From assembly GCA_903858965.1 (NCBI GenBank), contig CAIOKY010000149.1, positions 1 to 64,000 of the forward strand: a DNA stretch of 64,000 nt, in the 5' to 3' direction. Source of the stretch: an uncultured Nitrosomonadales bacterium (GTDB taxonomy: Bacteria > Pseudomonadota > Gammaproteobacteria > Burkholderiales > Gallionellaceae). The translations under genes were made by a program, and so were the position numbers. The notes under the pieces were generated by a model, which saw nothing but the letters and a program-made list of their open reading frames with translations, had not been told where the DNA came from and made no database searches. Below are positions 1-64,000 of the stretch, piece after piece (position 1 is the first letter of the stretch; every line of letters begins with the position of its first letter).

Positions 1-1
1 C

Positions 2-229
2 CTGCCCAAGCTTGCCGCGCTGCGCGCCGGCTTGCGCCAGCAGGTGTTGGCCTCTCCCCTGTTCGATGCACCGCGCTTTGCGCGAAACTTCGAGGATGCC
101 CTGTGGGGAATGTGGCAACACTTTCAAGATCAACAAGAGACTTCCGCACAGAATATAGTTTTGCGGGAGCAAGGCTGTTTAAAGACGCAAGGAAACGCTA
201 CTGGAGAATCCAAAAATCAAATTCCATAG
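2..229 (+). CDS. C-terminal fragment (5' truncated by window edge) of a TPR/SPINDLY-type O-GlcNAc transferase-like protein
   Basis: Open frame runs in from the window edge: LPKLAALRAGLRQQVLASPLFDAPRFARNFEDALWGMWQ. The 'R..L..SPLFDA.RFAR.FE.AL..MW' pattern is typical of the C-terminus of bacterial SPINDLY/OGT-like proteins. Confidence 0.6.
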   Translation: MPKLAALRAGLRQQVLASPLFDAPRFARNFEDALWGMWQHFQDQQETSAQNIVLREQGCLKTQGNATGESKNQIP

Positions 230-617
230 TAACGCAACAGAAGATATTGAGCTGTTGCAAATACCACAGTCTTACATCTTCACCTTTTACTGAGTCACAA
301 TATCTCAATTTGAAGAACGTTAGGGGCAGCGTCAGGCAGGCATTTTTCCAATCATCTTGTATCGATTTGTTTCCGCATGATTATCGAAAGAACGGTTCGC
401 TGTGTTGGGAATTTCTAGATTGTCCCAAAATTGAATATATTTACCCCATAACTTGCTGACAGGTCCGTATTAAGGTGATTTATTTCAGTGGCTGATTCAG
501 GATGTAGCCATAATTTCAGTATTACCATGCATAAGTACCATGCTGGTATTCTTTGTGACAACTTAGTGTCAGAATTGCCGAAAAATCTTCCGGTGCCTAA
601 AATTTTGGAAAGCAAGC

Positions 618-1793
618 ATGAAACCATTACGAACAGCTCAGGACCTTGCCATCAACGGTGCGCTGCCAGCCTTTGAGCAGCCATTACATGTTGGCCGTCC
701 CAACATGGGTAGCCGTGAAGCATTCATTAAACATGTGAGCGACATTTTCGAACGTCGCTGGCTGAGCAACAACGGTCCGATGGTGCAAGAACTCGAACAA
801 CGCGTAGCGGATCTCCACGGCGTCAAACATTGCGTAGCAATGTGTAACGGCACCGTAGCACTGGAGATCGCAATCCGCGCGCTGGGCCTGGAAGGTGAAG
901 TCATCGTGCCGTCCTATACCTTTATCGCCACAGCTCATGCCTTGCACTGGCAAGCCATTACCCCTGTATTTGCCGATATTGATCCACATACCCATAATCT
1001 TGATCCTGCTGCAGTACGGCGCATGATTACGCCGCGTACCACCGGTATCATCGGCGTCCATCTGTGGGGGCGCGGTGCACCAGTGGATGAATTACAAATG
1101 ATCGCCGACGAGCATGGCCTGAAACTGATGTTCGATGCGGCACACGCTTTTGGCTGTTCCTACAAAGGCAAGATGATAGGCAACTTCGGCTCCTGCGAAG
1201 TGCTGAGTTTCCATGCCACGAAATTCTTTAATACCTTCGAAGGCGGTGCGGTCGTGACTAACGATGACGCGCTGGCTGAAGCGATGCGCCTGATGCGCAA
1301 CTTCGGCTTTTCCGGTTTTGATAGAGTCATTCATCCAGGTACCAATGGTAAAATGATCGAGGTCGCCGCAGCCATGGGGCTGGTTAACTTGAAAGACATC
1401 GAAAGCGTCATCGCAGTAAATCGCCATAACCATGAAGCCTACCACAAAGGATTATCAGGGATACCTGGCATCAGCTTGCTGACCTATGACGATGCCGAGC
1501 ACAACAATTACCAATATGTCGTGATGGAGGTCGGTGACAAATGCCCGGTTTCCAGAGACTGGATTATTGAAGCATTGCACGCGGAAAACATCCTGGCGCG
1601 AAAATATTTCTGGCCCGGCTGCCACAATATGCAACCTTATCGCGAGTTATATCCGCACGCGGGACTGCTGTTGCCCAATACGCAACACGTGGCTGATCGT
1701 ATAGTGGTTCTGCCTACAGGAACGACAATGGATACAGAGATCGTCCATTCTGTGACTTCAGTGATCAGTGTACTGATAAATGATAGGCTATAG
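618..1793 (+). CDS. DegT/DnrJ/EryC1 family PLP-dependent aminotransferase (sugar aminotransferase)
   Basis: 391 aa; contains VPSYTFIATAHAL, FDAAHAFG and SFHATKFFNTFEGGAVVTND (PLP lysine region). Confidence 0.9.
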   Translation: MKPLRTAQDLAINGALPAFEQPLHVGRPNMGSREAFIKHVSDIFERRWLSNNGPMVQELEQRVADLHGVKHCVAMCNGTVALEIAIRALGLEGEVIVPSYTFIATAHALHWQAITPVFADIDPHTHNLDPAAVRRMITPRTTGIIGVHLWGRGAPVDELQMIADEHGLKLMFDAAHAFGCSYKGKMIGNFGSCEVLSFHATKFFNTFEGGAVVTNDDALAEAMRLMRNFGFSGFDRVIHPGTNGKMIEVAAAMGLVNLKDIESVIAVNRHNHEAYHKGLSGIPGISLLTYDDAEHNNYQYVVMEVGDKCPVSRDWIIEALHAENILARKYFWPGCHNMQPYRELYPHAGLLLPNTQHVADRIVVLPTGTTMDTEIVHSVTSVISVLINDRL

Positions 1794-1821
1794 TCCAGCT
1801 ACTCCTAGATGTGAAAAAACG

Positions 1822-3120
1822 ATGATGCACAAGCGAAATGTCCTGGTTTTTCCGGCAGGTACTGAAATCGGGCTCGAGATTAATAACGCGCTTAAACATT
1901 GCAAGGAAGTTTCTTTGTTTGGTGCCGGGCAAAATATCCCCAACCATGCAAGATTTGCTTTTCCGGAATACCACGTGCTGCCCAGCATCCACCAAAGCGA
2001 TTGGCTGCCATCACTGATTGCATTGGTGACAAAGCTGAAGATTGACTACATATTTCCGGCATACGACGATGTAATCGTCGCGCTCAGCCAAGCGGCAAAT
2101 CAGATTCCTGCCACCATAATCACTTCCCCTACGCTTAGCTGTGAAATTACCCGTTCGAAGACAGCGACCTACCGTGCTCTTGCCAGGAGAATTCGGGTAC
2201 CACATGTGTATGACTCTGCGAGTGAGGTTACCGGTTACCCTGTGCTGGTAAAACCCGATCGTGGCCAAGGTTCACAGGGTGTAAAAGTAATTAATACGGA
2301 AGCTGAACTAAGCCAGGCAATGGGCGAAGTGTGTGATCCAATCATCTGTGAATACCTGCCGGGTGAAGAATTTACTGTGGACTGTTTTTCTGATCGGGAA
2401 CGCGGATTGCTGTTCGCCGGGGCCAGAAGCCGCCGCCGGATCCGCAATGGTATTGCCGTCAACACAACTACCGAGCAACTCCCGCAAGTATGGAATATCG
2501 CCGATGTCATCGGGCGTACATTGAGTCTTCGCGGGGCCTGGTTCTTCCAACTCAAACGCGCAGTGGATGGAGAATTGACTTTGCTTGAAGTCGCGCCGCG
2601 CATCGCCGGAGCGATGGCTGCACACCGCGTGATTGGCGTGAACTTCCCGTTACTCAGTATTTTTGAGCATGAGCGAGTGAACATCAAATTATTGACCAAC
2701 CCCGGACAAATCGAACTCGATCGGGCGCTATCGAATCGTTACCGGTACCAACTGGATTTCGGAACTGCCTACATAGATCTGGACGACACGCTGATACTGA
2801 ACGGACAGGTTAATTTGCAGGTGGTAAAATTCATCTATCAATGCATCAATCAGGGCAAGCAGATAAAGCTGATCACGCGTCACCAATCTGACCTTGGCGA
2901 AACGCTGCGCAAGCACCGGCTGCTGAATTTGTTTGACGATATCCTTCACATCACGGAAGGCACCACAAAATCCAGCCTGATTACTGAACGAAACGCCATT
3001 TTCATAGACGACAGTTTCGCAGAGCGCATGGAGGTATCGCAACACTGTGGCATATCCACGTTTGATGGCAGTATGCTGGAGGTGCTGACCGAACGTGTGG
3101 AATTTACCAATGGAGAGTAA
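1822..3120 (+). CDS. ATP-grasp (CarB-like) domain protein with C-terminal HAD-like domain
   Basis: ORF 1780-3120, likely start ATG 1822/1825. ATP-grasp features: YPVLVKPDRGQGSQGVKV, CEYLPGEEFTVDCFSD, LLEVAPRIAGAMA. HAD motifs: YIDLDDTL, KLITRH, AIFIDDSFAER. Confidence 0.8.
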   Translation: MMHKRNVLVFPAGTEIGLEINNALKHCKEVSLFGAGQNIPNHARFAFPEYHVLPSIHQSDWLPSLIALVTKLKIDYIFPAYDDVIVALSQAANQIPATIITSPTLSCEITRSKTATYRALARRIRVPHVYDSASEVTGYPVLVKPDRGQGSQGVKVINTEAELSQAMGEVCDPIICEYLPGEEFTVDCFSDRERGLLFAGARSRRRIRNGIAVNTTTEQLPQVWNIADVIGRTLSLRGAWFFQLKRAVDGELTLLEVAPRIAGAMAAHRVIGVNFPLLSIFEHERVNIKLLTNPGQIELDRALSNRYRYQLDFGTAYIDLDDTLILNGQVNLQVVKFIYQCINQGKQIKLITRHQSDLGETLRKHRLLNLFDDILHITEGTTKSSLITERNAIFIDDSFAERMEVSQHCGISTFDGSMLEVLTERVEFTNGE

Positions 3121-3872
3121 TGATGGCCAGCATGCATGACGAAAAGGCATTTCTTGAAAGTGTAATTCATACCTATGTCACCAGCGAGAGCCCGCAGGAC
3201 CGCCTTATAAAATCGCTCGCTGTACGTACCTTCAAGCCATTCATCCACCCGGATGGGTGCGGGCTCGAGTTTGGTTGCTGTGACGGATATATGACCTCAC
3301 TGATTGTGCCGTTGTGCGGTCACCTGACTGTGGTTGATGGTTCCCAGACATTCATCAGTATGGCACGCCAGCGTGTACCGCCGGAAGTCGAATTCGAACA
3401 TGCGCTATTCGAGGAATTCAATCCGGGCAAAAAATTCGATTACATATTTGCCACCTATGTGCTTGAGCATGTTTCTGATGCCGTTGGATTCCTGAAGCAT
3501 GCGCGCAGCCTATTGAGCGATCGCGGACTGCTGTTTATCGTCGTGCCGAACGCTCGCGCAATGTCCAGACAAATAGCGCGCCACATGGGATTGATCGATG
3601 ACCTCTTTGCGCTGACTCAAAACGACATAAATCACGGGCATCGTCGCGTTTACGACAGGGTATCCTTAAACAAGGACCTCGACGATGCCGGACTTCAACA
3701 GGTTAGTCAGGGTGGACTGTTGCTTAAACTACTGGCTGACTTCCAGATGGACAAGATGGTTGAGGCTGGGATCATTGCTGACCCGCAAATCGAAGGGCTT
3801 TACAAAATGGGACTCGAATATCCGGATTTTGCAGGTAGCCTGTTTGCGATATGTAGTTCCATTTCCAGTTGA
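3120..3872 (+). CDS. Class I SAM-dependent methyltransferase
   Basis: GLEFGCCDGYMTSLIVPLCGHLTVVDGS (motif I), FDYIFATYVLEHVSDAVGFLKHARSLL; start overlaps the stop of the upstream gene. Confidence 0.85.
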   Translation: MMASMHDEKAFLESVIHTYVTSESPQDRLIKSLAVRTFKPFIHPDGCGLEFGCCDGYMTSLIVPLCGHLTVVDGSQTFISMARQRVPPEVEFEHALFEEFNPGKKFDYIFATYVLEHVSDAVGFLKHARSLLSDRGLLFIVVPNARAMSRQIARHMGLIDDLFALTQNDINHGHRRVYDRVSLNKDLDDAGLQQVSQGGLLLKLLADFQMDKMVEAGIIADPQIEGLYKMGLEYPDFAGSLFAICSSISS

Positions 3873-4213
3873 CTGGCGCACTCAATACCCAAGACAGTGA
3901 TTCCCCAGCTCGACGAATACCGTGCCGTTTTTAGGGCACATTCCGGTTATTCACAAGACTGGCAACAGCCAAAGAAGCGGTTCAGCCGAATATATGGTTG
4001 AGGCAGGAGGACGGCTTTCATGTTGAGTAACCTCAATATCGTGCATAGCCGCCGCTCGCCATGAGTCCAAGACAGTTCAGAAGCAACATCAAACACCCCC
4101 ACAATAAGCTTGGCGCGACGACCTGTCGCTTGCATTAACACCTTTTTTTGGTACACTTTATAGCGTACCATGTACGCTTGATAGTAGTATTAAACGTAAT
4201 GAGGATTTTGACA

Positions 4214-4849
4214 ATGAGCATAAAACATAACCCCATGTTATGGGCGGGAATATCTGTTGCATTGAACCTGTTGTCCCCTGTTGCGTTTGCTGCGGCTGCT
4301 CCTGAGGCTGCGGCTGCTCCGACTCAGCTCTCACCAGCCGCCGTGGATAAACTTGTGACACAAGCACAAAGTGCTTATGAGCGCGAAGAAATAGATGTAG
4401 CCGTAAAGCTTTACGCACAGGCTGCCGAGCAAAACTCGACACTTGCCCAAGTCCGCATGGGGGAATTTGCTGAGTCGGCACAATTTTATGAAGAGGCGTC
4501 CGGCTGGTTCCTCATGGCCGCCACCCAGGGAAATGCAATTGGTCAGTATGATTTGGCGCGTATGTACGTAGCGGGTACCGGGATTGAAAAGGATGAAGCG
4601 AAAGCACTATATTGGTTCAAGCGCTCTGCGGACAAAAAACATCTGCCCGCCGTCAAGGTGTTGGCTAATGCATACCGGACAGGAGGCCTAGGGCTCAGGG
4701 TCGATTTGGATCAGGCACAATCATGGGATGCCAAGGCCGCTCGTCTGGAAGCAATAGAAAGAAAGGCCGCTGACGAAAAACTTGCTGCATTTATAGCGGC
4801 CCGGAAAAAATTGCAGGAAGACGCTGCGGCAAAGAAAGTAAACAAATAG
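4214..4849 (+). CDS. Sel1-repeat / TPR-like exported protein
   Basis: Signal peptide-like N-terminus from ATG 4214 (ORF 4148-4849); Sel1 repeats 'AIGQYDLARMYVAGTGIEKDEAKALYWFKRSADKKHLPAVKVLANAY'. Confidence 0.75.
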   Translation: MSIKHNPMLWAGISVALNLLSPVAFAAAAPEAAAAPTQLSPAAVDKLVTQAQSAYEREEIDVAVKLYAQAAEQNSTLAQVRMGEFAESAQFYEEASGWFLMAATQGNAIGQYDLARMYVAGTGIEKDEAKALYWFKRSADKKHLPAVKVLANAYRTGGLGLRVDLDQAQSWDAKAARLEAIERKAADEKLAAFIAARKKLQEDAAAKKVNK

Positions 4850-4893
4850 GCTGATTCTCCGCAATTAATGCCCGCCGAAAAAACCTAACCTTA

Positions 4894-5241
4894 ATGACAA
4901 ACAAAATATTTTCTTTGCCGAAATATTCAAGACTCCGAAATGCCCTATTAGGGCTGACTGTGTCTTTTATATTGGTATTTAACCCTGACTCTTCTCAGGC
5001 AGCTGATACGGTTAAAGGCGGACAGCTATACGCGCTGCATTGCGCTTTGTGTCATGGGGTATCCGGCATCAGCGTCATGCCCAACGCCCCTAACCTTGCT
5101 AAAAACGAAGGCTTGTTGCAGCCTGATCTATCAGTTCTGGCTTCCATAAAGAACGGGAAGGATGCCATGCCAGCTTTCAATGGCATATTAAGCGACCAAG
5201 ATATCCTGGATGTGATCGTTTATCTGCGTACCTTGAATTGA
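4894..5241 (+). CDS. Monoheme class I cytochrome c, exported
   Basis: Signal peptide plus GGQLYALHCALCHGVSG (CXXCH) and distal Met region 'GKDAMPAFNGILSDQDILDVIVYLRTL'. Confidence 0.85.
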   Translation: MTNKIFSLPKYSRLRNALLGLTVSFILVFNPDSSQAADTVKGGQLYALHCALCHGVSGISVMPNAPNLAKNEGLLQPDLSVLASIKNGKDAMPAFNGILSDQDILDVIVYLRTLN

Positions 5242-5308
5242 TACACACCTGCCGCCAAGGGCGGGGCAGTTACCCACTACTACTATACCCGTTAAACAAT
5301 TTAATTTT

Positions 5309-6379
5309 ATGCGCATCTCGTTTACCCTGATTTTTGTTGTTTGCTTGGCCTGCTGGAGTTCCACCCATGCCGAGACGGCGCCGTCCGGGGTTGCGCTTCC
5401 CCGAGTGCTTGAGTCATTTCAGGTAGGCGAGAATACTATCGTTCGCGCACTTACGGTAGAACCCGCTAAAAACACCCTGTGGGTGGGCACTTCTGTTGGT
5501 GTGCTTGAGATAGACCTTGCCTCATACAACGTGCGCAACACTTTTACCCGCGACAGTGGCCTGGCGAACGAGTACGTATTTTCGATCGGCGTGGACAAGG
5601 ACGGTTACAAGTGGTTTGGAACCAACGCCGGGGGAGCTTCGCGCTACCGGGATGGTCAATGGAAAACATATTTTCCGATGCATGGACTCGCCGACTACTG
5701 GGTCTACTCTTTTGCCAGCCAGCACAACGGGGATCTATGGATAGGCACTTGGGCGGGAGTAAACAAAGTTGACTTGCACACCATGCAGTTCACCACCTAT
5801 GTCAAAGAATTGATCAACGAGTGGGTCTATGGCATCGCTGTGGATAAACAAGATCGTGTATGGTTCGGCACGGAAGCCGGCATTTCGATGTTTGACGGCA
5901 AGACTTGGCGCTCATGGAGTCACAAGGACGGGTTGGGTGCACCCAACAAGAATCATCTTGCTCCAAGTCCGAACACCGGCCTCGGGACACGCTCCCGCCA
6001 CGACCTGAGCATGTTATCGGGAGACGGAGGGCTTACTTACAACCCCAGCTATGTATTTGCCCTCCAGATCACACCAGACCAGTCCATCTGGGCCGCCACT
6101 TGGGGTGGCGGGGTCAGCCGCTTCGATGGCACACACTGGCGTAACTTCACTACCCGCGACGGCTTGGCAGGAGATATCGTTTACAGCATCGCCCAGGAAC
6201 CCAGCGGCATATTGTGGTTCGGCACCAACGGCGGGGTCAGCCGCTATGACGGCAAAAGCTGGCACAATTATTATAAAAAAACAGGGTTGCTGGAAGATAA
6301 CGTTTATGCGGTGGCGGTATCGCCGAATGGTGACATCTGGGCCGGCTCACGTCGCGGCGTGACTCGCATCGGTCAATAA
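5309..6379 (+). CDS. Secreted beta-propeller protein with two-component-regulator-propeller (Reg_prop-like) repeats
   Basis: Signal peptide; repeats such as 'GLANEYVFSIGVDKDGYKWFGTNAGGASRYRDGQW' and 'GLAGDIVYSIAQEPSGILWFGTNGGVSRYDGKSW'. Confidence 0.85.
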   Translation: MRISFTLIFVVCLACWSSTHAETAPSGVALPRVLESFQVGENTIVRALTVEPAKNTLWVGTSVGVLEIDLASYNVRNTFTRDSGLANEYVFSIGVDKDGYKWFGTNAGGASRYRDGQWKTYFPMHGLADYWVYSFASQHNGDLWIGTWAGVNKVDLHTMQFTTYVKELINEWVYGIAVDKQDRVWFGTEAGISMFDGKTWRSWSHKDGLGAPNKNHLAPSPNTGLGTRSRHDLSMLSGDGGLTYNPSYVFALQITPDQSIWAATWGGGVSRFDGTHWRNFTTRDGLAGDIVYSIAQEPSGILWFGTNGGVSRYDGKSWHNYYKKTGLLEDNVYAVAVSPNGDIWAGSRRGVTRIGQ

Positions 6380-6435
6380 CCCCGCTTGCTTAAATTCATT
6401 GGATTCGTATCGGAAATTCTTAGGAGATTATTGTT

Positions 6436-7728
6436 ATGCAACTGAACATCAAATCGGTAACAGCAATTGTGGTAGTCACGGCCATTGCGACCGCCGGGAT
6501 TTATGCCTTATACACAAAACAAGCGGCGACATCTCCATCAAAGGCTGGCGCGCTTCAACCCGGAGCGACACTACCTCCTGGCCATCCCCCGATGAATCCG
6601 CCAAGTCAAGCTGCAGATAATGGGGCATCACCGGGCCAGCCACCGGCGAATTCGGAAAGCCCACAGAGTGGCCGCTCGGGGACGGTTCCAGAAGACCCTA
6701 GTACCAAGTACACGCATTTCCGTACCGGTAACAGCAATGTCAAATCCATTTTTATTGATGGTAAAGTCGTCTGGGTAGCCACTACAGGCGGGGTAATTCG
6801 CTACAACACCGGCACTGACGAGTTCCGCGTGTTTGACGTGACCAATGGCAGCGGGCTGCTTTCCAATGGCGTGTTCTATATCGGCAAACTGGATGGGCGC
6901 ATCGCTGTAGGTACTTATGGTGGTGGAATGTCCTTATACAATGAGTCTACCGAGAAGTGGGAGAATACCAATGTCCCGGACGGGCTGGCAGATGCTTTCG
7001 TTTACAAGGTCATGAAGGCCTCCAATGGAGACATCTGGATCGCTACCTGGTCTGGTGCCAATCGCATTCGTGGCGGGGACCTGAAAGATCGTTCCAAATG
7101 GGATGTTTACACGGTAGAAAATACCAAAGGCGGGTTACCCAACGACTGGGTCTACAGTCTGGCCGAAGGCAAGGACGGCGAAATGTGGTTTGCCACTGAA
7201 GGGGGGCCGGCGCGTTTCAAGGATGGCAAGTGGGAACACTGGAAGGTAGGTGCACCATTTGAAAAAATCAAGAACGATCCAAAATATGGCATCGACCCCG
7301 CAAAACTGTCCGAACACCATGCTCAACAGGCCAGGGAAATGGGCTTGCAAGGCATCAGTGGTGCGGGCGCCTACAATCCCAACTATATCGTATCGTTGAA
7401 TATAGACCCTGATGGAACGGTATGGTGCGGCACCTGGGGCGGCGGCTTGGCACGCTTCGACGGAAAACAATGGAGCAACTACACCATGTCCGACGGATTG
7501 CCGGGCAACCTCGTATTCATGCTGCACCGTGATGATGCTTCCGGGCAATTGTGGATCGGGACCAACAACGGCATCGCTCTTCTGGATGGCAAGGAGATAA
7601 AAGGAAAGAAACTTAAAGTATTGACCACCAACGACGGTTTATACGCCAATATCGTGTTCTCCATGGCGACCGCGCAGGACGGCAGCAAGTGGTTGGGCAG
7701 CTTTGGTGGTGTCACACATCTGAAGTAG
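6436..7728 (+). CDS. Membrane-anchored/exported beta-propeller protein (Reg_prop-like), paralogue of the upstream gene
   Basis: N-terminal hydrophobic segment, Pro/Gly/Ser-rich linker, then propeller repeats 'GTWGGGLARFDGKQWSNYTMSDGLPGNLVFML'. Confidence 0.85.
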   Translation: MQLNIKSVTAIVVVTAIATAGIYALYTKQAATSPSKAGALQPGATLPPGHPPMNPPSQAADNGASPGQPPANSESPQSGRSGTVPEDPSTKYTHFRTGNSNVKSIFIDGKVVWVATTGGVIRYNTGTDEFRVFDVTNGSGLLSNGVFYIGKLDGRIAVGTYGGGMSLYNESTEKWENTNVPDGLADAFVYKVMKASNGDIWIATWSGANRIRGGDLKDRSKWDVYTVENTKGGLPNDWVYSLAEGKDGEMWFATEGGPARFKDGKWEHWKVGAPFEKIKNDPKYGIDPAKLSEHHAQQAREMGLQGISGAGAYNPNYIVSLNIDPDGTVWCGTWGGGLARFDGKQWSNYTMSDGLPGNLVFMLHRDDASGQLWIGTNNGIALLDGKEIKGKKLKVLTTNDGLYANIVFSMATAQDGSKWLGSFGGVTHLK

Positions 7729-7753
7729 AACATTTATATGTCTGTGTGATAAA

Positions 7754-7782
7754 GAAGCATGGTTTACCATGCTCCTTTTTTA
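7754..7782 (+). terminator. Rho-independent terminator
   Basis: GCATGGT-TT-ACCATGC perfect stem (7757-7772) followed by TCCTTTTTT, 25 bp after the propeller gene stop. Confidence 0.85.
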
Positions 7783-7854
7783 TTTGGTCGCGGAATGCTT
7801 CAATATCAAAGCACTGCGCGTCAAATTTCCATGCTTACCTCAAACCCGCAACGA

Positions 7855-9549
7855 CTAAAATAATGAACCTCGACGGTTCTGTTCGTGTGTTTTCGCCCAG
7901 GGATCCTTCAGCGTGACGGTACGGTTAAATACCAGTTTGATACCCGCCTGATGGTAGCGGCGATCGGTACAAAAATAGCCGAGCCGTTCGAACTGGTAGC
8001 GAGTTTCGGGTACGGCGTCTTTCACACAAGCCTCGACCCAACCTCGCACCACGGTGAGTGAATCCGGATTGAGATAGGTACAGAAATCCACGTCCTTGTC
8101 CGCATCCGGTTCTGCGACATTGAACAAACGGTCGTACAACCGAATTTCGGCCGGCAGCGCATGCTCGCGCGACAGGAAGTGGATTACGCCCTTCACTTTG
8201 CGCCCTTCAGGATTTTTGCCCAGCGTGCCATGATCGATGCTGCAACGCAGCTCGATGATTTTTCCAGACATATCTTTAACCGCTTCGTCACAGCGCATCA
8301 CATAGCTGTGGCGCAAGCGTATCTCGCCGCCAAGCGTGAGCCGCTTCCAACCTGCCGGCGGCACTTCGGCAAAATCATCGGCTTCGATGAACAGCTCTTT
8401 GCTGAACGGGACGACGCGTTTACCGAGTTCCGGCATATTGGGATGGAAATCCGCTTCGCGCGCTTGTGCGCCGTCGGCATTGGTGATGGTCACTTTCAAC
8501 GGATTGATGATCGCCATCACGCGCGGCGCGCGCAATTCCAGGTCCTCGCGAATCGCGCCTTCCATGATTGCCATATCGACGATGTTCTCGCTCTTGGAAA
8601 CACCAATGCGTTTGGCGAATTCACGAATGCCTTCCGGCGTATAGCCACGGCGGCGCATGCCGCTGATGGTGGGCATGCGCGGATCGTCCCAACCGCTCAC
8701 GTGTTTCTCGTTCACCAGTTGCAGCAGCTTGCGTTTGCTGGTGATGGTGTAATGCAGCTCCAGCCGTGAAAACTCGTATTGGTGTGGATGACAAGGTATC
8801 GTGATATTGTCCAGCACCCAATCGTAGAGCGGGCGATGATCCTCAAATTCCAGCGTGCACAACGAGTGGGTGATACCTTCCAGCGCGTCGGAAATGCAAT
8901 GGGTATAGTCGTACATCGGGTAGATGCACCACTTGTCTCCGGTACGGATGTGGTGCACGCGGCGGATGCGGTAGATCGCCGGATCGCGCAGGTTGATGTT
9001 GCCGCTGGACATGTCGATCCTGGCACGCAACACACGGCTGCCATCGGCAAATTCGCCGGCGCGCATGCGTGCAAACAGATCCAGATTCTCCGCCACACCG
9101 CGTTCGCGATACGGGCTGTTCTTGCCCGCTTGCGTCAACGTACCGCGATATTCGCGCATCTGTTCGGGCGTGAGGTCGTCCACATAGGCCAATCCCTTTT
9201 GTATCAACTCCACCGCAAATTGATATAACTGTTCGAAATAATCGGACGCCCAGCGCACTTCGCCATCCCACTGGAAACCCAGCCAGCGCACATCCTCCTG
9301 TATGGATTGTGCGTATTCCTCGCTTTCCTTCTCCGGGTTGGTGTCGTCGAAACGCAGGTTGCACTTGCCCCGATAATCCTGCGCCAAGCCGAAGTTCAGG
9401 CAGATAGACTTTGCGTGACCGACATGCAGGTAACCATTCGGCTCGGGAGGAAAGCGCGTGACGATGCCGGTATGTTTCCCGCTCGCCAGATCGGCGTCGA
9501 TGATGGAACGGATGAAATTTGAAACGGCGGGTATTGGCGTGCTGCTCAT
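7855..9549 (-). CDS. glnS: Glutaminyl-tRNA synthetase
   Basis: [25 protein letters not shown] (HIGH region) and class I GlnRS features along 564 aa. Confidence 0.97.
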
Positions 9550-9792
9550 GCTGGATTGTTCTCGGTTTCTGTAGGGTTAAGAATATGCGCTGAGGATTTT
9601 ACCCGAAATCGCAGCAACTAAAGAGGGACAGGAAGCAAGGAGTAAACCTGTTATCCTGTTTTCATTCATCTGCGCAGTCAGGCTCGGAATCCTCATAAGC
9701 TGTGAAAATACGCGGGTTATTTGGTAGAATCTGCGGCCATCCAGAAAAACCTAAAACCGCGCAACTCTGGTGCATCATTCCGGAACTGAACC

Positions 9793-10830
9793 ATGATGAA
9801 TATGCTCAACCGTATTAGCGCAACTCGCTGTGCTCGTTTTGGAGAGACCGGCTTCGCCAGTTTTCATCATCATGCCGCGCTGCTCATCGGCATGTTGCTG
9901 TTGTGCGCCGGTCTGGCGGCTCATGCCGATGACATCGAAGAGGCCAACAAACTGTTCAAGCAAGGCCACCAGGCCCAGGCACTGGACAAAGTGAACAGCT
10001 ATCTCGCCGGCAAACCGAAGGATGCGCAAGCGCGCTTCCTGAAAGGGCTGATCCTCACCGAACAAGCCAAGACCCCGGAGGCCATCAAAATATTCACGGA
10101 ATTGACTGAAGACTACCCTGAACTCCCCGAACCTTTTAACAATCTTGCCGTACTGTATGCCGGACAGGGTGATTACGAAAAAGCGCGACAAGCGCTGGAG
10201 ATGGCGATACGCACTCACCCCAGTTATGCCACCGCGCATGAAAATCTCGGCGACATCTATGCCAAGATGGCCAGCCAGGCATATGACCGAGCCCTGCAAC
10301 TGGACCGCAGTAACACCGCAACACAAACCAAACTGGCCATGATCCAGGAACTTTTTGCGGATGGCACGCACGGCAAAGAGTCTGCCGCACACAATGCCGC
10401 AGCTAAAGCAGAAGTTGCCGCACCTGTCACAGCTGCAGGCAAAGCCGATGCCCAGCCCGAACCCGTCTCGGCATCCTCGTCGAAAAAGGACGAAGGCAAA
10501 AAAGCACAGGAAACAGTGATCGCCTGGGCCGCCGCATGGTCGGCAAAAAATGCGGACCGCTATCTTTCTTTCTATGCCGACGACTTCAAGACGCCCTCAG
10601 GTGAAACCCGCGCTGCATGGGAAGCCACGCGCAGAGAACGCATCAACGCTCCCAAGTTCATTCATGTCGATGTCCGGATATTGTCCACGCAATTCACCGA
10701 CAACAATCATGCCACGGTGAAATTCCACCAGTCTTACAAATCCAGCCAACTGAGATCCTCCGGCAATAAAACCCTGTTGCTGGTAAAGACCGGCGGCAAA
10801 TGGCTGATCCAGGAAGAGCGCGCCAAGTAA
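9793..10830 (+). CDS. TPR-repeat exported protein with C-terminal NTF2/Cds6-like domain
   Basis: TPR repeats (AQARFLKGLILTEQAKTPEAIKIFTEL...); C-terminal 'VIAWAAAWSAKNADRYLSFYADDFKTPSGETRAAWEATRRERI' NTF2-like. Confidence 0.8.
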   Translation: MMNMLNRISATRCARFGETGFASFHHHAALLIGMLLLCAGLAAHADDIEEANKLFKQGHQAQALDKVNSYLAGKPKDAQARFLKGLILTEQAKTPEAIKIFTELTEDYPELPEPFNNLAVLYAGQGDYEKARQALEMAIRTHPSYATAHENLGDIYAKMASQAYDRALQLDRSNTATQTKLAMIQELFADGTHGKESAAHNAAAKAEVAAPVTAAGKADAQPEPVSASSSKKDEGKKAQETVIAWAAAWSAKNADRYLSFYADDFKTPSGETRAAWEATRRERINAPKFIHVDVRILSTQFTDNNHATVKFHQSYKSSQLRSSGNKTLLLVKTGGKWLIQEERAK

Positions 10831-10833
10831 ACC

Positions 10834-12003
10834 ATGACTAGCCGGATACGGATTTTTTTGTTTCTGTGTTGTCTGTTGGTACAGGCCGCGCACGCCCAAC
10901 CGGACTCGGACAGCACGGAAACCCAGTTGGTAAAAAGCCTGCAAGCCATCAACGATAATCACCTCGACCTCGCGCTCAACGAGGTGAACAATCTGCTGCG
11001 CGCCAATCCGAATTTCAAACTGGCGCAATTGGTCAAGGGCGATCTGCTGATGGCACATGCCGGAGCGATCGACAATATCGGCAGTGCGGCCAATGCGCCG
11101 CACAACCAGCTAGAAGATCTGCGCGACGAAGCGCGAGTACGCTTGCAGCGGGTCATGTCGCAATCGGACGCGAAGCTTGTGCCGCGTTTTCTGTGGCAAA
11201 TGGATCCGCAACAAAAATACGCGCTGGTAGTGGACACCAGCCGCGCCACCTTATTCGTTTATGAAAACGTGAATGGAGAACCGCGTTACGTCACCGACTT
11301 CTACGTCACTATCGGCAAACTCGGCACCGAAAAACTTTCTGCCGGCGATCAACGCACCCCTATCGGCGTATATTTCGTCAAGACGGAATTACCCAAAAAC
11401 AAACTTGCCGACATGTATGGCAGCGCGGCCTACCCGCTCAGTTATCCGAATGAATGGGATCGCAAGAACGGGCACACCGGACAAGGTATCTGGCTGCACG
11501 GCACGCCCAAAGATACCTATAGCCGCCCGCCCCGCGCCAGCAACGGCTGTGTGGTTCTGACCAACGATGACCTTAAAAAACTCGCGCCCTACCTGCAAAT
11601 CGGCATCACCCCCGTCATCATCACCAATCAGATGGACTGGAGCAACGAACAGGATCGCAGCGAACGCGATGAACTGCAGCGGGCAGTGGAACAATGGCGC
11701 AAGGACTGGGCCAGCCTCGATACCGGCGGCTACCCAAAACACTACTCACGCAACTTCTCCAGCGGGAATATGAACTACGCGGCCTGGGCGAAACAAAAAC
11801 AACAAGTGAACAGCGCAAAATCCTGGATCAAGGTCAATGTATCGAATATCAGCATGTTCACCTATCCCGAACAACCCGACATGGTGGTGGTCAATTTCGA
11901 GCAGGACTATAGCAGCAACAACCTGTCCAATCGCATGAAGAAGCGCCAATACTGGATCAGGCAGGACAACCATTGGAAAATCATCTACGAAGGAGCTGCA
12001 TAA
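10834..12003 (+). CDS. L,D-transpeptidase (YkuD/ErfK family) with C-terminal NTF2/Cds6-like domain
   Basis: YkuD motif '[26 protein letters not shown]' (HG..., S-x-G-C); signal peptide; C-terminal domain resembles the upstream gene. Confidence 0.88.
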
Positions 12004-12004
12004 C

Positions 12005-12598
12005 ATGAAACAATTTTTCACCGCGATGTTTGCACTGTTGCTGTGCTGCACAATGCAATCTTCCCATTCTTCAACCCTAGACAACAAAACAACACAGGAC
12101 AAAAAAACCATGGTCAAACTGCACACCAATCACGGCGTTATCACTTTGCAACTGGACGCTGAAAAGGCGCCCGACACCGTCAAGAATTTCCTCGAGTATG
12201 TGAACAGCGGTTTTTACAGCGGCACCATCTTCCACCGCGTAATCGCCAACTTCATGATCCAGGGCGGCGGCTTTGAGCCGGGCATGAAGCAGAAGAAGGC
12301 CAATGCCCCGATCAAGAACGAAGCCGCCAACGGCTTGAAGAACGACATCTATACCGTCGCAATGGCGCGGACCGGCGACCCGCATTCCGCCACCGCGCAG
12401 TTTTTCATCAACGTTAAAAACAATGACTTCCTCAACTACCCCGGACAGGATGGCTGGGGTTATTGCGTATTCGGCAAAGTGGTAGAAGGCACGGAAGTAG
12501 TGGACGCGATACGCAACGTAAAGACAGGCTTCCGTTCAGGCTTCCAGGACGTACCCTTGGAAGACGTCATCATCACCAGCGCGGAAGTCGTGAAGTAA
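12005..12598 (+). CDS. ppiB: Cyclophilin-type peptidyl-prolyl cis-trans isomerase
   Basis: [30 protein letters not shown]...[15 protein letters not shown]; either a secreted form from 12005 or a cytoplasmic form from ATG 12110. Confidence 0.93.
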
Positions 12599-12605
12599 CC
12601 CAGAC

Positions 12606-12677
12606 AACGGCGCTTCAGGCCCCACAGGGACGCAATTTTCTATGCGGCTCTGCCGCATGAAAATGGTCAGCGCCGTT
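12606..12677 (+). promoter_or_regulatory. Nested double hairpin in the lpxH upstream region (terminator/attenuator-like)
   Basis: Outer stem AACGGCGCT (12606-12614) / AGCGCCGTT (12669-12677); inner stem ATTTTC-T-ATGCGGC / GCCGCAT-GAAAAT (12635-12664); followed by TTA. Confidence 0.6.
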
Positions 12678-12684
12678 TTAGTTT

Positions 12685-13410
12685 ATGCCACCGCACACAC
12701 TGTTCATCTCCGACCTGCATCTCAGTGCAGACCATCCGCACAGCATCGCGGCGTTCCAGCGTTTCATCACGACACTCGCGCCGCAAGCCGAAGCCCTGTA
12801 TATCCTCGGTGACCTGCTCGAATACTGGGCGGGCGACGATGATCGGCACGATTTTTTTCATGCCGGAATAGTTAACGCATTGCGTGACCTTGCAGCACAC
12901 GGCACTAAAGTCTATCTGATGCATGGCAACCGCGATTTGCTGATGGGCGACGCGCTCGCGCAAGCCTGCCGCGCCAAGCTATTGCCGGACCCGACCCTGC
13001 TTGACCTGTATGGCACGCCCACGCTGCTCACTCACGGTGACACGCTGTGCACAGATGATGTCGAGTATCAGAAATTTCGCGCACAGGTACATGATGCGCA
13101 GTTCCAGAAAAGCTTTCTCGCCCAGCCGCTCGCGGCACGCAAAGCCTACATAGAACAACTGCGCCGGCAAAGCACTGCTGCCAAACAAAACAAGGACAGC
13201 GCGATCATGGATGTGAACGATGCCGCAGTTGCCACGCTGCTGCGCGAATATCGTTACCCACGGCTGATACATGGCCACACCCACCGCCCCAAACGCCATG
13301 AGCATGTGGTCGACGGACATCGATGCGAACGTTGGGTATTAAGCGACTGGGATCAGCGAATCTCGATTTTGTGCTGCGACGCACAGGGCTGCCGGGCAAT
13401 CAATTTTTGA
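12685..13410 (+). CDS. lpxH: UDP-2,3-diacylglucosamine diphosphatase
   Basis: LFISDLHLSADHP, ILGDLLEYWAGDDD, MHGNRDLLMG, LIHGHTHRP calcineurin-like metallophosphatase motifs. Confidence 0.95.
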   Translation: MPPHTLFISDLHLSADHPHSIAAFQRFITTLAPQAEALYILGDLLEYWAGDDDRHDFFHAGIVNALRDLAAHGTKVYLMHGNRDLLMGDALAQACRAKLLPDPTLLDLYGTPTLLTHGDTLCTDDVEYQKFRAQVHDAQFQKSFLAQPLAARKAYIEQLRRQSTAAKQNKDSAIMDVNDAAVATLLREYRYPRLIHGHTHRPKRHEHVVDGHRCERWVLSDWDQRISILCCDAQGCRAINF

Positions 13411-14110
13411 TTTTCTGTTGCGGCGCACACAAACTCTCGCACGGTATGCCGTCGCCATCCCCATCCAGTGATTTGACGCCGCACTGCGTCAGGTAATACT
13501 TCGCTTCCTCGCACGAGGACATCTCCGAACAACGCTTCTTGTTGCCGCAGCTTGCGCCGGACGTAACCGTTGCAGAAGCGGCAACGGATTGTGTAGATGG
13601 GTGCAGCTTGCGCCATTCCCATGGAGGGGTCGGATCGCGCTGCGCCCATAATCCGCGCGGCGCTTGCCTGGCTTCATCCTGCAACGCGATCAAGGCCTTG
13701 TTGCTGTGGAAGTTTGAATATTCCCATGCCATACCGCGGCGAACTTGTTCGGCATTCACGTCCAGGCCATTTATGCTGAGATGCGCAACCATTCGGCCAT
13801 ATTGATCCATGGTTTCACTGACGAATTTAATTCGCTTACCCATCACCATATCGGAGAGCGATTGCTTGGAAGCTTCGCCAAAGGCCTGCGCTTTTTGCCA
13901 GTTGGGCGGCTGGCCGCCCATCCCTGCATGACCGACTTCCGGTGCATCGATCTCGGCAAGGCGTATCTTTAACAGCCCGTTCGCTCGCTTGATCAATACC
14001 GTGTCACCGTCCAACACCGCAATAACCTTGGCGCTAAATTCCTCGCCATAAACCAACCCGCTTGTGCAAAACAACGTGACACAAATCAACCATGTGGCAA
14101 TCTTGTTCAT
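13400..14110 (-). CDS. Exported thermonuclease (SNase-like) with C-terminal excalibur calcium-binding domain
   Basis: VIAVLDGDTVLIKRANGLLKIRLAEIDAPE...; C-terminal CEEAKYYLTQCGVKSLDGDGDGIPCESLC; signal peptide. Confidence 0.88.
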   Translation of the reverse strand: MNKIATWLICVTLFCTSGLVYGEEFSAKVIAVLDGDTVLIKRANGLLKIRLAEIDAPEVGHAGMGGQPPNWQKAQAFGEASKQSLSDMVMGKRIKFVSETMDQYGRMVAHLSINGLDVNAEQVRRGMAWEYSNFHSNKALIALQDEARQAPRGLWAQRDPTPPWEWRKLHPSTQSVAASATVTSGASCGNKKRCSEMSSCEEAKYYLTQCGVKSLDGDGDGIPCESLCAPQQKIKN

Positions 14111-14124
14111 GTCAGAATTTGGAT

Positions 14125-14640
14125 TTATATCAGGGCGCTCTTAACCAAAGCCATGCACATCAAGGCGTAGCCGGCGGCAAGCAGATCGTCGAACATCACG
14201 CCCAGCCCGCCATGCCAGTTGCTATCGAAATAGCGTATCGGCGGCGGCTTGAGAATATCGAAGATGCGAAACAACACGAAAGCCAGCAACGACCAATACC
14301 AGCCGGGCGGCGTGAAGAACAACACCAGCATGAACGACACCACCTCGTCCCACACGATGCCGCCGTAATCCGCCACACCCAATGCTTTTCCGGTGATGCC
14401 GCAGACCCACACACCGAGCGCAAAAAACAAGATCAGCATCGCGATGAACAGATTGTCCGGCAACAGCGGCGCAAGCAGCCAATACAGCGGGAATGCGACC
14501 AACGTACCGAATGTGCCGGGAGCCTTGCGCGCCAGGCCGCTGCCAAACCCGAAAGAAATCAAATGCGCGGGATGGCTGAACAAGAATCTCCAGCCCGGCT
14601 TGACCAGCAGTTCATTGGACAATTCATCTGAAGTGGTCAT
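14125..14640 (-). CDS. pgpA: Phosphatidylglycerophosphatase A
   Basis: GSGLARKAPGTFGTLVAFPLYWLL, DYGGIVWDEVVSFMLVL; probable start at MTTSDELSNELL. Confidence 0.93.
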   Translation of the reverse strand: MTTSDELSNELLVKPGWRFLFSHPAHLISFGFGSGLARKAPGTFGTLVAFPLYWLLAPLLPDNLFIAMLILFFALGVWVCGITGKALGVADYGGIVWDEVVSFMLVLFFTPPGWYWSLLAFVLFRIFDILKPPPIRYFDSNWHGGLGVMFDDLLAAGYALMCMALVKSALI

Positions 14641-15571
14641 AACTGCCGCTTTCAAGTTTGAGTGGATTACCCGCCGCATCGTGCACGATGCAGCCGCGCC
14701 CCGCAACCACTTTCCCGATACAGGTCAGTGGCAATTCAAGTCGCGCACCGATGCTCATTATCTCGGCGTGGCGCTTGGCAGATGCAGTAAAGCACAATTC
14801 GTAATCATCGCCGCCGGATAACGCACATTGTCTGGCCGTGCCAATATGCCTTCCCATTGTCGGCGAAAGAGGCAGCGCGGGAAATTCAACCTGTGCGCCC
14901 ACTTCAGAGGCATCGAGTATGTGCCCGAGATCGGCAAGCAATCCATCGGAAATATCAATCATGCTATTGGCAACACCGCGCAATGCCAGTCCCAACAGGA
15001 CACGCGGCTGAGGCTGATGCAAAGCTGGCGCACAAGCGGAAAGCTCAGCATCGGACAACACGATGCGCTGCTGCAAATGCGCCAAGGCCAGTGCGGCATC
15101 GCCCAATGTTCCCGATACCCACACCTCATCGCCAACCTGTGCTCCGCTGCGCAACAGCGCCATTGCCTGCGGAACTTCGCCCATGATGGTCACACTCAAA
15201 TTGAGCGGCCCGCGTGTGGTATCACCACCGACCAGTTCCACGCCAAACTGTTGCGCCAAAGCAAAAAATCCCGCACTGAATTTTTCCAGCCAGGCTTCAT
15301 TTGCTTCAGGCAACGAGACCGCCAGCGTCGCCCAGCGGGGTGTTGCGCCCATCGCCGCCATGTCGGACAGGTTCACTGCCAGCGTCTTATGGCCCAGTAA
15401 AAAGGGATCTGCATCCGGAAAGAAATGCGTACCGCTCACCAGCATGTCAGTGGATACCACCAGCATGTTGCCTGTGTTGACTTGCAGCAGCGCAGCATCG
15501 TCGCCTATACCGAGCAGTGTGCCCGGTGTTGGTCGAGTGAAATAGCGGCGGATCAGGTCAAATTCCGTCAT
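14624..15571 (-). CDS. thiL: Thiamine-monophosphate kinase
   Basis: MTEFDLIRRYFTRP...GIGDDAALL...VSTDMLVSGTHF...LAVNLSDMAAMGATP. Confidence 0.95.
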   Translation of the reverse strand: MTEFDLIRRYFTRPTPGTLLGIGDDAALLQVNTGNMLVVSTDMLVSGTHFFPDADPFLLGHKTLAVNLSDMAAMGATPRWATLAVSLPEANEAWLEKFSAGFFALAQQFGVELVGGDTTRGPLNLSVTIMGEVPQAMALLRSGAQVGDEVWVSGTLGDAALALAHLQQRIVLSDAELSACAPALHQPQPRVLLGLALRGVANSMIDISDGLLADLGHILDASEVGAQVEFPALPLSPTMGRHIGTARQCALSGGDDYELCFTASAKRHAEIMSIGARLELPLTCIGKVVAGRGCIVHDAAGNPLKLESGSYDHFR

Positions 15572-15587
15572 GCGGAATCATCCGGAC

Positions 15588-16079
15588 TTAAGGCTTGCTA
15601 TCGGCCGCGCATTCCAGCGCGCGCACTTGCGGCGCCAGTTTATCGAGCACACCGTTGACGAACTTATGGCCGTCGGTTCCGCCAAAGGTCTTGGCCAGCT
15701 CGACAGCTTCATTGATAACCACCCTGTATGGCACTTCCAGGTTTTGCACCAGTTCAAATGCACCCAGCAGCAACACCGCAAATTCCACCGGACTAAGCTC
15801 TTCCAGCGGACGATCAAGATGCGGGGTGATCAGCGCCTCGATGTCGGCATGATGACTCAAGGCGCCGCGCAGCAATTTGGCAAACAACTCCTTGTCGAAA
15901 CGGCCGATATTCTTTTCGGACTGTATCTGCTTTTCGATTTTCGCCTCATCACCCGCCGTGATGCGCCATTGGTAGATACCCTGCATGGCCAGCTCACGGG
16001 CACGATGGCGCGGACTTTTATTCGTTACATTTTTTGTATTCGGTGCTTTTTTAGCTTCGACCGCGACAGCCTTGCTCAT
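15588..16079 (-). CDS. nusB: Transcription antitermination factor NusB
   Basis: [17 protein letters not shown]...VILLGAFEL-like segment, [30 protein letters not shown]. Confidence 0.95.
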
Positions 16080-16528
16080 GTCAGGCCTCGCAGCAGATTA
16101 ACCATCTCGATCGCCACCAGCGCGGCTTCACTGCCTTTGACGTGCATGCGCGCAATCGCCTGATCGTCGCTATCGGTAGTCAGTATCGCATTCGCTATCG
16201 GCACTCCGGTATGCAGTTGCACTTCACCCACACAGCGTGCCGATTCGTTCGCCACTATTTCAAAATGATAAGTATCGCCACGTATCACCGCACCCAGCGC
16301 AATCAGCGCATCGAGTCTACCGCTCTGTGCCATGCGCTGCAGCACCAGTGCGATCTCCAGCGCGCCCGGCACCGTTGCCAGCGTGATGTCATCTTCGCGT
16401 ACACCCTGCTTCACCAATTGCGCCCGGCATGCGCCCAGCAGACCTTCGCACACTTCGCTATTGAAGCGGCTTTGCACGATGCCGATACGCAGGCCCGCGC
16501 CGTTCAGATTTTTTTCGATCTCTTTCAT
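16076..16528 (-). CDS. ribH: 6,7-dimethyl-8-ribityllumazine synthase
   Basis: [52 protein letters not shown]; start at [10 protein letters not shown] inside the longer ORF. Confidence 0.96.
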
Positions 16529-16539
16529 CAGTTCATTCC

Positions 16540-17637
16540 TTATGTTTCGTGGCTGGCATAGCCAACCACTTCCAGGCCAAAGCCCGTCATGCTCGGCATC
16601 TTGTGCGGCGTGGCCAGCAAGCGCATCTTGCCGACATTGAGGTCGCGCAATATCTGTGCGCCGATCCCGTAGCTGCGCGGATCCCATTGCGTGGTCTGTT
16701 GATTGGCGACATCCAGTGCGGCGCGCGCGCGCAATTCCTGCGGCGTCTCGCCGCGGTGCAGCAACACCAGCACGCCCGCCGCCGACTGGCCGATCTTCTG
16801 CATGGCTTTGTTGACGCTGATCGAATGTGAATGATCGGCTTGCTCCAGAAAATCCATCACCGACAGCGGTTCATGCACGCGCACCAGTGTTTCCGTATTG
16901 TGTCGCAGATCGCCATGCACCAGCGCAAGATGCGTGCGTTGTGTGGTCTTGTCCACATACGTCACCAGATCGAATTCACCATATGCGGTCTGCACCTTGC
17001 GGCGCGCCACGCGCTCGACCAGTTTTTCGTGCTGGCTGCGATGCTCGATCAGGTCGGCGATCGTGCCGATCTTGAGTCCGTGCTGTTTGGCGTACACGAT
17101 CAGATCAGGGAGACGCGCCATCTCGCCGTCGTCTTTGAGTATCTCGCAGATCACCGATGCCGGTGTCAGTCCGGCCAGCTGCGCCAGATCGCAACCCGCC
17201 TCGGTATGACCCGCACGCACTAGTACGCCGCCGGGTTGGGCACGCAGCGGAAAGATATGCCCCGGCTGCACGATGTCGGACGGTTTAGCATTTTTGTCCG
17301 CTGCAACCTGCACGGTACGCGCACGGTCTGCCGCCGAGATGCCGGTAGTCACCCCGCTTGCGGCCTCGATAGACAACGTGAAATTGGTCGCCAGCGGCAA
17401 GCCGTTCTCGCGCACCATCAACGGCAGGTTGAGCTGCTTACAATGCATCTCGGTCAGTGTCAGGCAAATCAACCCGCGGCCATGCCTGGCCATGAAGTTG
17501 ATCTTTTCCGGCGTGACAAATTCGGCGGCGAACACCAGGTCACCCTCGTTCTCGCGGTCTTCCTCATCGACCAGTACGACCATGCGTCCGGCGCGTATCT
17601 CTTCGATGATTTCCTGTATGGGGGATATTCCAGTCAT
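16540..17637 (-). CDS. ribBA: 3,4-dihydroxy-2-butanone-4-phosphate synthase / GTP cyclohydrolase II-like bifunctional protein
   Basis: [59 protein letters not shown]. Confidence 0.95.
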
Positions 17638-17649
17638 TGGGCTTGTTCT

Positions 17650-18240
17650 CTAATTGGCCGACATCATTCGTTCGACATAGCGCGCGATCATATCCGCTTC
17701 AAGGTTGACACGTTTGCCGGCGCGCAAATAATTCAGGTTCGTCATCTGTAGGGTGTGCGGGATCAGGTTCACGCTGAACTCATTGCCGCTCACTTGGTTG
17801 ATGGTCAGGCTGACGCCGTTGATCGCAATTGAGCCCTTGACCGCAATGAATTTTGCCAATGCCTGTGGTACGCGCACCACCAGTTTCCAGCTTTCGCCCA
17901 GATCGGTGAATGCTACAACTTCGCCCACTCCATCCACGTGGCCGCTGACCAGATGCCCGTCCAGCCGGTCACTCAAGCGCAACGCCTTTTCCAGATTCAC
18001 CGGCGCGCCTATTGTATCCAGTCCCTCGGTGCAATTCAGTGTTTCGCGCGACACATCGACGCTAAAGCTGTCGAGAGTATGCGCGACGACTGTCAGGCAA
18101 ACCCCGTTCACCGCGATACTGTCGCCGCGCTGCACATCGCGCATATCCAAAGTATCGATTGCAATCACCAGACGCAGGCCACCGTCACGGTCGCTTGCCT
18201 GCTTGATACTGCCGATGTCCTCAACGATGCCGCTAAACAT
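17650..18240 (-). CDS. ribE: Riboflavin synthase alpha subunit
   Basis: [14 protein letters not shown]...[14 protein letters not shown]...[13 protein letters not shown]. Confidence 0.96.
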
Positions 18241-19420
18241 TTTCCACCTTCACCATGATGCGCATATCATTCCCAACCTGCCGCACATCCTGCCACTTGA
18301 GATTCACTCGCTGATGCAGACCGGCCAATTCTCCCAGTTGCGCCACGCCGCGCGCCGTGTCGCCCAACAATTGCGGTGCGACATACAACAGCAATTCGTC
18401 CACCAGTCCTGCGCGCAACATCGCACCATTCAAGGTACTGCCGGCTTCCAGCAACACTTCATTGCAACCGCGCTGCGCCAGATCACGCAACATCGCGTTC
18501 AAATCCACCTGTCCGTTTTCACCCGCTAGCACACTCACTGCTGCACCCGTTTTTTCCAGAGCTGCAATCTTCTCCATATCGCGCTCCGCGGTATAGATCA
18601 ACACATCATCACCTTGCAATACGCGTGCGGTCAGCGGCATGCGCAAACGGCTATCCAGTACCACGCGCAATGGCTGCCGCACGGTAGCGTCGGTTTTACG
18701 TTCAATTAAGACTTCCAGTACACTATCCTCCGCTTGGCCGCCCTTCCCGCACCCAAGGGCTCCGCCCAACCGTGTCAGGGCGGCCACATCCCGCACATTC
18801 AACTGCGGATCATCCGCCAGCACGGTAGCTATGCCGGTCAACACCGCGCAGGAACGCGCGCGCCAGTGTTGCACATCCAGCCGTGCCGCCTCGCTGGTGA
18901 TCCACTTGCTGACTCCGTTCGACAGCGCGGTGCGCCCATCCAGGCTCATCGCGATCTTGCTGCGCAGCCACGGCGTGCCGCGTGTCATGCGTAAAAAAAA
19001 ACCAATGTTCAATTCGCGTGCCGCTGCTTCCATCAACCCGACATCAACCGCGATGCCTGCAGCGCGCAACTTCGCGATGCCCGCGCCTGCCACTTTCGGA
19101 TTCGGGTCTTGCACCGCAACCACCACACGTGCGACACCCGCAGCGATCAGCGCGTCAGCACAGGGCGGTGTTTTGCCGTGATGGCTGCACGGCTCCAGCG
19201 TCACATAGGCGGTCGCGCCGCGCGCCTTGTCTCCGGCTTCGCGCAGCGCATACACCTCGGCATGCGGTTCGCCGGCACGCTGATGCCAGCCGCTGCCAAT
19301 TATCTTGCCATCTGCCACCAGTACACAGCCCACGCGCGGGTTGGGACTGGTGCTGTACAAACCCTGTTCAGCCAGGCGTAACGCCTGCGCCATCCACTGG
19401 CTATCCTGGGCAGTAAACAT
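18233..19420 (-). CDS. ribD: Bifunctional deaminase/reductase RibD
   Basis: NPRVGCVLVADGKIIGSGWHQRAGEPHAEVYAL...YVTLEPCSHHGKTPPCADALI. Confidence 0.96.
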   Translation of the reverse strand: MFTAQDSQWMAQALRLAEQGLYSTSPNPRVGCVLVADGKIIGSGWHQRAGEPHAEVYALREAGDKARGATAYVTLEPCSHHGKTPPCADALIAAGVARVVVAVQDPNPKVAGAGIAKLRAAGIAVDVGLMEAAARELNIGFFLRMTRGTPWLRSKIAMSLDGRTALSNGVSKWITSEAARLDVQHWRARSCAVLTGIATVLADDPQLNVRDVAALTRLGGALGCGKGGQAEDSVLEVLIERKTDATVRQPLRVVLDSRLRMPLTARVLQGDDVLIYTAERDMEKIAALEKTGAAVSVLAGENGQVDLNAMLRDLAQRGCNEVLLEAGSTLNGAMLRAGLVDELLLYVAPQLLGDTARGVAQLGELAGLHQRVNLKWQDVRQVGNDMRIMVKVENV

Positions 19421-19911
19421 CAGCTCTTCTTTCGCTGGCTGCTGCTCGCCTTGCGTGCTGGCGACTTGCGCACCGCCTCGACGGCTTCGGTAAAATCGCC
19501 GACATCCTGAAAACTCTTGTACACCGATGCGAAGCGGATGTAAGCCACCTTGTCGAGCCTGAACAATTCCTTCATCACCATCTCGCCGACCTGGCGCGAG
19601 CCTATCTCGCGCTCGCCCAAGGCATGGAGTTTCTGCATGACATTGTCTATCGCGGTTTCGACCAGCTCGGCCGACACCGGGCGCTTGTGCAGCGCACGCT
19701 TGAAACTGGTACGCAGTTTTTCCTCGTCAAACTCGCTGCGCATGCCGTTCTGCTTGACCACCTGCGGCATGCGCAATTCCACCATCTCGTAAGTGGTAAA
19801 GCGTTTGTCGCAAGTCAGACAGCGGCGGCGGCGGCGTATGCTGTCGCCGTCTTCGCTCTCGCGAGTGTCGACTACCTGGGTCTTATCGCCTTTGCAGAAG
19901 GGGCATTTCAT
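19420..19911 (-). CDS. nrdR: Transcriptional repressor NrdR
   Basis: [42 protein letters not shown]. Confidence 0.97.
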
Positions 19912-19948
19912 CGAATACCTCTATAAATGTACTGCCAAGGCCGTTCGC

Positions 19949-21196
19949 TCAAACCCCGTAAACCGGGAACTGCGTGGTCAACTTCTTCACCTCGACCATC
20001 ACGCGCGCGATCACCTTGTCATCGTTCGGCGCATCCAGCACATCAGCGATCAGGTGTGCGAGTTTTTCCGCTTCCAGTTCCTTGAAGCCGCGCGTGGTCA
20101 TCGCTGGGCTGCCGATGCGTATGCCCGAAGTGACAAACGGTTTTTGCGGATCGTTGGGGATGGCGTTCTTGTTGACGGTGATGTGCGCACGGCCCAGCGC
20201 GGCTTCGGCGTCCTTGCCGGTGATATGCTTGGCTTGCAGGTCAACCAGGAACACGTGGCTGTCGGTGCGCCCCGACACGATGCGCAGACCACGCTCCTGC
20301 AACACCTTGGTCATCACGCGCGCGTTGTCGACGACCTGGCGCTGGTAGGCCTTGAATTCCTTGCTCGCCGCTTCCTTCAGCGCCACCGCCTTGGCCGCGA
20401 TCACATGCATCAGCGGGCCGCCTTGCAGCGATGGAAAGATCGCCGAGTTCAGCGCCTTCTCGTGCTCGGCCTTGGCGAGTATCAAACCACCGCGCGGACC
20501 GCGCAACGTCTTGTGTGTCGTGGTCGTGACGAAATCCGCAATACCGACCGGGCTCGGATAGACCCCCGCCGCGATCAAGCCTGCATAATGCGCCATGTCC
20601 ACGAACAGGTATGCGCCCACGCTGTCAGCGATAGCACGGAAGCGCTTCCAGTCGATCACCAGTGCGTAGGCCGATGCGCCCGCGACGATCATCTTTGGCT
20701 TGTGTTCGTTGGCCAGACGCTGTACTTCGTCGTAGTCGATCTCTTCCTTGGCGTTGAGGCCATACTGGATCGCGTTGTAAAGCTTGCCGCTGATGTTCAC
20801 CGATGCGCCGTGAGTCAGATGGCCGCCGTGCGCCAACGACATGCCGAGTATCGTGTCACCCGGTTTGAGTACGGACGCATACACCGCCTGGTTCGCCTGC
20901 GAACCGGAATGCGGCTGCACGTTGACATACTCTGCGCCGAACAACGCCTTGGCGCGGTCGATGGCCAGTTGTTCTGCGACATCCACATATTCGCAACCAC
21001 CGTAATAGCGCTTGCCCGGATAGCCCTCGGCATACTTGTTGGTCAGCTTGCTGCCCTGCGCTTCCATCACGGCCGGGCTGGTGTAATTTTCCGACGCGAT
21101 CAGCTCGATGTGATCTTCCTGGCGGCGGTTTTCATTCTGTATGGCGACCCACAATTCCGGGTCGGTGACGGCGATAGTGTTTTTGCTGGAGAACAT
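19949..21196 (-). CDS. glyA: Serine hydroxymethyltransferase
   Basis: [45 protein letters not shown]; start at [10 protein letters not shown]. Confidence 0.97.
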
Positions 21197-21279
21197 GGCG
21201 CGGTTCCTTAATTGTGAAAACTGGAAAGGCGCGGATTCTACCATGTTGGCCTGCAAGGCCGGTAATGCTTGAAACAAGG

Positions 21280-21310
21280 CAACTTCGCCGGGCTACCCCC
21301 GGCGAAGTTG
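21280..21310 (-). terminator. Strong GC hairpin between pmbA stop and glyA start
   Basis: CAACTTCGCCGGG-CTAC-CCCCGGCGAAGTTG; read on the minus strand it is followed by CCTTGTTT. Confidence 0.55.
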
Positions 21311-21400
21311 GTTTGGTCATTCATGTTTCGACATAGCCATTCGACTAGGCTATCAAACGACGATAGCCAAGTCGCTGGTTATCAGCGCGAACGGAAAAAA

Positions 21401-22762
21401 TCACCGTCCCGCTACCGTCATCCCTTCCACCAATATCGACCCGCACTGTTTCGATCCCTGCACCAGCACATCGTTGCCGACCGCGACGATATTGCGGAAC
21501 ATGTTTTTCAGATTGCCGGCGATGGTGATCTCCTGCACCGGGTATTGAATCTCGCCGTGCTCGACCCAGAAACCCGCCGCGCCGCGCGAGTAATCGCCGG
21601 TGACCTGGTTCACGCCCTGGCCGAGCAACTCGGTGACGAGCAGGCCGCGTCCCATCTGCTTCAGCAGTCCGTTGAAATCCAGCTCGCCCGATTGAAGGAT
21701 CAGATTGTGATTACCACCCGCGTTGCCGGTGGTACGCATGCCGAGCTTGCGCGCGGAATAGCTGCCAAGGAAATAACCGCGCAGCACGCCGTTCTCGACG
21801 ATGTTGCGGCGTTGCGTCTTCACGCCTTCATCGTCGAACGGGCTGGAAGCCAAGCCTTTGCGGATGTCCGGAATATCGCTGATATTGATGTGCGGAGAAA
21901 ATATCTGCTTGTCCATCTGGTCGAGCAGGAATGAAGATTTGCGGTACAGGCTGCCGCCGCTGACCGCGCCGACAAAACTGCCCAGCAGACCGGATGCGAT
22001 AGTCGCTTCAAACAGTACCGGCACTTGCATCGTGGCTATCTGCCGCGCGTTGAGGCGGCGCACGGTACGCTCGGCGGCGATGCGCCCGACTTGCTGCGCA
22101 TCCATCATATCTTTGGCGTCGCGCGCCACGGCGTACCAGTAGTCGCGCTCCATCGCGTCATCCTCTCCGGCGATCACCGCGCAACTGAGGCTGTGCCGCG
22201 ATGAGGGGAAGCCGCCGATAAAACCCAAACTATTGACAGTGATGAATTGTGCTTCATGCAGGTTGACGGTCGCACCTTCGGAATTGTTGATGCGTTTGTC
22301 CGCATCCAGCGCGGCTTGCTCGCATCGTTTGGCCAACTCTATCGCCGCATCGACCGGCAAATCCCACGGGTGATACAAGTCCATGTCGGGGAAATCGCGC
22401 GCCAGCATGTCTTCATCGGGCAGGCCGGAGCAATCATCCTTGGCGGTATAGCGCGCGATCGACAGCGCGGCGTCCACGGTGTCGCGCACTGCTTGCGGCG
22501 TAAAGTCCGAGGTGCTGGCATTGCCGCGTTGCTGGCCAAGATAGACCGTGACGCTCAGGCCTTTGTCGCGGTTGTATTCAATGGTCTCGACTTCGCCATG
22601 GCGCACCGTGACGCCCTGGCCGAAGCCGACCGATACGTCGGCGGAAGCGGCCGATGCGCCGCGCTGTTTGGCGTAGTCCAGCATGTCCTGCGCGATGTTG
22701 CGCAGGTTGTCTGTGGTATGGGAAAAACGGGGTGCGGAAGTTGCCAGAGTATTCATAAGCAA
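21401..22762 (-). CDS. pmbA: Metalloprotease PmbA (TldE)
   Basis: Length and motifs, e.g. NSLGFIGGFPSSRHSLSCAVIAGEDDAMERDYWY, PVLFEATIASGLLGSFVGAVSGGSLYRKSSFL. Confidence 0.95.
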   Translation of the reverse strand: MLMNTLATSAPRFSHTTDNLRNIAQDMLDYAKQRGASAASADVSVGFGQGVTVRHGEVETIEYNRDKGLSVTVYLGQQRGNASTSDFTPQAVRDTVDAALSIARYTAKDDCSGLPDEDMLARDFPDMDLYHPWDLPVDAAIELAKRCEQAALDADKRINNSEGATVNLHEAQFITVNSLGFIGGFPSSRHSLSCAVIAGEDDAMERDYWYAVARDAKDMMDAQQVGRIAAERTVRRLNARQIATMQVPVLFEATIASGLLGSFVGAVSGGSLYRKSSFLLDQMDKQIFSPHINISDIPDIRKGLASSPFDDEGVKTQRRNIVENGVLRGYFLGSYSARKLGMRTTGNAGGNHNLILQSGELDFNGLLKQMGRGLLVTELLGQGVNQVTGDYSRGAAGFWVEHGEIQYPVQEITIAGNLKNMFRNIVAVGNDVLVQGSKQCGSILVEGMTVAGR

Positions 22763-22881
22763 AGCGGATGATTAGCGAAAGGCGGTATCATAGCAGCATC
22801 GCCCCAACTCATTAAGACCCGGCTCATTCAAAGACCGTGGCCATTAAGAATGGGCTCAGCAACGCCAAATAGATCACTGTT

Positions 22882-23592
22882 ATGAACAAAGACAAAAAAG
22901 ACCAAGACGAACCGCTGCATATCCATCTGGGTGATGACGAAGACGAAGATGTACATGACGACGTTGAGATAGATGATGGCGATGAATATGATGATGACGG
23001 CGTGGAAGTCATCCGGCCCCATGGGCCAGGTTCCCAGACACGCAATATAAACAGCTCTTCTACACGGGGACGCGGCCTGCGCAACCAGCCTGTGCTGGAT
23101 GAGGAGGAAGAGCTTCCGCCCAGCAAGACCAAGATCAAGAAGCAGATGCACGAGTTGCGCGACCTTGGCAAGGAATTGACCGAGCTGGGCAAGGATCAGC
23201 TCGCGCAGCTCGACATCCCGGAAAACCTGCGCGATGCGATACGCGAGATAAAGAACATCAACTCTTTCGGCGCGCGGCGCCGCCAGATGCAATACATCGG
23301 CAAACTGATGCGCGACGTGGATACCGCACCGATACTCGCCAAGCTGGATGTGTGGAAGGGCAAGTCGCAACATCACATCGCCTATACCCACCAGTTGGAA
23401 CGCTGGCGCGACCGGCTAATGGAAAATGACAACGCTTTGACCGAACTGCTCGCCGCCCATCCGGGCGCTGACGCGCAACGCCTGCGCACGCTGGTACGCA
23501 ATGCGCAGAAGGAAATGGAAGCCGGCAAGCCTCCTAAAAACTATCGTGAAATCTTTCAGGTACTACGTGAAATCATCCCCGAACCAACCTAG
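22882..23592 (+). CDS. yjgA: YjgA/DarP family ribosome-associated protein (DUF615)
   Basis: PSKTKIKKQMHELRDLGKELTELGKDQLAQLDIPENLRDAIREIKNINSFGARRRQMQYIGKLMR. Confidence 0.93.
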   Translation: MNKDKKDQDEPLHIHLGDDEDEDVHDDVEIDDGDEYDDDGVEVIRPHGPGSQTRNINSSSTRGRGLRNQPVLDEEEELPPSKTKIKKQMHELRDLGKELTELGKDQLAQLDIPENLRDAIREIKNINSFGARRRQMQYIGKLMRDVDTAPILAKLDVWKGKSQHHIAYTHQLERWRDRLMENDNALTELLAAHPGADAQRLRTLVRNAQKEMEAGKPPKNYREIFQVLREIIPEPT

Positions 23593-23599
23593 AGAAAAT

Positions 23600-24265
23600 A
23601 TGGCCAGCAACTCTACCCCGATAATCCTACAAACCGGTAATCAACCACAACACAGCATCATCTGGCTACATGGACTGGGCGCGGACGGACATGACTTCGT
23701 GCCCATCGCCGAAGAACTGGTGCTTCCCGTCGCGGTGCGTTATATCTTCCCGCATGCGCCGATGCGCCCGGTCACGGTCAATGGCGGATTCGTGATGCGC
23801 GCCTGGTACGACATCACCGGGCAAAACATAGATGCACAACAGGATGCGACTGGAATCCGTGCTTCGCAATTACTGGTGGAAGGTCTCATTGCACAAGAAG
23901 TGGCACACGGCATCGCACCGCACAATATCTTCCTGGCCGGATTTTCCCAGGGCGGGGCCATCGCACTGCACACCGCGCTGCGCCAAGCCGTCCCGCTGGG
24001 CGGCGTACTGGCGCTCTCCACTTATTTGCCATTGGCGGAACGTGCACCTGCCGAATTGGTGGAGCAGAGCAAAGTGACTCCAGTTTTTATGGCGCACGGA
24101 CGCAGCGATCCTGTCGTGCCTTATGCGCTGGGCGTTGCTTCAAGAGACGCGTTACTGAAATTCGGTTACACGGTGGCGTGGCGCGAATACGCGATGCAAC
24201 ATTCGGTGTGTGAGGAAGAGCTGCGGGATATTTCGGCCTGGCTGCAGCGGCAGATCGAATCGTGA
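23600..24265 (+). CDS. Alpha/beta hydrolase, carboxylesterase/phospholipase family
   Basis: IIWLHGLGADGHDFVPIAEEL..., IFLAGFSQGGAIALHTALR; start MASNSTPIIL. Confidence 0.92.
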   Translation: MASNSTPIILQTGNQPQHSIIWLHGLGADGHDFVPIAEELVLPVAVRYIFPHAPMRPVTVNGGFVMRAWYDITGQNIDAQQDATGIRASQLLVEGLIAQEVAHGIAPHNIFLAGFSQGGAIALHTALRQAVPLGGVLALSTYLPLAERAPAELVEQSKVTPVFMAHGRSDPVVPYALGVASRDALLKFGYTVAWREYAMQHSVCEEELRDISAWLQRQIES

Positions 24266-24287
24266 AGATGGAGAGCCTGGCTCCCTG

Positions 24288-25853
24288 CTACATTTCCTCG
24301 TCCTCACTGGCTTCCTGCACGACAAAGCGGAATTTTGCCAAATCGTAATCGAGGCCTTTTTCCTGCAATCCGTTGGGCATCAGCAGATAGGTTTTCCCGT
24401 CCAGCTGGATCTGCAGGCTGCGGCCCGGTGAAAACGTATCGGCCCTTAACAACAATTGGGCCTCGCCGGTCTCATCGTTCTGCCTTCCGTAAAGCCACAG
24501 CGCGGGCTGGCCGTTTTCGATTGCGCCGCCGGGCACTTTATTCTGATTTAAGACTACACCGGCTATGTGATTGGACAATATTTCCGCGCCCACCCGCAAC
24601 TGGTTCTTCGCATCATCGCGCACCAACCGCCGCACCAACCGCCGCACCACCGCGACACCCCAATGCGGCAGTCCCTCCGGCTGTATCCCCAGCAAACTGC
24701 CGATACCGATGACGCCACTCCCCTTGACAGGGATCACGGTGCTGAATCCACCGGCACTGATTTCCTCGGTCACCCAATGCGCAAGTTCTTCTTCCCCTGC
24801 ACCGAAATTCAGGCCTGCTCCGATGCGTTCGATTATCTTGTCGAAACTGTCCACCGCGTTCAGCGTGACATTGGCCATGCGCCGCGTATTACGCCTAACC
24901 GGCGGTGCAATCACATAATTCAGGATGTACTGGACAGCATTTTTGACCACATCCGCTTCATAGCTTCCGCCCAGATTGATATCGTCCGGAACGATATTTT
25001 TCTTCAGCACCTTCATAAAATCTTCCAGCTTGGCCTGCATCCCCGGCATGGCGATAAAGCGCATCGCGGGATGCGTCGTTGCCCCCATGTTGATGCGCGT
25101 CGGTTCGGCCGGGCGATTTAAATCGAAACTGAGCCGGCTGTTCTGGCCGACCTCGGTATGGATATCTATGGCCGCACGGTAATGAGCCACGATACGTTCT
25201 GTCAGATGTATATATAGTGGACTCAGCGCACTGAGTCCACTGTCATACCAGGCCATCAGGCATCCGACCTCAAGCTTCACCGTCGTATCGCCTATCAAAC
25301 CCTGATACAGGCTGACCGGCGTATCCAGGTAGCGCAGCTGTTCGGCATGCTTGTAAAGCAGCGCAAGATTCGCCCAGATCGCGTTATCGACCTGGCCGTA
25401 GTGTGCGCAGACATATTTGAGGTGCCACGTCGTGGCATGTACCGCGCGGGCAGTCAGCAGCGGCACTTGCGCCTTGATGGCGCTGCTGCCTCTTTCGCCG
25501 TTGCAATAGGCAGTGAACAGCTTGAAATAAGCGTGGGCAATATGGCGCGACCAATTACCCAGCGCCAGCCAAAGACGGTTTTCCTGGAATTTATTTATTT
25601 CGAACGGCGTAAAATACTCGCGCACCAGCTTGCGCATATAAGGCTGCGCGGCATCGTCGAACAGGCGCAGCACGGCAAGATGATGATCCAGCTTGAAGTC
25701 GTCGGTATGTACCGATACCAACTCTATCAACTCGGTCAGCTCCGCGAGCGACCTGAATGCGTCATTCTTCGGCAGGTCATCCAACAATGCCTGCGCAGAT
25801 TTGATGTCCGCGATAGGATTATCAGATTTTTTGCCGAATAATGTAGAAAGCAT
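24288..25853 (-). CDS. Conserved hypothetical protein, cytoplasmic; possibly PilZ-like C-terminus
   Basis: Single 521-aa frame from MLSTLFGKKSDNP; no confident family motif by eye. Confidence 0.7.
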   Translation of the reverse strand: MLSTLFGKKSDNPIADIKSAQALLDDLPKNDAFRSLAELTELIELVSVHTDDFKLDHHLAVLRLFDDAAQPYMRKLVREYFTPFEINKFQENRLWLALGNWSRHIAHAYFKLFTAYCNGERGSSAIKAQVPLLTARAVHATTWHLKYVCAHYGQVDNAIWANLALLYKHAEQLRYLDTPVSLYQGLIGDTTVKLEVGCLMAWYDSGLSALSPLYIHLTERIVAHYRAAIDIHTEVGQNSRLSFDLNRPAEPTRINMGATTHPAMRFIAMPGMQAKLEDFMKVLKKNIVPDDINLGGSYEADVVKNAVQYILNYVIAPPVRRNTRRMANVTLNAVDSFDKIIERIGAGLNFGAGEEELAHWVTEEISAGGFSTVIPVKGSGVIGIGSLLGIQPEGLPHWGVAVVRRLVRRLVRDDAKNQLRVGAEILSNHIAGVVLNQNKVPGGAIENGQPALWLYGRQNDETGEAQLLLRADTFSPGRSLQIQLDGKTYLLMPNGLQEKGLDYDLAKFRFVVQEASEDEEM

Positions 25854-25913
25854 TCCCCGCTCCTTGAAAAAACCAATTACTTGCACACAACCTAATGAAA
25901 CCACAAAATCCCT

Positions 25914-26672
25914 GTGGTGAACAGTACCCAAAGGACCGACTTGATCCCCTGGTTAAGCGATAACGCCCCATTTCCGCCTGTCGAACGCGCACTGCGTTCG
26001 CCCAACGGCTTGCTTGCGGCGGGCGGCGACCTCTCCGTGTCGCGCCTGCTGGAAGCCTACCGCCACGGAATATTTCCGTGGTTCAATCCCGGCGAGCCGA
26101 TATTATGGTGGAGTCCCGATCCGCGCATGGTGCTGCTTCCGGGCGAGTTCAAAATCTCGCGCTCGCTGGCCAAAGTATTGCGCAACTCATCTTATGAAGT
26201 ACGCACCGACACCGTCTTTGAGCAGGTGATGCGCAACTGCGCCGCGCCGCGCACCGACCATCAGGGAGGTCATCATGGCACATGGATACAGGAAGACATG
26301 ATCAAGGCATATTGCGCATTGCATCGGCAGGGTTATGCGCATTCGGTCGAAACCTGGATGAACGGCAAACTCGTCGGTGGATTGTATGGTATCTGTATCG
26401 GCCACATGTTCTATGGCGAATCCATGTTCAGCCATGCCAGCAATGCCTCCAAGATCGCGCTGGCCCATCTCACCAGGCAATTTGAGCGCTGGCAGCTCGG
26501 CCATGCTACCGGGCCTGGAACAGGTATGATCGATTGCCAGATGAATACGGCTCATCTTGCCTCGCTCGGTGCGGGCGAGATCCCGCGCAGCGAATTTATC
26601 GCACGGCTGCAAGAATTGGTACACTGTGCGCCGATAACCGACTGGCAATTCGACACGGACCTTTTTAGATGA
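25914..26672 (+). CDS. aat: Leucyl/phenylalanyl-tRNA--protein transferase
   Basis: [27 protein letters not shown]...[18 protein letters not shown]-like [29 protein letters not shown]. Confidence 0.96.
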
Positions 26673-27415
26673 GCTTCCTCAACGACATTCCGCTCTCCGC
26701 GCTGCAGTTTTATCTGACCGCGCCCTATCCGTGCAGCTACCTGCCCGGCCTGCAAGCGCGCTCCCAGGTCGCCACCCCGGCCTTGCTGATCAACACGCAA
26801 GTGTATTCCGAACTGGTGCAACACGGCTTCCGGCGCAGCGGAACCTACACTTATCGTCCGCAGTGCGACAGCTGTCACGCCTGTGTGCCACTGCGCGTCC
26901 TGGCAAAACAATTCAAGGCCAACCGCTCGCAACGGCGCGCCTGGAAGCAACACGCCAATCTCGAAGCCACGCTCCACCCGCTGCAGGACCAGCCTGAATA
27001 TTACGACCTTTACCAACGCTATCAGCGCACACGACACAAGGATGGCGGCATGGACAATGACGACCGCGAGTCATATCACAACTTCTTGCTGCAAAGCCAC
27101 GTCGATTCGCTGCTGGTGGAATTCCGCGAGCAAGGCATATTGCGCATGGTCAGCGTGATCGACTTGCTCAGCGATGGCCTGTCTTCGGTATATACCTTCT
27201 ACGAACCCGATCTGCCACGTGCACGCCTGGGTGTTTACAACGTGCTTTGGCAAATCGAGCTATGCCGCAAACTCGATCTGGACTTCATCTATCTCGGTTA
27301 CTGGATCGAACACAGCCGCAAAATGGCTTACAAGACCGAATACCGGCCCTCACAGGGCTTGTCGGACGGGATATGGCACGACCTTGACCTAAAAAAAACT
27401 AGCGGGCAATCCTGA
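26669..27415 (+). CDS. bpt: Arginyl-tRNA--protein (leucyl) transferase
   Basis: [18 protein letters not shown]...[25 protein letters not shown]...[20 protein letters not shown]. Confidence 0.95.
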
Positions 27416-27417
27416 AC

Positions 27418-28434
27418 GTGTTTTCATTGCTCCGTCCCGCGCTGTTACATCTCGACCCGGAAGCCGCGCATCACTTCACGCTGAACAGCCTGAATATCCT
27501 GCACACATTGGGCTTGAATGGCATCATCGCGCATCACATCCCGAACGACCGGCGCACTGTGATGGGCCTGAAATTTCCCAATCCGGTCGGCCTTGCCGCG
27601 GGGTTGGACAAAAATGGCGGATACATAGACAGTCTGGCGGCACTCGGTTTCGGCTTCATCGAGATCGGTACCGTCACACCGCTGCCACAGCCAGGCAATC
27701 CCAAGCCGCGCCTGTTCCGCCTGCCGCAAGCCAGCGCGATCATCAATCGCATGGGCTTCAACAACGATGGTGTGGATGCGCTCATCGCAAACGTGGAACG
27801 CGCCCGGTATCGCGGCATATTGGGCATCAACATCGGCAAGAACGCCGCCACCCCCATCGAGCGGGCGGCGGATGATTACCTGCTCTGCCTGCGCAAGGTG
27901 TATGCGTACGCCAGCTACATCACCGTCAATATCTCCTCACCGAACACAAAAAACCTGCGCCAGTTGCAGGACGAAGACGCGCTTAATGATCTGCTTGCCC
28001 AACTCAAAACCGAACAGCAGAAACTCGCCGATACCCATGGCAAGTACGTGCCCATCGCACTGAAGATCGCTCCGGATCTGGACAACGGGCAGATTGCGCA
28101 GATCGCCCGCCTGCTGATGCAGCATCACATCGACGGCGTGATCGCCACCAACACCACATTGTCGCGCGATGGTGTGGAGAACCTGCCGCATGGCGCGGAA
28201 ACTGGCGGCCTGAGCGGTGCGCCGCTACGCGAAAAATCCACCGCGGTGATCCGCCGGCTTGCTGCCGAACTGAAGGGCACCCTCCCCATCATCGGTGTCG
28301 GCGGCATCCTGAGCGGAGCCGATGCGGCAGAAAAGATCCAGGCCGGTGCCTCGCTGGTGCAGATCTACAGCGGGCTGATCTATCGCGGCCCGGCACTGGT
28401 CAGCGATGCCTGCACCGCTATCCGCACTCCGTGA
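27418..28434 (+). CDS. pyrD: Dihydroorotate dehydrogenase (quinone)
   Basis: [74 protein letters not shown]. Confidence 0.97.
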
Positions 28435-28473
28435 CCGGTAGTCCACATCGGGTTAAGGCAGTGTCATTGACAT

Positions 28474-28512
28474 TAGTTCTAATTAGAATTATTATAGTTC
28501 TAACTAGAACTA
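28474..28512. promoter_or_regulatory. Two tandem 18-bp operator-like palindromes (21-bp centre-to-centre) upstream of the marR-like gene
   Basis: TAGTTCTAATTAGAATTA (28474-28491) and TAGTTCTAACTAGAACTA (28495-28512); they abut the first candidate ATG (28513). Confidence 0.8.
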
Positions 28513-28974
28513 ATGTGCCGGGTGATGTCTTCGTCAAATTTTCTGCCGCTGTTGCGTGAACTGTCGAGTGCCTACCAGGCTTTCGAAGTCTATTCGTCGG
28601 CGCACGTTCGCTCGCTGTCACTGACGCCGGCACAGTTCGATATTGTCGCCACCCTGGGTAACACGTCCGGCATGTCACCCAAGGAACTGGGCGAAAAGAC
28701 GCTGATCACCAAGGGGACGCTGACCGGCGTGGTGGATCGCCTGGTCGACAAAAAACTGGTGCGCCGTGCCGCATCCGCCAGCGACGGGCGTTGCCAGGTC
28801 GTCCAGCTGACGGCCCAAGGCGAGAAATTGTTTGCGCGTGTTTTCCCCGCACATATTACCCACATGCAGCGCGCCTTTGCCGGATTTTCGCCCAAGGAAC
28901 TGGCCGCCGCAACGGCTAACCTGCGCCGTTTACGGGAGGCATTTTCCGCCGCACACAATGCGCGCAATAAATAG
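28513..28974 (+). CDS. MarR family winged-helix transcriptional regulator
   Basis: SLTPAQFDIVATLGNTSGMSPKELGEKTLITKGTLTGVVDRLVDKKLVRRAASASDGRCQVVQLTAQGEKL; start ATG 28513 or 28525. Confidence 0.92.
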   Translation: MCRVMSSSNFLPLLRELSSAYQAFEVYSSAHVRSLSLTPAQFDIVATLGNTSGMSPKELGEKTLITKGTLTGVVDRLVDKKLVRRAASASDGRCQVVQLTAQGEKLFARVFPAHITHMQRAFAGFSPKELAAATANLRRLREAFSAAHNARNK

Positions 28975-29072
28975 GAACATCGCTTACATGCGTTCCGGAG
29001 ACGAATTTTTTCGCCTCCTTGCCCGACAGGCAAGGGGGATTCTGTGGCACTTTTCATACAAGGAGTTTTAAC

Positions 29073-29318
29073 ATGTCAACCAAGCAAGCCGTTATCGCAC
29101 AAAAAGCACCCTTTGCCGTTAATGTCGAAGCCGGTAAAAGTTACTGGTGGTGTGCCTGTGGCAAAAGCGCCAGCCAGCCTTTCTGCGACGGCAGCCACAA
29201 GGGTAGCGACTTTAGTCCCGTGGAATACAAGGCTAAGGAATCCGGGCCGGTATATTTTTGCGGCTGCAAGAATAGTTCCAATGGCGCACTGTGCGACGGC
29301 ACCCACAAAAAGCTGTAA
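29073..29318 (+). CDS. CDGSH iron-sulfur domain protein (duplicated CDGSH-type motif)
   Basis: CACGKSASQPFCDGSHKGSDF and CGCKNSSNGALCDGTHKKL. Confidence 0.93.
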   Translation: MSTKQAVIAQKAPFAVNVEAGKSYWWCACGKSASQPFCDGSHKGSDFSPVEYKAKESGPVYFCGCKNSSNGALCDGTHKKL

Positions 29319-29340
29319 CTTCCATCGCATCGCTACCGCC

Positions 29341-29376
29341 AAACCAGGTCGGCTTGCCGGCCTGGTTTCTTTGTTC
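29341..29376 (+). terminator. Putative terminator after the CDGSH gene
   Basis: AACCAGGTCGGCTTGCCGGCCTGGTT followed by TCTTTGTT. Confidence 0.6.
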
Positions 29377-29520
29377 CGGACACATCCCTTTGCATGAAGG
29401 ATGAACAGGAAGAACACTTGCGTGTTATCGGGCCTTTCCGGATACACGGTTGCAAAATTGCTTTCCAAGTAGCACAGGCGTAGAGTGCCGCCCCATTCTG
29501 CCACAGGGAATGTCGGATCA

Positions 29521-31392
29521 ATGAGCGATACTCAAACGAAACAAAAGTTGCCTATACTCGCGCTTGGCGCAATCGGCGTGGTGTTTGGCGACATCGGCAC
29601 CAGCCCGCTGTATGCGATACAGGCAACTTTTACCGGCCCCCATCCGCTGCCTGTCGTGGAAGCCAATATCCTCGGTGTGCTGTCAGTCATGTTCTGGACC
29701 ATCATGCTGCTGGTGTCCCTAAAATATGTGGTCATCATCATGCGCGCGGATAACCACGGTGAAGGTGGGTCGCTGGCTTTGCTGGCTTTGGTGAGTGAAC
29801 TCACGGCACACCGGCCCAAATTGAAATGGTTCGTCACTGCGCTGGGCGTATTTGCCGCCGCGCTGTTCTTCGGAGACGGCATGATCACCCCGGCGATCTC
29901 GGTGATTTCCGCAGTCGAAGGCCTGGACCTTGTGTCTCATGAGTTCAAGAACTACATTCTTCCCATTACCATCATCGTCCTGACCGGATTATTTTTCATC
30001 CAGAAGCGCGGTACAGGCGCGGTGGGCATGGCATTCGGGCCGATCATGGTGTTCTGGTTTTTCAGCCTGGCGGTGTTCGGCATTATTTCCATCGCGCAGA
30101 GCCCGCAGGTATTGCTCGCGCTGAACCCCGTCTATGCCTTCCAGTTTTTAAGCGCGGATCCGAAAGTCTCCTTTCTCGCACTTGGCGCCATCGTTCTCGC
30201 GATAACCGGCGGGGAAGCCCTGTATGCCGACATGGGGCACTTCGGTAAATATCCTATCCGTCTGGCGTGGTTCTCTTTCGTCCTGCCTGCACTGGTGTTG
30301 AATTACTTCGGCCAAGGCGCGCTGTTGCTGCACAATCCACAGGCAATCGAAAATCCGTTTTATCTGCTCGCCCCCGCCTGGACACTGGTGCCGATGGTGT
30401 TGCTGGCTACTGCGGCAACTGTCATCGCTTCGCAAGCCGTCATATCCGGCGCCTTCTCGATAGCGCATCAATCCGTGCAGATGGGTTTTCTGCCGCGCAT
30501 GGAAATTCGCCAGACTTCCGACAAGGCACAAGGGCAGATTTACGTGCCGTTTACCAACTGGACGCTTTATCTGGCTGTGGTCTTCCTGGTATTTGCCTTC
30601 CAGAGCTCGACCAATCTGGCGGCGGCTTATGGCATCGCCGTCACCGGCACCATGACCATCACCACGATACTGATCGCCTTCGTCATCGTGCTGCTCTGGC
30701 GTTGGCCACTGGTTTATGCCATACCCCTGGTCACCGTTCTGCTGATCGTGGACATGACCTATTTTGCAGCCAACGCCATCAAGATCCCTCAGGGTGGCTG
30801 GTTCCCGCTGTGCATTGCCCTGGTATCCTTTACCGTGCTCACCACATGGAAGCGCGGCCGGAAACTGTTGTTCGATGAGATCACGCGCCAGACCGTGCCA
30901 CTACAGGCGATCATCAACGGCATAGATGATATGCCGCGGGTCAGCGGTACGGCGGTATTCCTGACCCCGACCAGCGATGGCGCACCGTCGGCCATGCTGC
31001 ACAACCTTAAACACAATCACGTACTGCACGAACGCAACATACTGCTGACGGTGGTGGTCGAGGACAAGCCTTATGTCACAAAAGGCAACCGCTTTCTGAT
31101 CAATGATCTCGGCAAGAATTTTTATCGGGTGAAGTTGTTTTACGGTTTCATGCAAACGCCCGATATTCCATTTGCCCTGGAACTGTGTGGCGCGCAAATA
31201 TTGCCCTTCGACATGATGACCACGTCATTCTTCATTTCGCGAGCACTGATCGTTTCCGGCCCCAACCCCGGCATGATGGAATGGCGCGAGCGCCTGTTTC
31301 AGGCGCTATCCAAGAACGCCATGAACGCGGCAGACTTCTTCAAGATACCGGCCAATCGCGTCATCGAAATGGGCACCCGGATCGAAATCTAG
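29521..31392 (+). CDS. kup: Low-affinity potassium transporter Kup
   Basis: [25 protein letters not shown]...; 12-TM type sequence, '[13 protein letters not shown]'. Confidence 0.96.
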
Positions 31393-31419
31393 CCAGTCTT
31401 GATTTTTAGTTGTTTGCTC

Positions 31420-33294
31420 TCAACTCCGCACCAGATCACCCAGTTCATCCAGCAACGGGCCGAGGAATTTTTCATAAGGTCGCCAGCGTTCCACCGAGGT
31501 CTTGTAAATCGGCTGGCGCACCTGCGTCAGGCTGGCCGTGCGGATCGAGCGCTGGTTATTGTAAAACTCGATGCAAGCATCGTCCCAATCCAGGCCGCAA
31601 AAAGCGATCATGCGCCGTGCCTGGGTTTCCTGATCGGCGACGATGTCCTCATAATGGACATCGAGAAAAGCTCCGCTTGGCAGCACACTGCGCCAATGTT
31701 CCATCAGGCGCGCATAGTCGACATAGTAACGTCCCAGTTCCGCCAAATCATAAGTGTGTTCCTGCCTGTTGCTGAACAACTGCATGAAGCAGGACAGGCA
31801 GGTATCCACCGGATTATGGTTGACGTGGATGATCTTTGCATTCGGCAGCATCGCATGTATCAGGCCGATGGCAAAAAAATTCGTCGGCATCTTGTCGGTG
31901 ATGTGCCGGGCATCTGGCGCACGGGTCTGCAGTCCGGCAACATAGTCCGCGCCCCATGTGCGAAGGCTGGCCTGATCGAGCGCGGGAATATTATGCGGGA
32001 AGACCAAACCCGTTCCGGCAACATCGCGTTGCGCGATATCCAGCAGGTCGGGCAATTCGCCCGCGCCGTGTACATCAGGATGGCTGGCAAGAATCTGTTC
32101 GGTCAACGTGGTTCCGGAGCGCGGCATGCCGAGCACAAAGATCGGAATGCCGGACGGATCACCCCGCCGCGCAGGCGTGCTATCGTCTCCCCCGTTAAAA
32201 ATCCGCATGGTGTCATCAAAATGCTGTGTCATTTGCGCGGCTACATACTCGAATGTAGCGCGCTTCAATTTACATCCTTCAGCAAAATGCGGGAACGCCT
32301 TGTCGTAATCGCCGATGTCATCAAAACACTTGCCCAGCGCAAACTGCAGGAAGATCGCCTTTTTATAGGGCATCGGTGTTCCACTACGCCGTGCTGCATC
32401 CTCTGTCACCACCAGCGCCGCAAGATTCTCGTCACCGTCTTTCACCTTGCCAACTTGCGCGAGCAGCAGGCGCGCCTCCAGGTCCTCCGGATTGATCTCC
32501 AGCGCCTTGCGGAACAGTCTTTCAGCTTCGACCATCTCGCCGCTGGCCATGCATAGTTGTCCCACGCCGAGCACGGCCTCGCTGCACTGCGGATCGCTTT
32601 CCAGCGCCAGCCGGTAGCACTCCAGTTCCTCCTCGGGTCGCCCGAGCTCGCGCATGATGACACCCAGATTGCTGTGGGCCTTGGCGAAATCCGGCTTGAG
32701 TGCCAGCGCACGCCGATAGCTCGCCGCGGCATCATCGAGCTGTCCCAGCTCTTTCAGGGCTCCGCCCAGATTATTGTATGCCTCGACGAAGTCCGGCTTG
32801 AGCTTCAGCGCACGCCGGTAACTTGCCACCGCTTCATCCAGCTGCCCGAGATCTTGCAGGACCACACCCAGATTATTGTGCCCCCCGACAAAATCGGGTT
32901 TAATCTGCACCGCGCGCCGGCCGCTTGCCACCGCGGCATCGAGTTGTCCGCGGGCACGCAGCAGTGCGGCCAGGTTGCCATGCGCTTCGGCATCATTGGG
33001 TAAAAGCTCCGCCGCCTTCCGCATCGCCGGCAAGGCATCACTACCTTGCATCTGCAGGGCGAGGCCGAACAGTTTCCAGACTACCCCGGAATCTGGGTAC
33101 GACTTGAGCAGTGAACGCGCCAGTTTTTCCAGTTCCACATAACGAGCGGAATTGAACAGCACGCCGAGCAACTTCAGGTCGTCCGGCGTCGGCGCCGCTG
33201 CGGGCGGCGGCTGGTATCCGGCTTTTCCCAGGCAGCAGTTCTTGTATTTTTTCCCGCTCCCGCAACTGCACGGGTCGTTTCTTCCCAGCTTCAT
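31420..33294 (-). CDS. SEC-C motif + TPR repeats + C-terminal sulfotransferase domain protein
   Basis: N-terminal MKLGRNDPCSCGSGKKYKNCCLGKAG; multiple TPRs; PIFVLGMPRSGTTLTEQILASHPDVHGAGELPDL (PAPS-binding P-loop). Confidence 0.88.
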   Translation of the reverse strand: MKLGRNDPCSCGSGKKYKNCCLGKAGYQPPPAAAPTPDDLKLLGVLFNSARYVELEKLARSLLKSYPDSGVVWKLFGLALQMQGSDALPAMRKAAELLPNDAEAHGNLAALLRARGQLDAAVASGRRAVQIKPDFVGGHNNLGVVLQDLGQLDEAVASYRRALKLKPDFVEAYNNLGGALKELGQLDDAAASYRRALALKPDFAKAHSNLGVIMRELGRPEEELECYRLALESDPQCSEAVLGVGQLCMASGEMVEAERLFRKALEINPEDLEARLLLAQVGKVKDGDENLAALVVTEDAARRSGTPMPYKKAIFLQFALGKCFDDIGDYDKAFPHFAEGCKLKRATFEYVAAQMTQHFDDTMRIFNGGDDSTPARRGDPSGIPIFVLGMPRSGTTLTEQILASHPDVHGAGELPDLLDIAQRDVAGTGLVFPHNIPALDQASLRTWGADYVAGLQTRAPDARHITDKMPTNFFAIGLIHAMLPNAKIIHVNHNPVDTCLSCFMQLFSNRQEHTYDLAELGRYYVDYARLMEHWRSVLPSGAFLDVHYEDIVADQETQARRMIAFCGLDWDDACIEFYNNQRSIRTASLTQVRQPIYKTSVERWRPYEKFLGPLLDELGDLVRS

Positions 33295-33444
33295 ACTCAA
33301 CATCCTCGATCGATTTTCCCCAATACCCCCGGGACATTCGGAACATTATGGCGGGCAATGCAACAGGGATGCGATTCTATACGATTTATTAAAACCGACG
33401 CTTCTCTCCAAGCGTCCGTAACCGGGAATCAAACTTTACGGAAT

Positions 33445-33483
33445 ATTCATATACCGCCAACGCGGTTGAAGCGGTATATGAAT
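33445..33483. promoter_or_regulatory. 13-bp perfect inverted repeat upstream of rsxA
   Basis: ATTCATATACCGC (33445-33457) / GCGGTATATGAAT (33471-33483), 13-nt loop. Confidence 0.65.
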
Positions 33484-33523
33484 CAGGGGATAATCCGCGC
33501 CTTATTTGTTCCAAGGTAGCGCA

Positions 33524-34099
33524 ATGACTGAATATATGCTGATCCTGATCAGTGCGGTGTTCGTGAACAACGTCGTGATGGTCAAGATCCTCGGGCTGTG
33601 CCCGTTCATGGGGGTGTCCAAGAAACTGGAAGCCGCCATCGGCATGGGCGCGGCCACCACTTTCGTGTTGACGCTGGGCTCCGGCTCCAGTTATTTGATC
33701 AACAAATACCTGCTCGGCCCCGATCTGTCTTATCTCACCACGCTGTCGTTCATCGTGGTGATCGCCGGCATCGTGCAGTTCACCGAAATGGTGGTGCAGA
33801 AGACCAGCCCGCCGCTATACCAGATCCTGGGCATCTATCTGCCGCTGATCACCACCAACTGCGCCGTGCTGGGCGTGCCGTTGTTGAATGTGCAACTCAA
33901 ACACAACTTCATGGAATCGCTGATCTTCGGCTTCGGCAATGCACTGGGCTTCACAATGGTGATGGTGCTGTTCGCCGGCATGCGCGAACGCATGGAAGGC
34001 GCGGACGTCCCCGCGATCTTCAAAGGTTCGGCGATCGCGATGGTCACTGCGGGATTGATGAGTCTGTCCTTCATGGGATTCTCCGGATTAATCAAGTAA
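33524..34099 (+). CDS. rsxA: Electron transport complex subunit RsxA/RnfA
   Basis: [42 protein letters not shown]. Confidence 0.97.
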
Positions 34100-34112
34100 T
34101 GGGGAATCCTGA

Positions 34113-34664
34113 ATGTTAAGCGCGCTGCTGGTGATGGCGGCCCTCGCGATCGTGCTTGGCGCGGTGCTGGGTTTTGCCGCGATCAAGTTCCACGTCGAAG
34201 GCAATCCGCTGGTGGACAAGATCGATGCGATCCTGCCGCAAACGCAGTGCGGACAATGCAGCTTCCCAGGCTGCAAGCCATACGCAACAGCGATTGCAGC
34301 CGGAGAGGCCGACATCAACCGCTGCCCGCCGGGCGGCGTGGAAGGCATCCAGAAACTCGCCGACTTGCTCGGTGTGGATTTCAAACCCTTCGGCGGAGAC
34401 ACCGCCGCACCCAAGCCCAAGTCGGTCGCGATCATCGACGAGAGCACCTGTATAGGCTGCACGTTGTGCATCCAGGCCTGCCCGGTCGATGCCATCGTCG
34501 GCGCGGCCAAACAGATGCACACCATCATCGCTGCGGAATGCACCGGTTGCGAATTGTGCGTCGCGCCCTGCCCGGTGGATTGCATCAGCATGCAGGTCAT
34601 CGAGGAAAAGATCAGCAACTGGAAATGGAAATATCCGGTGTACTCGTTGGTAACAGCACAATGA
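34113..34664 (+). CDS. rsxB: Electron transport complex subunit RsxB/RnfB (Fe-S)
   Basis: [54 protein letters not shown]. Confidence 0.97.
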
Positions 34665-36268
34665 GGACCCTTTATCATTTCCACGGCGGTGTCCATCCTC
34701 CCAGCAACAAGACACAATCGACCCGGCTGGCGATCGCGCCTGCGCCGCTGCCGTCCAGGTTGATCGTTCCGCTGCACCAACATGCCGGGGAAACCGCCAA
34801 GCCTGTCGTGCAAGCCGGCGACCATGTATTGAAAGGGCAGCTGATAGGAATGCCGGACGGCTTTGTTTCGAGCGCGGTACACGCGCCCACGTCGGGCACC
34901 ATCGCCGCGATCGACATGCAGTTGATCGCCCATCCTTCCGGCCTTCCCAACCTGTGCGCGACGCTGATCCCGGACGGCAAGGATGAATGGATAGAACTTG
35001 AGCCAGTAAAAAATTATCGTGACCACAGCACCACCGAATTACAGCACCTGTTGCGCATGGCCGGCGTAGTGGGTCTGGGTGGTGCGGCATTCCCCAGCGA
35101 CATCAAGTTGCGTCTCGGCAAACAAAAAATAAAAACGCTGATCCTGAACGGCGCGGAGTGCGAACCCTACATCACCTGCGACGACATGCTGATGCGCGAG
35201 CGCGCTGCGGAGATCGTGCAGGGCGCGGAGATACTGCGCTTCATGCTGGATGCGGATGAAGTGCTGTACGGCGTCGAGGACAACAAGCCGGAAGCGATTG
35301 CCGCGCTGCAACAGGCCATCACAGCAAGTGGCTCCGCCCTTCAACAAAGCAAGCGACATGAGGTTGTTGCGATCCCGACGATCTATCCGGGTGGCAGCGC
35401 GAAACAATTGATACGCGTACTCACCGGACTGGAGGTGCCCTCCGGAAAATTGCCCACCGACATCGGCGTGCAATGCTTCAACGTCGCCACGGCTTATACG
35501 GTGCATCGCGCGCTTGCGCATGGCGAGCCGCTGCTGTCTCGCATCGTCACGGTCGCGGGCAACGTGCGCGAGGCGCGGAACTACGAAGCGCTGATCGGCA
35601 CACCGATAGACGAGCTGGTCGCACTGAGCGAAGCGCTGCCCGATACCAACGGTTACATCATGGGCGGCCCGATGATGGGCTTCGCTTTACCTGGGATGAG
35701 TGGCCCGGGACCTGCCGTGCATGTGCCCATGGTAAAAGCCACCAACTGTATTATCGTTTCTTCAGAAAAATTATTCCCACCGCCGCCGCCCGCGATGCCA
35801 TGCATACGCTGCACGCGCTGCGTCGAAGTGTGTCCGGCAGATCTGCAGCCGCAGGATTTGTTCTGGTTCGCGCAGTCGAAAGAATTCGGCAGGGCACAGA
35901 CCTTCAGCCTGTTCGACTGCATCGAATGCGGCGCGTGCAGCTATGTCTGCCCCAGCCACATCCCATTGGTACAGTATTACCGTTTCGCGAAGAGCGAGAT
36001 ACGCGCGCGCGAACACGACAAGCAGCTTGCCGATCAAGCACGCGATCGTCACGAGTTTCACGAGCAACGCATCGAACGCGAGAAGCGTGAAAAAGCCGAG
36101 AAACTCGCTGCCAAGGAAAAAGCCGCGCAAGCAGCCAAACTAGCCGCCCAGCCGCTGACAGCGGAACAGCAAGCAGAACTCGCCAACCTCGCAACGAGCC
36201 GCGAGCATATCCGCGAACTTGCCCAATCTGCAGTCGAGCACACAACCGAAAATACCGGGGCCAATTAA
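34661..36268 (+). CDS. rsxC: Electron transport complex subunit RsxC/RnfC
   Basis: [78 protein letters not shown]. Start overlaps the rsxB stop (ATGA). Confidence 0.96.
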
Positions 36269-36270
36269 AA

Positions 36271-37314
36271 ATGTTTTTCTCACCCTTCATCAGCAAATCA
36301 GAAGGCGTCGCCGCGATCATGCTCAAGGTACTGCTCGCATTGCTGCCCGGCATCTCGCTGTACGTGTGGTATTTCGGCCCGGCTATCCTGGTGTCGATCG
36401 CGCTGGCAAGCATCACCGCGCTCGCCACCGAAGCCGCGATGCTCAAGCTGCGCAAGCGGCCGATCGCGCCATTTCTGAAAGACAACAGCGCACTACTCAC
36501 TGCGTGGCTACTCGCGCTGTCTATCCCGCCACTGGCGCCGTGGTGGATGGTCGTGGTCGGCACGGCCTTTGCGATCGCGATTGCCAAACATTTATACGGC
36601 GGGTTGGGCAGCAATATGTTCAACCCCGCAATGGTCGGCTACGCAGTACTGATTATTTCGTTCCCGATGCAGATGACGCACTGGCTCGCTCCACAGGGTT
36701 TGGTGCTCGCCGAACTGAGCTTCGCGCAACAGCTGCAATATATTTTTTCCGGCGTATTGCCGAATGGCCTGACGCTGGACGCGATCACGATGGCCACGCC
36801 GCTGGACACGCTGAAGACGCATTTGCATCTCGACGAATCCGTCCAGCAGATTTTGAACATGCCGATCTACGGCCAGATCGGCGGACACGGCAGCGAGATG
36901 GTGGCATGGGGATTTTTGTTCGGCGGGCTTTATCTGCTCGCCTCGCGCATCATCAGCTGGCACATCCCGTTCACCTATCTGGGCACGCTGTTCGTCATCG
37001 CGTGGATATTCCATCTAGCTGATCCCACTCACTACGTCGCGCCGCTGTTCCATTGGTTCTCCGGCGCGGCGATACTGGGCGCATTCTTCATCCTCACCGA
37101 TCCGGTCAGCAGTCCCACCACCAACAAGGGACGCCTGATCTACGCGGCAGGCGCGGCTTTGCTTACCTATTTGATCCGCACTTTCGGCGGCTTTCCGGAC
37201 GGTGTTGCATTCGCCACGCTGCTGATGAACATTTGCGTACCACTGATCGTGCTGTACACCCAGCCCAAAGTCTTTGGTAAAAAAGATGGCGGTAAAAAGG
37301 ACGACCAGCCATGA
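36271..37314 (+). CDS. rsxD: Electron transport complex subunit RsxD/RnfD
   Basis: Membrane protein; GGLGSNMFNPAMVGYAVLIISFP and DAITMATPLDTLK (flavin attachment-type SGAT-like region: TMATP). Confidence 0.95.
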   Translation: MFFSPFISKSEGVAAIMLKVLLALLPGISLYVWYFGPAILVSIALASITALATEAAMLKLRKRPIAPFLKDNSALLTAWLLALSIPPLAPWWMVVVGTAFAIAIAKHLYGGLGSNMFNPAMVGYAVLIISFPMQMTHWLAPQGLVLAELSFAQQLQYIFSGVLPNGLTLDAITMATPLDTLKTHLHLDESVQQILNMPIYGQIGGHGSEMVAWGFLFGGLYLLASRIISWHIPFTYLGTLFVIAWIFHLADPTHYVAPLFHWFSGAAILGAFFILTDPVSSPTTNKGRLIYAAGAALLTYLIRTFGGFPDGVAFATLLMNICVPLIVLYTQPKVFGKKDGGKKDDQP

Positions 37315-37982
37315 GGCGCACGATCGCCAAGGCTTCTATCGTCACCGCGCTCAACTTGCTGTTCTTTACGGTGATCGGCACAGGCCTGCTCGCCATCACC
37401 TACCAGCTGACGCATGATCCCATCGCGCGCAGCGAGGAAAAAGAAAAGTTGCGGCTGGTCACGCAAATCGCTCCGAGCGAAACCTACGACAACGACATCA
37501 TCAAGGACAGCGTGCAACTCGCTGCAGACACATTACTGGGCAATGACGACACCACCGTCGCCTACCTCGGCCGCTTGAAAGGCGAGCCTTCCATCGCGGT
37601 GCTGCAAGTCATTGCGCCGGACGGCTACAGCGGCAAGATCAGCCTCATCCTGTCGATTCGCAGCGATGGAAAAGTAGGCGGCGTGCGCGTAATATCCCAC
37701 AAGGAAACGCCGGGCTTGGGCGACTACATCGAGATCGCGCGCAGCAAATGGATCACCAATTTTGACGGCAGATCGCTGGACGATCCGAAAGACAGCGACT
37801 GGAAAGTCAAAAAAGACGGCGGCGCTTTTGATTACATGGCCGGTGCGACCATCACCCCGCGCGCGGTGGTAAAGGCAGTGCACAAGGCATTGCAGTATTT
37901 CGCGCAGCACCGCGACGAGATGTTCAAGCCGCATCCTCTGGCTAAAATGGAAGCCGCTTCAAATGAAGGAGACAAGAAATGA
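37311..37982 (+). CDS. rsxG: Electron transport complex subunit RsxG/RnfG
   Basis: VRVISHKETPGLGDYIE; FDYMAGATITPRAVVKAVH (covalent FMN site SGAT-like: AGATIT). Confidence 0.95.
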   Translation: MRRTIAKASIVTALNLLFFTVIGTGLLAITYQLTHDPIARSEEKEKLRLVTQIAPSETYDNDIIKDSVQLAADTLLGNDDTTVAYLGRLKGEPSIAVLQVIAPDGYSGKISLILSIRSDGKVGGVRVISHKETPGLGDYIEIARSKWITNFDGRSLDDPKDSDWKVKKDGGAFDYMAGATITPRAVVKAVHKALQYFAQHRDEMFKPHPLAKMEAASNEGDKK

Positions 37983-38686
37983 CCTTACAGGAATTCAAGG
38001 ATATTTTGCACAACGGCGTGTGGAAGCAGAACACCGGGCTGGTGCAGCTGCTCGGCATGTGTCCCATCCTCGCGGTGAGCAGCTCGGTGGTCAACGGCGT
38101 CAGTCTCGGCCTCGCGACCGCCGTGGTGATGGCGCTGTCCGGCGCGGTGATCGCGCCGATCCGCAACCTCGTCCCGAATGAAGCGCGCATCCCGGTATTT
38201 ATTTTAATCATCGCGGTGCTGGTCACCGTCGTGCAATTCAGCATGAATGCCTACATGTACGGCCTGTATGTCGTGCTCGGTATCTTCATTCCGCTGATCG
38301 TCACCAACTGCATCGTGCTTGCGCGCATTGAGGCCTTCGCCGCGAAGAACCCCATGTGGCAATCCGCGCTGGACGGCTTCGCGATGGGTTTGGGGCTGAC
38401 CTGCGTGCTCGCGGTGCTGGGCGGGCTGCGCGAGATATTCGGCCACGGCACGCTGCTGTCCGGCATCGACTTGGTGTTCGGCGAAGCGGCGAAGAGCTGG
38501 GTGATCACCGTCGTGCCGAACTACCACGGCTTCCTGCTCGCCATCCTGCCGCCCGGCGCATTCATCACGCTGGGCATGCTGATCGCCGGCAAGAACTGGC
38601 TGAACCTGCGCGCCGAACAGAAACTGAAAGGCAGCAGTGCCACCATCACGCCGGTGGATGGCGGGTGTGCGCCTGCGGCGCACTGA
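37979..38686 (+). CDS. rsxE: Electron transport complex subunit RsxE/RnfE
   Basis: DILHNGVWKQNTGLVQLLGMCPILAVSSSVVNGVSLGLA. Confidence 0.96.
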   Translation: MTLQEFKDILHNGVWKQNTGLVQLLGMCPILAVSSSVVNGVSLGLATAVVMALSGAVIAPIRNLVPNEARIPVFILIIAVLVTVVQFSMNAYMYGLYVVLGIFIPLIVTNCIVLARIEAFAAKNPMWQSALDGFAMGLGLTCVLAVLGGLREIFGHGTLLSGIDLVFGEAAKSWVITVVPNYHGFLLAILPPGAFITLGMLIAGKNWLNLRAEQKLKGSSATITPVDGGCAPAAH

Positions 38687-38725
38687 GCGGGCGACTTTGC
38701 CAGCCGTTTTGCGTCAGACCTCCCC

Positions 38726-39304
38726 ATGAACAACATCCGGCACGAAGAAACTTCTCGCGATTCGCTCTACGAGGATATCAAACAGAATCTCGACACAATC
38801 TATGCATTGTGGGCCGAAGGAAACAATAGTCTTCGGTTCTCCATTCCCATTTTGTGCGCGGCGAAACTTGAAGCTTTCATTAACGTTGCTGGAAAACTGA
38901 AAGTCGAACACTGGGATATTTTGGAACGCAAACTGTCCTTCACCGAAAAGTGCCAAATAGTCTTTGCTGCTGTCGGCGTGGTCTTTGACCCAACTACTAA
39001 GTTAAACAAAGCGGCAATTGCCACCTTCGAAATAAGAAACTCACTCGTCCACCCAAAGATGAAACTGAACCGAATCGACGAGTACGTTTCGCAAGAAGAA
39101 TACGAACGGCGAAGTTCTAGTTTTCTTGGTGTATCACACCCACTACGTTCCAAGCTCACACGAAAGGAAGTTGAGCAGATCAAGAGTACGAGCGAATTGT
39201 TCGTTGTTGAGTGGGGGCCAAAGTTGCTTGATAACGCACCATACTACTGGCTGACGGGAGGTTCAACAGGCGGGTTTACCTTTGAACCAGAACGCAAGAA
39301 CTAA
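38726..39304 (+). CDS. Hypothetical protein, all-alpha, HEPN-like candidate (RX4H motif)
   Basis: 192-aa frame in visibly lower-GC DNA; 'ATFEIRNSLVHPK' contains R-N-S-L-V-H. Confidence 0.65.
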   Translation: MNNIRHEETSRDSLYEDIKQNLDTIYALWAEGNNSLRFSIPILCAAKLEAFINVAGKLKVEHWDILERKLSFTEKCQIVFAAVGVVFDPTTKLNKAAIATFEIRNSLVHPKMKLNRIDEYVSQEEYERRSSSFLGVSHPLRSKLTRKEVEQIKSTSELFVVEWGPKLLDNAPYYWLTGGSTGGFTFEPERKN

Positions 39305-39342
39305 CCCACCGGCTCAAGGACAATTCTGTCGACAAACATCAC

Positions 39343-39975
39343 ATGAACCCCGCCAAACGTCGCGAAATATTTTTACGCCTGCAAGCGGCCAACCCGCACC
39401 CGACTACCGAGCTGGAATACAAGACGCCGTTCGAGCTGCTGGTCGCGGTGATGCTCTCGGCGCAGGCCACCGATGTCAGCGTGAATGCCGCAACGCGGCA
39501 CCTGTACCCGGTCGCCAATACGCCCGAGAAAATCCTCGCGCTCGGCGAGGAAAAGCTGCGCGAGTACATCCAGCGCATCGGCCTGTACAAGACCAAGGCC
39601 AAGCACGTGATACAGACCTGTCGTTTGCTGCTGGAGAAGCACGGCGGCACGGTGCCGCAAACCCGCGAGGCGCTGGAAGCACTGCCCGGCGTGGGCCGCA
39701 AGACCGCCAACGTGATCCTCAATACCGCGTTCGGCCAGCCCACCATCGCGGTGGACACGCACATCTTCCGCGTATCGAATCGCACCGGCATCGCGCCCGG
39801 CAAGGATGTGGTGGAAGTTGAAAAGAAGCTGATCAAGTTTGTGCCGGACGAATTCAAGCACGACGCGCATCATTGGTTGATATTGCACGGTCGCTATGTC
39901 TGCCAGGCGCGCAAACCGAAATGCGGCGCGTGTATCATTCGCGACCTTTGTGAGTTCAAGGGAAAGGAACTGTGA
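39343..39975 (+). CDS. nth: Endonuclease III
   Basis: LLVAVMLSAQATDVSVN; LPGVGRKTANVILNTAFG; C-terminal 4Fe-4S CQARKPKCGACIIRDLC. Confidence 0.97.
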   Translation: MNPAKRREIFLRLQAANPHPTTELEYKTPFELLVAVMLSAQATDVSVNAATRHLYPVANTPEKILALGEEKLREYIQRIGLYKTKAKHVIQTCRLLLEKHGGTVPQTREALEALPGVGRKTANVILNTAFGQPTIAVDTHIFRVSNRTGIAPGKDVVEVEKKLIKFVPDEFKHDAHHWLILHGRYVCQARKPKCGACIIRDLCEFKGKEL

Positions 39976-39988
39976 CCATAAATAATCC

Positions 39989-40100
39989 GTCATTCCCGCG
40001 CAGGCGTGAATCCAGTGGGTTTACTTAATGGGCCATTGTTTTGTCCGCGCTTTGCGCGGAGACGTTAGATCGGCTGGATTCCCGCCTGCGCGGGAATGAC
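39989..40100. repeat. Intergenic palindromic repeat element (~112 bp) of the 'TCATTCCCGCGCAGGCGGGAATCCA' type
   Basis: GTCATTCCCGCGCAGGCGTGAATCCA (39989-40014) and TGGATTCCCGCCTGCGCGGGAATGAC (40075-40100) are inverted copies; internal hairpin TCCGCGC-TTT-GCGCGGA (40044-40060). Confidence 0.85.
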
Positions 40101-40132
40101 GGCAGGTTGTTATTCACTTTGGAGTAGACACT

Positions 40133-40558
40133 TTGTTTTTCAATCCATCGCGCGACGAAGCGCGCAATTTTTTATTTGAATCCTGGCGCAAGCACAGAGC
40201 CAAGGAATTGTTGACGCCGCTGGAAGACTTGGCCACTCAACTCATCGGCAAGCATCCCGAATACTTTGCCGTGCTGGAAAATCCGCAGCAGTATCAGGAC
40301 AAGGATTATCAACCGGAACAGGGCACAACCAACCCCTTCCTGCATCTGATGATGCACCTGACCATCGAGGAACAGATCTCCATCGACCAGCCGGCTGGGA
40401 TACGCGCGCAGTTCGTACGATTGACGCAGAAGCTGGAATCGGAACACGATGCGCAGCATCGCATGATGGAATGCCTCAGCGAAATGATCTGGCAAGCACA
40501 GCGCAATCGCACCCAGCCGGATGCCGCGATATACTTCGCGTGTTTAGAAAAACAATAG
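40133..40558 (+). CDS. DUF1841 family protein
   Basis: MFFNPSRDEARNFLFESWRKHRAKELLTPLE...HPEYFAVLENP; apparent TTG start. Confidence 0.85.
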   Translation: MFFNPSRDEARNFLFESWRKHRAKELLTPLEDLATQLIGKHPEYFAVLENPQQYQDKDYQPEQGTTNPFLHLMMHLTIEEQISIDQPAGIRAQFVRLTQKLESEHDAQHRMMECLSEMIWQAQRNRTQPDAAIYFACLEKQ

Positions 40559-40570
40559 ACGGGCAATGCT

Positions 40571-41110
40571 ATGCGCTTGAGCAAGATCACTACTCGTACC
40601 GGCGACACCGGCACAACCGGCTTGGCCGACGGAACTCGTCTCGGCAAAGACCACGCGCGCTTCGCTGTGTTGGGCAGTGTGGATGAATTGAACAGTCACA
40701 TCGGTGTAATGCTTGCAGAACAACTTCCAACTGACATTCGCTCGATGTTATTGCAGATACAGAATGATTTGTTCGACCTGGGCGGCGCACTCGCGCTGCC
40801 TACGCAGGACACGTTCGCGGAAAGCAAAGTCGCATGGCTGGATGAGCAGCTCGCGCACTACAACGCCGACCTGCCGCCGCTGCGCGAATTCATCTTACCC
40901 GGCGGTTCGCGCGCAGGTGCGCTGTGCCACGTGGCGCGCACTGTCGCGCGACGCGCCGAGCGCGACCTCGTCGTGCTGTCACAAAACGATGCCGTGCCGC
41001 AACACGCGCTGCCTTATCTGAATCGCTTGTCTGATCTGTTGTTCGTGCTGAGCCGCTGCATCAACCGCCTGCAAGCGGTACCTGAAACATTGTGGCGGCG
41101 CGACGAATAA
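40571..41110 (+). CDS. Cob(I)yrinic acid a,c-diamide adenosyltransferase (PduO type)
   Basis: MRLSKITTRTGDTGTTGLADGTRLGKDHARFAVLGSVDELNSHIGV; CHVARTVARRAERDLV. Confidence 0.94.
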   Translation: MRLSKITTRTGDTGTTGLADGTRLGKDHARFAVLGSVDELNSHIGVMLAEQLPTDIRSMLLQIQNDLFDLGGALALPTQDTFAESKVAWLDEQLAHYNADLPPLREFILPGGSRAGALCHVARTVARRAERDLVVLSQNDAVPQHALPYLNRLSDLLFVLSRCINRLQAVPETLWRRDE

Positions 41111-41118
41111 CCTGGATT

Positions 41119-41149
41119 ACCTGCATCTGCGTTGAGGTCCGATGCAGGT
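41119..41149. terminator. Possible bidirectional hairpin between convergent genes
   Basis: ACCTGCATC (41119-41127) / GATGCAGGT (41141-41149), 9-bp perfect stem, no clear T-run. Confidence 0.35.
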
Positions 41150-41174
41150 GATGATGAAGAAAGAAACCTGAAGG

Positions 41175-41477
41175 TTATTGGACGTGCTCGGGATAATGGT
41201 AATACCCGGCGTTCAGGTAACGCGCAACCTCCACGACATCGGCGTTATTCCAACCCAGTCCGGCCACTTCCTGCCAGCGGCGTACTTGTGCATTCAGGCT
41301 GACCCAATCCGTGGCGATCTTCTTGTCCCGCCAATGAATCTTGGCGCTGTGGCAGGCGATGCAATGTGTCGTATACAGCAATTCCCCGCGCGAAGTATCG
41401 CCCTTGGGTTCGGCATTGGCAACAGCGGAAATCATCAGGCCGAATAGCAATACGGCATAAACCCATTTTCCAGTCAT
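41175..41477 (-). CDS. Exported cytochrome c (monoheme)
   Basis: Signal peptide; GELLYTTHCIACHSAKIHWRDKK (CXXCH). Confidence 0.88.
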   Translation of the reverse strand: MTGKWVYAVLLFGLMISAVANAEPKGDTSRGELLYTTHCIACHSAKIHWRDKKIATDWVSLNAQVRRWQEVAGLGWNNADVVEVARYLNAGYYHYPEHVQ

Positions 41478-41668
41478 CTCGCTCTCCTTAAGTGATCGGG
41501 CTGATTTTCTCTCGATATGTGTTTCAGTATAGGCCTCGCTCCCCGGTTAATCAAACCACGGTTACCCAAAGAGCCCCGTCAGGATTTGTGCATCCTTTCC
41601 CTTACCTACGGATATCTCGGCGACCATCATTACCCTATTGATTAAATGGTCTTATTTGCTGATTTTTC

Positions 41669-41902
41669 TTGCCTTTTGAATCAACCGATGACAATATTTC
41701 TTCCACCACATTGCTGGCTCGCTTGCAGTCCCATCAGACCGATAGTGCGCCATCGAAACTAAAAGTTTTGTGGTGTACGTGGGTTCCCTTAACTATTTTT
41801 GGAGGTGTTATCGTGTCAACCATGATTTATTTGCCGCTGGTTTTGTCGCCCTATATTCTGCTGAGTCTCATGATCTTGTTTAGCGGCAAGTCTTCAGACT
41901 AG
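41669..41902 (+). CDS. Hypothetical small membrane protein
   Basis: Single predicted TM stretch 'WVPLTIFGGVIVSTMIYLPLVLSPYILLSLMILF'; TTG start in the ORF track, so uncertain. Confidence 0.35.
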   Translation: MPFESTDDNISSTTLLARLQSHQTDSAPSKLKVLWCTWVPLTIFGGVIVSTMIYLPLVLSPYILLSLMILFSGKSSD

Positions 41903-42143
41903 ATAGTGATGCCCCGGTCAGCGATATCTTGGCTGACAGAATCAAGGGTGGCCTGGCTTCGGTCAGGCCTTTTGGTTTTTTACCGTAACCAAGGTATGCG
42001 CCATAGCAACAACAAGCGCACGGCACAGCCTCTGCAAACATCAGCAAACCGGTAATCGCCGACATCGTTGCCAGTCTGAAGATTTACTTTGGCGCGCGGC
42101 TATATCACAATGTCCGCAAATCAACTTCTCGGATGTTCAACCG

Positions 42144-42566
42144 ATGACAAGATTCATCCGGCACCCTGCGGAAATCCCGATCGAGGTCAAGGTCCACGGC
42201 CAGTCGGCCTACGCCACGCATAACGCTGTCAACCTGAGCATCGGCGGGCTGGCCTTTCGTTGTGACCGCGAGCTTGAGCCGGGGGATATCGCGGAGATAC
42301 GCATCCCGTTCGTCAGCCCGCCCTTTGCAGCGGAGGCTCGAGTGGCCTGGTGCACGGCGCGCCAGGGCATTTTCGAAATCGGTGTCGAGTTCCAGGATCA
42401 GGATGATGCCTTCACCGCACGCATGGTGGAACAGGTGTGTCACATCGAAAATTACAAACAGGAAATATTGCTCACCGAAGGACGACGCCTGTCATCGGAG
42501 GAAGCGGCAGCGGAATGGATCGATAAGTTCGCTGCGCGGTTTCCCGGTTCTGCCGATGCAAAATAA
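42144..42566 (+). CDS. PilZ domain protein
   Basis: RHPAEIPIEV...AVNLSIGGLAFRCDRELEPGDIAEIRIPF...ARVAWCTARQGIFEIGVEFQD. Confidence 0.9.
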   Translation: MTRFIRHPAEIPIEVKVHGQSAYATHNAVNLSIGGLAFRCDRELEPGDIAEIRIPFVSPPFAAEARVAWCTARQGIFEIGVEFQDQDDAFTARMVEQVCHIENYKQEILLTEGRRLSSEEAAAEWIDKFAARFPGSADAK

Positions 42567-42620
42567 AAAAGCCATTGTCCCATCCTCCCGACAGGTCGGG
42601 GGAATGAGCCAATGGCTAAA
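42566..42620. terminator. Bidirectional terminator-like nested hairpin between convergent PilZ and Pal genes
   Basis: AGCCATTG (42571-42578)/CAATGGCT (42610-42617) enclosing CCCGAC-AG-GTCGGG; A-rich 5' flank gives a T-run on the minus strand. Confidence 0.7.
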
Positions 42621-42649
42621 GCAGAACGCCCTGTTAGCGCTTGTAACTA

Positions 42650-43171
42650 CTATGGATTAGGGCCGTAGACAAAATCGACCCGGCGGTTTTCTTTCCAGCA
42701 TTTCTCTTCATGGCAAGTGAGCCGCGGCTTCTCTTCACCCAAGCTCAATATTTTTATTTGCCGCTCGGAGACACCCCATAGCTCAAGATACTTGCGCACG
42801 GCGTTAGCCCGCTTTTTGCCCAGGGCAAGATTGTATTCGTTGCTGCCGCGCTCATCCGCATTTCCTTGCAGCGTCACAGTTTCATTCCCGTGCGCCTTGA
42901 GGAAATCACCCTGCTGCTGGAGAACGTCCCGATAGGTCGGCTCGACTACATACTTATCGAAATCAAAGTAAACACTTTTCTTTTGCAGGTCTTGCAATTG
43001 AGCCGCCAATTTTTTCGATTCTGCATCAGAATCTGACACGGTTCCAGTTGAAGGACTGCTTGCAGCTGCCGCAGGAGGCGGGGCCGGTGTGGGGGCGGGG
43101 TTGGATTTTGGTGATGAAGCACATGCCGAAAGTACAAGGAGTAGCGATACAGCGACAACTGATTTTTGCAT
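42650..43171 (-). CDS. pal: OmpA/Pal family peptidoglycan-associated lipoprotein
   Basis: Lipobox LVLSACASS; VTLQGNADERGSNEYNLALGKKRANAVRKYLELWGV. Confidence 0.92.
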   Translation of the reverse strand: MQKSVVAVSLLLVLSACASSPKSNPAPTPAPPPAAAASSPSTGTVSDSDAESKKLAAQLQDLQKKSVYFDFDKYVVEPTYRDVLQQQGDFLKAHGNETVTLQGNADERGSNEYNLALGKKRANAVRKYLELWGVSERQIKILSLGEEKPRLTCHEEKCWKENRRVDFVYGPNP

Positions 43172-43302
43172 AATGTTTTTTCCTGTCGAAGGTTGCGTGA
43201 CGAAACTTCACAATCACTCCAGGCAACGGCATCCGGAGCTGTTACGAAAGTGATAGCTGCGGATGCTACAAGATGCTCCGTCAAGATTGCGTTAAGAAAA
43301 CG

Positions 43303-44592
43303 CTATCCGGTGGACAGAGCGGACGATTTGGCAAAGATCAGCCGCGCTGATGTGCCGTGTCCCGGACTGCTTTTGATGACCGCCTCCCAGCCGTACCGGT
43401 CACAGATGCGCTTGACAAGCGACAGGCCAATGCCGGAGCCGGTGCTGCCGGAGCCCTTGAATTGCCGCTGAAATATTTTCCCGATCTCTTGCTCGGGTAT
43501 GCCCCGGCCAGTATCGGTTACCGTCAGCGTATCGTCCTCCAATGCAATGGAAACTTTGCCGGAGTCTGTGTAGGCAAAGGCATTTCTGATCAGATTGGCC
43601 ACGACAATTCCCAGCAGTGTGCGCTCCGCCTCGATATGCGGCTGGCTTATACAAGCGAGTTCGACGGTGGTTGTTTCGTTCAGCAGATAACGGTGAGCTT
43701 CGACGGTATCTGCGACCAATTTCCATACGTCACAGTTTTGCACAACCGGCTCTGCCAGTGTTTCTTCCCTGGCCATCAAAAGCAATGCCGATGTGATGCC
43801 GGTCATTTCCCGGTTGGCACGTGTGATCCTCGCCAGACGCTCCCGCTGCTTGTTGCCGAGTGTGTTGTCGCCTTCCATCAGTTCCACCGCGCCCTGAACG
43901 ATGGCCAGCGGTGTCCTGAGTTCATGGCTGACGTCCAGCGTGAATGCTCTTTCTCTATCGATGAAGGCCTTCATGCGTGTCAGGTAGCCACCGAACACCC
44001 CGGCCAGCTTGCCGATTTCATTGTCATCGAATCCCTTGGCGACCTCATGCACCTCGTCTTCGGGCTTTGCCGCGCTCACCCGCCGCGCAAGCTCCGTCAG
44101 GGGTGCAACCACCCTGCCTGCCAGAAACCAGCCGATTCCCGCCGACATCAATGTCGCGATCAATGCACCGAACACCAGATAAACGAGGAATTCCTGTTCC
44201 CGGTGATGTTGCTGTATTTCGTTGAACAGCATGAAGTAACGCTCGCCATCCCGGTCGAACACCGCGACCCGGTAGGGTATGTCGTCCAGCAACAGCTCAT
44301 GTTTCCCCGGTGTCAGCCTGAGCAGCTCCGGTGGAATATCTGCTGCGGCATCGCCCTGTTTGTGAACGAAGCCGCGAACACTGACTGTTGCAGGCAACAG
44401 CGCTTGCGGATTGCGCGCACGACGGAACAGGTAGTCGTCCATTTCCGCACTGAGCGTTTCATCCATCAAGTGCTCGCCAAGATTGTGCGCCGCGAAAGAC
44501 AGTCCCATTGACAGCAACAAGCTGATCGATGCGCCAAATAAAAAGAATGTTGTCGCCAGACGGAAACGCAGGCTGTGACGGACGTTACTCAT
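43303..44592 (-). CDS. Sensor histidine kinase
   Basis: HAMP-like region, FTLDVSHELRTPLAIVQGAVEL (H box), NLIRNAFAYT (N box), VTDTGRGIPEQEIGKIFQRQFKGSGSTGSGIGLSLVKRI. Confidence 0.94.
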   Translation of the reverse strand: MSNVRHSLRFRLATTFFLFGASISLLLSMGLSFAAHNLGEHLMDETLSAEMDDYLFRRARNPQALLPATVSVRGFVHKQGDAAADIPPELLRLTPGKHELLLDDIPYRVAVFDRDGERYFMLFNEIQQHHREQEFLVYLVFGALIATLMSAGIGWFLAGRVVAPLTELARRVSAAKPEDEVHEVAKGFDDNEIGKLAGVFGGYLTRMKAFIDRERAFTLDVSHELRTPLAIVQGAVELMEGDNTLGNKQRERLARITRANREMTGITSALLLMAREETLAEPVVQNCDVWKLVADTVEAHRYLLNETTTVELACISQPHIEAERTLLGIVVANLIRNAFAYTDSGKVSIALEDDTLTVTDTGRGIPEQEIGKIFQRQFKGSGSTGSGIGLSLVKRICDRYGWEAVIKSSPGHGTSARLIFAKSSALSTG

Positions 44593-45256
44593 CGCTGATC
44601 TGGTAACCGATTCCCCGATGGGTTCTGATCAGCGGCTGATCTGATTGCTTGTCGATGGCGCTGCGCAAGATATGCAGATGCGCGCGCAGCGCATCGCTGT
44701 CCGGGGGAGAGTCGCCCCAGATGCCGCGTTCAAGAACCTCCCTCGACAACACGCGCGGGGAATTCCTCATCAACAGATCCAGGATCTTTAGCGGTATGGG
44801 AGGCAGCTCTATGGTTCTCTTGCCGCGCGTTATTTTCAGCGTGCCGGGATCGAAAGACAAGTCGCCCACGTGCAAGGCGGACGAGCTGTCCCGTACCTGG
44901 GAGCGGCGCACCAGCGCGTTGAGGCGCGCTTCCACTTCGCGCATCACGAACGGCTTGACCACATAATCATCGGCTCCCGCTTCGAGTCCGGCAATCTTGT
45001 CGTCCAGCGAATCGCGAGCCGTCAGCATCAGGAGCGGCATCTGTTTACCGGCTTCGCGCAAACGGCGGCACAAAACCAAACCGTCGATTCCCGGCAACAT
45101 CAGGTCCAGGATCAGGACATCATATTGGTTCGATGTGGCGAGATGAAGTCCGGAAATGCCATCCCCGGCCAGATCCACGATATGGCCTTTCAGTTCGAAA
45201 TAATCGAACATGTTTTGCGCAAGGTCGCGATTGTCTTCGATCAGGAGCAGGTACAT
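44585..45256 (-). CDS. OmpR/PhoB family response regulator
   Basis: MYLLLIEDNRDLAQNMFDYFELKG...DVLILDLMLPGIDGL...; winged-helix C-terminus. Confidence 0.95.
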   Translation of the reverse strand: MYLLLIEDNRDLAQNMFDYFELKGHIVDLAGDGISGLHLATSNQYDVLILDLMLPGIDGLVLCRRLREAGKQMPLLMLTARDSLDDKIAGLEAGADDYVVKPFVMREVEARLNALVRRSQVRDSSSALHVGDLSFDPGTLKITRGKRTIELPPIPLKILDLLMRNSPRVLSREVLERGIWGDSPPDSDALRAHLHILRSAIDKQSDQPLIRTHRGIGYQISDE

Positions 45257-45301
45257 TTCTTGAGTATCCGGAAATGTTTTCCGGCGATCATGCTTTTTTC
45301 T

Positions 45302-46180
45302 TCATGCTGCACCGCCGAGGCAGCCATCCTGAAAATCCCTGATGGCCTGGTAGATTTCTTCTTTGGTGTTCATCACGAAGGGCCCGTGCTGCACGATGGA
45401 TTCGCGCAGCGGTTTGCCGGAGATCAGGATGGCCCTTGCCGGAACCGTTGCGCCGAGGATCACTCCGTCAGCCTGCGGCATGTTGGCAAGTATGCCCATG
45501 CGATTCTCGCCCAAGGTCTTGCCGTTGATCGTGACGAAGCCGCGGTAGACATAGATGAAGGCATTGTGCGCCGCCGGAATGCGTGTCGAGAACGTGCTGC
45601 CTGCCGGCAGGTCGATGTCGATATACAGCGGCTCGGTATCCTCGCGCGTCATCGCGCCAGTGACGCCATTGCTCGACCCCGCGATCACGCGCACCGTCAC
45701 GCCTTCCGCTGTCACATATTCGGGAATTTCCTCTTTGGCAATATCGCGGTACCAGGCCGGAATCATCTTGCGCCTTGCGGGCAGGTTCAACCATAACTGG
45801 AAGCCTTCCATGACGCCGTCTTCCTGTTCCGGCATCTCGGAATGGATGATGCCGCGTCCGGCGGTCATCCATTGCACACCGCCGTTTTGCAACAACCCCT
45901 GGTGTCCGGCATTGTCGCGATGGCGCATGCGCCCGGCGATCATGTAGGTAACTGTCTCGAAACCGCGGTGCGGATGGTCGGGAAAGCCGGCGATGTAATC
46001 GTCCGGGTCGTCGCTGTGAAAATTGTCCAGCATCAGGAACGGATCGAGCCGTTGTTGCAGATTCTGCGTGAGCACGCGCGTGAGTTTGACGCCGGCTCCA
46101 TCGCTGGTCGCCACCCCGGTGACGATGTGCTCTATCGTCCTCGATTGCGCAACAGATGAAAGTTTGATGGCCTGATTCAC
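45302..46180 (-). CDS. Pirin family protein
   Basis: DPFLMLDNFHSDDPDDYIAGFPDHPHRGFETVTYMIAGRMRHRDNAGHQGLLQNGGVQWMTAGRGIIHSEMP. Confidence 0.95.
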   Translation of the reverse strand: MNQAIKLSSVAQSRTIEHIVTGVATSDGAGVKLTRVLTQNLQQRLDPFLMLDNFHSDDPDDYIAGFPDHPHRGFETVTYMIAGRMRHRDNAGHQGLLQNGGVQWMTAGRGIIHSEMPEQEDGVMEGFQLWLNLPARRKMIPAWYRDIAKEEIPEYVTAEGVTVRVIAGSSNGVTGAMTREDTEPLYIDIDLPAGSTFSTRIPAAHNAFIYVYRGFVTINGKTLGENRMGILANMPQADGVILGATVPARAILISGKPLRESIVQHGPFVMNTKEEIYQAIRDFQDGCLGGAA

Positions 46181-46240
46181 GGTTGCATTCCCGTTTTTAT
46201 TTGTGCCTGGTTCGCACCAGACAATGAACGCGCATGGCGT

Positions 46241-46843
46241 TCATGACTGGCTCGCGGCATCCACCGCATGCAGAAAAACCGCGTACGGCTGAGCTCCGGA
46301 AAATCCCTTGCCTGACGCAAAAATGAAATTCGGCACGCTGCGTATGCCCCGTTCAAAAGCATCGGAGGTCGCACGCTCGACCTCTGCCCGGTAACGTCCG
46401 GTGTGCAGGGTATCGAGCACCTCGTCGCGGGGCATCCCCACCTCCGCTCCTATTTCAGCAAGCACCTTCGGATCACCGATGTCGCGTGCTTGCGCGAAGT
46501 AAGCAGTGAAAACTGCGCGATGATAGGCATCGTCCAGGCCTTTGGCTTCTGCAAGAAAACCTATTTCATGTGCCTGACGGGTGTTCGGTACCAGCGCGGG
46601 ACGGTTAAGCGGCAGACCCGCCGCTTGAGTGGCCTCACGGACCGCAGCTTCGGCGCGTTCCAGGCGTTCCGGGGGAAGTATCGAAGCCAGCGGAACACCG
46701 CCTTCGGGAGTATCCGGGCGCAGCAAGTAGGGATTCCAATGCAGGCGAACCGGACGCTCTTTTTCCAGCCGTGTGAGTCGCCCCAAGCCGATGTAACACC
46801 ATGGACAGATAAAGTCGGCGTATATCTCAATGGTCGTGGGCAT
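46241..46843 (-). CDS. DsbA family oxidoreductase (FrnE-like)
   Basis: IEIYADFICPWCYIGLGRL; C-terminal GIRSVPNFIFASGKGFSGAQP. Confidence 0.93.
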   Translation of the reverse strand: MPTTIEIYADFICPWCYIGLGRLTRLEKERPVRLHWNPYLLRPDTPEGGVPLASILPPERLERAEAAVREATQAAGLPLNRPALVPNTRQAHEIGFLAEAKGLDDAYHRAVFTAYFAQARDIGDPKVLAEIGAEVGMPRDEVLDTLHTGRYRAEVERATSDAFERGIRSVPNFIFASGKGFSGAQPYAVFLHAVDAASQS

Positions 46844-47032
46844 TAAAAACTCCTGTTTGTGGTTCGCGAAAACCACAGATTAAATCGGCGTTTCATCAAG
46901 CAACCAAAAAGACTGCCTGGTACGGCTCCTATTATCATGGCGAGTCGTACCGCAAAGCAAATGGGAATCGATTTTTCACCGGTATCAACAGTGCTACAAT
47001 TCCGCCCCCCGTTCATATCAAGGAGAACCCTC

Positions 47033-47587
47033 ATGCGTCGCATACTACTTGCTGTTGCTTTAGCCGGTTTATCCACTTTGACTTACGCTTCCGGTTTCAA
47101 ACTATCCAGCCCGGAGATAAAGGCCAACAGTACGATACCCAAGAGTTTCGAATTCAATGGGTTCGGTTGTTCCGGCGAAAACAAGTCGCCCGCCCTGAAA
47201 TGGAGCGGTGCGCCCAAGGACACCAAGAGTTTTGCCGTGACCGTTTATGACCCCGATGCGCCGACCGGCTCGGGCTGGTGGCACTGGGTAGTCATCAACA
47301 TCCCGGCTGACGTTACCGAACTGGCTGCGAACGCCGGAGCGCTCAACAGCACCACCCTGCCCAAGGGCGCGGTACAAGGCCGTACCGACTACGGCTCGGC
47401 AGCCTGGGGCGGCACCTGCCCACCACAAGGAGACAAGCCACACCACTACATTTTCACGGTATACGCGCTGAAGACCGATAAAATCGACGTTCCAGCCGAT
47501 GCCACTGCGGCGTTGACCGGCTATATGATCCATGCAAATACACTGGGCAAAGCCAGTTTTACCGCAAAGTATGGCCGTTCCAAGTAA
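47033..47587 (+). CDS. YbhB/YbcL family Raf-kinase-inhibitor-like (PEBP) exported protein
   Basis: SPALKWSGAPKDTKSFAVTVYDPDAPTGSGWWHWVVINIP; ATG 47033 with AGGAG upstream. Confidence 0.94.
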   Translation: MRRILLAVALAGLSTLTYASGFKLSSPEIKANSTIPKSFEFNGFGCSGENKSPALKWSGAPKDTKSFAVTVYDPDAPTGSGWWHWVVINIPADVTELAANAGALNSTTLPKGAVQGRTDYGSAAWGGTCPPQGDKPHHYIFTVYALKTDKIDVPADATAALTGYMIHANTLGKASFTAKYGRSK

Positions 47588-47602
47588 CCATATAATGCTT
47601 AA

Positions 47603-47627
47603 GGGCGGGGGTAAATCATCCCGCCCG
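47603..47627. terminator. Hairpin after the PEBP gene
   Basis: GGGCGGG...CCCGCCC stem, downstream T-run weak (ATATTTTTAAAC). Confidence 0.45.
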
Positions 47628-47711
47628 ATTCAGAAATATTTTTAAACACCATAAAACTGGTGCTAAACTCCTATCCGCTGCATGTGCAGTATTCACAACA
47701 AGGGAAAAAAC

Positions 47712-47996
47712 ATGAACAGAAAAGAACTCATAGATGCCTTGGCCGACAAGACAGGCAGTTCCAAAGCAGATGCTGATCGCAACATTGCAGCACTGATTGA
47801 AATCGTCACCAACACTCTGAAGAAGGGTGACAATGTCGCTTTGGTTGGTTTTGGCACATTCGAAGTACGCAAGCGTGCAGCACGCGCCGGCCGCAATCCC
47901 AGCACTGGCGAAGCAATCAAGATCAAGGCAGCGAAGGTTCCGGCATTCAAGGCTGGCGCTACGCTGAAGACAGCAGTAAACGGCGCAAAGAAATAA
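47712..47996 (+). CDS. hupB: HU family DNA-binding protein
   Basis: [71 protein letters not shown]. Confidence 0.95.
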
Positions 47997-48249
47997 ATCA
48001 ATTGCATCTGCAGCACACCAGCCCTCCACGGGGCTGGTGACTGTGTCTCGCCACGTCTCATCTGCACGGCGGCCTGCCCGCAGAAACATAGTCCCAGTTA
48101 ATTTCTTCAAGTTCGTGATATCGCCGGCGGATTATTCCGACTCCCGGATTTTGCCGCCTCCAGATTTCCCGCATCCTGCCTCCATTCCGGCGTACGATAG
48201 TCCTGTCTGAATACTCCGCGCATGGCTGTGCCGAAAGAGAACTCGCACT

Positions 48250-50832
48250 ATGGATCGTCCCGATGCCCTGTTCTGGAATCTGCCCATTGAGTCCCTGCAA
48301 TCACAATTGGAGGCGACCCCGGCCGGGCTGAGCCAGAAGGAGGCGCGTGCGCGCAGCATTCGGTTCGGCCCCAACACACTGCGCGACCACGGCGAGCGGC
48401 CACTGTTCCTCCAGTATCTGGGCCACTTCAAGAATCCGCTGGTAATGGTTCTGCTGGCGGCCAGCGCCGTGTCTGCGCTGACCGGCGAGATCACCGGATT
48501 CATGATCATCTGGGCCATCGTGCTGATGAGCGTGACGCTGGATTTCTTTCAGGAATACCGCGCCGGCCGCGCTGCGGAACAGTTGAAAAAAAAGGTGGCG
48601 GTACGCGCCACGGTGTTGCGCGATGGGCATGCGCAAGAAATTCCAATCGCACAACTGGTGCTGGGCGATGTCGTGCTGTTGTCTGCTGGCAGTCTGATCC
48701 CGGCCGATTGCCGGTTGCTTGAGGCCAAGGATTTCTTCATCAACCAGTCGTTGCTGACCGGCGAATCCTATCCGGTGGAAAAACATGCCGGTGAACTAAC
48801 TGCCCCCGCAGCAGACCTGAGCCAGGCCGGGAATGCCGTATTCATGGGCACCTCGGTCATCAGTGGCATGGCCAAAGCGATGGTGTGCCGCTCCGGAGCC
48901 GACACGGCGATGGGTGATATCGCAGACTCGCTGGCAGTCAAGCCACCGCCGACCGCTTTCGAGCTGGGCACACAAAGCTTCGGCATACTGATCATGCGCC
49001 TGACGTTCATGCTGGTGCTGTTTGTATTTTTGATCAATGCGTTTTTTCATCGTCCTTTCCTCGAATCCTTCCTGTTTGCGATCGCGCTGGCGGTCGGTCT
49101 GACTCCGGAGCTGTTGCCCATGGTGGTCACGGTAACGCTGTCGCGCGGCGCGATGCGCATGGCGAAGAAACAGGTGATCGTGAAGCAACTTGCCGCGATC
49201 CATAATCTGGGCAGCATGGACGTGCTGTGCACCGACAAGACCGGCACACTGACAGAGGGGCGCATCAAGCTGGAACGTCACTTGGACGCACAAGGTAACG
49301 ACAGCACCCAAGTGCTGCAACTGGCCTACCTCAACAGTTATTTCGAGACCGGGTTGAAGAGCCCGCTGGATGACGCGATCCTCGAACACAAAGAGATAGC
49401 CACAAGCGGCTGGAGCAAGATCGACGAGGTGCCGTTCGATTTCGAACGGCGACGCGTTTCGGTGCTGGTCGATAATGGTTTGGCGGGACAAGTGTTGGCC
49501 GGGCAGGGGTTATCCGGCCTGGGCAATAAACGGCTGCTCGTGGTCAAAGGCTCACCCGAGGATATCCTCAGGCTGTCCACGCAATATGCCGTGGGCGAAC
49601 TGGAAAGATTTCAACCGCTGGACGACAAGGCACTGGCATCGATCCAGGCGCTGCACGACAGCCTTGGCAAGGAAGGCTTCAAGGTACTTGGTATCGCCTG
49701 GCGGCCAGTGGCGCTGGATCATCCGCATGCCGTGGTCAACGACGAGACCGAACTGATCTTCGCCGGTTTCGCCGCGTTCCTCGACCCGCCCAAGGCGAGC
49801 GCGGCGCAGGCGCTCAAGGTGCTCGCGGCTGACGGAATAAGCGTCAAGATCGTCACCGGTGACAGCGAGCTGGTCACCCGCTATATCTGCGGCCAGCTGG
49901 ATATGCCGGTCACCGGCGTGCTGAACGGCAGTGAACTGCAGCAGATGGACGATCCCACACTGGCGGTTCGCGTGAGGGAAGCCAACCTGTTCTGCCGCGT
50001 CACGCCCGCGCAGAAGAACCGCATCATCCTGTCGCTGAAAGCGCAGGGACACACGGTGGGTTATCTCGGCGACGGCATCAACGATGCGCCTTCGCTACGT
50101 TCGGCGGATGTCGGCATCTCGGTAGACAGTGCCGTGGATGTGGCCAAGGCAGCAGCCGACATGATCATGCTGCGGGAAGACCTGAACGTGCTGCACGCGG
50201 GCGTACAAGAAGGGCGGCGCACTTTCACCAACATCCTGAAATACATCATGATGGGAACGAGTTCGAATTTCGGCAACATGTTCAGCATGGCCGGTGCGAC
50301 GCTGTTCCTGCCCTTCCTGCCGATGCTGCCGTCGCAGATATTGCTGAATAACCTGCTCTATGATGTCTCCGAATTGCCGATCCCGATGGATAACGTGGAC
50401 AGCGAATACCTGACTCATCCGCGGCACTGGAACACGACCTTCATCCGTAACTACATGTGGGTGGTCGGACCGGTCAGCTCGGTGTTCGACTTCCTGATGT
50501 TCTTCATCCTGCTGAAAGTTTTCGGCGCAGGCGAAGAGCTGTTCCACACCGGCTGGTTCATCGAGTCCATTGCCACCCAGGTGCTGGTGATCTTCGTCAT
50601 CCGCACCCGCGGCAACCCATTCAGGAGCCGGCCGAATATCGCGCTGGCCATCACTTCACTGGCCGTGGTTCTGGTAGCCGCCGCATTGCCGTTCACGCCG
50701 TTTGCGGCGCAGCTCGGTTTCGTCGCTCCGCCACCGCTGTTCTTCATGATCCTGCCGGTGATGGTGATCTGCTATCTGGTGGCGGTGGAATTCGTGAAGC
50801 GATTGTTCTACCGGCATTTTCCGGTGCTCTAA
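48250..50832 (+). CDS. mgtA: Magnesium-translocating P-type ATPase
   Basis: DVLCTDKTGTLTEGRIKLE; VGYLGDGINDAPSLRSADVGISVDSAVDVAKAAADMIML; 860 aa. Confidence 0.94.
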   Translation: MDRPDALFWNLPIESLQSQLEATPAGLSQKEARARSIRFGPNTLRDHGERPLFLQYLGHFKNPLVMVLLAASAVSALTGEITGFMIIWAIVLMSVTLDFFQEYRAGRAAEQLKKKVAVRATVLRDGHAQEIPIAQLVLGDVVLLSAGSLIPADCRLLEAKDFFINQSLLTGESYPVEKHAGELTAPAADLSQAGNAVFMGTSVISGMAKAMVCRSGADTAMGDIADSLAVKPPPTAFELGTQSFGILIMRLTFMLVLFVFLINAFFHRPFLESFLFAIALAVGLTPELLPMVVTVTLSRGAMRMAKKQVIVKQLAAIHNLGSMDVLCTDKTGTLTEGRIKLERHLDAQGNDSTQVLQLAYLNSYFETGLKSPLDDAILEHKEIATSGWSKIDEVPFDFERRRVSVLVDNGLAGQVLAGQGLSGLGNKRLLVVKGSPEDILRLSTQYAVGELERFQPLDDKALASIQALHDSLGKEGFKVLGIAWRPVALDHPHAVVNDETELIFAGFAAFLDPPKASAAQALKVLAADGISVKIVTGDSELVTRYICGQLDMPVTGVLNGSELQQMDDPTLAVRVREANLFCRVTPAQKNRIILSLKAQGHTVGYLGDGINDAPSLRSADVGISVDSAVDVAKAAADMIMLREDLNVLHAGVQEGRRTFTNILKYIMMGTSSNFGNMFSMAGATLFLPFLPMLPSQILLNNLLYDVSELPIPMDNVDSEYLTHPRHWNTTFIRNYMWVVGPVSSVFDFLMFFILLKVFGAGEELFHTGWFIESIATQVLVIFVIRTRGNPFRSRPNIALAITSLAVVLVAAALPFTPFAAQLGFVAPPPLFFMILPVMVICYLVAVEFVKRLFYRHFPVL

Positions 50833-50848
50833 AACGCCAACTGAAAGA

Positions 50849-51808
50849 TCACTTTTTGTTGAGATCGGCGCAGGGATCAGCGCGTTCCATGCGCGGCGAG
50901 AACCAGATCACATCAAAGGGTACATCGCCCGAGGCGCTTTCTGTCTCGTAAGTTTCGGGCGCATTCCTCCCCGGAATGACCTCGACGAAACCGATTGAAA
51001 AGATATGTGCCAACGGGGCGCGCGCGGCAAGATACAGCGGCATGCCGACATCGCGGCGGGCGTGACTGCTGCCGACGATGGCGACGATGCCGCGCCCTAT
51101 ACCGGATATCGCGCTGTCGGCCATCAATGCATCGCGCAGCCGCTGGCCGCGAGCCAGCCCTTCACGCAAGGTATCCCTGACCTGGCCGCAATGCGCTCCG
51201 CCCATGTGTCTGAGCATGTAGTTTTCCCGGCTCTCGCTCCACACTTCTTCAACTGCCATGCGCTTGAGGGCGTCCGCATCATAGGCGGAAAAACCATTCC
51301 AGATGACCGGCTGCAATTGCTGGCTCGAAATGTTGGCGGCGATGACCGGCAGTTTGTTGTCGAGCGCAGTGACCAGAAACGGACGATAGAACTGCCAGTC
51401 GGTGAATTTGATCAGGCCGGTCACTGTCTTCAAAGTCTTATCATGATCGCTGCCTGCCAGTGCCGCGTCGAGAGCCGGTTGACTGTCCGCATCGAGCTGC
51501 TCCATGACCAGCGCCGGTCGCGCTCCCGAATCGATGCGCGCTTTCAACAACTTTAGCTGAAGCTCATGATGCTGCGGATTGTCATGCGTCTCGCCGAGCA
51601 GCAGGACGTTGGCTTTTTCGATTCGGGCAAGCAGCGTAGCTTCGTCGATGAAACTGCGGCTGCGCATATCCCATATCTTGCCAACCAGCGGATGGTCGGC
51701 ATAGAGCATGTTCCCGGCAGGTACTGTGTCCGCAAATACCAACGGGGTGCCGGCGAGCAACAACAAGGAAAAGAGAAAGTGCAGCCTGATACTCGCAATG
51801 ATTTTCAT
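50849..51808 (-). CDS. ChaN family (heme-binding/TIKI-like) lipoprotein or exported protein
   Basis: ANVLLLGETHDNPQHHELQLKLL...GRGIVAIVGSSHARRDVGMP. Confidence 0.85.
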   Translation of the reverse strand: MKIIASIRLHFLFSLLLLAGTPLVFADTVPAGNMLYADHPLVGKIWDMRSRSFIDEATLLARIEKANVLLLGETHDNPQHHELQLKLLKARIDSGARPALVMEQLDADSQPALDAALAGSDHDKTLKTVTGLIKFTDWQFYRPFLVTALDNKLPVIAANISSQQLQPVIWNGFSAYDADALKRMAVEEVWSESRENYMLRHMGGAHCGQVRDTLREGLARGQRLRDALMADSAISGIGRGIVAIVGSSHARRDVGMPLYLAARAPLAHIFSIGFVEVIPGRNAPETYETESASGDVPFDVIWFSPRMERADPCADLNKK

Positions 51809-51873
51809 GCTTGAAGATGCTGCCTGGTCTGATTATGGTCTGGTGTCTGGTGCTGCGTGGCGCGCGATGATAC

Positions 51874-52284
51874 TTATTGTCCCAATTTGGCGGCGATCTG
51901 GCGTTCGGCGGCGGCCCAATGCTCATCCGAACGTCCCTGGAAACCATGCTGCTCGGCGATAAAATATGCCGCAGTCTCGACCATGCGATAGCGTTCTTCA
52001 GGGGTTGGCCTGGTTACTGTTTTATCGGGCGTGGCCGGCTTGACCCGGATGGCCGGAGTTTTCTTTTCCGGAATTTTCTTTTCGGGAGGTTTCTTCACTG
52101 CGGGCGCTTTGGCTTTTTTCGGTTCCGCTATCGCTGCCTTCTTTGCTGCCGGTTTCTTGACTAGCGATTTTTTCGCAGCCGTCTGTAATGTAGTGGTAGC
52201 AGCCTTGGGCTTTCCGGCAGCCGCACTGCCGGATTTTGCTGTCGTCACTTTTTTTGCCGCCGGTTTTGCTTTGTGTTCAGCCAT
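51874..52284 (-). CDS. Lys/Ala/Pro-rich protein with C-terminal DUF2934-type domain
   Basis: Low-complexity KPAAKK-rich N-terminus; C-terminal TPEERYRMVETAAYFIAEQHGFQGRSDEHWAAAERQI. Start MAEHKAKPAAKK. Confidence 0.82.
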   Translation of the reverse strand: MAEHKAKPAAKKVTTAKSGSAAAGKPKAATTTLQTAAKKSLVKKPAAKKAAIAEPKKAKAPAVKKPPEKKIPEKKTPAIRVKPATPDKTVTRPTPEERYRMVETAAYFIAEQHGFQGRSDEHWAAAERQIAAKLGQ

Positions 52285-52498
52285 GTCTATCACCTCGCTG
52301 ATTCCAGGATTGCGCCGGATTGACCTGTGCCGCGCAAGGTTGCGCTGATCCGCACTCATCCGGCGATTGTTAAACACCTGCCCTGTTCGGCATAATAGGC
52401 ACACTGCCTATACCGGTCAACCGGTTAGGGTTAATATCCCAACCACAGCGGATTATTCTGCTGAAACCTTGTGACATCGTGATGACGGGATCGGCCTG

Positions 52499-52996
52499 AT
52501 GACTACGCTGGAAATCTGGGAACTGCTGAGTTACGTGGTGACGGTGGTCGGCCTGCCGCTGGCGATCTCCGTGTTCGTCTTCGAACAACGCAAAGAACGC
52601 AACAACGAGGAAGAGGAAGTCTATCAGCTGCTCTCCGACAACTATCAGGAGTTCCTCAAGGTTGCGCTGGTAAATCCCGATCTGCGCTTGTTCGCCACAG
52701 AAGAAACGCCGGCGCTCTCGCAAGAACAACGCGAGCGCATGTTCATCATCTTCAGCATGCTGATCTCATTGTTCGAACGCGCCTACCTGCTGCTCTACGA
52801 AGACAACCTGAAAGAAAAGCCGTTGCGGCGCTGGCGTTCGTGGGAAGATTACATGGGCGAATGGTGCAACCGCGCCGATTTCCGCGCCGCGCTGCCCGCC
52901 TTGCTGCGCGGGGAAGATCCCGAGTTCGCGGATTACATTCAAAGGCTCGCGGCCAGCACCACGGTTGCGCAGGATTCAAGAGAGAAGACATGCTGA
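52499..52996 (+). CDS. Small membrane-anchored hypothetical protein
   Basis: N-terminal TM 'ELLSYVVTVVGLPLAISVFVF' then acidic/helical cytosolic region; stop overlaps the next gene's ATG. Confidence 0.8.
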   Translation: MTTLEIWELLSYVVTVVGLPLAISVFVFEQRKERNNEEEEVYQLLSDNYQEFLKVALVNPDLRLFATEETPALSQEQRERMFIIFSMLISLFERAYLLLYEDNLKEKPLRRWRSWEDYMGEWCNRADFRAALPALLRGEDPEFADYIQRLAASTTVAQDSREKTC

Positions 52997-53772
52997 CAAT
53001 ACTGGTCATCAATTCAAAAGGGGGTTCGGGCAAGACCACCCTGACCACCAATCTTGCCAGTTACTATGCCAGCAGAAAAATCCGGACGGCGATCATGGAC
53101 TACGACCCGCAGGGTTCGAGCATACAATGGCTGCGGGTACGGCCCGATAACGCGGAGAAGATACACGGCGCCAACGCCGCACCGCCCAAGGGCGCCAGCA
53201 CGCTGCGCAGTCTGCATTCATGGGTTCCGACAGACACCGAAGTCCTGATCCTGGATGCGCCTGCCGGAGCGAAGGGTCTGTTGCTGCAAGACCTGGTGCG
53301 CAAGTCCAACTACATCGTGATCCCGGTCTCACCCTCCGCCATCGATATCCATGCCACCGCCGATTTCATCAAGGAGCTGTTCCTGTTCGGCGGCGCGCGT
53401 ACTTCCAAGGCAAAGATCGCCGTGGTTGCCAACCGCGTGCGCAACCCGTCCTCGACAATTTACGGGGCGCTCGAGCGTTTCCTCAATTCGCTGAAGCTGC
53501 CATTCCTCACCAACATCCGCGATTCGGAAAATTATCTGCACGCCGTCGAGCAAGGCCTGGGCGTGTTCGAGATGGACGAAACCGCGACTGCCGCTGAAAG
53601 ACGGGAGCTGATGCCGATCCTGAAATGGCTGGAAGGCCAATTCCCGAGCCGGTTCGGGTCGCGTATCGAGAATAAAACATCGGCCATCGAGGGATCGAGA
53701 AAGTTCGCGGCATTTCGCACACAGAACATCACCATCCTCAGCGCCACCGGAAGATTCAAAAGTTATCCGTGA
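52990..53772 (+). CDS. ParA/MinD-like deviant Walker A ATPase (orphan, copy 1)
   Basis: MLTILVINSKGGSGKTTLTTNLASYYA (KGGSGKT), DYDPQGSSIQWLRVRP, VLILDAPAG. Confidence 0.93.
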   Translation: MLTILVINSKGGSGKTTLTTNLASYYASRKIRTAIMDYDPQGSSIQWLRVRPDNAEKIHGANAAPPKGASTLRSLHSWVPTDTEVLILDAPAGAKGLLLQDLVRKSNYIVIPVSPSAIDIHATADFIKELFLFGGARTSKAKIAVVANRVRNPSSTIYGALERFLNSLKLPFLTNIRDSENYLHAVEQGLGVFEMDETATAAERRELMPILKWLEGQFPSRFGSRIENKTSAIEGSRKFAAFRTQNITILSATGRFKSYP

Positions 53773-53903
53773 CACGGTTGCGCCCGGAACATAATGCGCA
53801 TTACATTATTTGATAATAATGGTTTGAATATCCTGATAAATCTTATATATTACTGGATATGCCGGATTGAACGCTTGCTGGACGACATCACAAAGGGGAG
53901 CCC

Positions 53904-54671
53904 ATGCTGACGATACTGATCATCAATTCCAAAGGTGGATCGGGAAAGACCACCTTGAGCACCACTCTCGCCAGTTATTACGCCAGCAAAAAATTCCGAA
54001 CCACGATCATGGACTACGACCCGCAAGGGTCTTGCCTGCAGTGGCTGCGGGTACGTCCCGGCCACATGGGCAATATCCACGCCGCCAATGCCGCACCGCC
54101 AAAGGGTGCCAGCAACCTGCACAATTTACAGAAATGGGTTCCGGTCGGCACCGAGGTGCTGGTCATCGATGCACCTTCCGGAGTAAAAGGATTGTTGCTG
54201 CAGGAGATGGTACGCAAGGCCAACTTCATCGTGGTGCCGGTCGTTCCATCACCGATCGATATTCACGCCACCGCCGACTTCATCAAGGAGATGTTCACGA
54301 TAGGTGGCGCTGCCATCGGCAAGACCAAGGTCGCCATGGTTGCCAATCGGATGCGCCGGTCTTCTCCCGCACGCGAACCACTGGAACGCTTCCTCTCTTC
54401 TCTGCGACTGCCATTCCTGACCAGCATCAGCGATTCCGACAATTACCTGCGCGCTGTTGAAAAAGGTCTGGGCATATTCGAAATGGGCGAAGTACAAACT
54501 GCCATGGAAAGACAGGAACTGCTGCCTATCCTGAAATGGCTGGACGGACAGGTTCAGGTTGCCGAAATCGAAAGTAATGTCGTCAACATAGATGACTCCA
54601 GAAAGCTTGCCGCCAATCGCTCGGTCGGCAAGGCATGGCACTCTCCCATTACCCGTAACGCGCTCAGATAA
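53904..54671 (+). CDS. ParA/MinD-like deviant Walker A ATPase (orphan, copy 2; tandem paralogue)
   Basis: MLTILIINSKGGSGKTTLSTTLASYYASKKFRTTIMDYDPQGSCLQWLRVRP; closely similar to copy 1 through residue ~215. Confidence 0.93.
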   Translation: MLTILIINSKGGSGKTTLSTTLASYYASKKFRTTIMDYDPQGSCLQWLRVRPGHMGNIHAANAAPPKGASNLHNLQKWVPVGTEVLVIDAPSGVKGLLLQEMVRKANFIVVPVVPSPIDIHATADFIKEMFTIGGAAIGKTKVAMVANRMRRSSPAREPLERFLSSLRLPFLTSISDSDNYLRAVEKGLGIFEMGEVQTAMERQELLPILKWLDGQVQVAEIESNVVNIDDSRKLAANRSVGKAWHSPITRNALR

Positions 54672-54769
54672 GTTTCCGGCCCAGCCGTCGCGCGACAGAT
54701 ACGCTGCTTTTTTATCGGCACACCTTCCGACAAATACTTTCTACGAGCGAACAGAAAGGGAGGCTCGCG

Positions 54770-55546
54770 ATGTCCAAAACTTCTGCCAAAAAACGCGGTT
54801 ACGGCTGGCAGCCGGATGTGCCGGATCAACGCGACCATCTCTACGCCGCGCCGGTAGTCCATCTCGCGAAGCTGCCCACCAAGGCTGATCTGCGCCCGCA
54901 CTGCCCGCCGGTTTACGACCAGGGCCAACTCGGCAGTTGCACAGCGAATGCCATCGGTGCAGCCATCCAGTTCGAACGGCGCAAACAAAAACTCAAACCT
55001 GATTTCGCCCCGTCGCGCCTGTTCATCTACTACAACGAGCGCGTCATGGAACACAGCGTTAAATCCGATGCGGGCGCACAGATTCGCGATGGCATCAAGA
55101 GTGTCGCCAAGCAAGGCGATTGCACGGAAAAAGAATGGCCGTACAACATCGCCAGGTTCACCGACAAACCCACACCCTCATGCTACAAGGATGCAGTTAA
55201 ATACAAGACCGTGAGCTACCAGCGCGTGCCGCAAGTACTCAACCAGATGAAAGGTTGTCTCGCCTCCGGCTATCCCTTCGTGTTCGGTTTCTCGGTCTAC
55301 ACCGAATTTGAAAACGACATCGTCGCGAAAACCGGCGTGCTCAATATGCCCGGCGCAAAAGAAAAACTGTTGGGCGGCCACGCAGTGCTGGCCGTCGGCT
55401 ACGACGACAAGACGCAACGCTTCATCGTGCGCAATTCATGGGGCAACAAGTGGGGGATCAAGGGTTACTTCACGATGCCCTATTCCTATCTTACCGATTC
55501 AAACCTGGCCGACGACCTGTGGACGATACGGCTGGAGTCGGCTTGA
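54770..55546 (+). CDS. Papain-like C1 family cysteine peptidase, no signal peptide
   Basis: VYDQGQLGSCTANAIGAA (Gln/Cys), GGHAVLAVGYDD (His), IVRNSWGNKWG (Asn). Confidence 0.92.
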   Translation: MSKTSAKKRGYGWQPDVPDQRDHLYAAPVVHLAKLPTKADLRPHCPPVYDQGQLGSCTANAIGAAIQFERRKQKLKPDFAPSRLFIYYNERVMEHSVKSDAGAQIRDGIKSVAKQGDCTEKEWPYNIARFTDKPTPSCYKDAVKYKTVSYQRVPQVLNQMKGCLASGYPFVFGFSVYTEFENDIVAKTGVLNMPGAKEKLLGGHAVLAVGYDDKTQRFIVRNSWGNKWGIKGYFTMPYSYLTDSNLADDLWTIRLESA

Positions 55547-55585
55547 AATTCGGCATCCCGGCCTTGAACTGTTCAAGGAGATAAC

Positions 55586-56734
55586 ATGGCCACCTATACG
55601 CTTTACTACGCGACCAACCGCAATCATATCGGCGCAGACCGCTGGCATCCGGATTCATACGTCACCAAGTTCAGCGACGATGGCATGGAGAATCTGCGCT
55701 TCGGCATTGTGACCGTGACGGCCGATGATTTCCAGGTTGGAAAATATTTAAGCTCGGACATGCAGGATTGCGGCAAAGGCAACGGAGAAGATCTCGGCGG
55801 CTATCTGGCCGTTTGCGCCAAGACAGCACAGATCGATGCCTACCAGGAAAGCATCAACAAGGACATCGCTGATGTCGCGCAACCGCAGGCCAAGTTGGGT
55901 TCGCAAGCGATGTTCGCCGATGTGCAATCCGATATGGAGAACAGCAGCGACGTGCTGCTCTATATACACGGCTTCAATGTATCGTGGTTCGACGCGGTGG
56001 GATCGGCATTGGCGTTGCAACTGATGTTGCGCAACGCACCGACCAAAGACCCGAAGCAAAACGTGCTGGTCATCTTGTTCACCTGGCCTTCGGACGGCAT
56101 GGCGCTGCCCTGGGTGTCATACAAATCAGACCGTTCCGAGGCAACCGGTTCCGGTGCGGCGGTCGGGCGCGCATTCTTGAAGGCACGCGATTTTCTTGCC
56201 GACCTGCATGACCGCGCAAAACAGGGCGGGGAAACATTGTGCGGTCAGGACATCCACCTGCTCTGCCATTCGATGGGCAACTTTTTGTTGCAGAGCGCGC
56301 TCGCTCGTACCTTCGACCACACTCCGGGCAACTGCCTGCCGCGCATATTCGAGCACGTATTCCTGTGCGCGCCCGATGTCGACGACACCGCACTGGAACC
56401 CAACCAGCCGCTGGCACAAGTGGACCAGATCGCGCGCAACGTCACGATCTATTACAACCGCGACGACAAGGCGATGGTGATATCAGACTACACCAAGGGC
56501 AACCCGGAACGGCTGGGCGGAACCGGCGCGGCACATCCCGCGCTGCTGCACAATAAAGTCCATCAGGTTGATTGCACGCAGGTCGTGCATGGCCTCGTCG
56601 AACACAGCTACTATCTCGCCGGAAACATCAACGCCGATATACGCGCGAGCATCGATGGCTGGGAGCAGGATGACCCGCGACGCAAGCGGACGCGCAGCAG
56701 TACGTTGAGTAATGTTTGGGCGATGAAATCATAA
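55586..56734 (+). CDS. Alpha/beta hydrolase (DUF900-type)
   Basis: VLLYIHGFNVSWFDAV; DIHLLCHSMGNFLLQSAL; cytoplasmic N-terminus MATYTLYYATNRNH. Confidence 0.88.
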   Translation: MATYTLYYATNRNHIGADRWHPDSYVTKFSDDGMENLRFGIVTVTADDFQVGKYLSSDMQDCGKGNGEDLGGYLAVCAKTAQIDAYQESINKDIADVAQPQAKLGSQAMFADVQSDMENSSDVLLYIHGFNVSWFDAVGSALALQLMLRNAPTKDPKQNVLVILFTWPSDGMALPWVSYKSDRSEATGSGAAVGRAFLKARDFLADLHDRAKQGGETLCGQDIHLLCHSMGNFLLQSALARTFDHTPGNCLPRIFEHVFLCAPDVDDTALEPNQPLAQVDQIARNVTIYYNRDDKAMVISDYTKGNPERLGGTGAAHPALLHNKVHQVDCTQVVHGLVEHSYYLAGNINADIRASIDGWEQDDPRRKRTRSSTLSNVWAMKS

Positions 56735-56868
56735 TTGCAGTATAGAATAACCAGATAAATTGCGATGTAATGACCGCTTTGTGCCAAATGCGGATATTCG
56801 CGATTACAATTCCATTCGATTCTCGGCACAATACGCAAGTGATTTTTTACACTATGGCTAGGTAGTCC

Positions 56869-57114
56869 ATGCACTTTATAGTGGGTCTGCTGGGTACTTT
56901 TGACACATTCATCCAATGGGGTTTTGGATGGCGCTATCTCCTATCGCCAAGTTTTCGACGTTCAGTACATAACCGCTGGCATTACAAAAGTAGAGCACCA
57001 ATTGTTGCCGAAGCGATCTTTGCTCTGGTTTGTTTTGTTGCAGTAAATACCATTATTGCATTGATATTGTGGCGAGTATTAGTTGGGCCTATTCCCTCGG
57101 TTCATGAATGGTAA
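56869..57114 (+). CDS. Hypothetical small membrane protein
   Basis: 81 aa with C-terminal TM 'AIFALVCFVAVNTIIALILWRVLVG'. Confidence 0.5.
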   Translation: MHFIVGLLGTFDTFIQWGFGWRYLLSPSFRRSVHNRWHYKSRAPIVAEAIFALVCFVAVNTIIALILWRVLVGPIPSVHEW

Positions 57115-57333
57115 TAATGATTTGGGACAGATAGATAAGTAACAATAACTAGATGCATGGGTAACTATCCTCTTTGAACGGCCGCCTTCTGGCATCGAGT
57201 TTGATATTATGAAGTTCCGTTGCGTGCCAATAGGAGTCGTTCGACGAGTAAACGCAGAATGCTAACTATCGGCCAACTTCGGACGTTCGAGCGTGTCCTC
57301 CAATTGTATGAATTGCACCACTCAAAGGTCTAA

Positions 57334-58446
57334 ATGAAACGACTTACTTGGATTGTTGTTGTGTTACTTGCCATGCCATTATCGGCAACGGCAGGATTGT
57401 TTGGCTTGGGGAGCAGTAAGAGTGATGTGGCCACAAAGGTGGCGACATTGGATGAGGATGGTCTGATATTAGGACTAGACTTCAGCCCGGATGGCAAGCA
57501 TCTCGCAGCGACCCCTTTCGACTCCGCAACAGTTCATATATGGAATTGGCAAGACAATCGTTTGGAACGAACTTTGGAAAGAGCGCAAGGATCGAACATA
57601 ACGGTGACTGAACCTGTTCGATACAGCCCGGATGGGAAATTGCTTGCGGTCTGTCACACCCGCGCCGCTGGTTTCTTGGTAATCCGTGTATGGGGCACTG
57701 ACACTTGGAATGTCATACATGACATTGCTGAACCAACTGGAGGCGGAGGGTGTGATGCAATCGGATTTACATCAGACGGAAAGTCATTGATCAGAGTATT
57801 AGCCAGAATGCCAGGATTCTCAGGAAGCAGTTTAATTGCATATGACACCTCTACGTGGCAGCCCTCGTGGGGAATTAATACACAACCCTTTCTTCCTTCA
57901 ACCTTAGCAATCAGTTCCGATAACAAATTTATTGCAATCGGCGGCCAGTCTTTCAACGGGGGTAATGGTTCACCAGTAACTATACAAGGGGAAATAACCA
58001 TAGTGGATATGGCACAGCGTGAGATTATCAGAACTATAGAGATCAAGAATGGACAGCGTGGCGCGCTCGCTTGGAGTGCAGATGGCATCCATCTTGCCTA
58101 TGGAGGTGAGGAAGGCATTGAAATATTTGATGTACGTTCTGGAGCGCGTGTGGTTGAAGAGAAAACCGATGAAACGATAACGCATGTTCATATCCGATAT
58201 ACACCGGATGGCAAATATTTCATCGAGAGCGGCTTTGGCGAACATGGAACAAAAGTCCGAATCTGGGATGGGCAGCATCAAGAATTATTGCAAGAAATAA
58301 AGGCCATACCTGGCTGTATTGCGATATCGAAAGATGGACGCTATATGGCAATGGGTGGTAGTGCACCGGGCATTACCAACATAAATCCTCTTCTCGGTTT
58401 GATGCTTCCATCCAGAGGAAAAATTGTTGTTTATGAGCTGAAGTGA
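57334..58446 (+). CDS. Exported WD40-repeat protein
   Basis: Signal peptide MKRLTWIVVVLLAMPLSATAG; WD40-like blades 'LDFSPDGKHLAATPFDSATVHIWNWQDNRLERTL'. Confidence 0.85.
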   Translation: MKRLTWIVVVLLAMPLSATAGLFGLGSSKSDVATKVATLDEDGLILGLDFSPDGKHLAATPFDSATVHIWNWQDNRLERTLERAQGSNITVTEPVRYSPDGKLLAVCHTRAAGFLVIRVWGTDTWNVIHDIAEPTGGGGCDAIGFTSDGKSLIRVLARMPGFSGSSLIAYDTSTWQPSWGINTQPFLPSTLAISSDNKFIAIGGQSFNGGNGSPVTIQGEITIVDMAQREIIRTIEIKNGQRGALAWSADGIHLAYGGEEGIEIFDVRSGARVVEEKTDETITHVHIRYTPDGKYFIESGFGEHGTKVRIWDGQHQELLQEIKAIPGCIAISKDGRYMAMGGSAPGITNINPLLGLMLPSRGKIVVYELK

Positions 58447-58562
58447 ATTTCGTCTGCTTTGGGTTAGTACGAGACGGTTGGCCAACCTAGCAGGCATGTC
58501 CGTTGTGTGTCGGAAGCAGACACATCATGGATGCAACCTTCCGTCGCATCACAACCCGTGAT

Positions 58563-58721
58563 TCACTCGTCGCAATCGTCCACTGAAAAATATTCAGACC
58601 AGCCCTCGACGCCTTTCAGGAAATCCTCTGGTTGTGTATCACGCCGGTTGTTCTCCGGTTGCGGTGGCAGCTTCAAGAGGAACCGGGGAATAAAGAAATC
58701 TTCGCTCTGTTGTTCTTGCAT
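58563..58721 (-). CDS. Small ORF (52 aa) MQEQQSEDFFIPRFLLKLPPQPENNRRDTQPEDFLKGVEGWSEYFSVDDCDE, not in the ORF track
   Basis: Manual minus-strand translation; ATG 58721-58719 preceded on the minus strand by GCGGAGAAAACAA (GGAG, 7-nt spacing); in-frame TGA at 58565-58563. Confidence 0.6.
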   Translation of the reverse strand: MQEQQSEDFFIPRFLLKLPPQPENNRRDTQPEDFLKGVEGWSEYFSVDDCDE

Positions 58722-58853
58722 TTGTTTTCTCCGCTGGTCTTAAATTGATATCAGCAAAATAGCGAAAACATGTTGCAGGAAGTTGAAAGTTTTATTTCAG
58801 CAAGATGAAATTTGTGACGCCGTCATGCTTGCCGCCGGCGTAAACCTCGCCTG

Positions 58854-59507
58854 TCAAAGCCCGGACAGATAATCCGCCAGGGCGTCGATCTCGGCATCGG
58901 TCAGATTCTCGGCGATCTGGCTCATGATGTTGCCCGGGCTGTTAAGGCGCTCTCCGCTCCTCCAATTAATCAGCTGGGCGCGCAGGTATCCCTTGTGCTG
59001 GCCGCCTATCACGGGAAAGGTCGAGATATTCGGCGCCCTGCCCTTGCCATTCACACCATGGCAAGTCTCGCATGGCGGGATCTTGCGGGGTACATCGCCT
59101 TTCAGGAATATCTTTTTCCCGACCGGATTGCCTTCCGGACCATTACCCTGCATCTTTTTCTGGCTGGCAAAAAAAGTGGCGATGTCGATCAGCTCGGCAT
59201 CGTTGATCGTCAGCGCCAGGGCGCTCATGATCTGGTGGGTGCGCGCACCCGACTGGAAATCGCGCAGCTCCTTGGCGATATAGCGGGAATACTGCCCGGC
59301 GAGATTGGGCACCATGTCATCCAGGCTTACGCCGGTTTCGCCGTGGCAGCCTTGGCACAGTTCGGATTTATTCTTGCCCGTGCCCACGTTGCCGGCACCC
59401 AGGCGCAGCTTGATCACATCGACCCGCTCTGCGACACAGGTTGTGGCGGCAGTCAGCAGGGTGACCGCAAAAAAACCCGTGACGATCCTGTTTTGAATAT
59501 GGAACAT
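58854..59507 (-). CDS. Diheme cytochrome c4-like protein
   Basis: SELCQGCHGETG and IPPCETCHGVNGKG (two CXXCH), signal peptide. Confidence 0.92.
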   Translation of the reverse strand: MFHIQNRIVTGFFAVTLLTAATTCVAERVDVIKLRLGAGNVGTGKNKSELCQGCHGETGVSLDDMVPNLAGQYSRYIAKELRDFQSGARTHQIMSALALTINDAELIDIATFFASQKKMQGNGPEGNPVGKKIFLKGDVPRKIPPCETCHGVNGKGRAPNISTFPVIGGQHKGYLRAQLINWRSGERLNSPGNIMSQIAENLTDAEIDALADYLSGL

Positions 59508-59585
59508 GGCATTGAACTCCAGTACCGGTAAAAAGCTTTTCGATTAAACCGCAAAAAACAAAATCATCAGACGCTGCTCTGCCCG

Positions 59586-60488
59586 CTACGGCAGCGTCCT
59601 GACCACCCTGAAACCGGTGTCGAAATACCTGTAATCGGGAGCGCTGACGCTGCGGAATGCGGAGCGTGCGCCGATCTGGTAGTAGATCCACGAGCCGCCG
59701 CGAAGCACGCGCTTAGCGTTATCTCCTGCCCATGTGCTGCCGTTATTAGGCGCACCTTTGTAGCTGTCGCGATAGCTGTCTTCCACCCACTCGCCCACGT
59801 TGCCGCTCATGTCGTACAAGCCAAAAGCATTGGCTTGTTTGGCGGCTGCGGGATGGGTGGCTTTGCCGCTGTTCTGGTCGTACCACGCCACGCTGTCCGC
59901 ATTGTCGCCGCCGCAGTACTCGGTCTGCTTCCCGGCCCGGCAGGCATATTCCCATTGCGCCTCGCTCGGCAGTTGGTAGTGCTTGCCGGTCTTGAGCGAG
60001 AGCCATGTGATGTAGGCCTGGGCATCAGCAAAATTGATGCAGGCAACAGGATGGCTGTCGTCTTGTGCGTAGCCGGGGTTGCGCCAGTTGGTGTCGTTGA
60101 ACTCTTCCCATTTATCGCCTGAAAGCATCCAGCATTTGTCGCCGGCGTCATAGCCCGACGCACTCACAAATGCGGCAAACTGGCCCCGGGTAATCTCGGT
60201 CTTGCCCATCGCGAACGGCTGTTCAAACGTGACGCGATGTTCGGGCTTTTCATCTTTTTCGTCGCTGCCAGCCGAACCCATGTCGAAGCTGTCTGCGGGG
60301 ATCGCAACCATGTCAGGACAATCGGTACAGTCCCTGAAAACTGTTCCGGGTTCGAGCGGCTCGGGAGCTTCCTTGGCGGGCTGGTCTATTGCTGCCTTGT
60401 TTGCAGCCTGTGCGGGAAGGGATATGGCGGCCAGACAGAACGTGGCGATCGCGAGGGCTATCAGGTTGTGCAGTTTTGATTTGCTCAT
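59586..60488 (-). CDS. SUMF1/EgtB/PvdO family (formylglycine-generating-enzyme-like) exported protein
   Basis: MGSAGSDEKDEKPEHRVTFEQPFAMGKTEITRGQFAAF; YDMSGNVGEWVEDSY; RVLRGGSWIYYQIGARSAFR. Confidence 0.92.
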   Translation of the reverse strand: MSKSKLHNLIALAIATFCLAAISLPAQAANKAAIDQPAKEAPEPLEPGTVFRDCTDCPDMVAIPADSFDMGSAGSDEKDEKPEHRVTFEQPFAMGKTEITRGQFAAFVSASGYDAGDKCWMLSGDKWEEFNDTNWRNPGYAQDDSHPVACINFADAQAYITWLSLKTGKHYQLPSEAQWEYACRAGKQTEYCGGDNADSVAWYDQNSGKATHPAAAKQANAFGLYDMSGNVGEWVEDSYRDSYKGAPNNGSTWAGDNAKRVLRGGSWIYYQIGARSAFRSVSAPDYRYFDTGFRVVRTLP

Positions 60489-60545
60489 ACTTCCCTCGCC
60501 AAATGTAGATCGAAAGTTTTTCTACAAGCCCTTTTTACTTTGTAA

Positions 60546-61658
60546 CTACACCTGTCGCTGCCGTAACTCGGCGCGCTTGAGATACGCCTCGCGCGCGATC
60601 TGCACATCTTCCAGAAAGTACGGCAGCTCTTTCAGCAACATCGCCTGCGGGCCGTCCACCAGGGCCTTGGGCGGTGCGGGATGAAAATCCACCAGCACCA
60701 TGTTAGCTCCGGCGATCACGCCCTGTGCGGTCACCTGCATCATGTCGAGGATGCCGTCCGGCGAAGCGGCCCGCGAGCCGACCGAATGCGACGGATCTAT
60801 GCACACCGGCATGCGCGTCAGGCGCTTGACCACCGGCACATGCGAAAAGTCGACGAAGTTGCGGTGCGGGTCGCCCATATTGGTCTTCATGCCGCGCAGG
60901 CCGAACACCACGTTGCGGTTGCCCTCGGAAGCCAGGTATTCCGCGGCGTTCAGCGATTCGTCCAGCGTGATGCCGAAGCCGCGCTTGAGCAGGATGGGCA
61001 TCTCGGTTTGCCGCCCGACGATCTTCAGCAACTCGAAATTCTGCGTGTTGCGCGTGCCGATCTGCAGCATCACGCCGGTAGCATTGCCGGTCGCATGCAG
61101 CGCTTCCTTGATCTCGTACAGATGCGATTCGTGGGTGATCTCCATCGCGATCACCTTGATGCCGTATTTGCCGGCCAGCTCGAACACATAAGGCAGGCAA
61201 TATTTGCCGTGGCCCTGGAACGCATACGGGCTGGTGCGCGGCTTGTATGCGCCCATGCGCGTGCACACCTGCCCGCAGTCGTGTACCGCCTTCATCATGA
61301 TCTCGACATGCTCGTAGATGTCCACTGCGCACAACCCGGCGAACACGTTCAGCGTGTCCTGCCCGAAGCGCACGCCGTTGTATTCAAAATGGGTGGGACG
61401 CTGGTCGTCCTTGTGCCGCCCCAGGATGCGGTACTCCTCGGAAACCCGCACCGCGCGCTCGACACAGGGCAGGTTCTGCATGTCCTCGATCTCCAGCGAC
61501 TGGGTGTTGCCGATCAGGTAGATCTCGGTCAATGTCTTCTCACTGCCGCGCTCGGTATGCACGCGCGTCTGGATGCCGGGCAGTGATGCGAGGTGAGTCA
61601 TCAGCTGCTTGTATTCCGGCGCTTGCTCGCTGGCGTTGGAATTGAGGATCAGGATCAT
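60546..61658 (-). CDS. 3-deoxy-7-phosphoheptulonate synthase (DAHP synthase, type I-beta-like with N-terminal regulatory domain)
   Basis: GAYKPRTSPYAFQGHG, ILLKRGFGITLDESLNAAEYLASEGNRNVVFGLRGM, PVCIDPSHSVGSR. Confidence 0.92.
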   Translation of the reverse strand: MILILNSNASEQAPEYKQLMTHLASLPGIQTRVHTERGSEKTLTEIYLIGNTQSLEIEDMQNLPCVERAVRVSEEYRILGRHKDDQRPTHFEYNGVRFGQDTLNVFAGLCAVDIYEHVEIMMKAVHDCGQVCTRMGAYKPRTSPYAFQGHGKYCLPYVFELAGKYGIKVIAMEITHESHLYEIKEALHATGNATGVMLQIGTRNTQNFELLKIVGRQTEMPILLKRGFGITLDESLNAAEYLASEGNRNVVFGLRGMKTNMGDPHRNFVDFSHVPVVKRLTRMPVCIDPSHSVGSRAASPDGILDMMQVTAQGVIAGANMVLVDFHPAPPKALVDGPQAMLLKELPYFLEDVQIAREAYLKRAELRQRQV

Positions 61659-61684
61659 TAGTTATTTCTCCAAATTTTCAAATA

Positions 61685-61755
61685 CCGTTCGCGGTGAGTG
61701 TTTTCCGTTCGTTCCTTCGATACACCGCGCTACACGCGGCACTCAGGACGAACGG
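61685..61755. repeat. Intergenic palindromic repeat, 'CCGTTCG..GTGAG...CTTCGATAC...ACTCAGG.CGAACGG' family, copy 1
   Basis: CCGTTCGCGGTGAGTG (61685-61700) inverted against CACTCAGGACGAACGG (61740-61755). Confidence 0.75.
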
Positions 61756-61797
61756 AAAATGTATCGAACCGCATCTTCGTACATCGTACGAGGCTCC

Positions 61798-62382
61798 TTA
61801 ATTTTTCCGATTCAGCAAAATCGCCAGCTGCGTCGGCAACTGCGCCATCGGTTCGCGTGCGAAGCCGCTTTTGGCGAACTGCGTCCAGCGCCCGATCACG
61901 TAGCACACCAGCACATTGGCGTGCGCGCCCACATCCACCGCTTCGCCCAGTTCGCCCTGGGTGGCGGCCATGCGCAGCGATTGCTTGAGCGTGGCTTCGA
62001 TGCGGTCGAACAACTGGTTGATGCGCAGTTGCAAACGTTCGTCCTCGTTCACCAGCGCATCGCCGATCAGCACGCGCGTCATGCCGCGATTCTTCTGCGC
62101 GAAGTTGAACAGCATCGTCACGATCGCCTCGATCTGCTTCACCCCGCTCTTCTCTTCCTGGGTGATCTTGTTGATCAGGCCGAACATGGTCTGCTCGATG
62201 AACTCGATCAAGCCCTCGAACATCTGCGCCTTGCTGGCGAAGTGGCGGTACAGCGCCGCTTCGGAAAGCTCCAGCCGCGCGGCCAGTGCGGCCGTGGTGA
62301 TCTTCTCGCCCTTGGGCTGTTCGAGCATCTGCGCCACGGTTTGCAATATCTGTAATTTTCTCTCGCCCGGTTTTGCGGCCAT
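61798..62382 (-). CDS. slmA: Nucleoid occlusion factor SlmA (TetR fold)
   Basis: GERKLQILQTVAQMLEQPKGEKITTAALAARLELSEAALYRHFASKAQMFEGLIEFIEQ. Confidence 0.93.
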   Translation of the reverse strand: MAAKPGERKLQILQTVAQMLEQPKGEKITTAALAARLELSEAALYRHFASKAQMFEGLIEFIEQTMFGLINKITQEEKSGVKQIEAIVTMLFNFAQKNRGMTRVLIGDALVNEDERLQLRINQLFDRIEATLKQSLRMAATQGELGEAVDVGAHANVLVCYVIGRWTQFAKSGFAREPMAQLPTQLAILLNRKN

Positions 62383-62393
62383 GTCGCCCCCTT

Positions 62394-63041
62394 TTATTTC
62401 AAACGATGCAGCGCGTCCGGCAGCTGCATCACATCACGAATCTTCACGTCCACATACGGCGCACTTTTGTTGCCTGAACTGACCCACACCGTGCGCATCC
62501 CCAGACGTTTTGCGGTGAGCAAATTCTCCGGGCTGTCCTCGACCATCACGCATTGCGCTGCGCGTATGCGATGTTGCTTCAACAAACGCATGAAACCATA
62601 TTTGTCCGGCTTGGGGCGGTAGCGCGTGTGCTCCACCGCCATCACATCGTCGAACAAGTCATCCACACGCAACAGCTTCAGCACCGCATGCGCGTAATGT
62701 TGCGGCGCATTCGAGAACACCACTTTCCTGCCCGGCAAATTCTTCAACACATGGCGCAAGCGCGGTTCGCGCAACACCATCTGCGGCAGATCCGGGAACT
62801 GGTGCGTATGCCACAGAAAATGTTCCGGGTCGGTGCCATGATTGCGCATCAGCCCGCTCAGGGTCGCGCCATAGCGCTGCCAGTAATGCATGCGCAAATC
62901 GTTCGCCGCCGCTTCGTCCAGTTGCAGATGCTGTTGCACATAAGCCGTCATGCTGCGGTTGATGTGCGGGAAGATGTGCGGACTCGCATCGTGCAACGTG
63001 TTGTCCAGATCAAAAATCCAAAATTTCTGATTCACCTGCAA
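62394..63041 (-). CDS. HAD-family pyrimidine 5'-nucleotidase
   Basis: FWIFDLDNTLHDASPHIFPHINRSMTAYV...VFSNAPQHYA...CVMVEDSPENLLTAKRLGM. Confidence 0.92.
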   Translation of the reverse strand: MQVNQKFWIFDLDNTLHDASPHIFPHINRSMTAYVQQHLQLDEAAANDLRMHYWQRYGATLSGLMRNHGTDPEHFLWHTHQFPDLPQMVLREPRLRHVLKNLPGRKVVFSNAPQHYAHAVLKLLRVDDLFDDVMAVEHTRYRPKPDKYGFMRLLKQHRIRAAQCVMVEDSPENLLTAKRLGMRTVWVSSGNKSAPYVDVKIRDVMQLPDALHRLK

Positions 63042-63049
63042 ACCTCAAA

Positions 63050-63139
63050 CCGTTCGTGGTGAGTAGCTTTGCCTAGCAAAGCATATCGAACCACCGGCAC
63101 CCTTCGATACGGGGCTGCGCCCCTACTCAGGGCGAACGG
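63050..63139. repeat. Intergenic palindromic repeat, same family, copy 2
   Basis: CCGTTCGTGGTGAGTAG (63050-63066) inverted against CTACTCAGGGCGAACGG (63123-63139). Confidence 0.8.
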
Positions 63140-63162
63140 GACGAGTAACAAAGCGACCCCCA

Positions 63163-64000
<838 letters not shown>

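Follow-up and report, generated by a model that had tools for sequence, protein, structure and literature searches.

P. syringae flagellin bears an N-acylated O-methylviosamine whose synthesis involves VioA and VioM (PMC3927599). The viosamine island (vioA, vioM, vioT, vioB, vioR, vioS and acp) resembles the pathway that we propose below in its dTDP-viosamine aminotransferase, in the N-acylation of a 4-amino group, in O-methylation and in its link to flagellin. However, acyl-carrier enzymes and an acyltransferase build its 3-hydroxybutanoyl chain, the seven listed genes include no ATP-grasp enzyme, and the aminotransferase of our locus is DesI-like and approximately 40 % identical to E. coli VioA. 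Neisserial PglB2, an ATP-grasp/phosphoglycosyltransferase, produces a glyceramido sugar (PMC11130364; PMC6959607), namely 4-glyceramido-2-acetamido-2,4,6-trideoxyhexose. This system shares with our proposal an ATP-grasp enzyme whose substrate, a 4-amino sugar, comes from an aminotransferase, but its sugar is UDP-linked, HexNAc-derived and built on a lipid carrier, its target is type IV pili, and its ATP-grasp domain is joined to a phosphoglycosyltransferase, whereas the partner domain of our fusion is a HAD domain. The peptidylamido sugar of C. difficile flagellin requires an ATP-grasp gene beside an aminotransferase gene (PMC5207246). The type B genes (CDR20291_0244-0247) are similar in that ATP-grasp and sugar aminotransferase genes share a flagellin glycan operon and an amide-linked cap is placed on an amino sugar, although this sugar is a 3-amino one (Fuc3N), the cap is peptide-like and contains taurine, and no HAD fusion is described. 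In Shewanella oneidensis, sfmDE supply a methyltransferase and an ATP-grasp gene to a flagellin modification operon, but one that belongs to a NeuB-like nonulosonate pathway and has no DegT gene or HAD fusion described in it.

Our window (the whole stretch of DNA analysed, 64 000 nucleotides long) contains three intact ORFs where a previous sequence-only reading had placed them, preceded by the end of a glycosyltransferase gene:

Positions 2 to 229, forward strand: C-terminal end of a TPR/OGT (SPINDLY-like) glycosyltransferase, frame-2 translation LPKLAALRAGLRQQVLASPLFDAPRFARNFEDALWGMWQHF...
Positions 618 to 1793, forward strand: DegT/DnrJ/EryC1 sugar-nucleotide aminotransferase, DesI-like, 391 aa (PF01041, E=8e-109)
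Positions 1825 to 3120, forward strand: ATP-grasp::HAD fusion, 431 aa, alternative starts 1780 and 1822 (AlphaFold2 pLDDT 95.7, pTM 0.93)
Positions 1825 to 2721, forward strand: ATP-grasp ligase part of the fusion, PRK12767-like (PF15632, PF02655, PF13535; 2pn1)
Positions 2722 to 3117, forward strand: C-terminal HAD domain of the fusion, without cap insert (catalytic residues, fold match)
Positions 3120 to 3872, forward strand: class I SAM-dependent methyltransferase, 250 aa (PF13489, Methyltransf_23, E=6e-20)

The fusion ORF is open from 1780 (1780-3120, 446 aa), in which longest form it is overlapped by the DegT gene (618-1793), and its homologues have an N-terminus consistent with a start at 1822 or 1825; the stop codon of the fusion gene overlaps the methyltransferase start in the TAATG at 3118-3122. 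These overlapping ends, together with the Pfam domains, the motifs and the HAD fold, bear out the description of a tightly packed DegT, ATP-grasp::HAD and methyltransferase cassette. The same reading had put the cassette directly downstream of an OGT-like C-terminus; that end is real (a TPR/OGT protein encoded at locus L009 is 74 % identical to it across 46 aa), but 388 non-coding bases separate it from the DegT gene. The OGT-like gene is incomplete because the window begins at the first base of contig C149. The nearest solved structure to the methyltransferase is 2P7H, and the methyltransferases that adjoin fusion genes at locus L007 and, in Cupriavidus metallidurans CH34, at locus L006 are 71 and 38 % identical to the window's enzyme, respectively. 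An anti-phage role for the locus was considered and rejected, the sole PADLOC match being that of the methyltransferase to mad2 (54 bits, in the methyltransferase region).

AlphaFold modelling from a 73-sequence alignment gave a confident two-domain protein, with the scores listed above, confirming both domains of the fusion. The ATP-grasp part exceeded the Pfam gathering cut-offs of PF15632 (60.3 against 29.1 bits), PF02655 (48.2 against 23.2) and PF13535 (32.9 against 27), and K143 (2251-2253), E255 (2587-2589) and R259 are invariant in 79 sequences; these scores and catalytic residues place it in the ATP-grasp superfamily. By sequence profile and by fold its best match is PDB 2pn1, of the PRK12767 'carbamoyl phosphate synthase-like' type, which differs in having no HAD domain, and the equivalog cut-offs of the PRK12767 NCBIfam models (NF009402-NF009406) were missed (best score 100.5 against 218 bits). 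The HAD part carries DLDDT, the T/S in LITRH, K382 and the DD in FIDDS, so that motifs I-IV of HAD superfamily phosphatases (DxDx, T/S, K and an acidic residue) accompany a Rossmann-like fold. D318 (2776-2778), D320 (2782-2784), K382 (2968-2970) and D395 (3007-3009) occur in 79 of 79 sequences, as does T or S at position 351 (T351, 2875-2877, in the window). Pfam HAD models gave no significant match in 18 members of the fusion family, and the HAD domain, used as a sequence profile against the PDB, returned no match, for which reason a fold search was used. Modelled alone, the domain matched KDN-9-phosphate phosphatase, KdsC/YrbI and MDP-1 in Foldseek (E approximately 1e-4 to 1e-3, TM approximately 0.55-0.64). 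As its catalytic residues never vary, the HAD domain is expected to be an active phosphatase.

Among close relatives of the source organism, a full-length copy of the fusion was found in one of 198 genomes besides our own, a patchy distribution that first suggested rarity. This was overturned by a wider scan of bacterial and archaeal genomes, which recovered 279 relatives. The best 80 of these match almost the entire query, are nearly all full-length and come from Proteobacteria, Bacteroidota, Firmicutes, Verrucomicrobia, Planctomycetes, Patescibacteria and others. The fusion had been singled out as the unusual part of the cassette; our data contradict this, and the ATP-grasp::HAD fusion is a widespread yet uncharacterised family, not a rare one, with no paper describing it or naming its substrate found in literature searches. 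Phage records gave one weak partial match, and stand-alone copies of the fused HAD domain were absent from plasmids, where only two C. metallidurans fusions matched.

Neighbouring genes were counted by tblastn at 82 loci, comprising the best 80 of the 279 relatives, C. metallidurans and the window. A DegT gene lay ≤6 kb from the fusion in 78 loci and adjoined it (<300 bp, same strand) in 54. Because sugar islands often contain DegT genes, proximity alone is weak evidence, and direct adjacency across phyla is the stronger point. A methyltransferase of the window's type was within 6 kb in 14/82 loci, and in 12/82 with DegT, while 18/82 had another type of methyltransferase. The conserved unit is thus the DegT and fusion pair, with methylation optional, and a fixed triad of aminotransferase, fusion and methyltransferase did not survive the survey. 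The pair sits in O-antigen or capsule export islands (export genes in 35/82 loci) or in flagellin glycosylation islands, as judged by flagellar genes in the locus or genome (14/82 loci, the window not being one of them); Rml genes were seen in 25/82 loci and OGT genes in 9/82.

The best NCBIfam model for the aminotransferase of the window was TIGR04427 (DesI), at 493 bits under a cut-off of 650, and its best solved structure was 2PO3 (E=5e-117, the next structure being at 5e-55). The partner aminotransferases form two groups, DesI-like (approximately 18 loci, including the window) and VioA (approximately 57 loci), and the nearest members of the latter share 64-68 % identity with the VioA of E. 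coli O116, which carries the annotation dTDP-4-amino-4,6-dideoxy-D-glucose aminotransferase. At 39-40 % identity to E. coli VioA, the window's enzyme is not a VioA orthologue. DesI, to which it is closest and which TIGR04427 names dTDP-4-dehydro-6-deoxyglucose aminotransferase, makes the same product as VioA. On the fusion tree the type of partner changes six times by parsimony, with at least four changes forced by well-supported branches. The window falls in a 26-row clade (99 % SH-aLRT) in which 24 partners are VioA-type and two DesI-type, one of them its own; compared with L007, its fusion is 64 % identical and its methyltransferase 71 %, but its aminotransferase, a different one, only 41 %. 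Repeated swapping between two families with one product makes that product likely to be the substrate of the fusion, and the exchange of partners offers a way of reading a substrate from gene swaps. FdtA/QdtA ketoisomerase, which is required for 3-amino sugars, was found in 0/82 loci (one query sequence, E≤1e-3), and its absence favours a 4-amino sugar. RmlA and RmlB scored over their cut-offs and are encoded elsewhere in the window's genome. Sequence comparison therefore points, with moderate confidence, to dTDP-4-amino-4,6-dideoxyglucose (viosamine, Qui4N) as the most likely substrate of the fusion. Where the sequence-only reading had called the substrate unknown, the sugar is thereby narrowed, and an uncharacterised enzyme family found across many phyla gains a concrete substrate and a testable mechanism.

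The gene order, the folds, the intact catalytic residues, the DegT pairing, the DesI-like/VioA exchange and the ATP-grasp/HAD neighbours of distant relatives (below) were computed directly. We consider it probable, with considerable room for doubt, that the three genes make an N-acylated, O-methylated 4-amino-4,6-dideoxyglucose for protein or surface glycans. The DesI-like aminotransferase would convert dTDP-4-keto-6-deoxyglucose, supplied by the RmlA and RmlB encoded elsewhere, to dTDP-Qui4N, and the ATP-grasp part would use ATP to activate a carboxylic acid and form an amide between this acid and the 4-amino group. Our preferred acid is a common metabolite that carries a phosphate, in the first place 3-phosphoglycerate, from which the fused HAD part would strip the phosphate to leave N-glyceroyl-Qui4N. 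The methyltransferase would then O-methylate the sugar, and a glycosyltransferase, plausibly the upstream OGT-like protein, would place it on protein. Action of the ligase on dTDP-Qui4N is a firmer claim than glycerate as the acid, and what we infer is which acid is used, how the steps are ordered, where the methyl group goes and what the acceptor is. In outline the earlier proposal, of an amino sugar that is made, joined through its amine to an acid, methylated and used in protein or surface-glycan decoration, was right and is largely supported. Points against the pathway are that the DesI model cut-off was missed (493 < 650 bits), that substrates are known for none of the fused enzymes, that glycerate is assigned by analogy with PglB2, whose ATP-grasp domain is only distantly related (26 % identity for the protein of genus g58, see below), and that genes for the final acceptor are out of view, as the contig ends upstream and the genome yielded no flagellar machinery.

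The clues to the acid come from distant relatives in which the ATP-grasp enzyme stands alone. A separate HAD gene directly follows it in Priestia, Methylorubrum, Haloarcula, Rhizobium, Ensifer and five genomes of genus g58, and several of these split loci have a DegT gene close by; Halobaculum has a PHP domain, of phosphoesterase-type fold, where the others have the HAD gene. The g58 gene order (flippase, glycosyltransferases, phosphoglycosyltransferase, ATP-grasp, HAD, formyltransferase-like, DegT, dehydratase) is that of a pgl locus, and one of these loci, L128, has a run of eight A at the junction of the phosphoglycosyltransferase and ATP-grasp genes. The neisserial pglB2 gene is reportedly known for a simple sequence repeat, and the g58 pgl-like locus fits it. 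The HAD protein of the split loci is a separate, capped HAD_2 protein and no orthologue of the fused domain, to which its profile match spans only 43 columns, and no HAD gene was found near the stand-alone ATP-grasp relatives L003-L005, L119, L122, L126 and L127, with short flanks, or near L137. If a ligase and a phosphatase are both needed, the simplest chemistry is to ligate a phosphorylated acid and then to remove its phosphate. Wall teichoic acid of B. subtilis contains Qui4N with amide-linked glyceric acid (PMC9912281). By analogy with these glyceroyl sugars we tentatively name a phospho-acid as acyl donor, with 3-phosphoglycerate the best candidate and an N-glyceroyl group the result; if so, a glycolytic intermediate would be used directly for glycan decoration.

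Alternatively, the pathway may be the same and the acid an amino acid (serine via phosphoserine, alanine or glycine) or some other simple acid, so that the product is an aminoacyl-Qui4N, with the HAD domain acting on phosphoserine or having a side activity. Type B flagellin of C. difficile, where an ATP-grasp gene lies beside an FdtB-like aminotransferase gene and the terminal sugar carries taurine, alanine and glycine, is consistent with this, as is the presence of the L-amino-acid ligase 3vot among the fold matches. However, an invariant phosphatase would have no obvious task on an unphosphorylated amino acid, and a published account of this C. difficile locus makes no mention of a HAD gene; we regard this alternative as rather unlikely. 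It is more doubtful again that the two domains perform unrelated steps, the ATP-grasp part acylating the sugar while the HAD part dephosphorylates another intermediate (a sugar phosphate, a lipid phosphate or a byproduct). The closest HAD folds, the KDN-9-phosphate and KDO-8-phosphate phosphatases, do belong to separate sugar-phosphate steps, but a HAD gene comes after a stand-alone ATP-grasp gene in several phyla, in two domains of life and in different amino-sugar pathways. One of these is the Methylorubrum locus, where the presence of FdtA/QdtA indicates a 3-amino sugar, and an HAD gene that accompanies the ATP-grasp gene across such different sugars is tied to the ligase reaction and not to one sugar.

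Our verdict is that the window holds a coherent amino-sugar acylation cassette with a fused variant of an ATP-grasp and phosphatase module. A wider proposal, possible but speculative, is that a single chain, the fusion, acts as an amino-sugar glyceroyl synthetase and that ATP-grasp plus phosphatase forms a general acylation module serving several amino sugars in bacteria and archaea. If true, this would account for the recurrence of phosphatase genes alongside ATP-grasp genes in sugar loci, and it would aid the sequence-based prediction of N-acyl groups on O-antigens, capsules and flagellins.

As for the acceptor, flagellin or FliD genes adjoin the fusion at L007/L010, L011, L014, L028, L029, L042 and others, whereas FlhA, FliD and FliG were not found in the window's own 95 %-complete genome (search controls were positive), which has only one flagellin-like gene (C134). 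If the assembly does not simply lack the flagellar region, then the cassette has come to serve some other acceptor on which the OGT-like enzyme acts. That the cassette is a remnant of a flagellin glycosylation island left after flagellum loss, with no present glycan product, would suit both this absence and the lack of anything glycan-related directly after the methyltransferase, but is the least probable reading: none of the three frames is broken and the catalytic residues are preserved, the aminotransferase was swapped for an intact one of the other family and not lost, the cassette still has an OGT gene as its neighbour, and many OGT/TPR proteins are encoded in the genome.

A TagD-like cytidylyltransferase gene was found close to the ATP-grasp–HAD fusion gene in 10 loci, and the enterobacterial copies were surrounded by flagellar-type genes, which suggests that glycerol phosphate enters the same glycan.

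Loci with a TagD-like gene close to the fusion
Enterobacteria: L031, L034, L041, L049, L052, L073
Pseudomonas and a gamma-proteobacterium: L019, L020, L022
Further locus: L076

In L007, where a related fusion and methyltransferase occur with flagellins nearby, positions 11934-14139 encode a radical SAM protein and then another protein, part of which is methyltransferase-like, and the same genes were carried by L010, L013 and L016. This pair is located after the methyltransferase, and in L007 and L010 also ahead of the flagellins; it is missing downstream of the window's methyltransferase. The genome of the window harbours a lone flagellin-like gene (C134:4524-5321; L109) with unrelated neighbours, and FlhA, FliD and FliG were not detectable in that genome.

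Multiple TPR/OGT proteins were also seen in this genome (C155:13000-36000, comprising L107 and L108; C16; C91; and C149:32449-33216, on the window's own contig). Some start with a SEC-C-like motif, CxCGSGxKxKxCC, and one adjoins a sugar epimerase and an FkbM-like methyltransferase. Within the window, a small cytochrome c-like gene (4894-5241) precedes two adjoining repeat-protein genes (5309-7728), whose products look like the beta-propellers of two-component sensors.

The pgl-like loci of five genomes of one genus (L128:6368-8027, L129 and L130) have separate, overlapping ATP-grasp and HAD genes, together with DegT and formyltransferase-like genes. A poly-A run lies where the phosphoglycosyltransferase and ATP-grasp genes of L128 meet, in keeping with the simple sequence repeat expected in an allele of the pglB2 type. 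On a Halobaculum plasmid (L138:3848-5580), the ATP-grasp gene is followed by a PHP-domain gene, whereas other loci have HAD at that place; one phosphatase may have been exchanged for a different one here.
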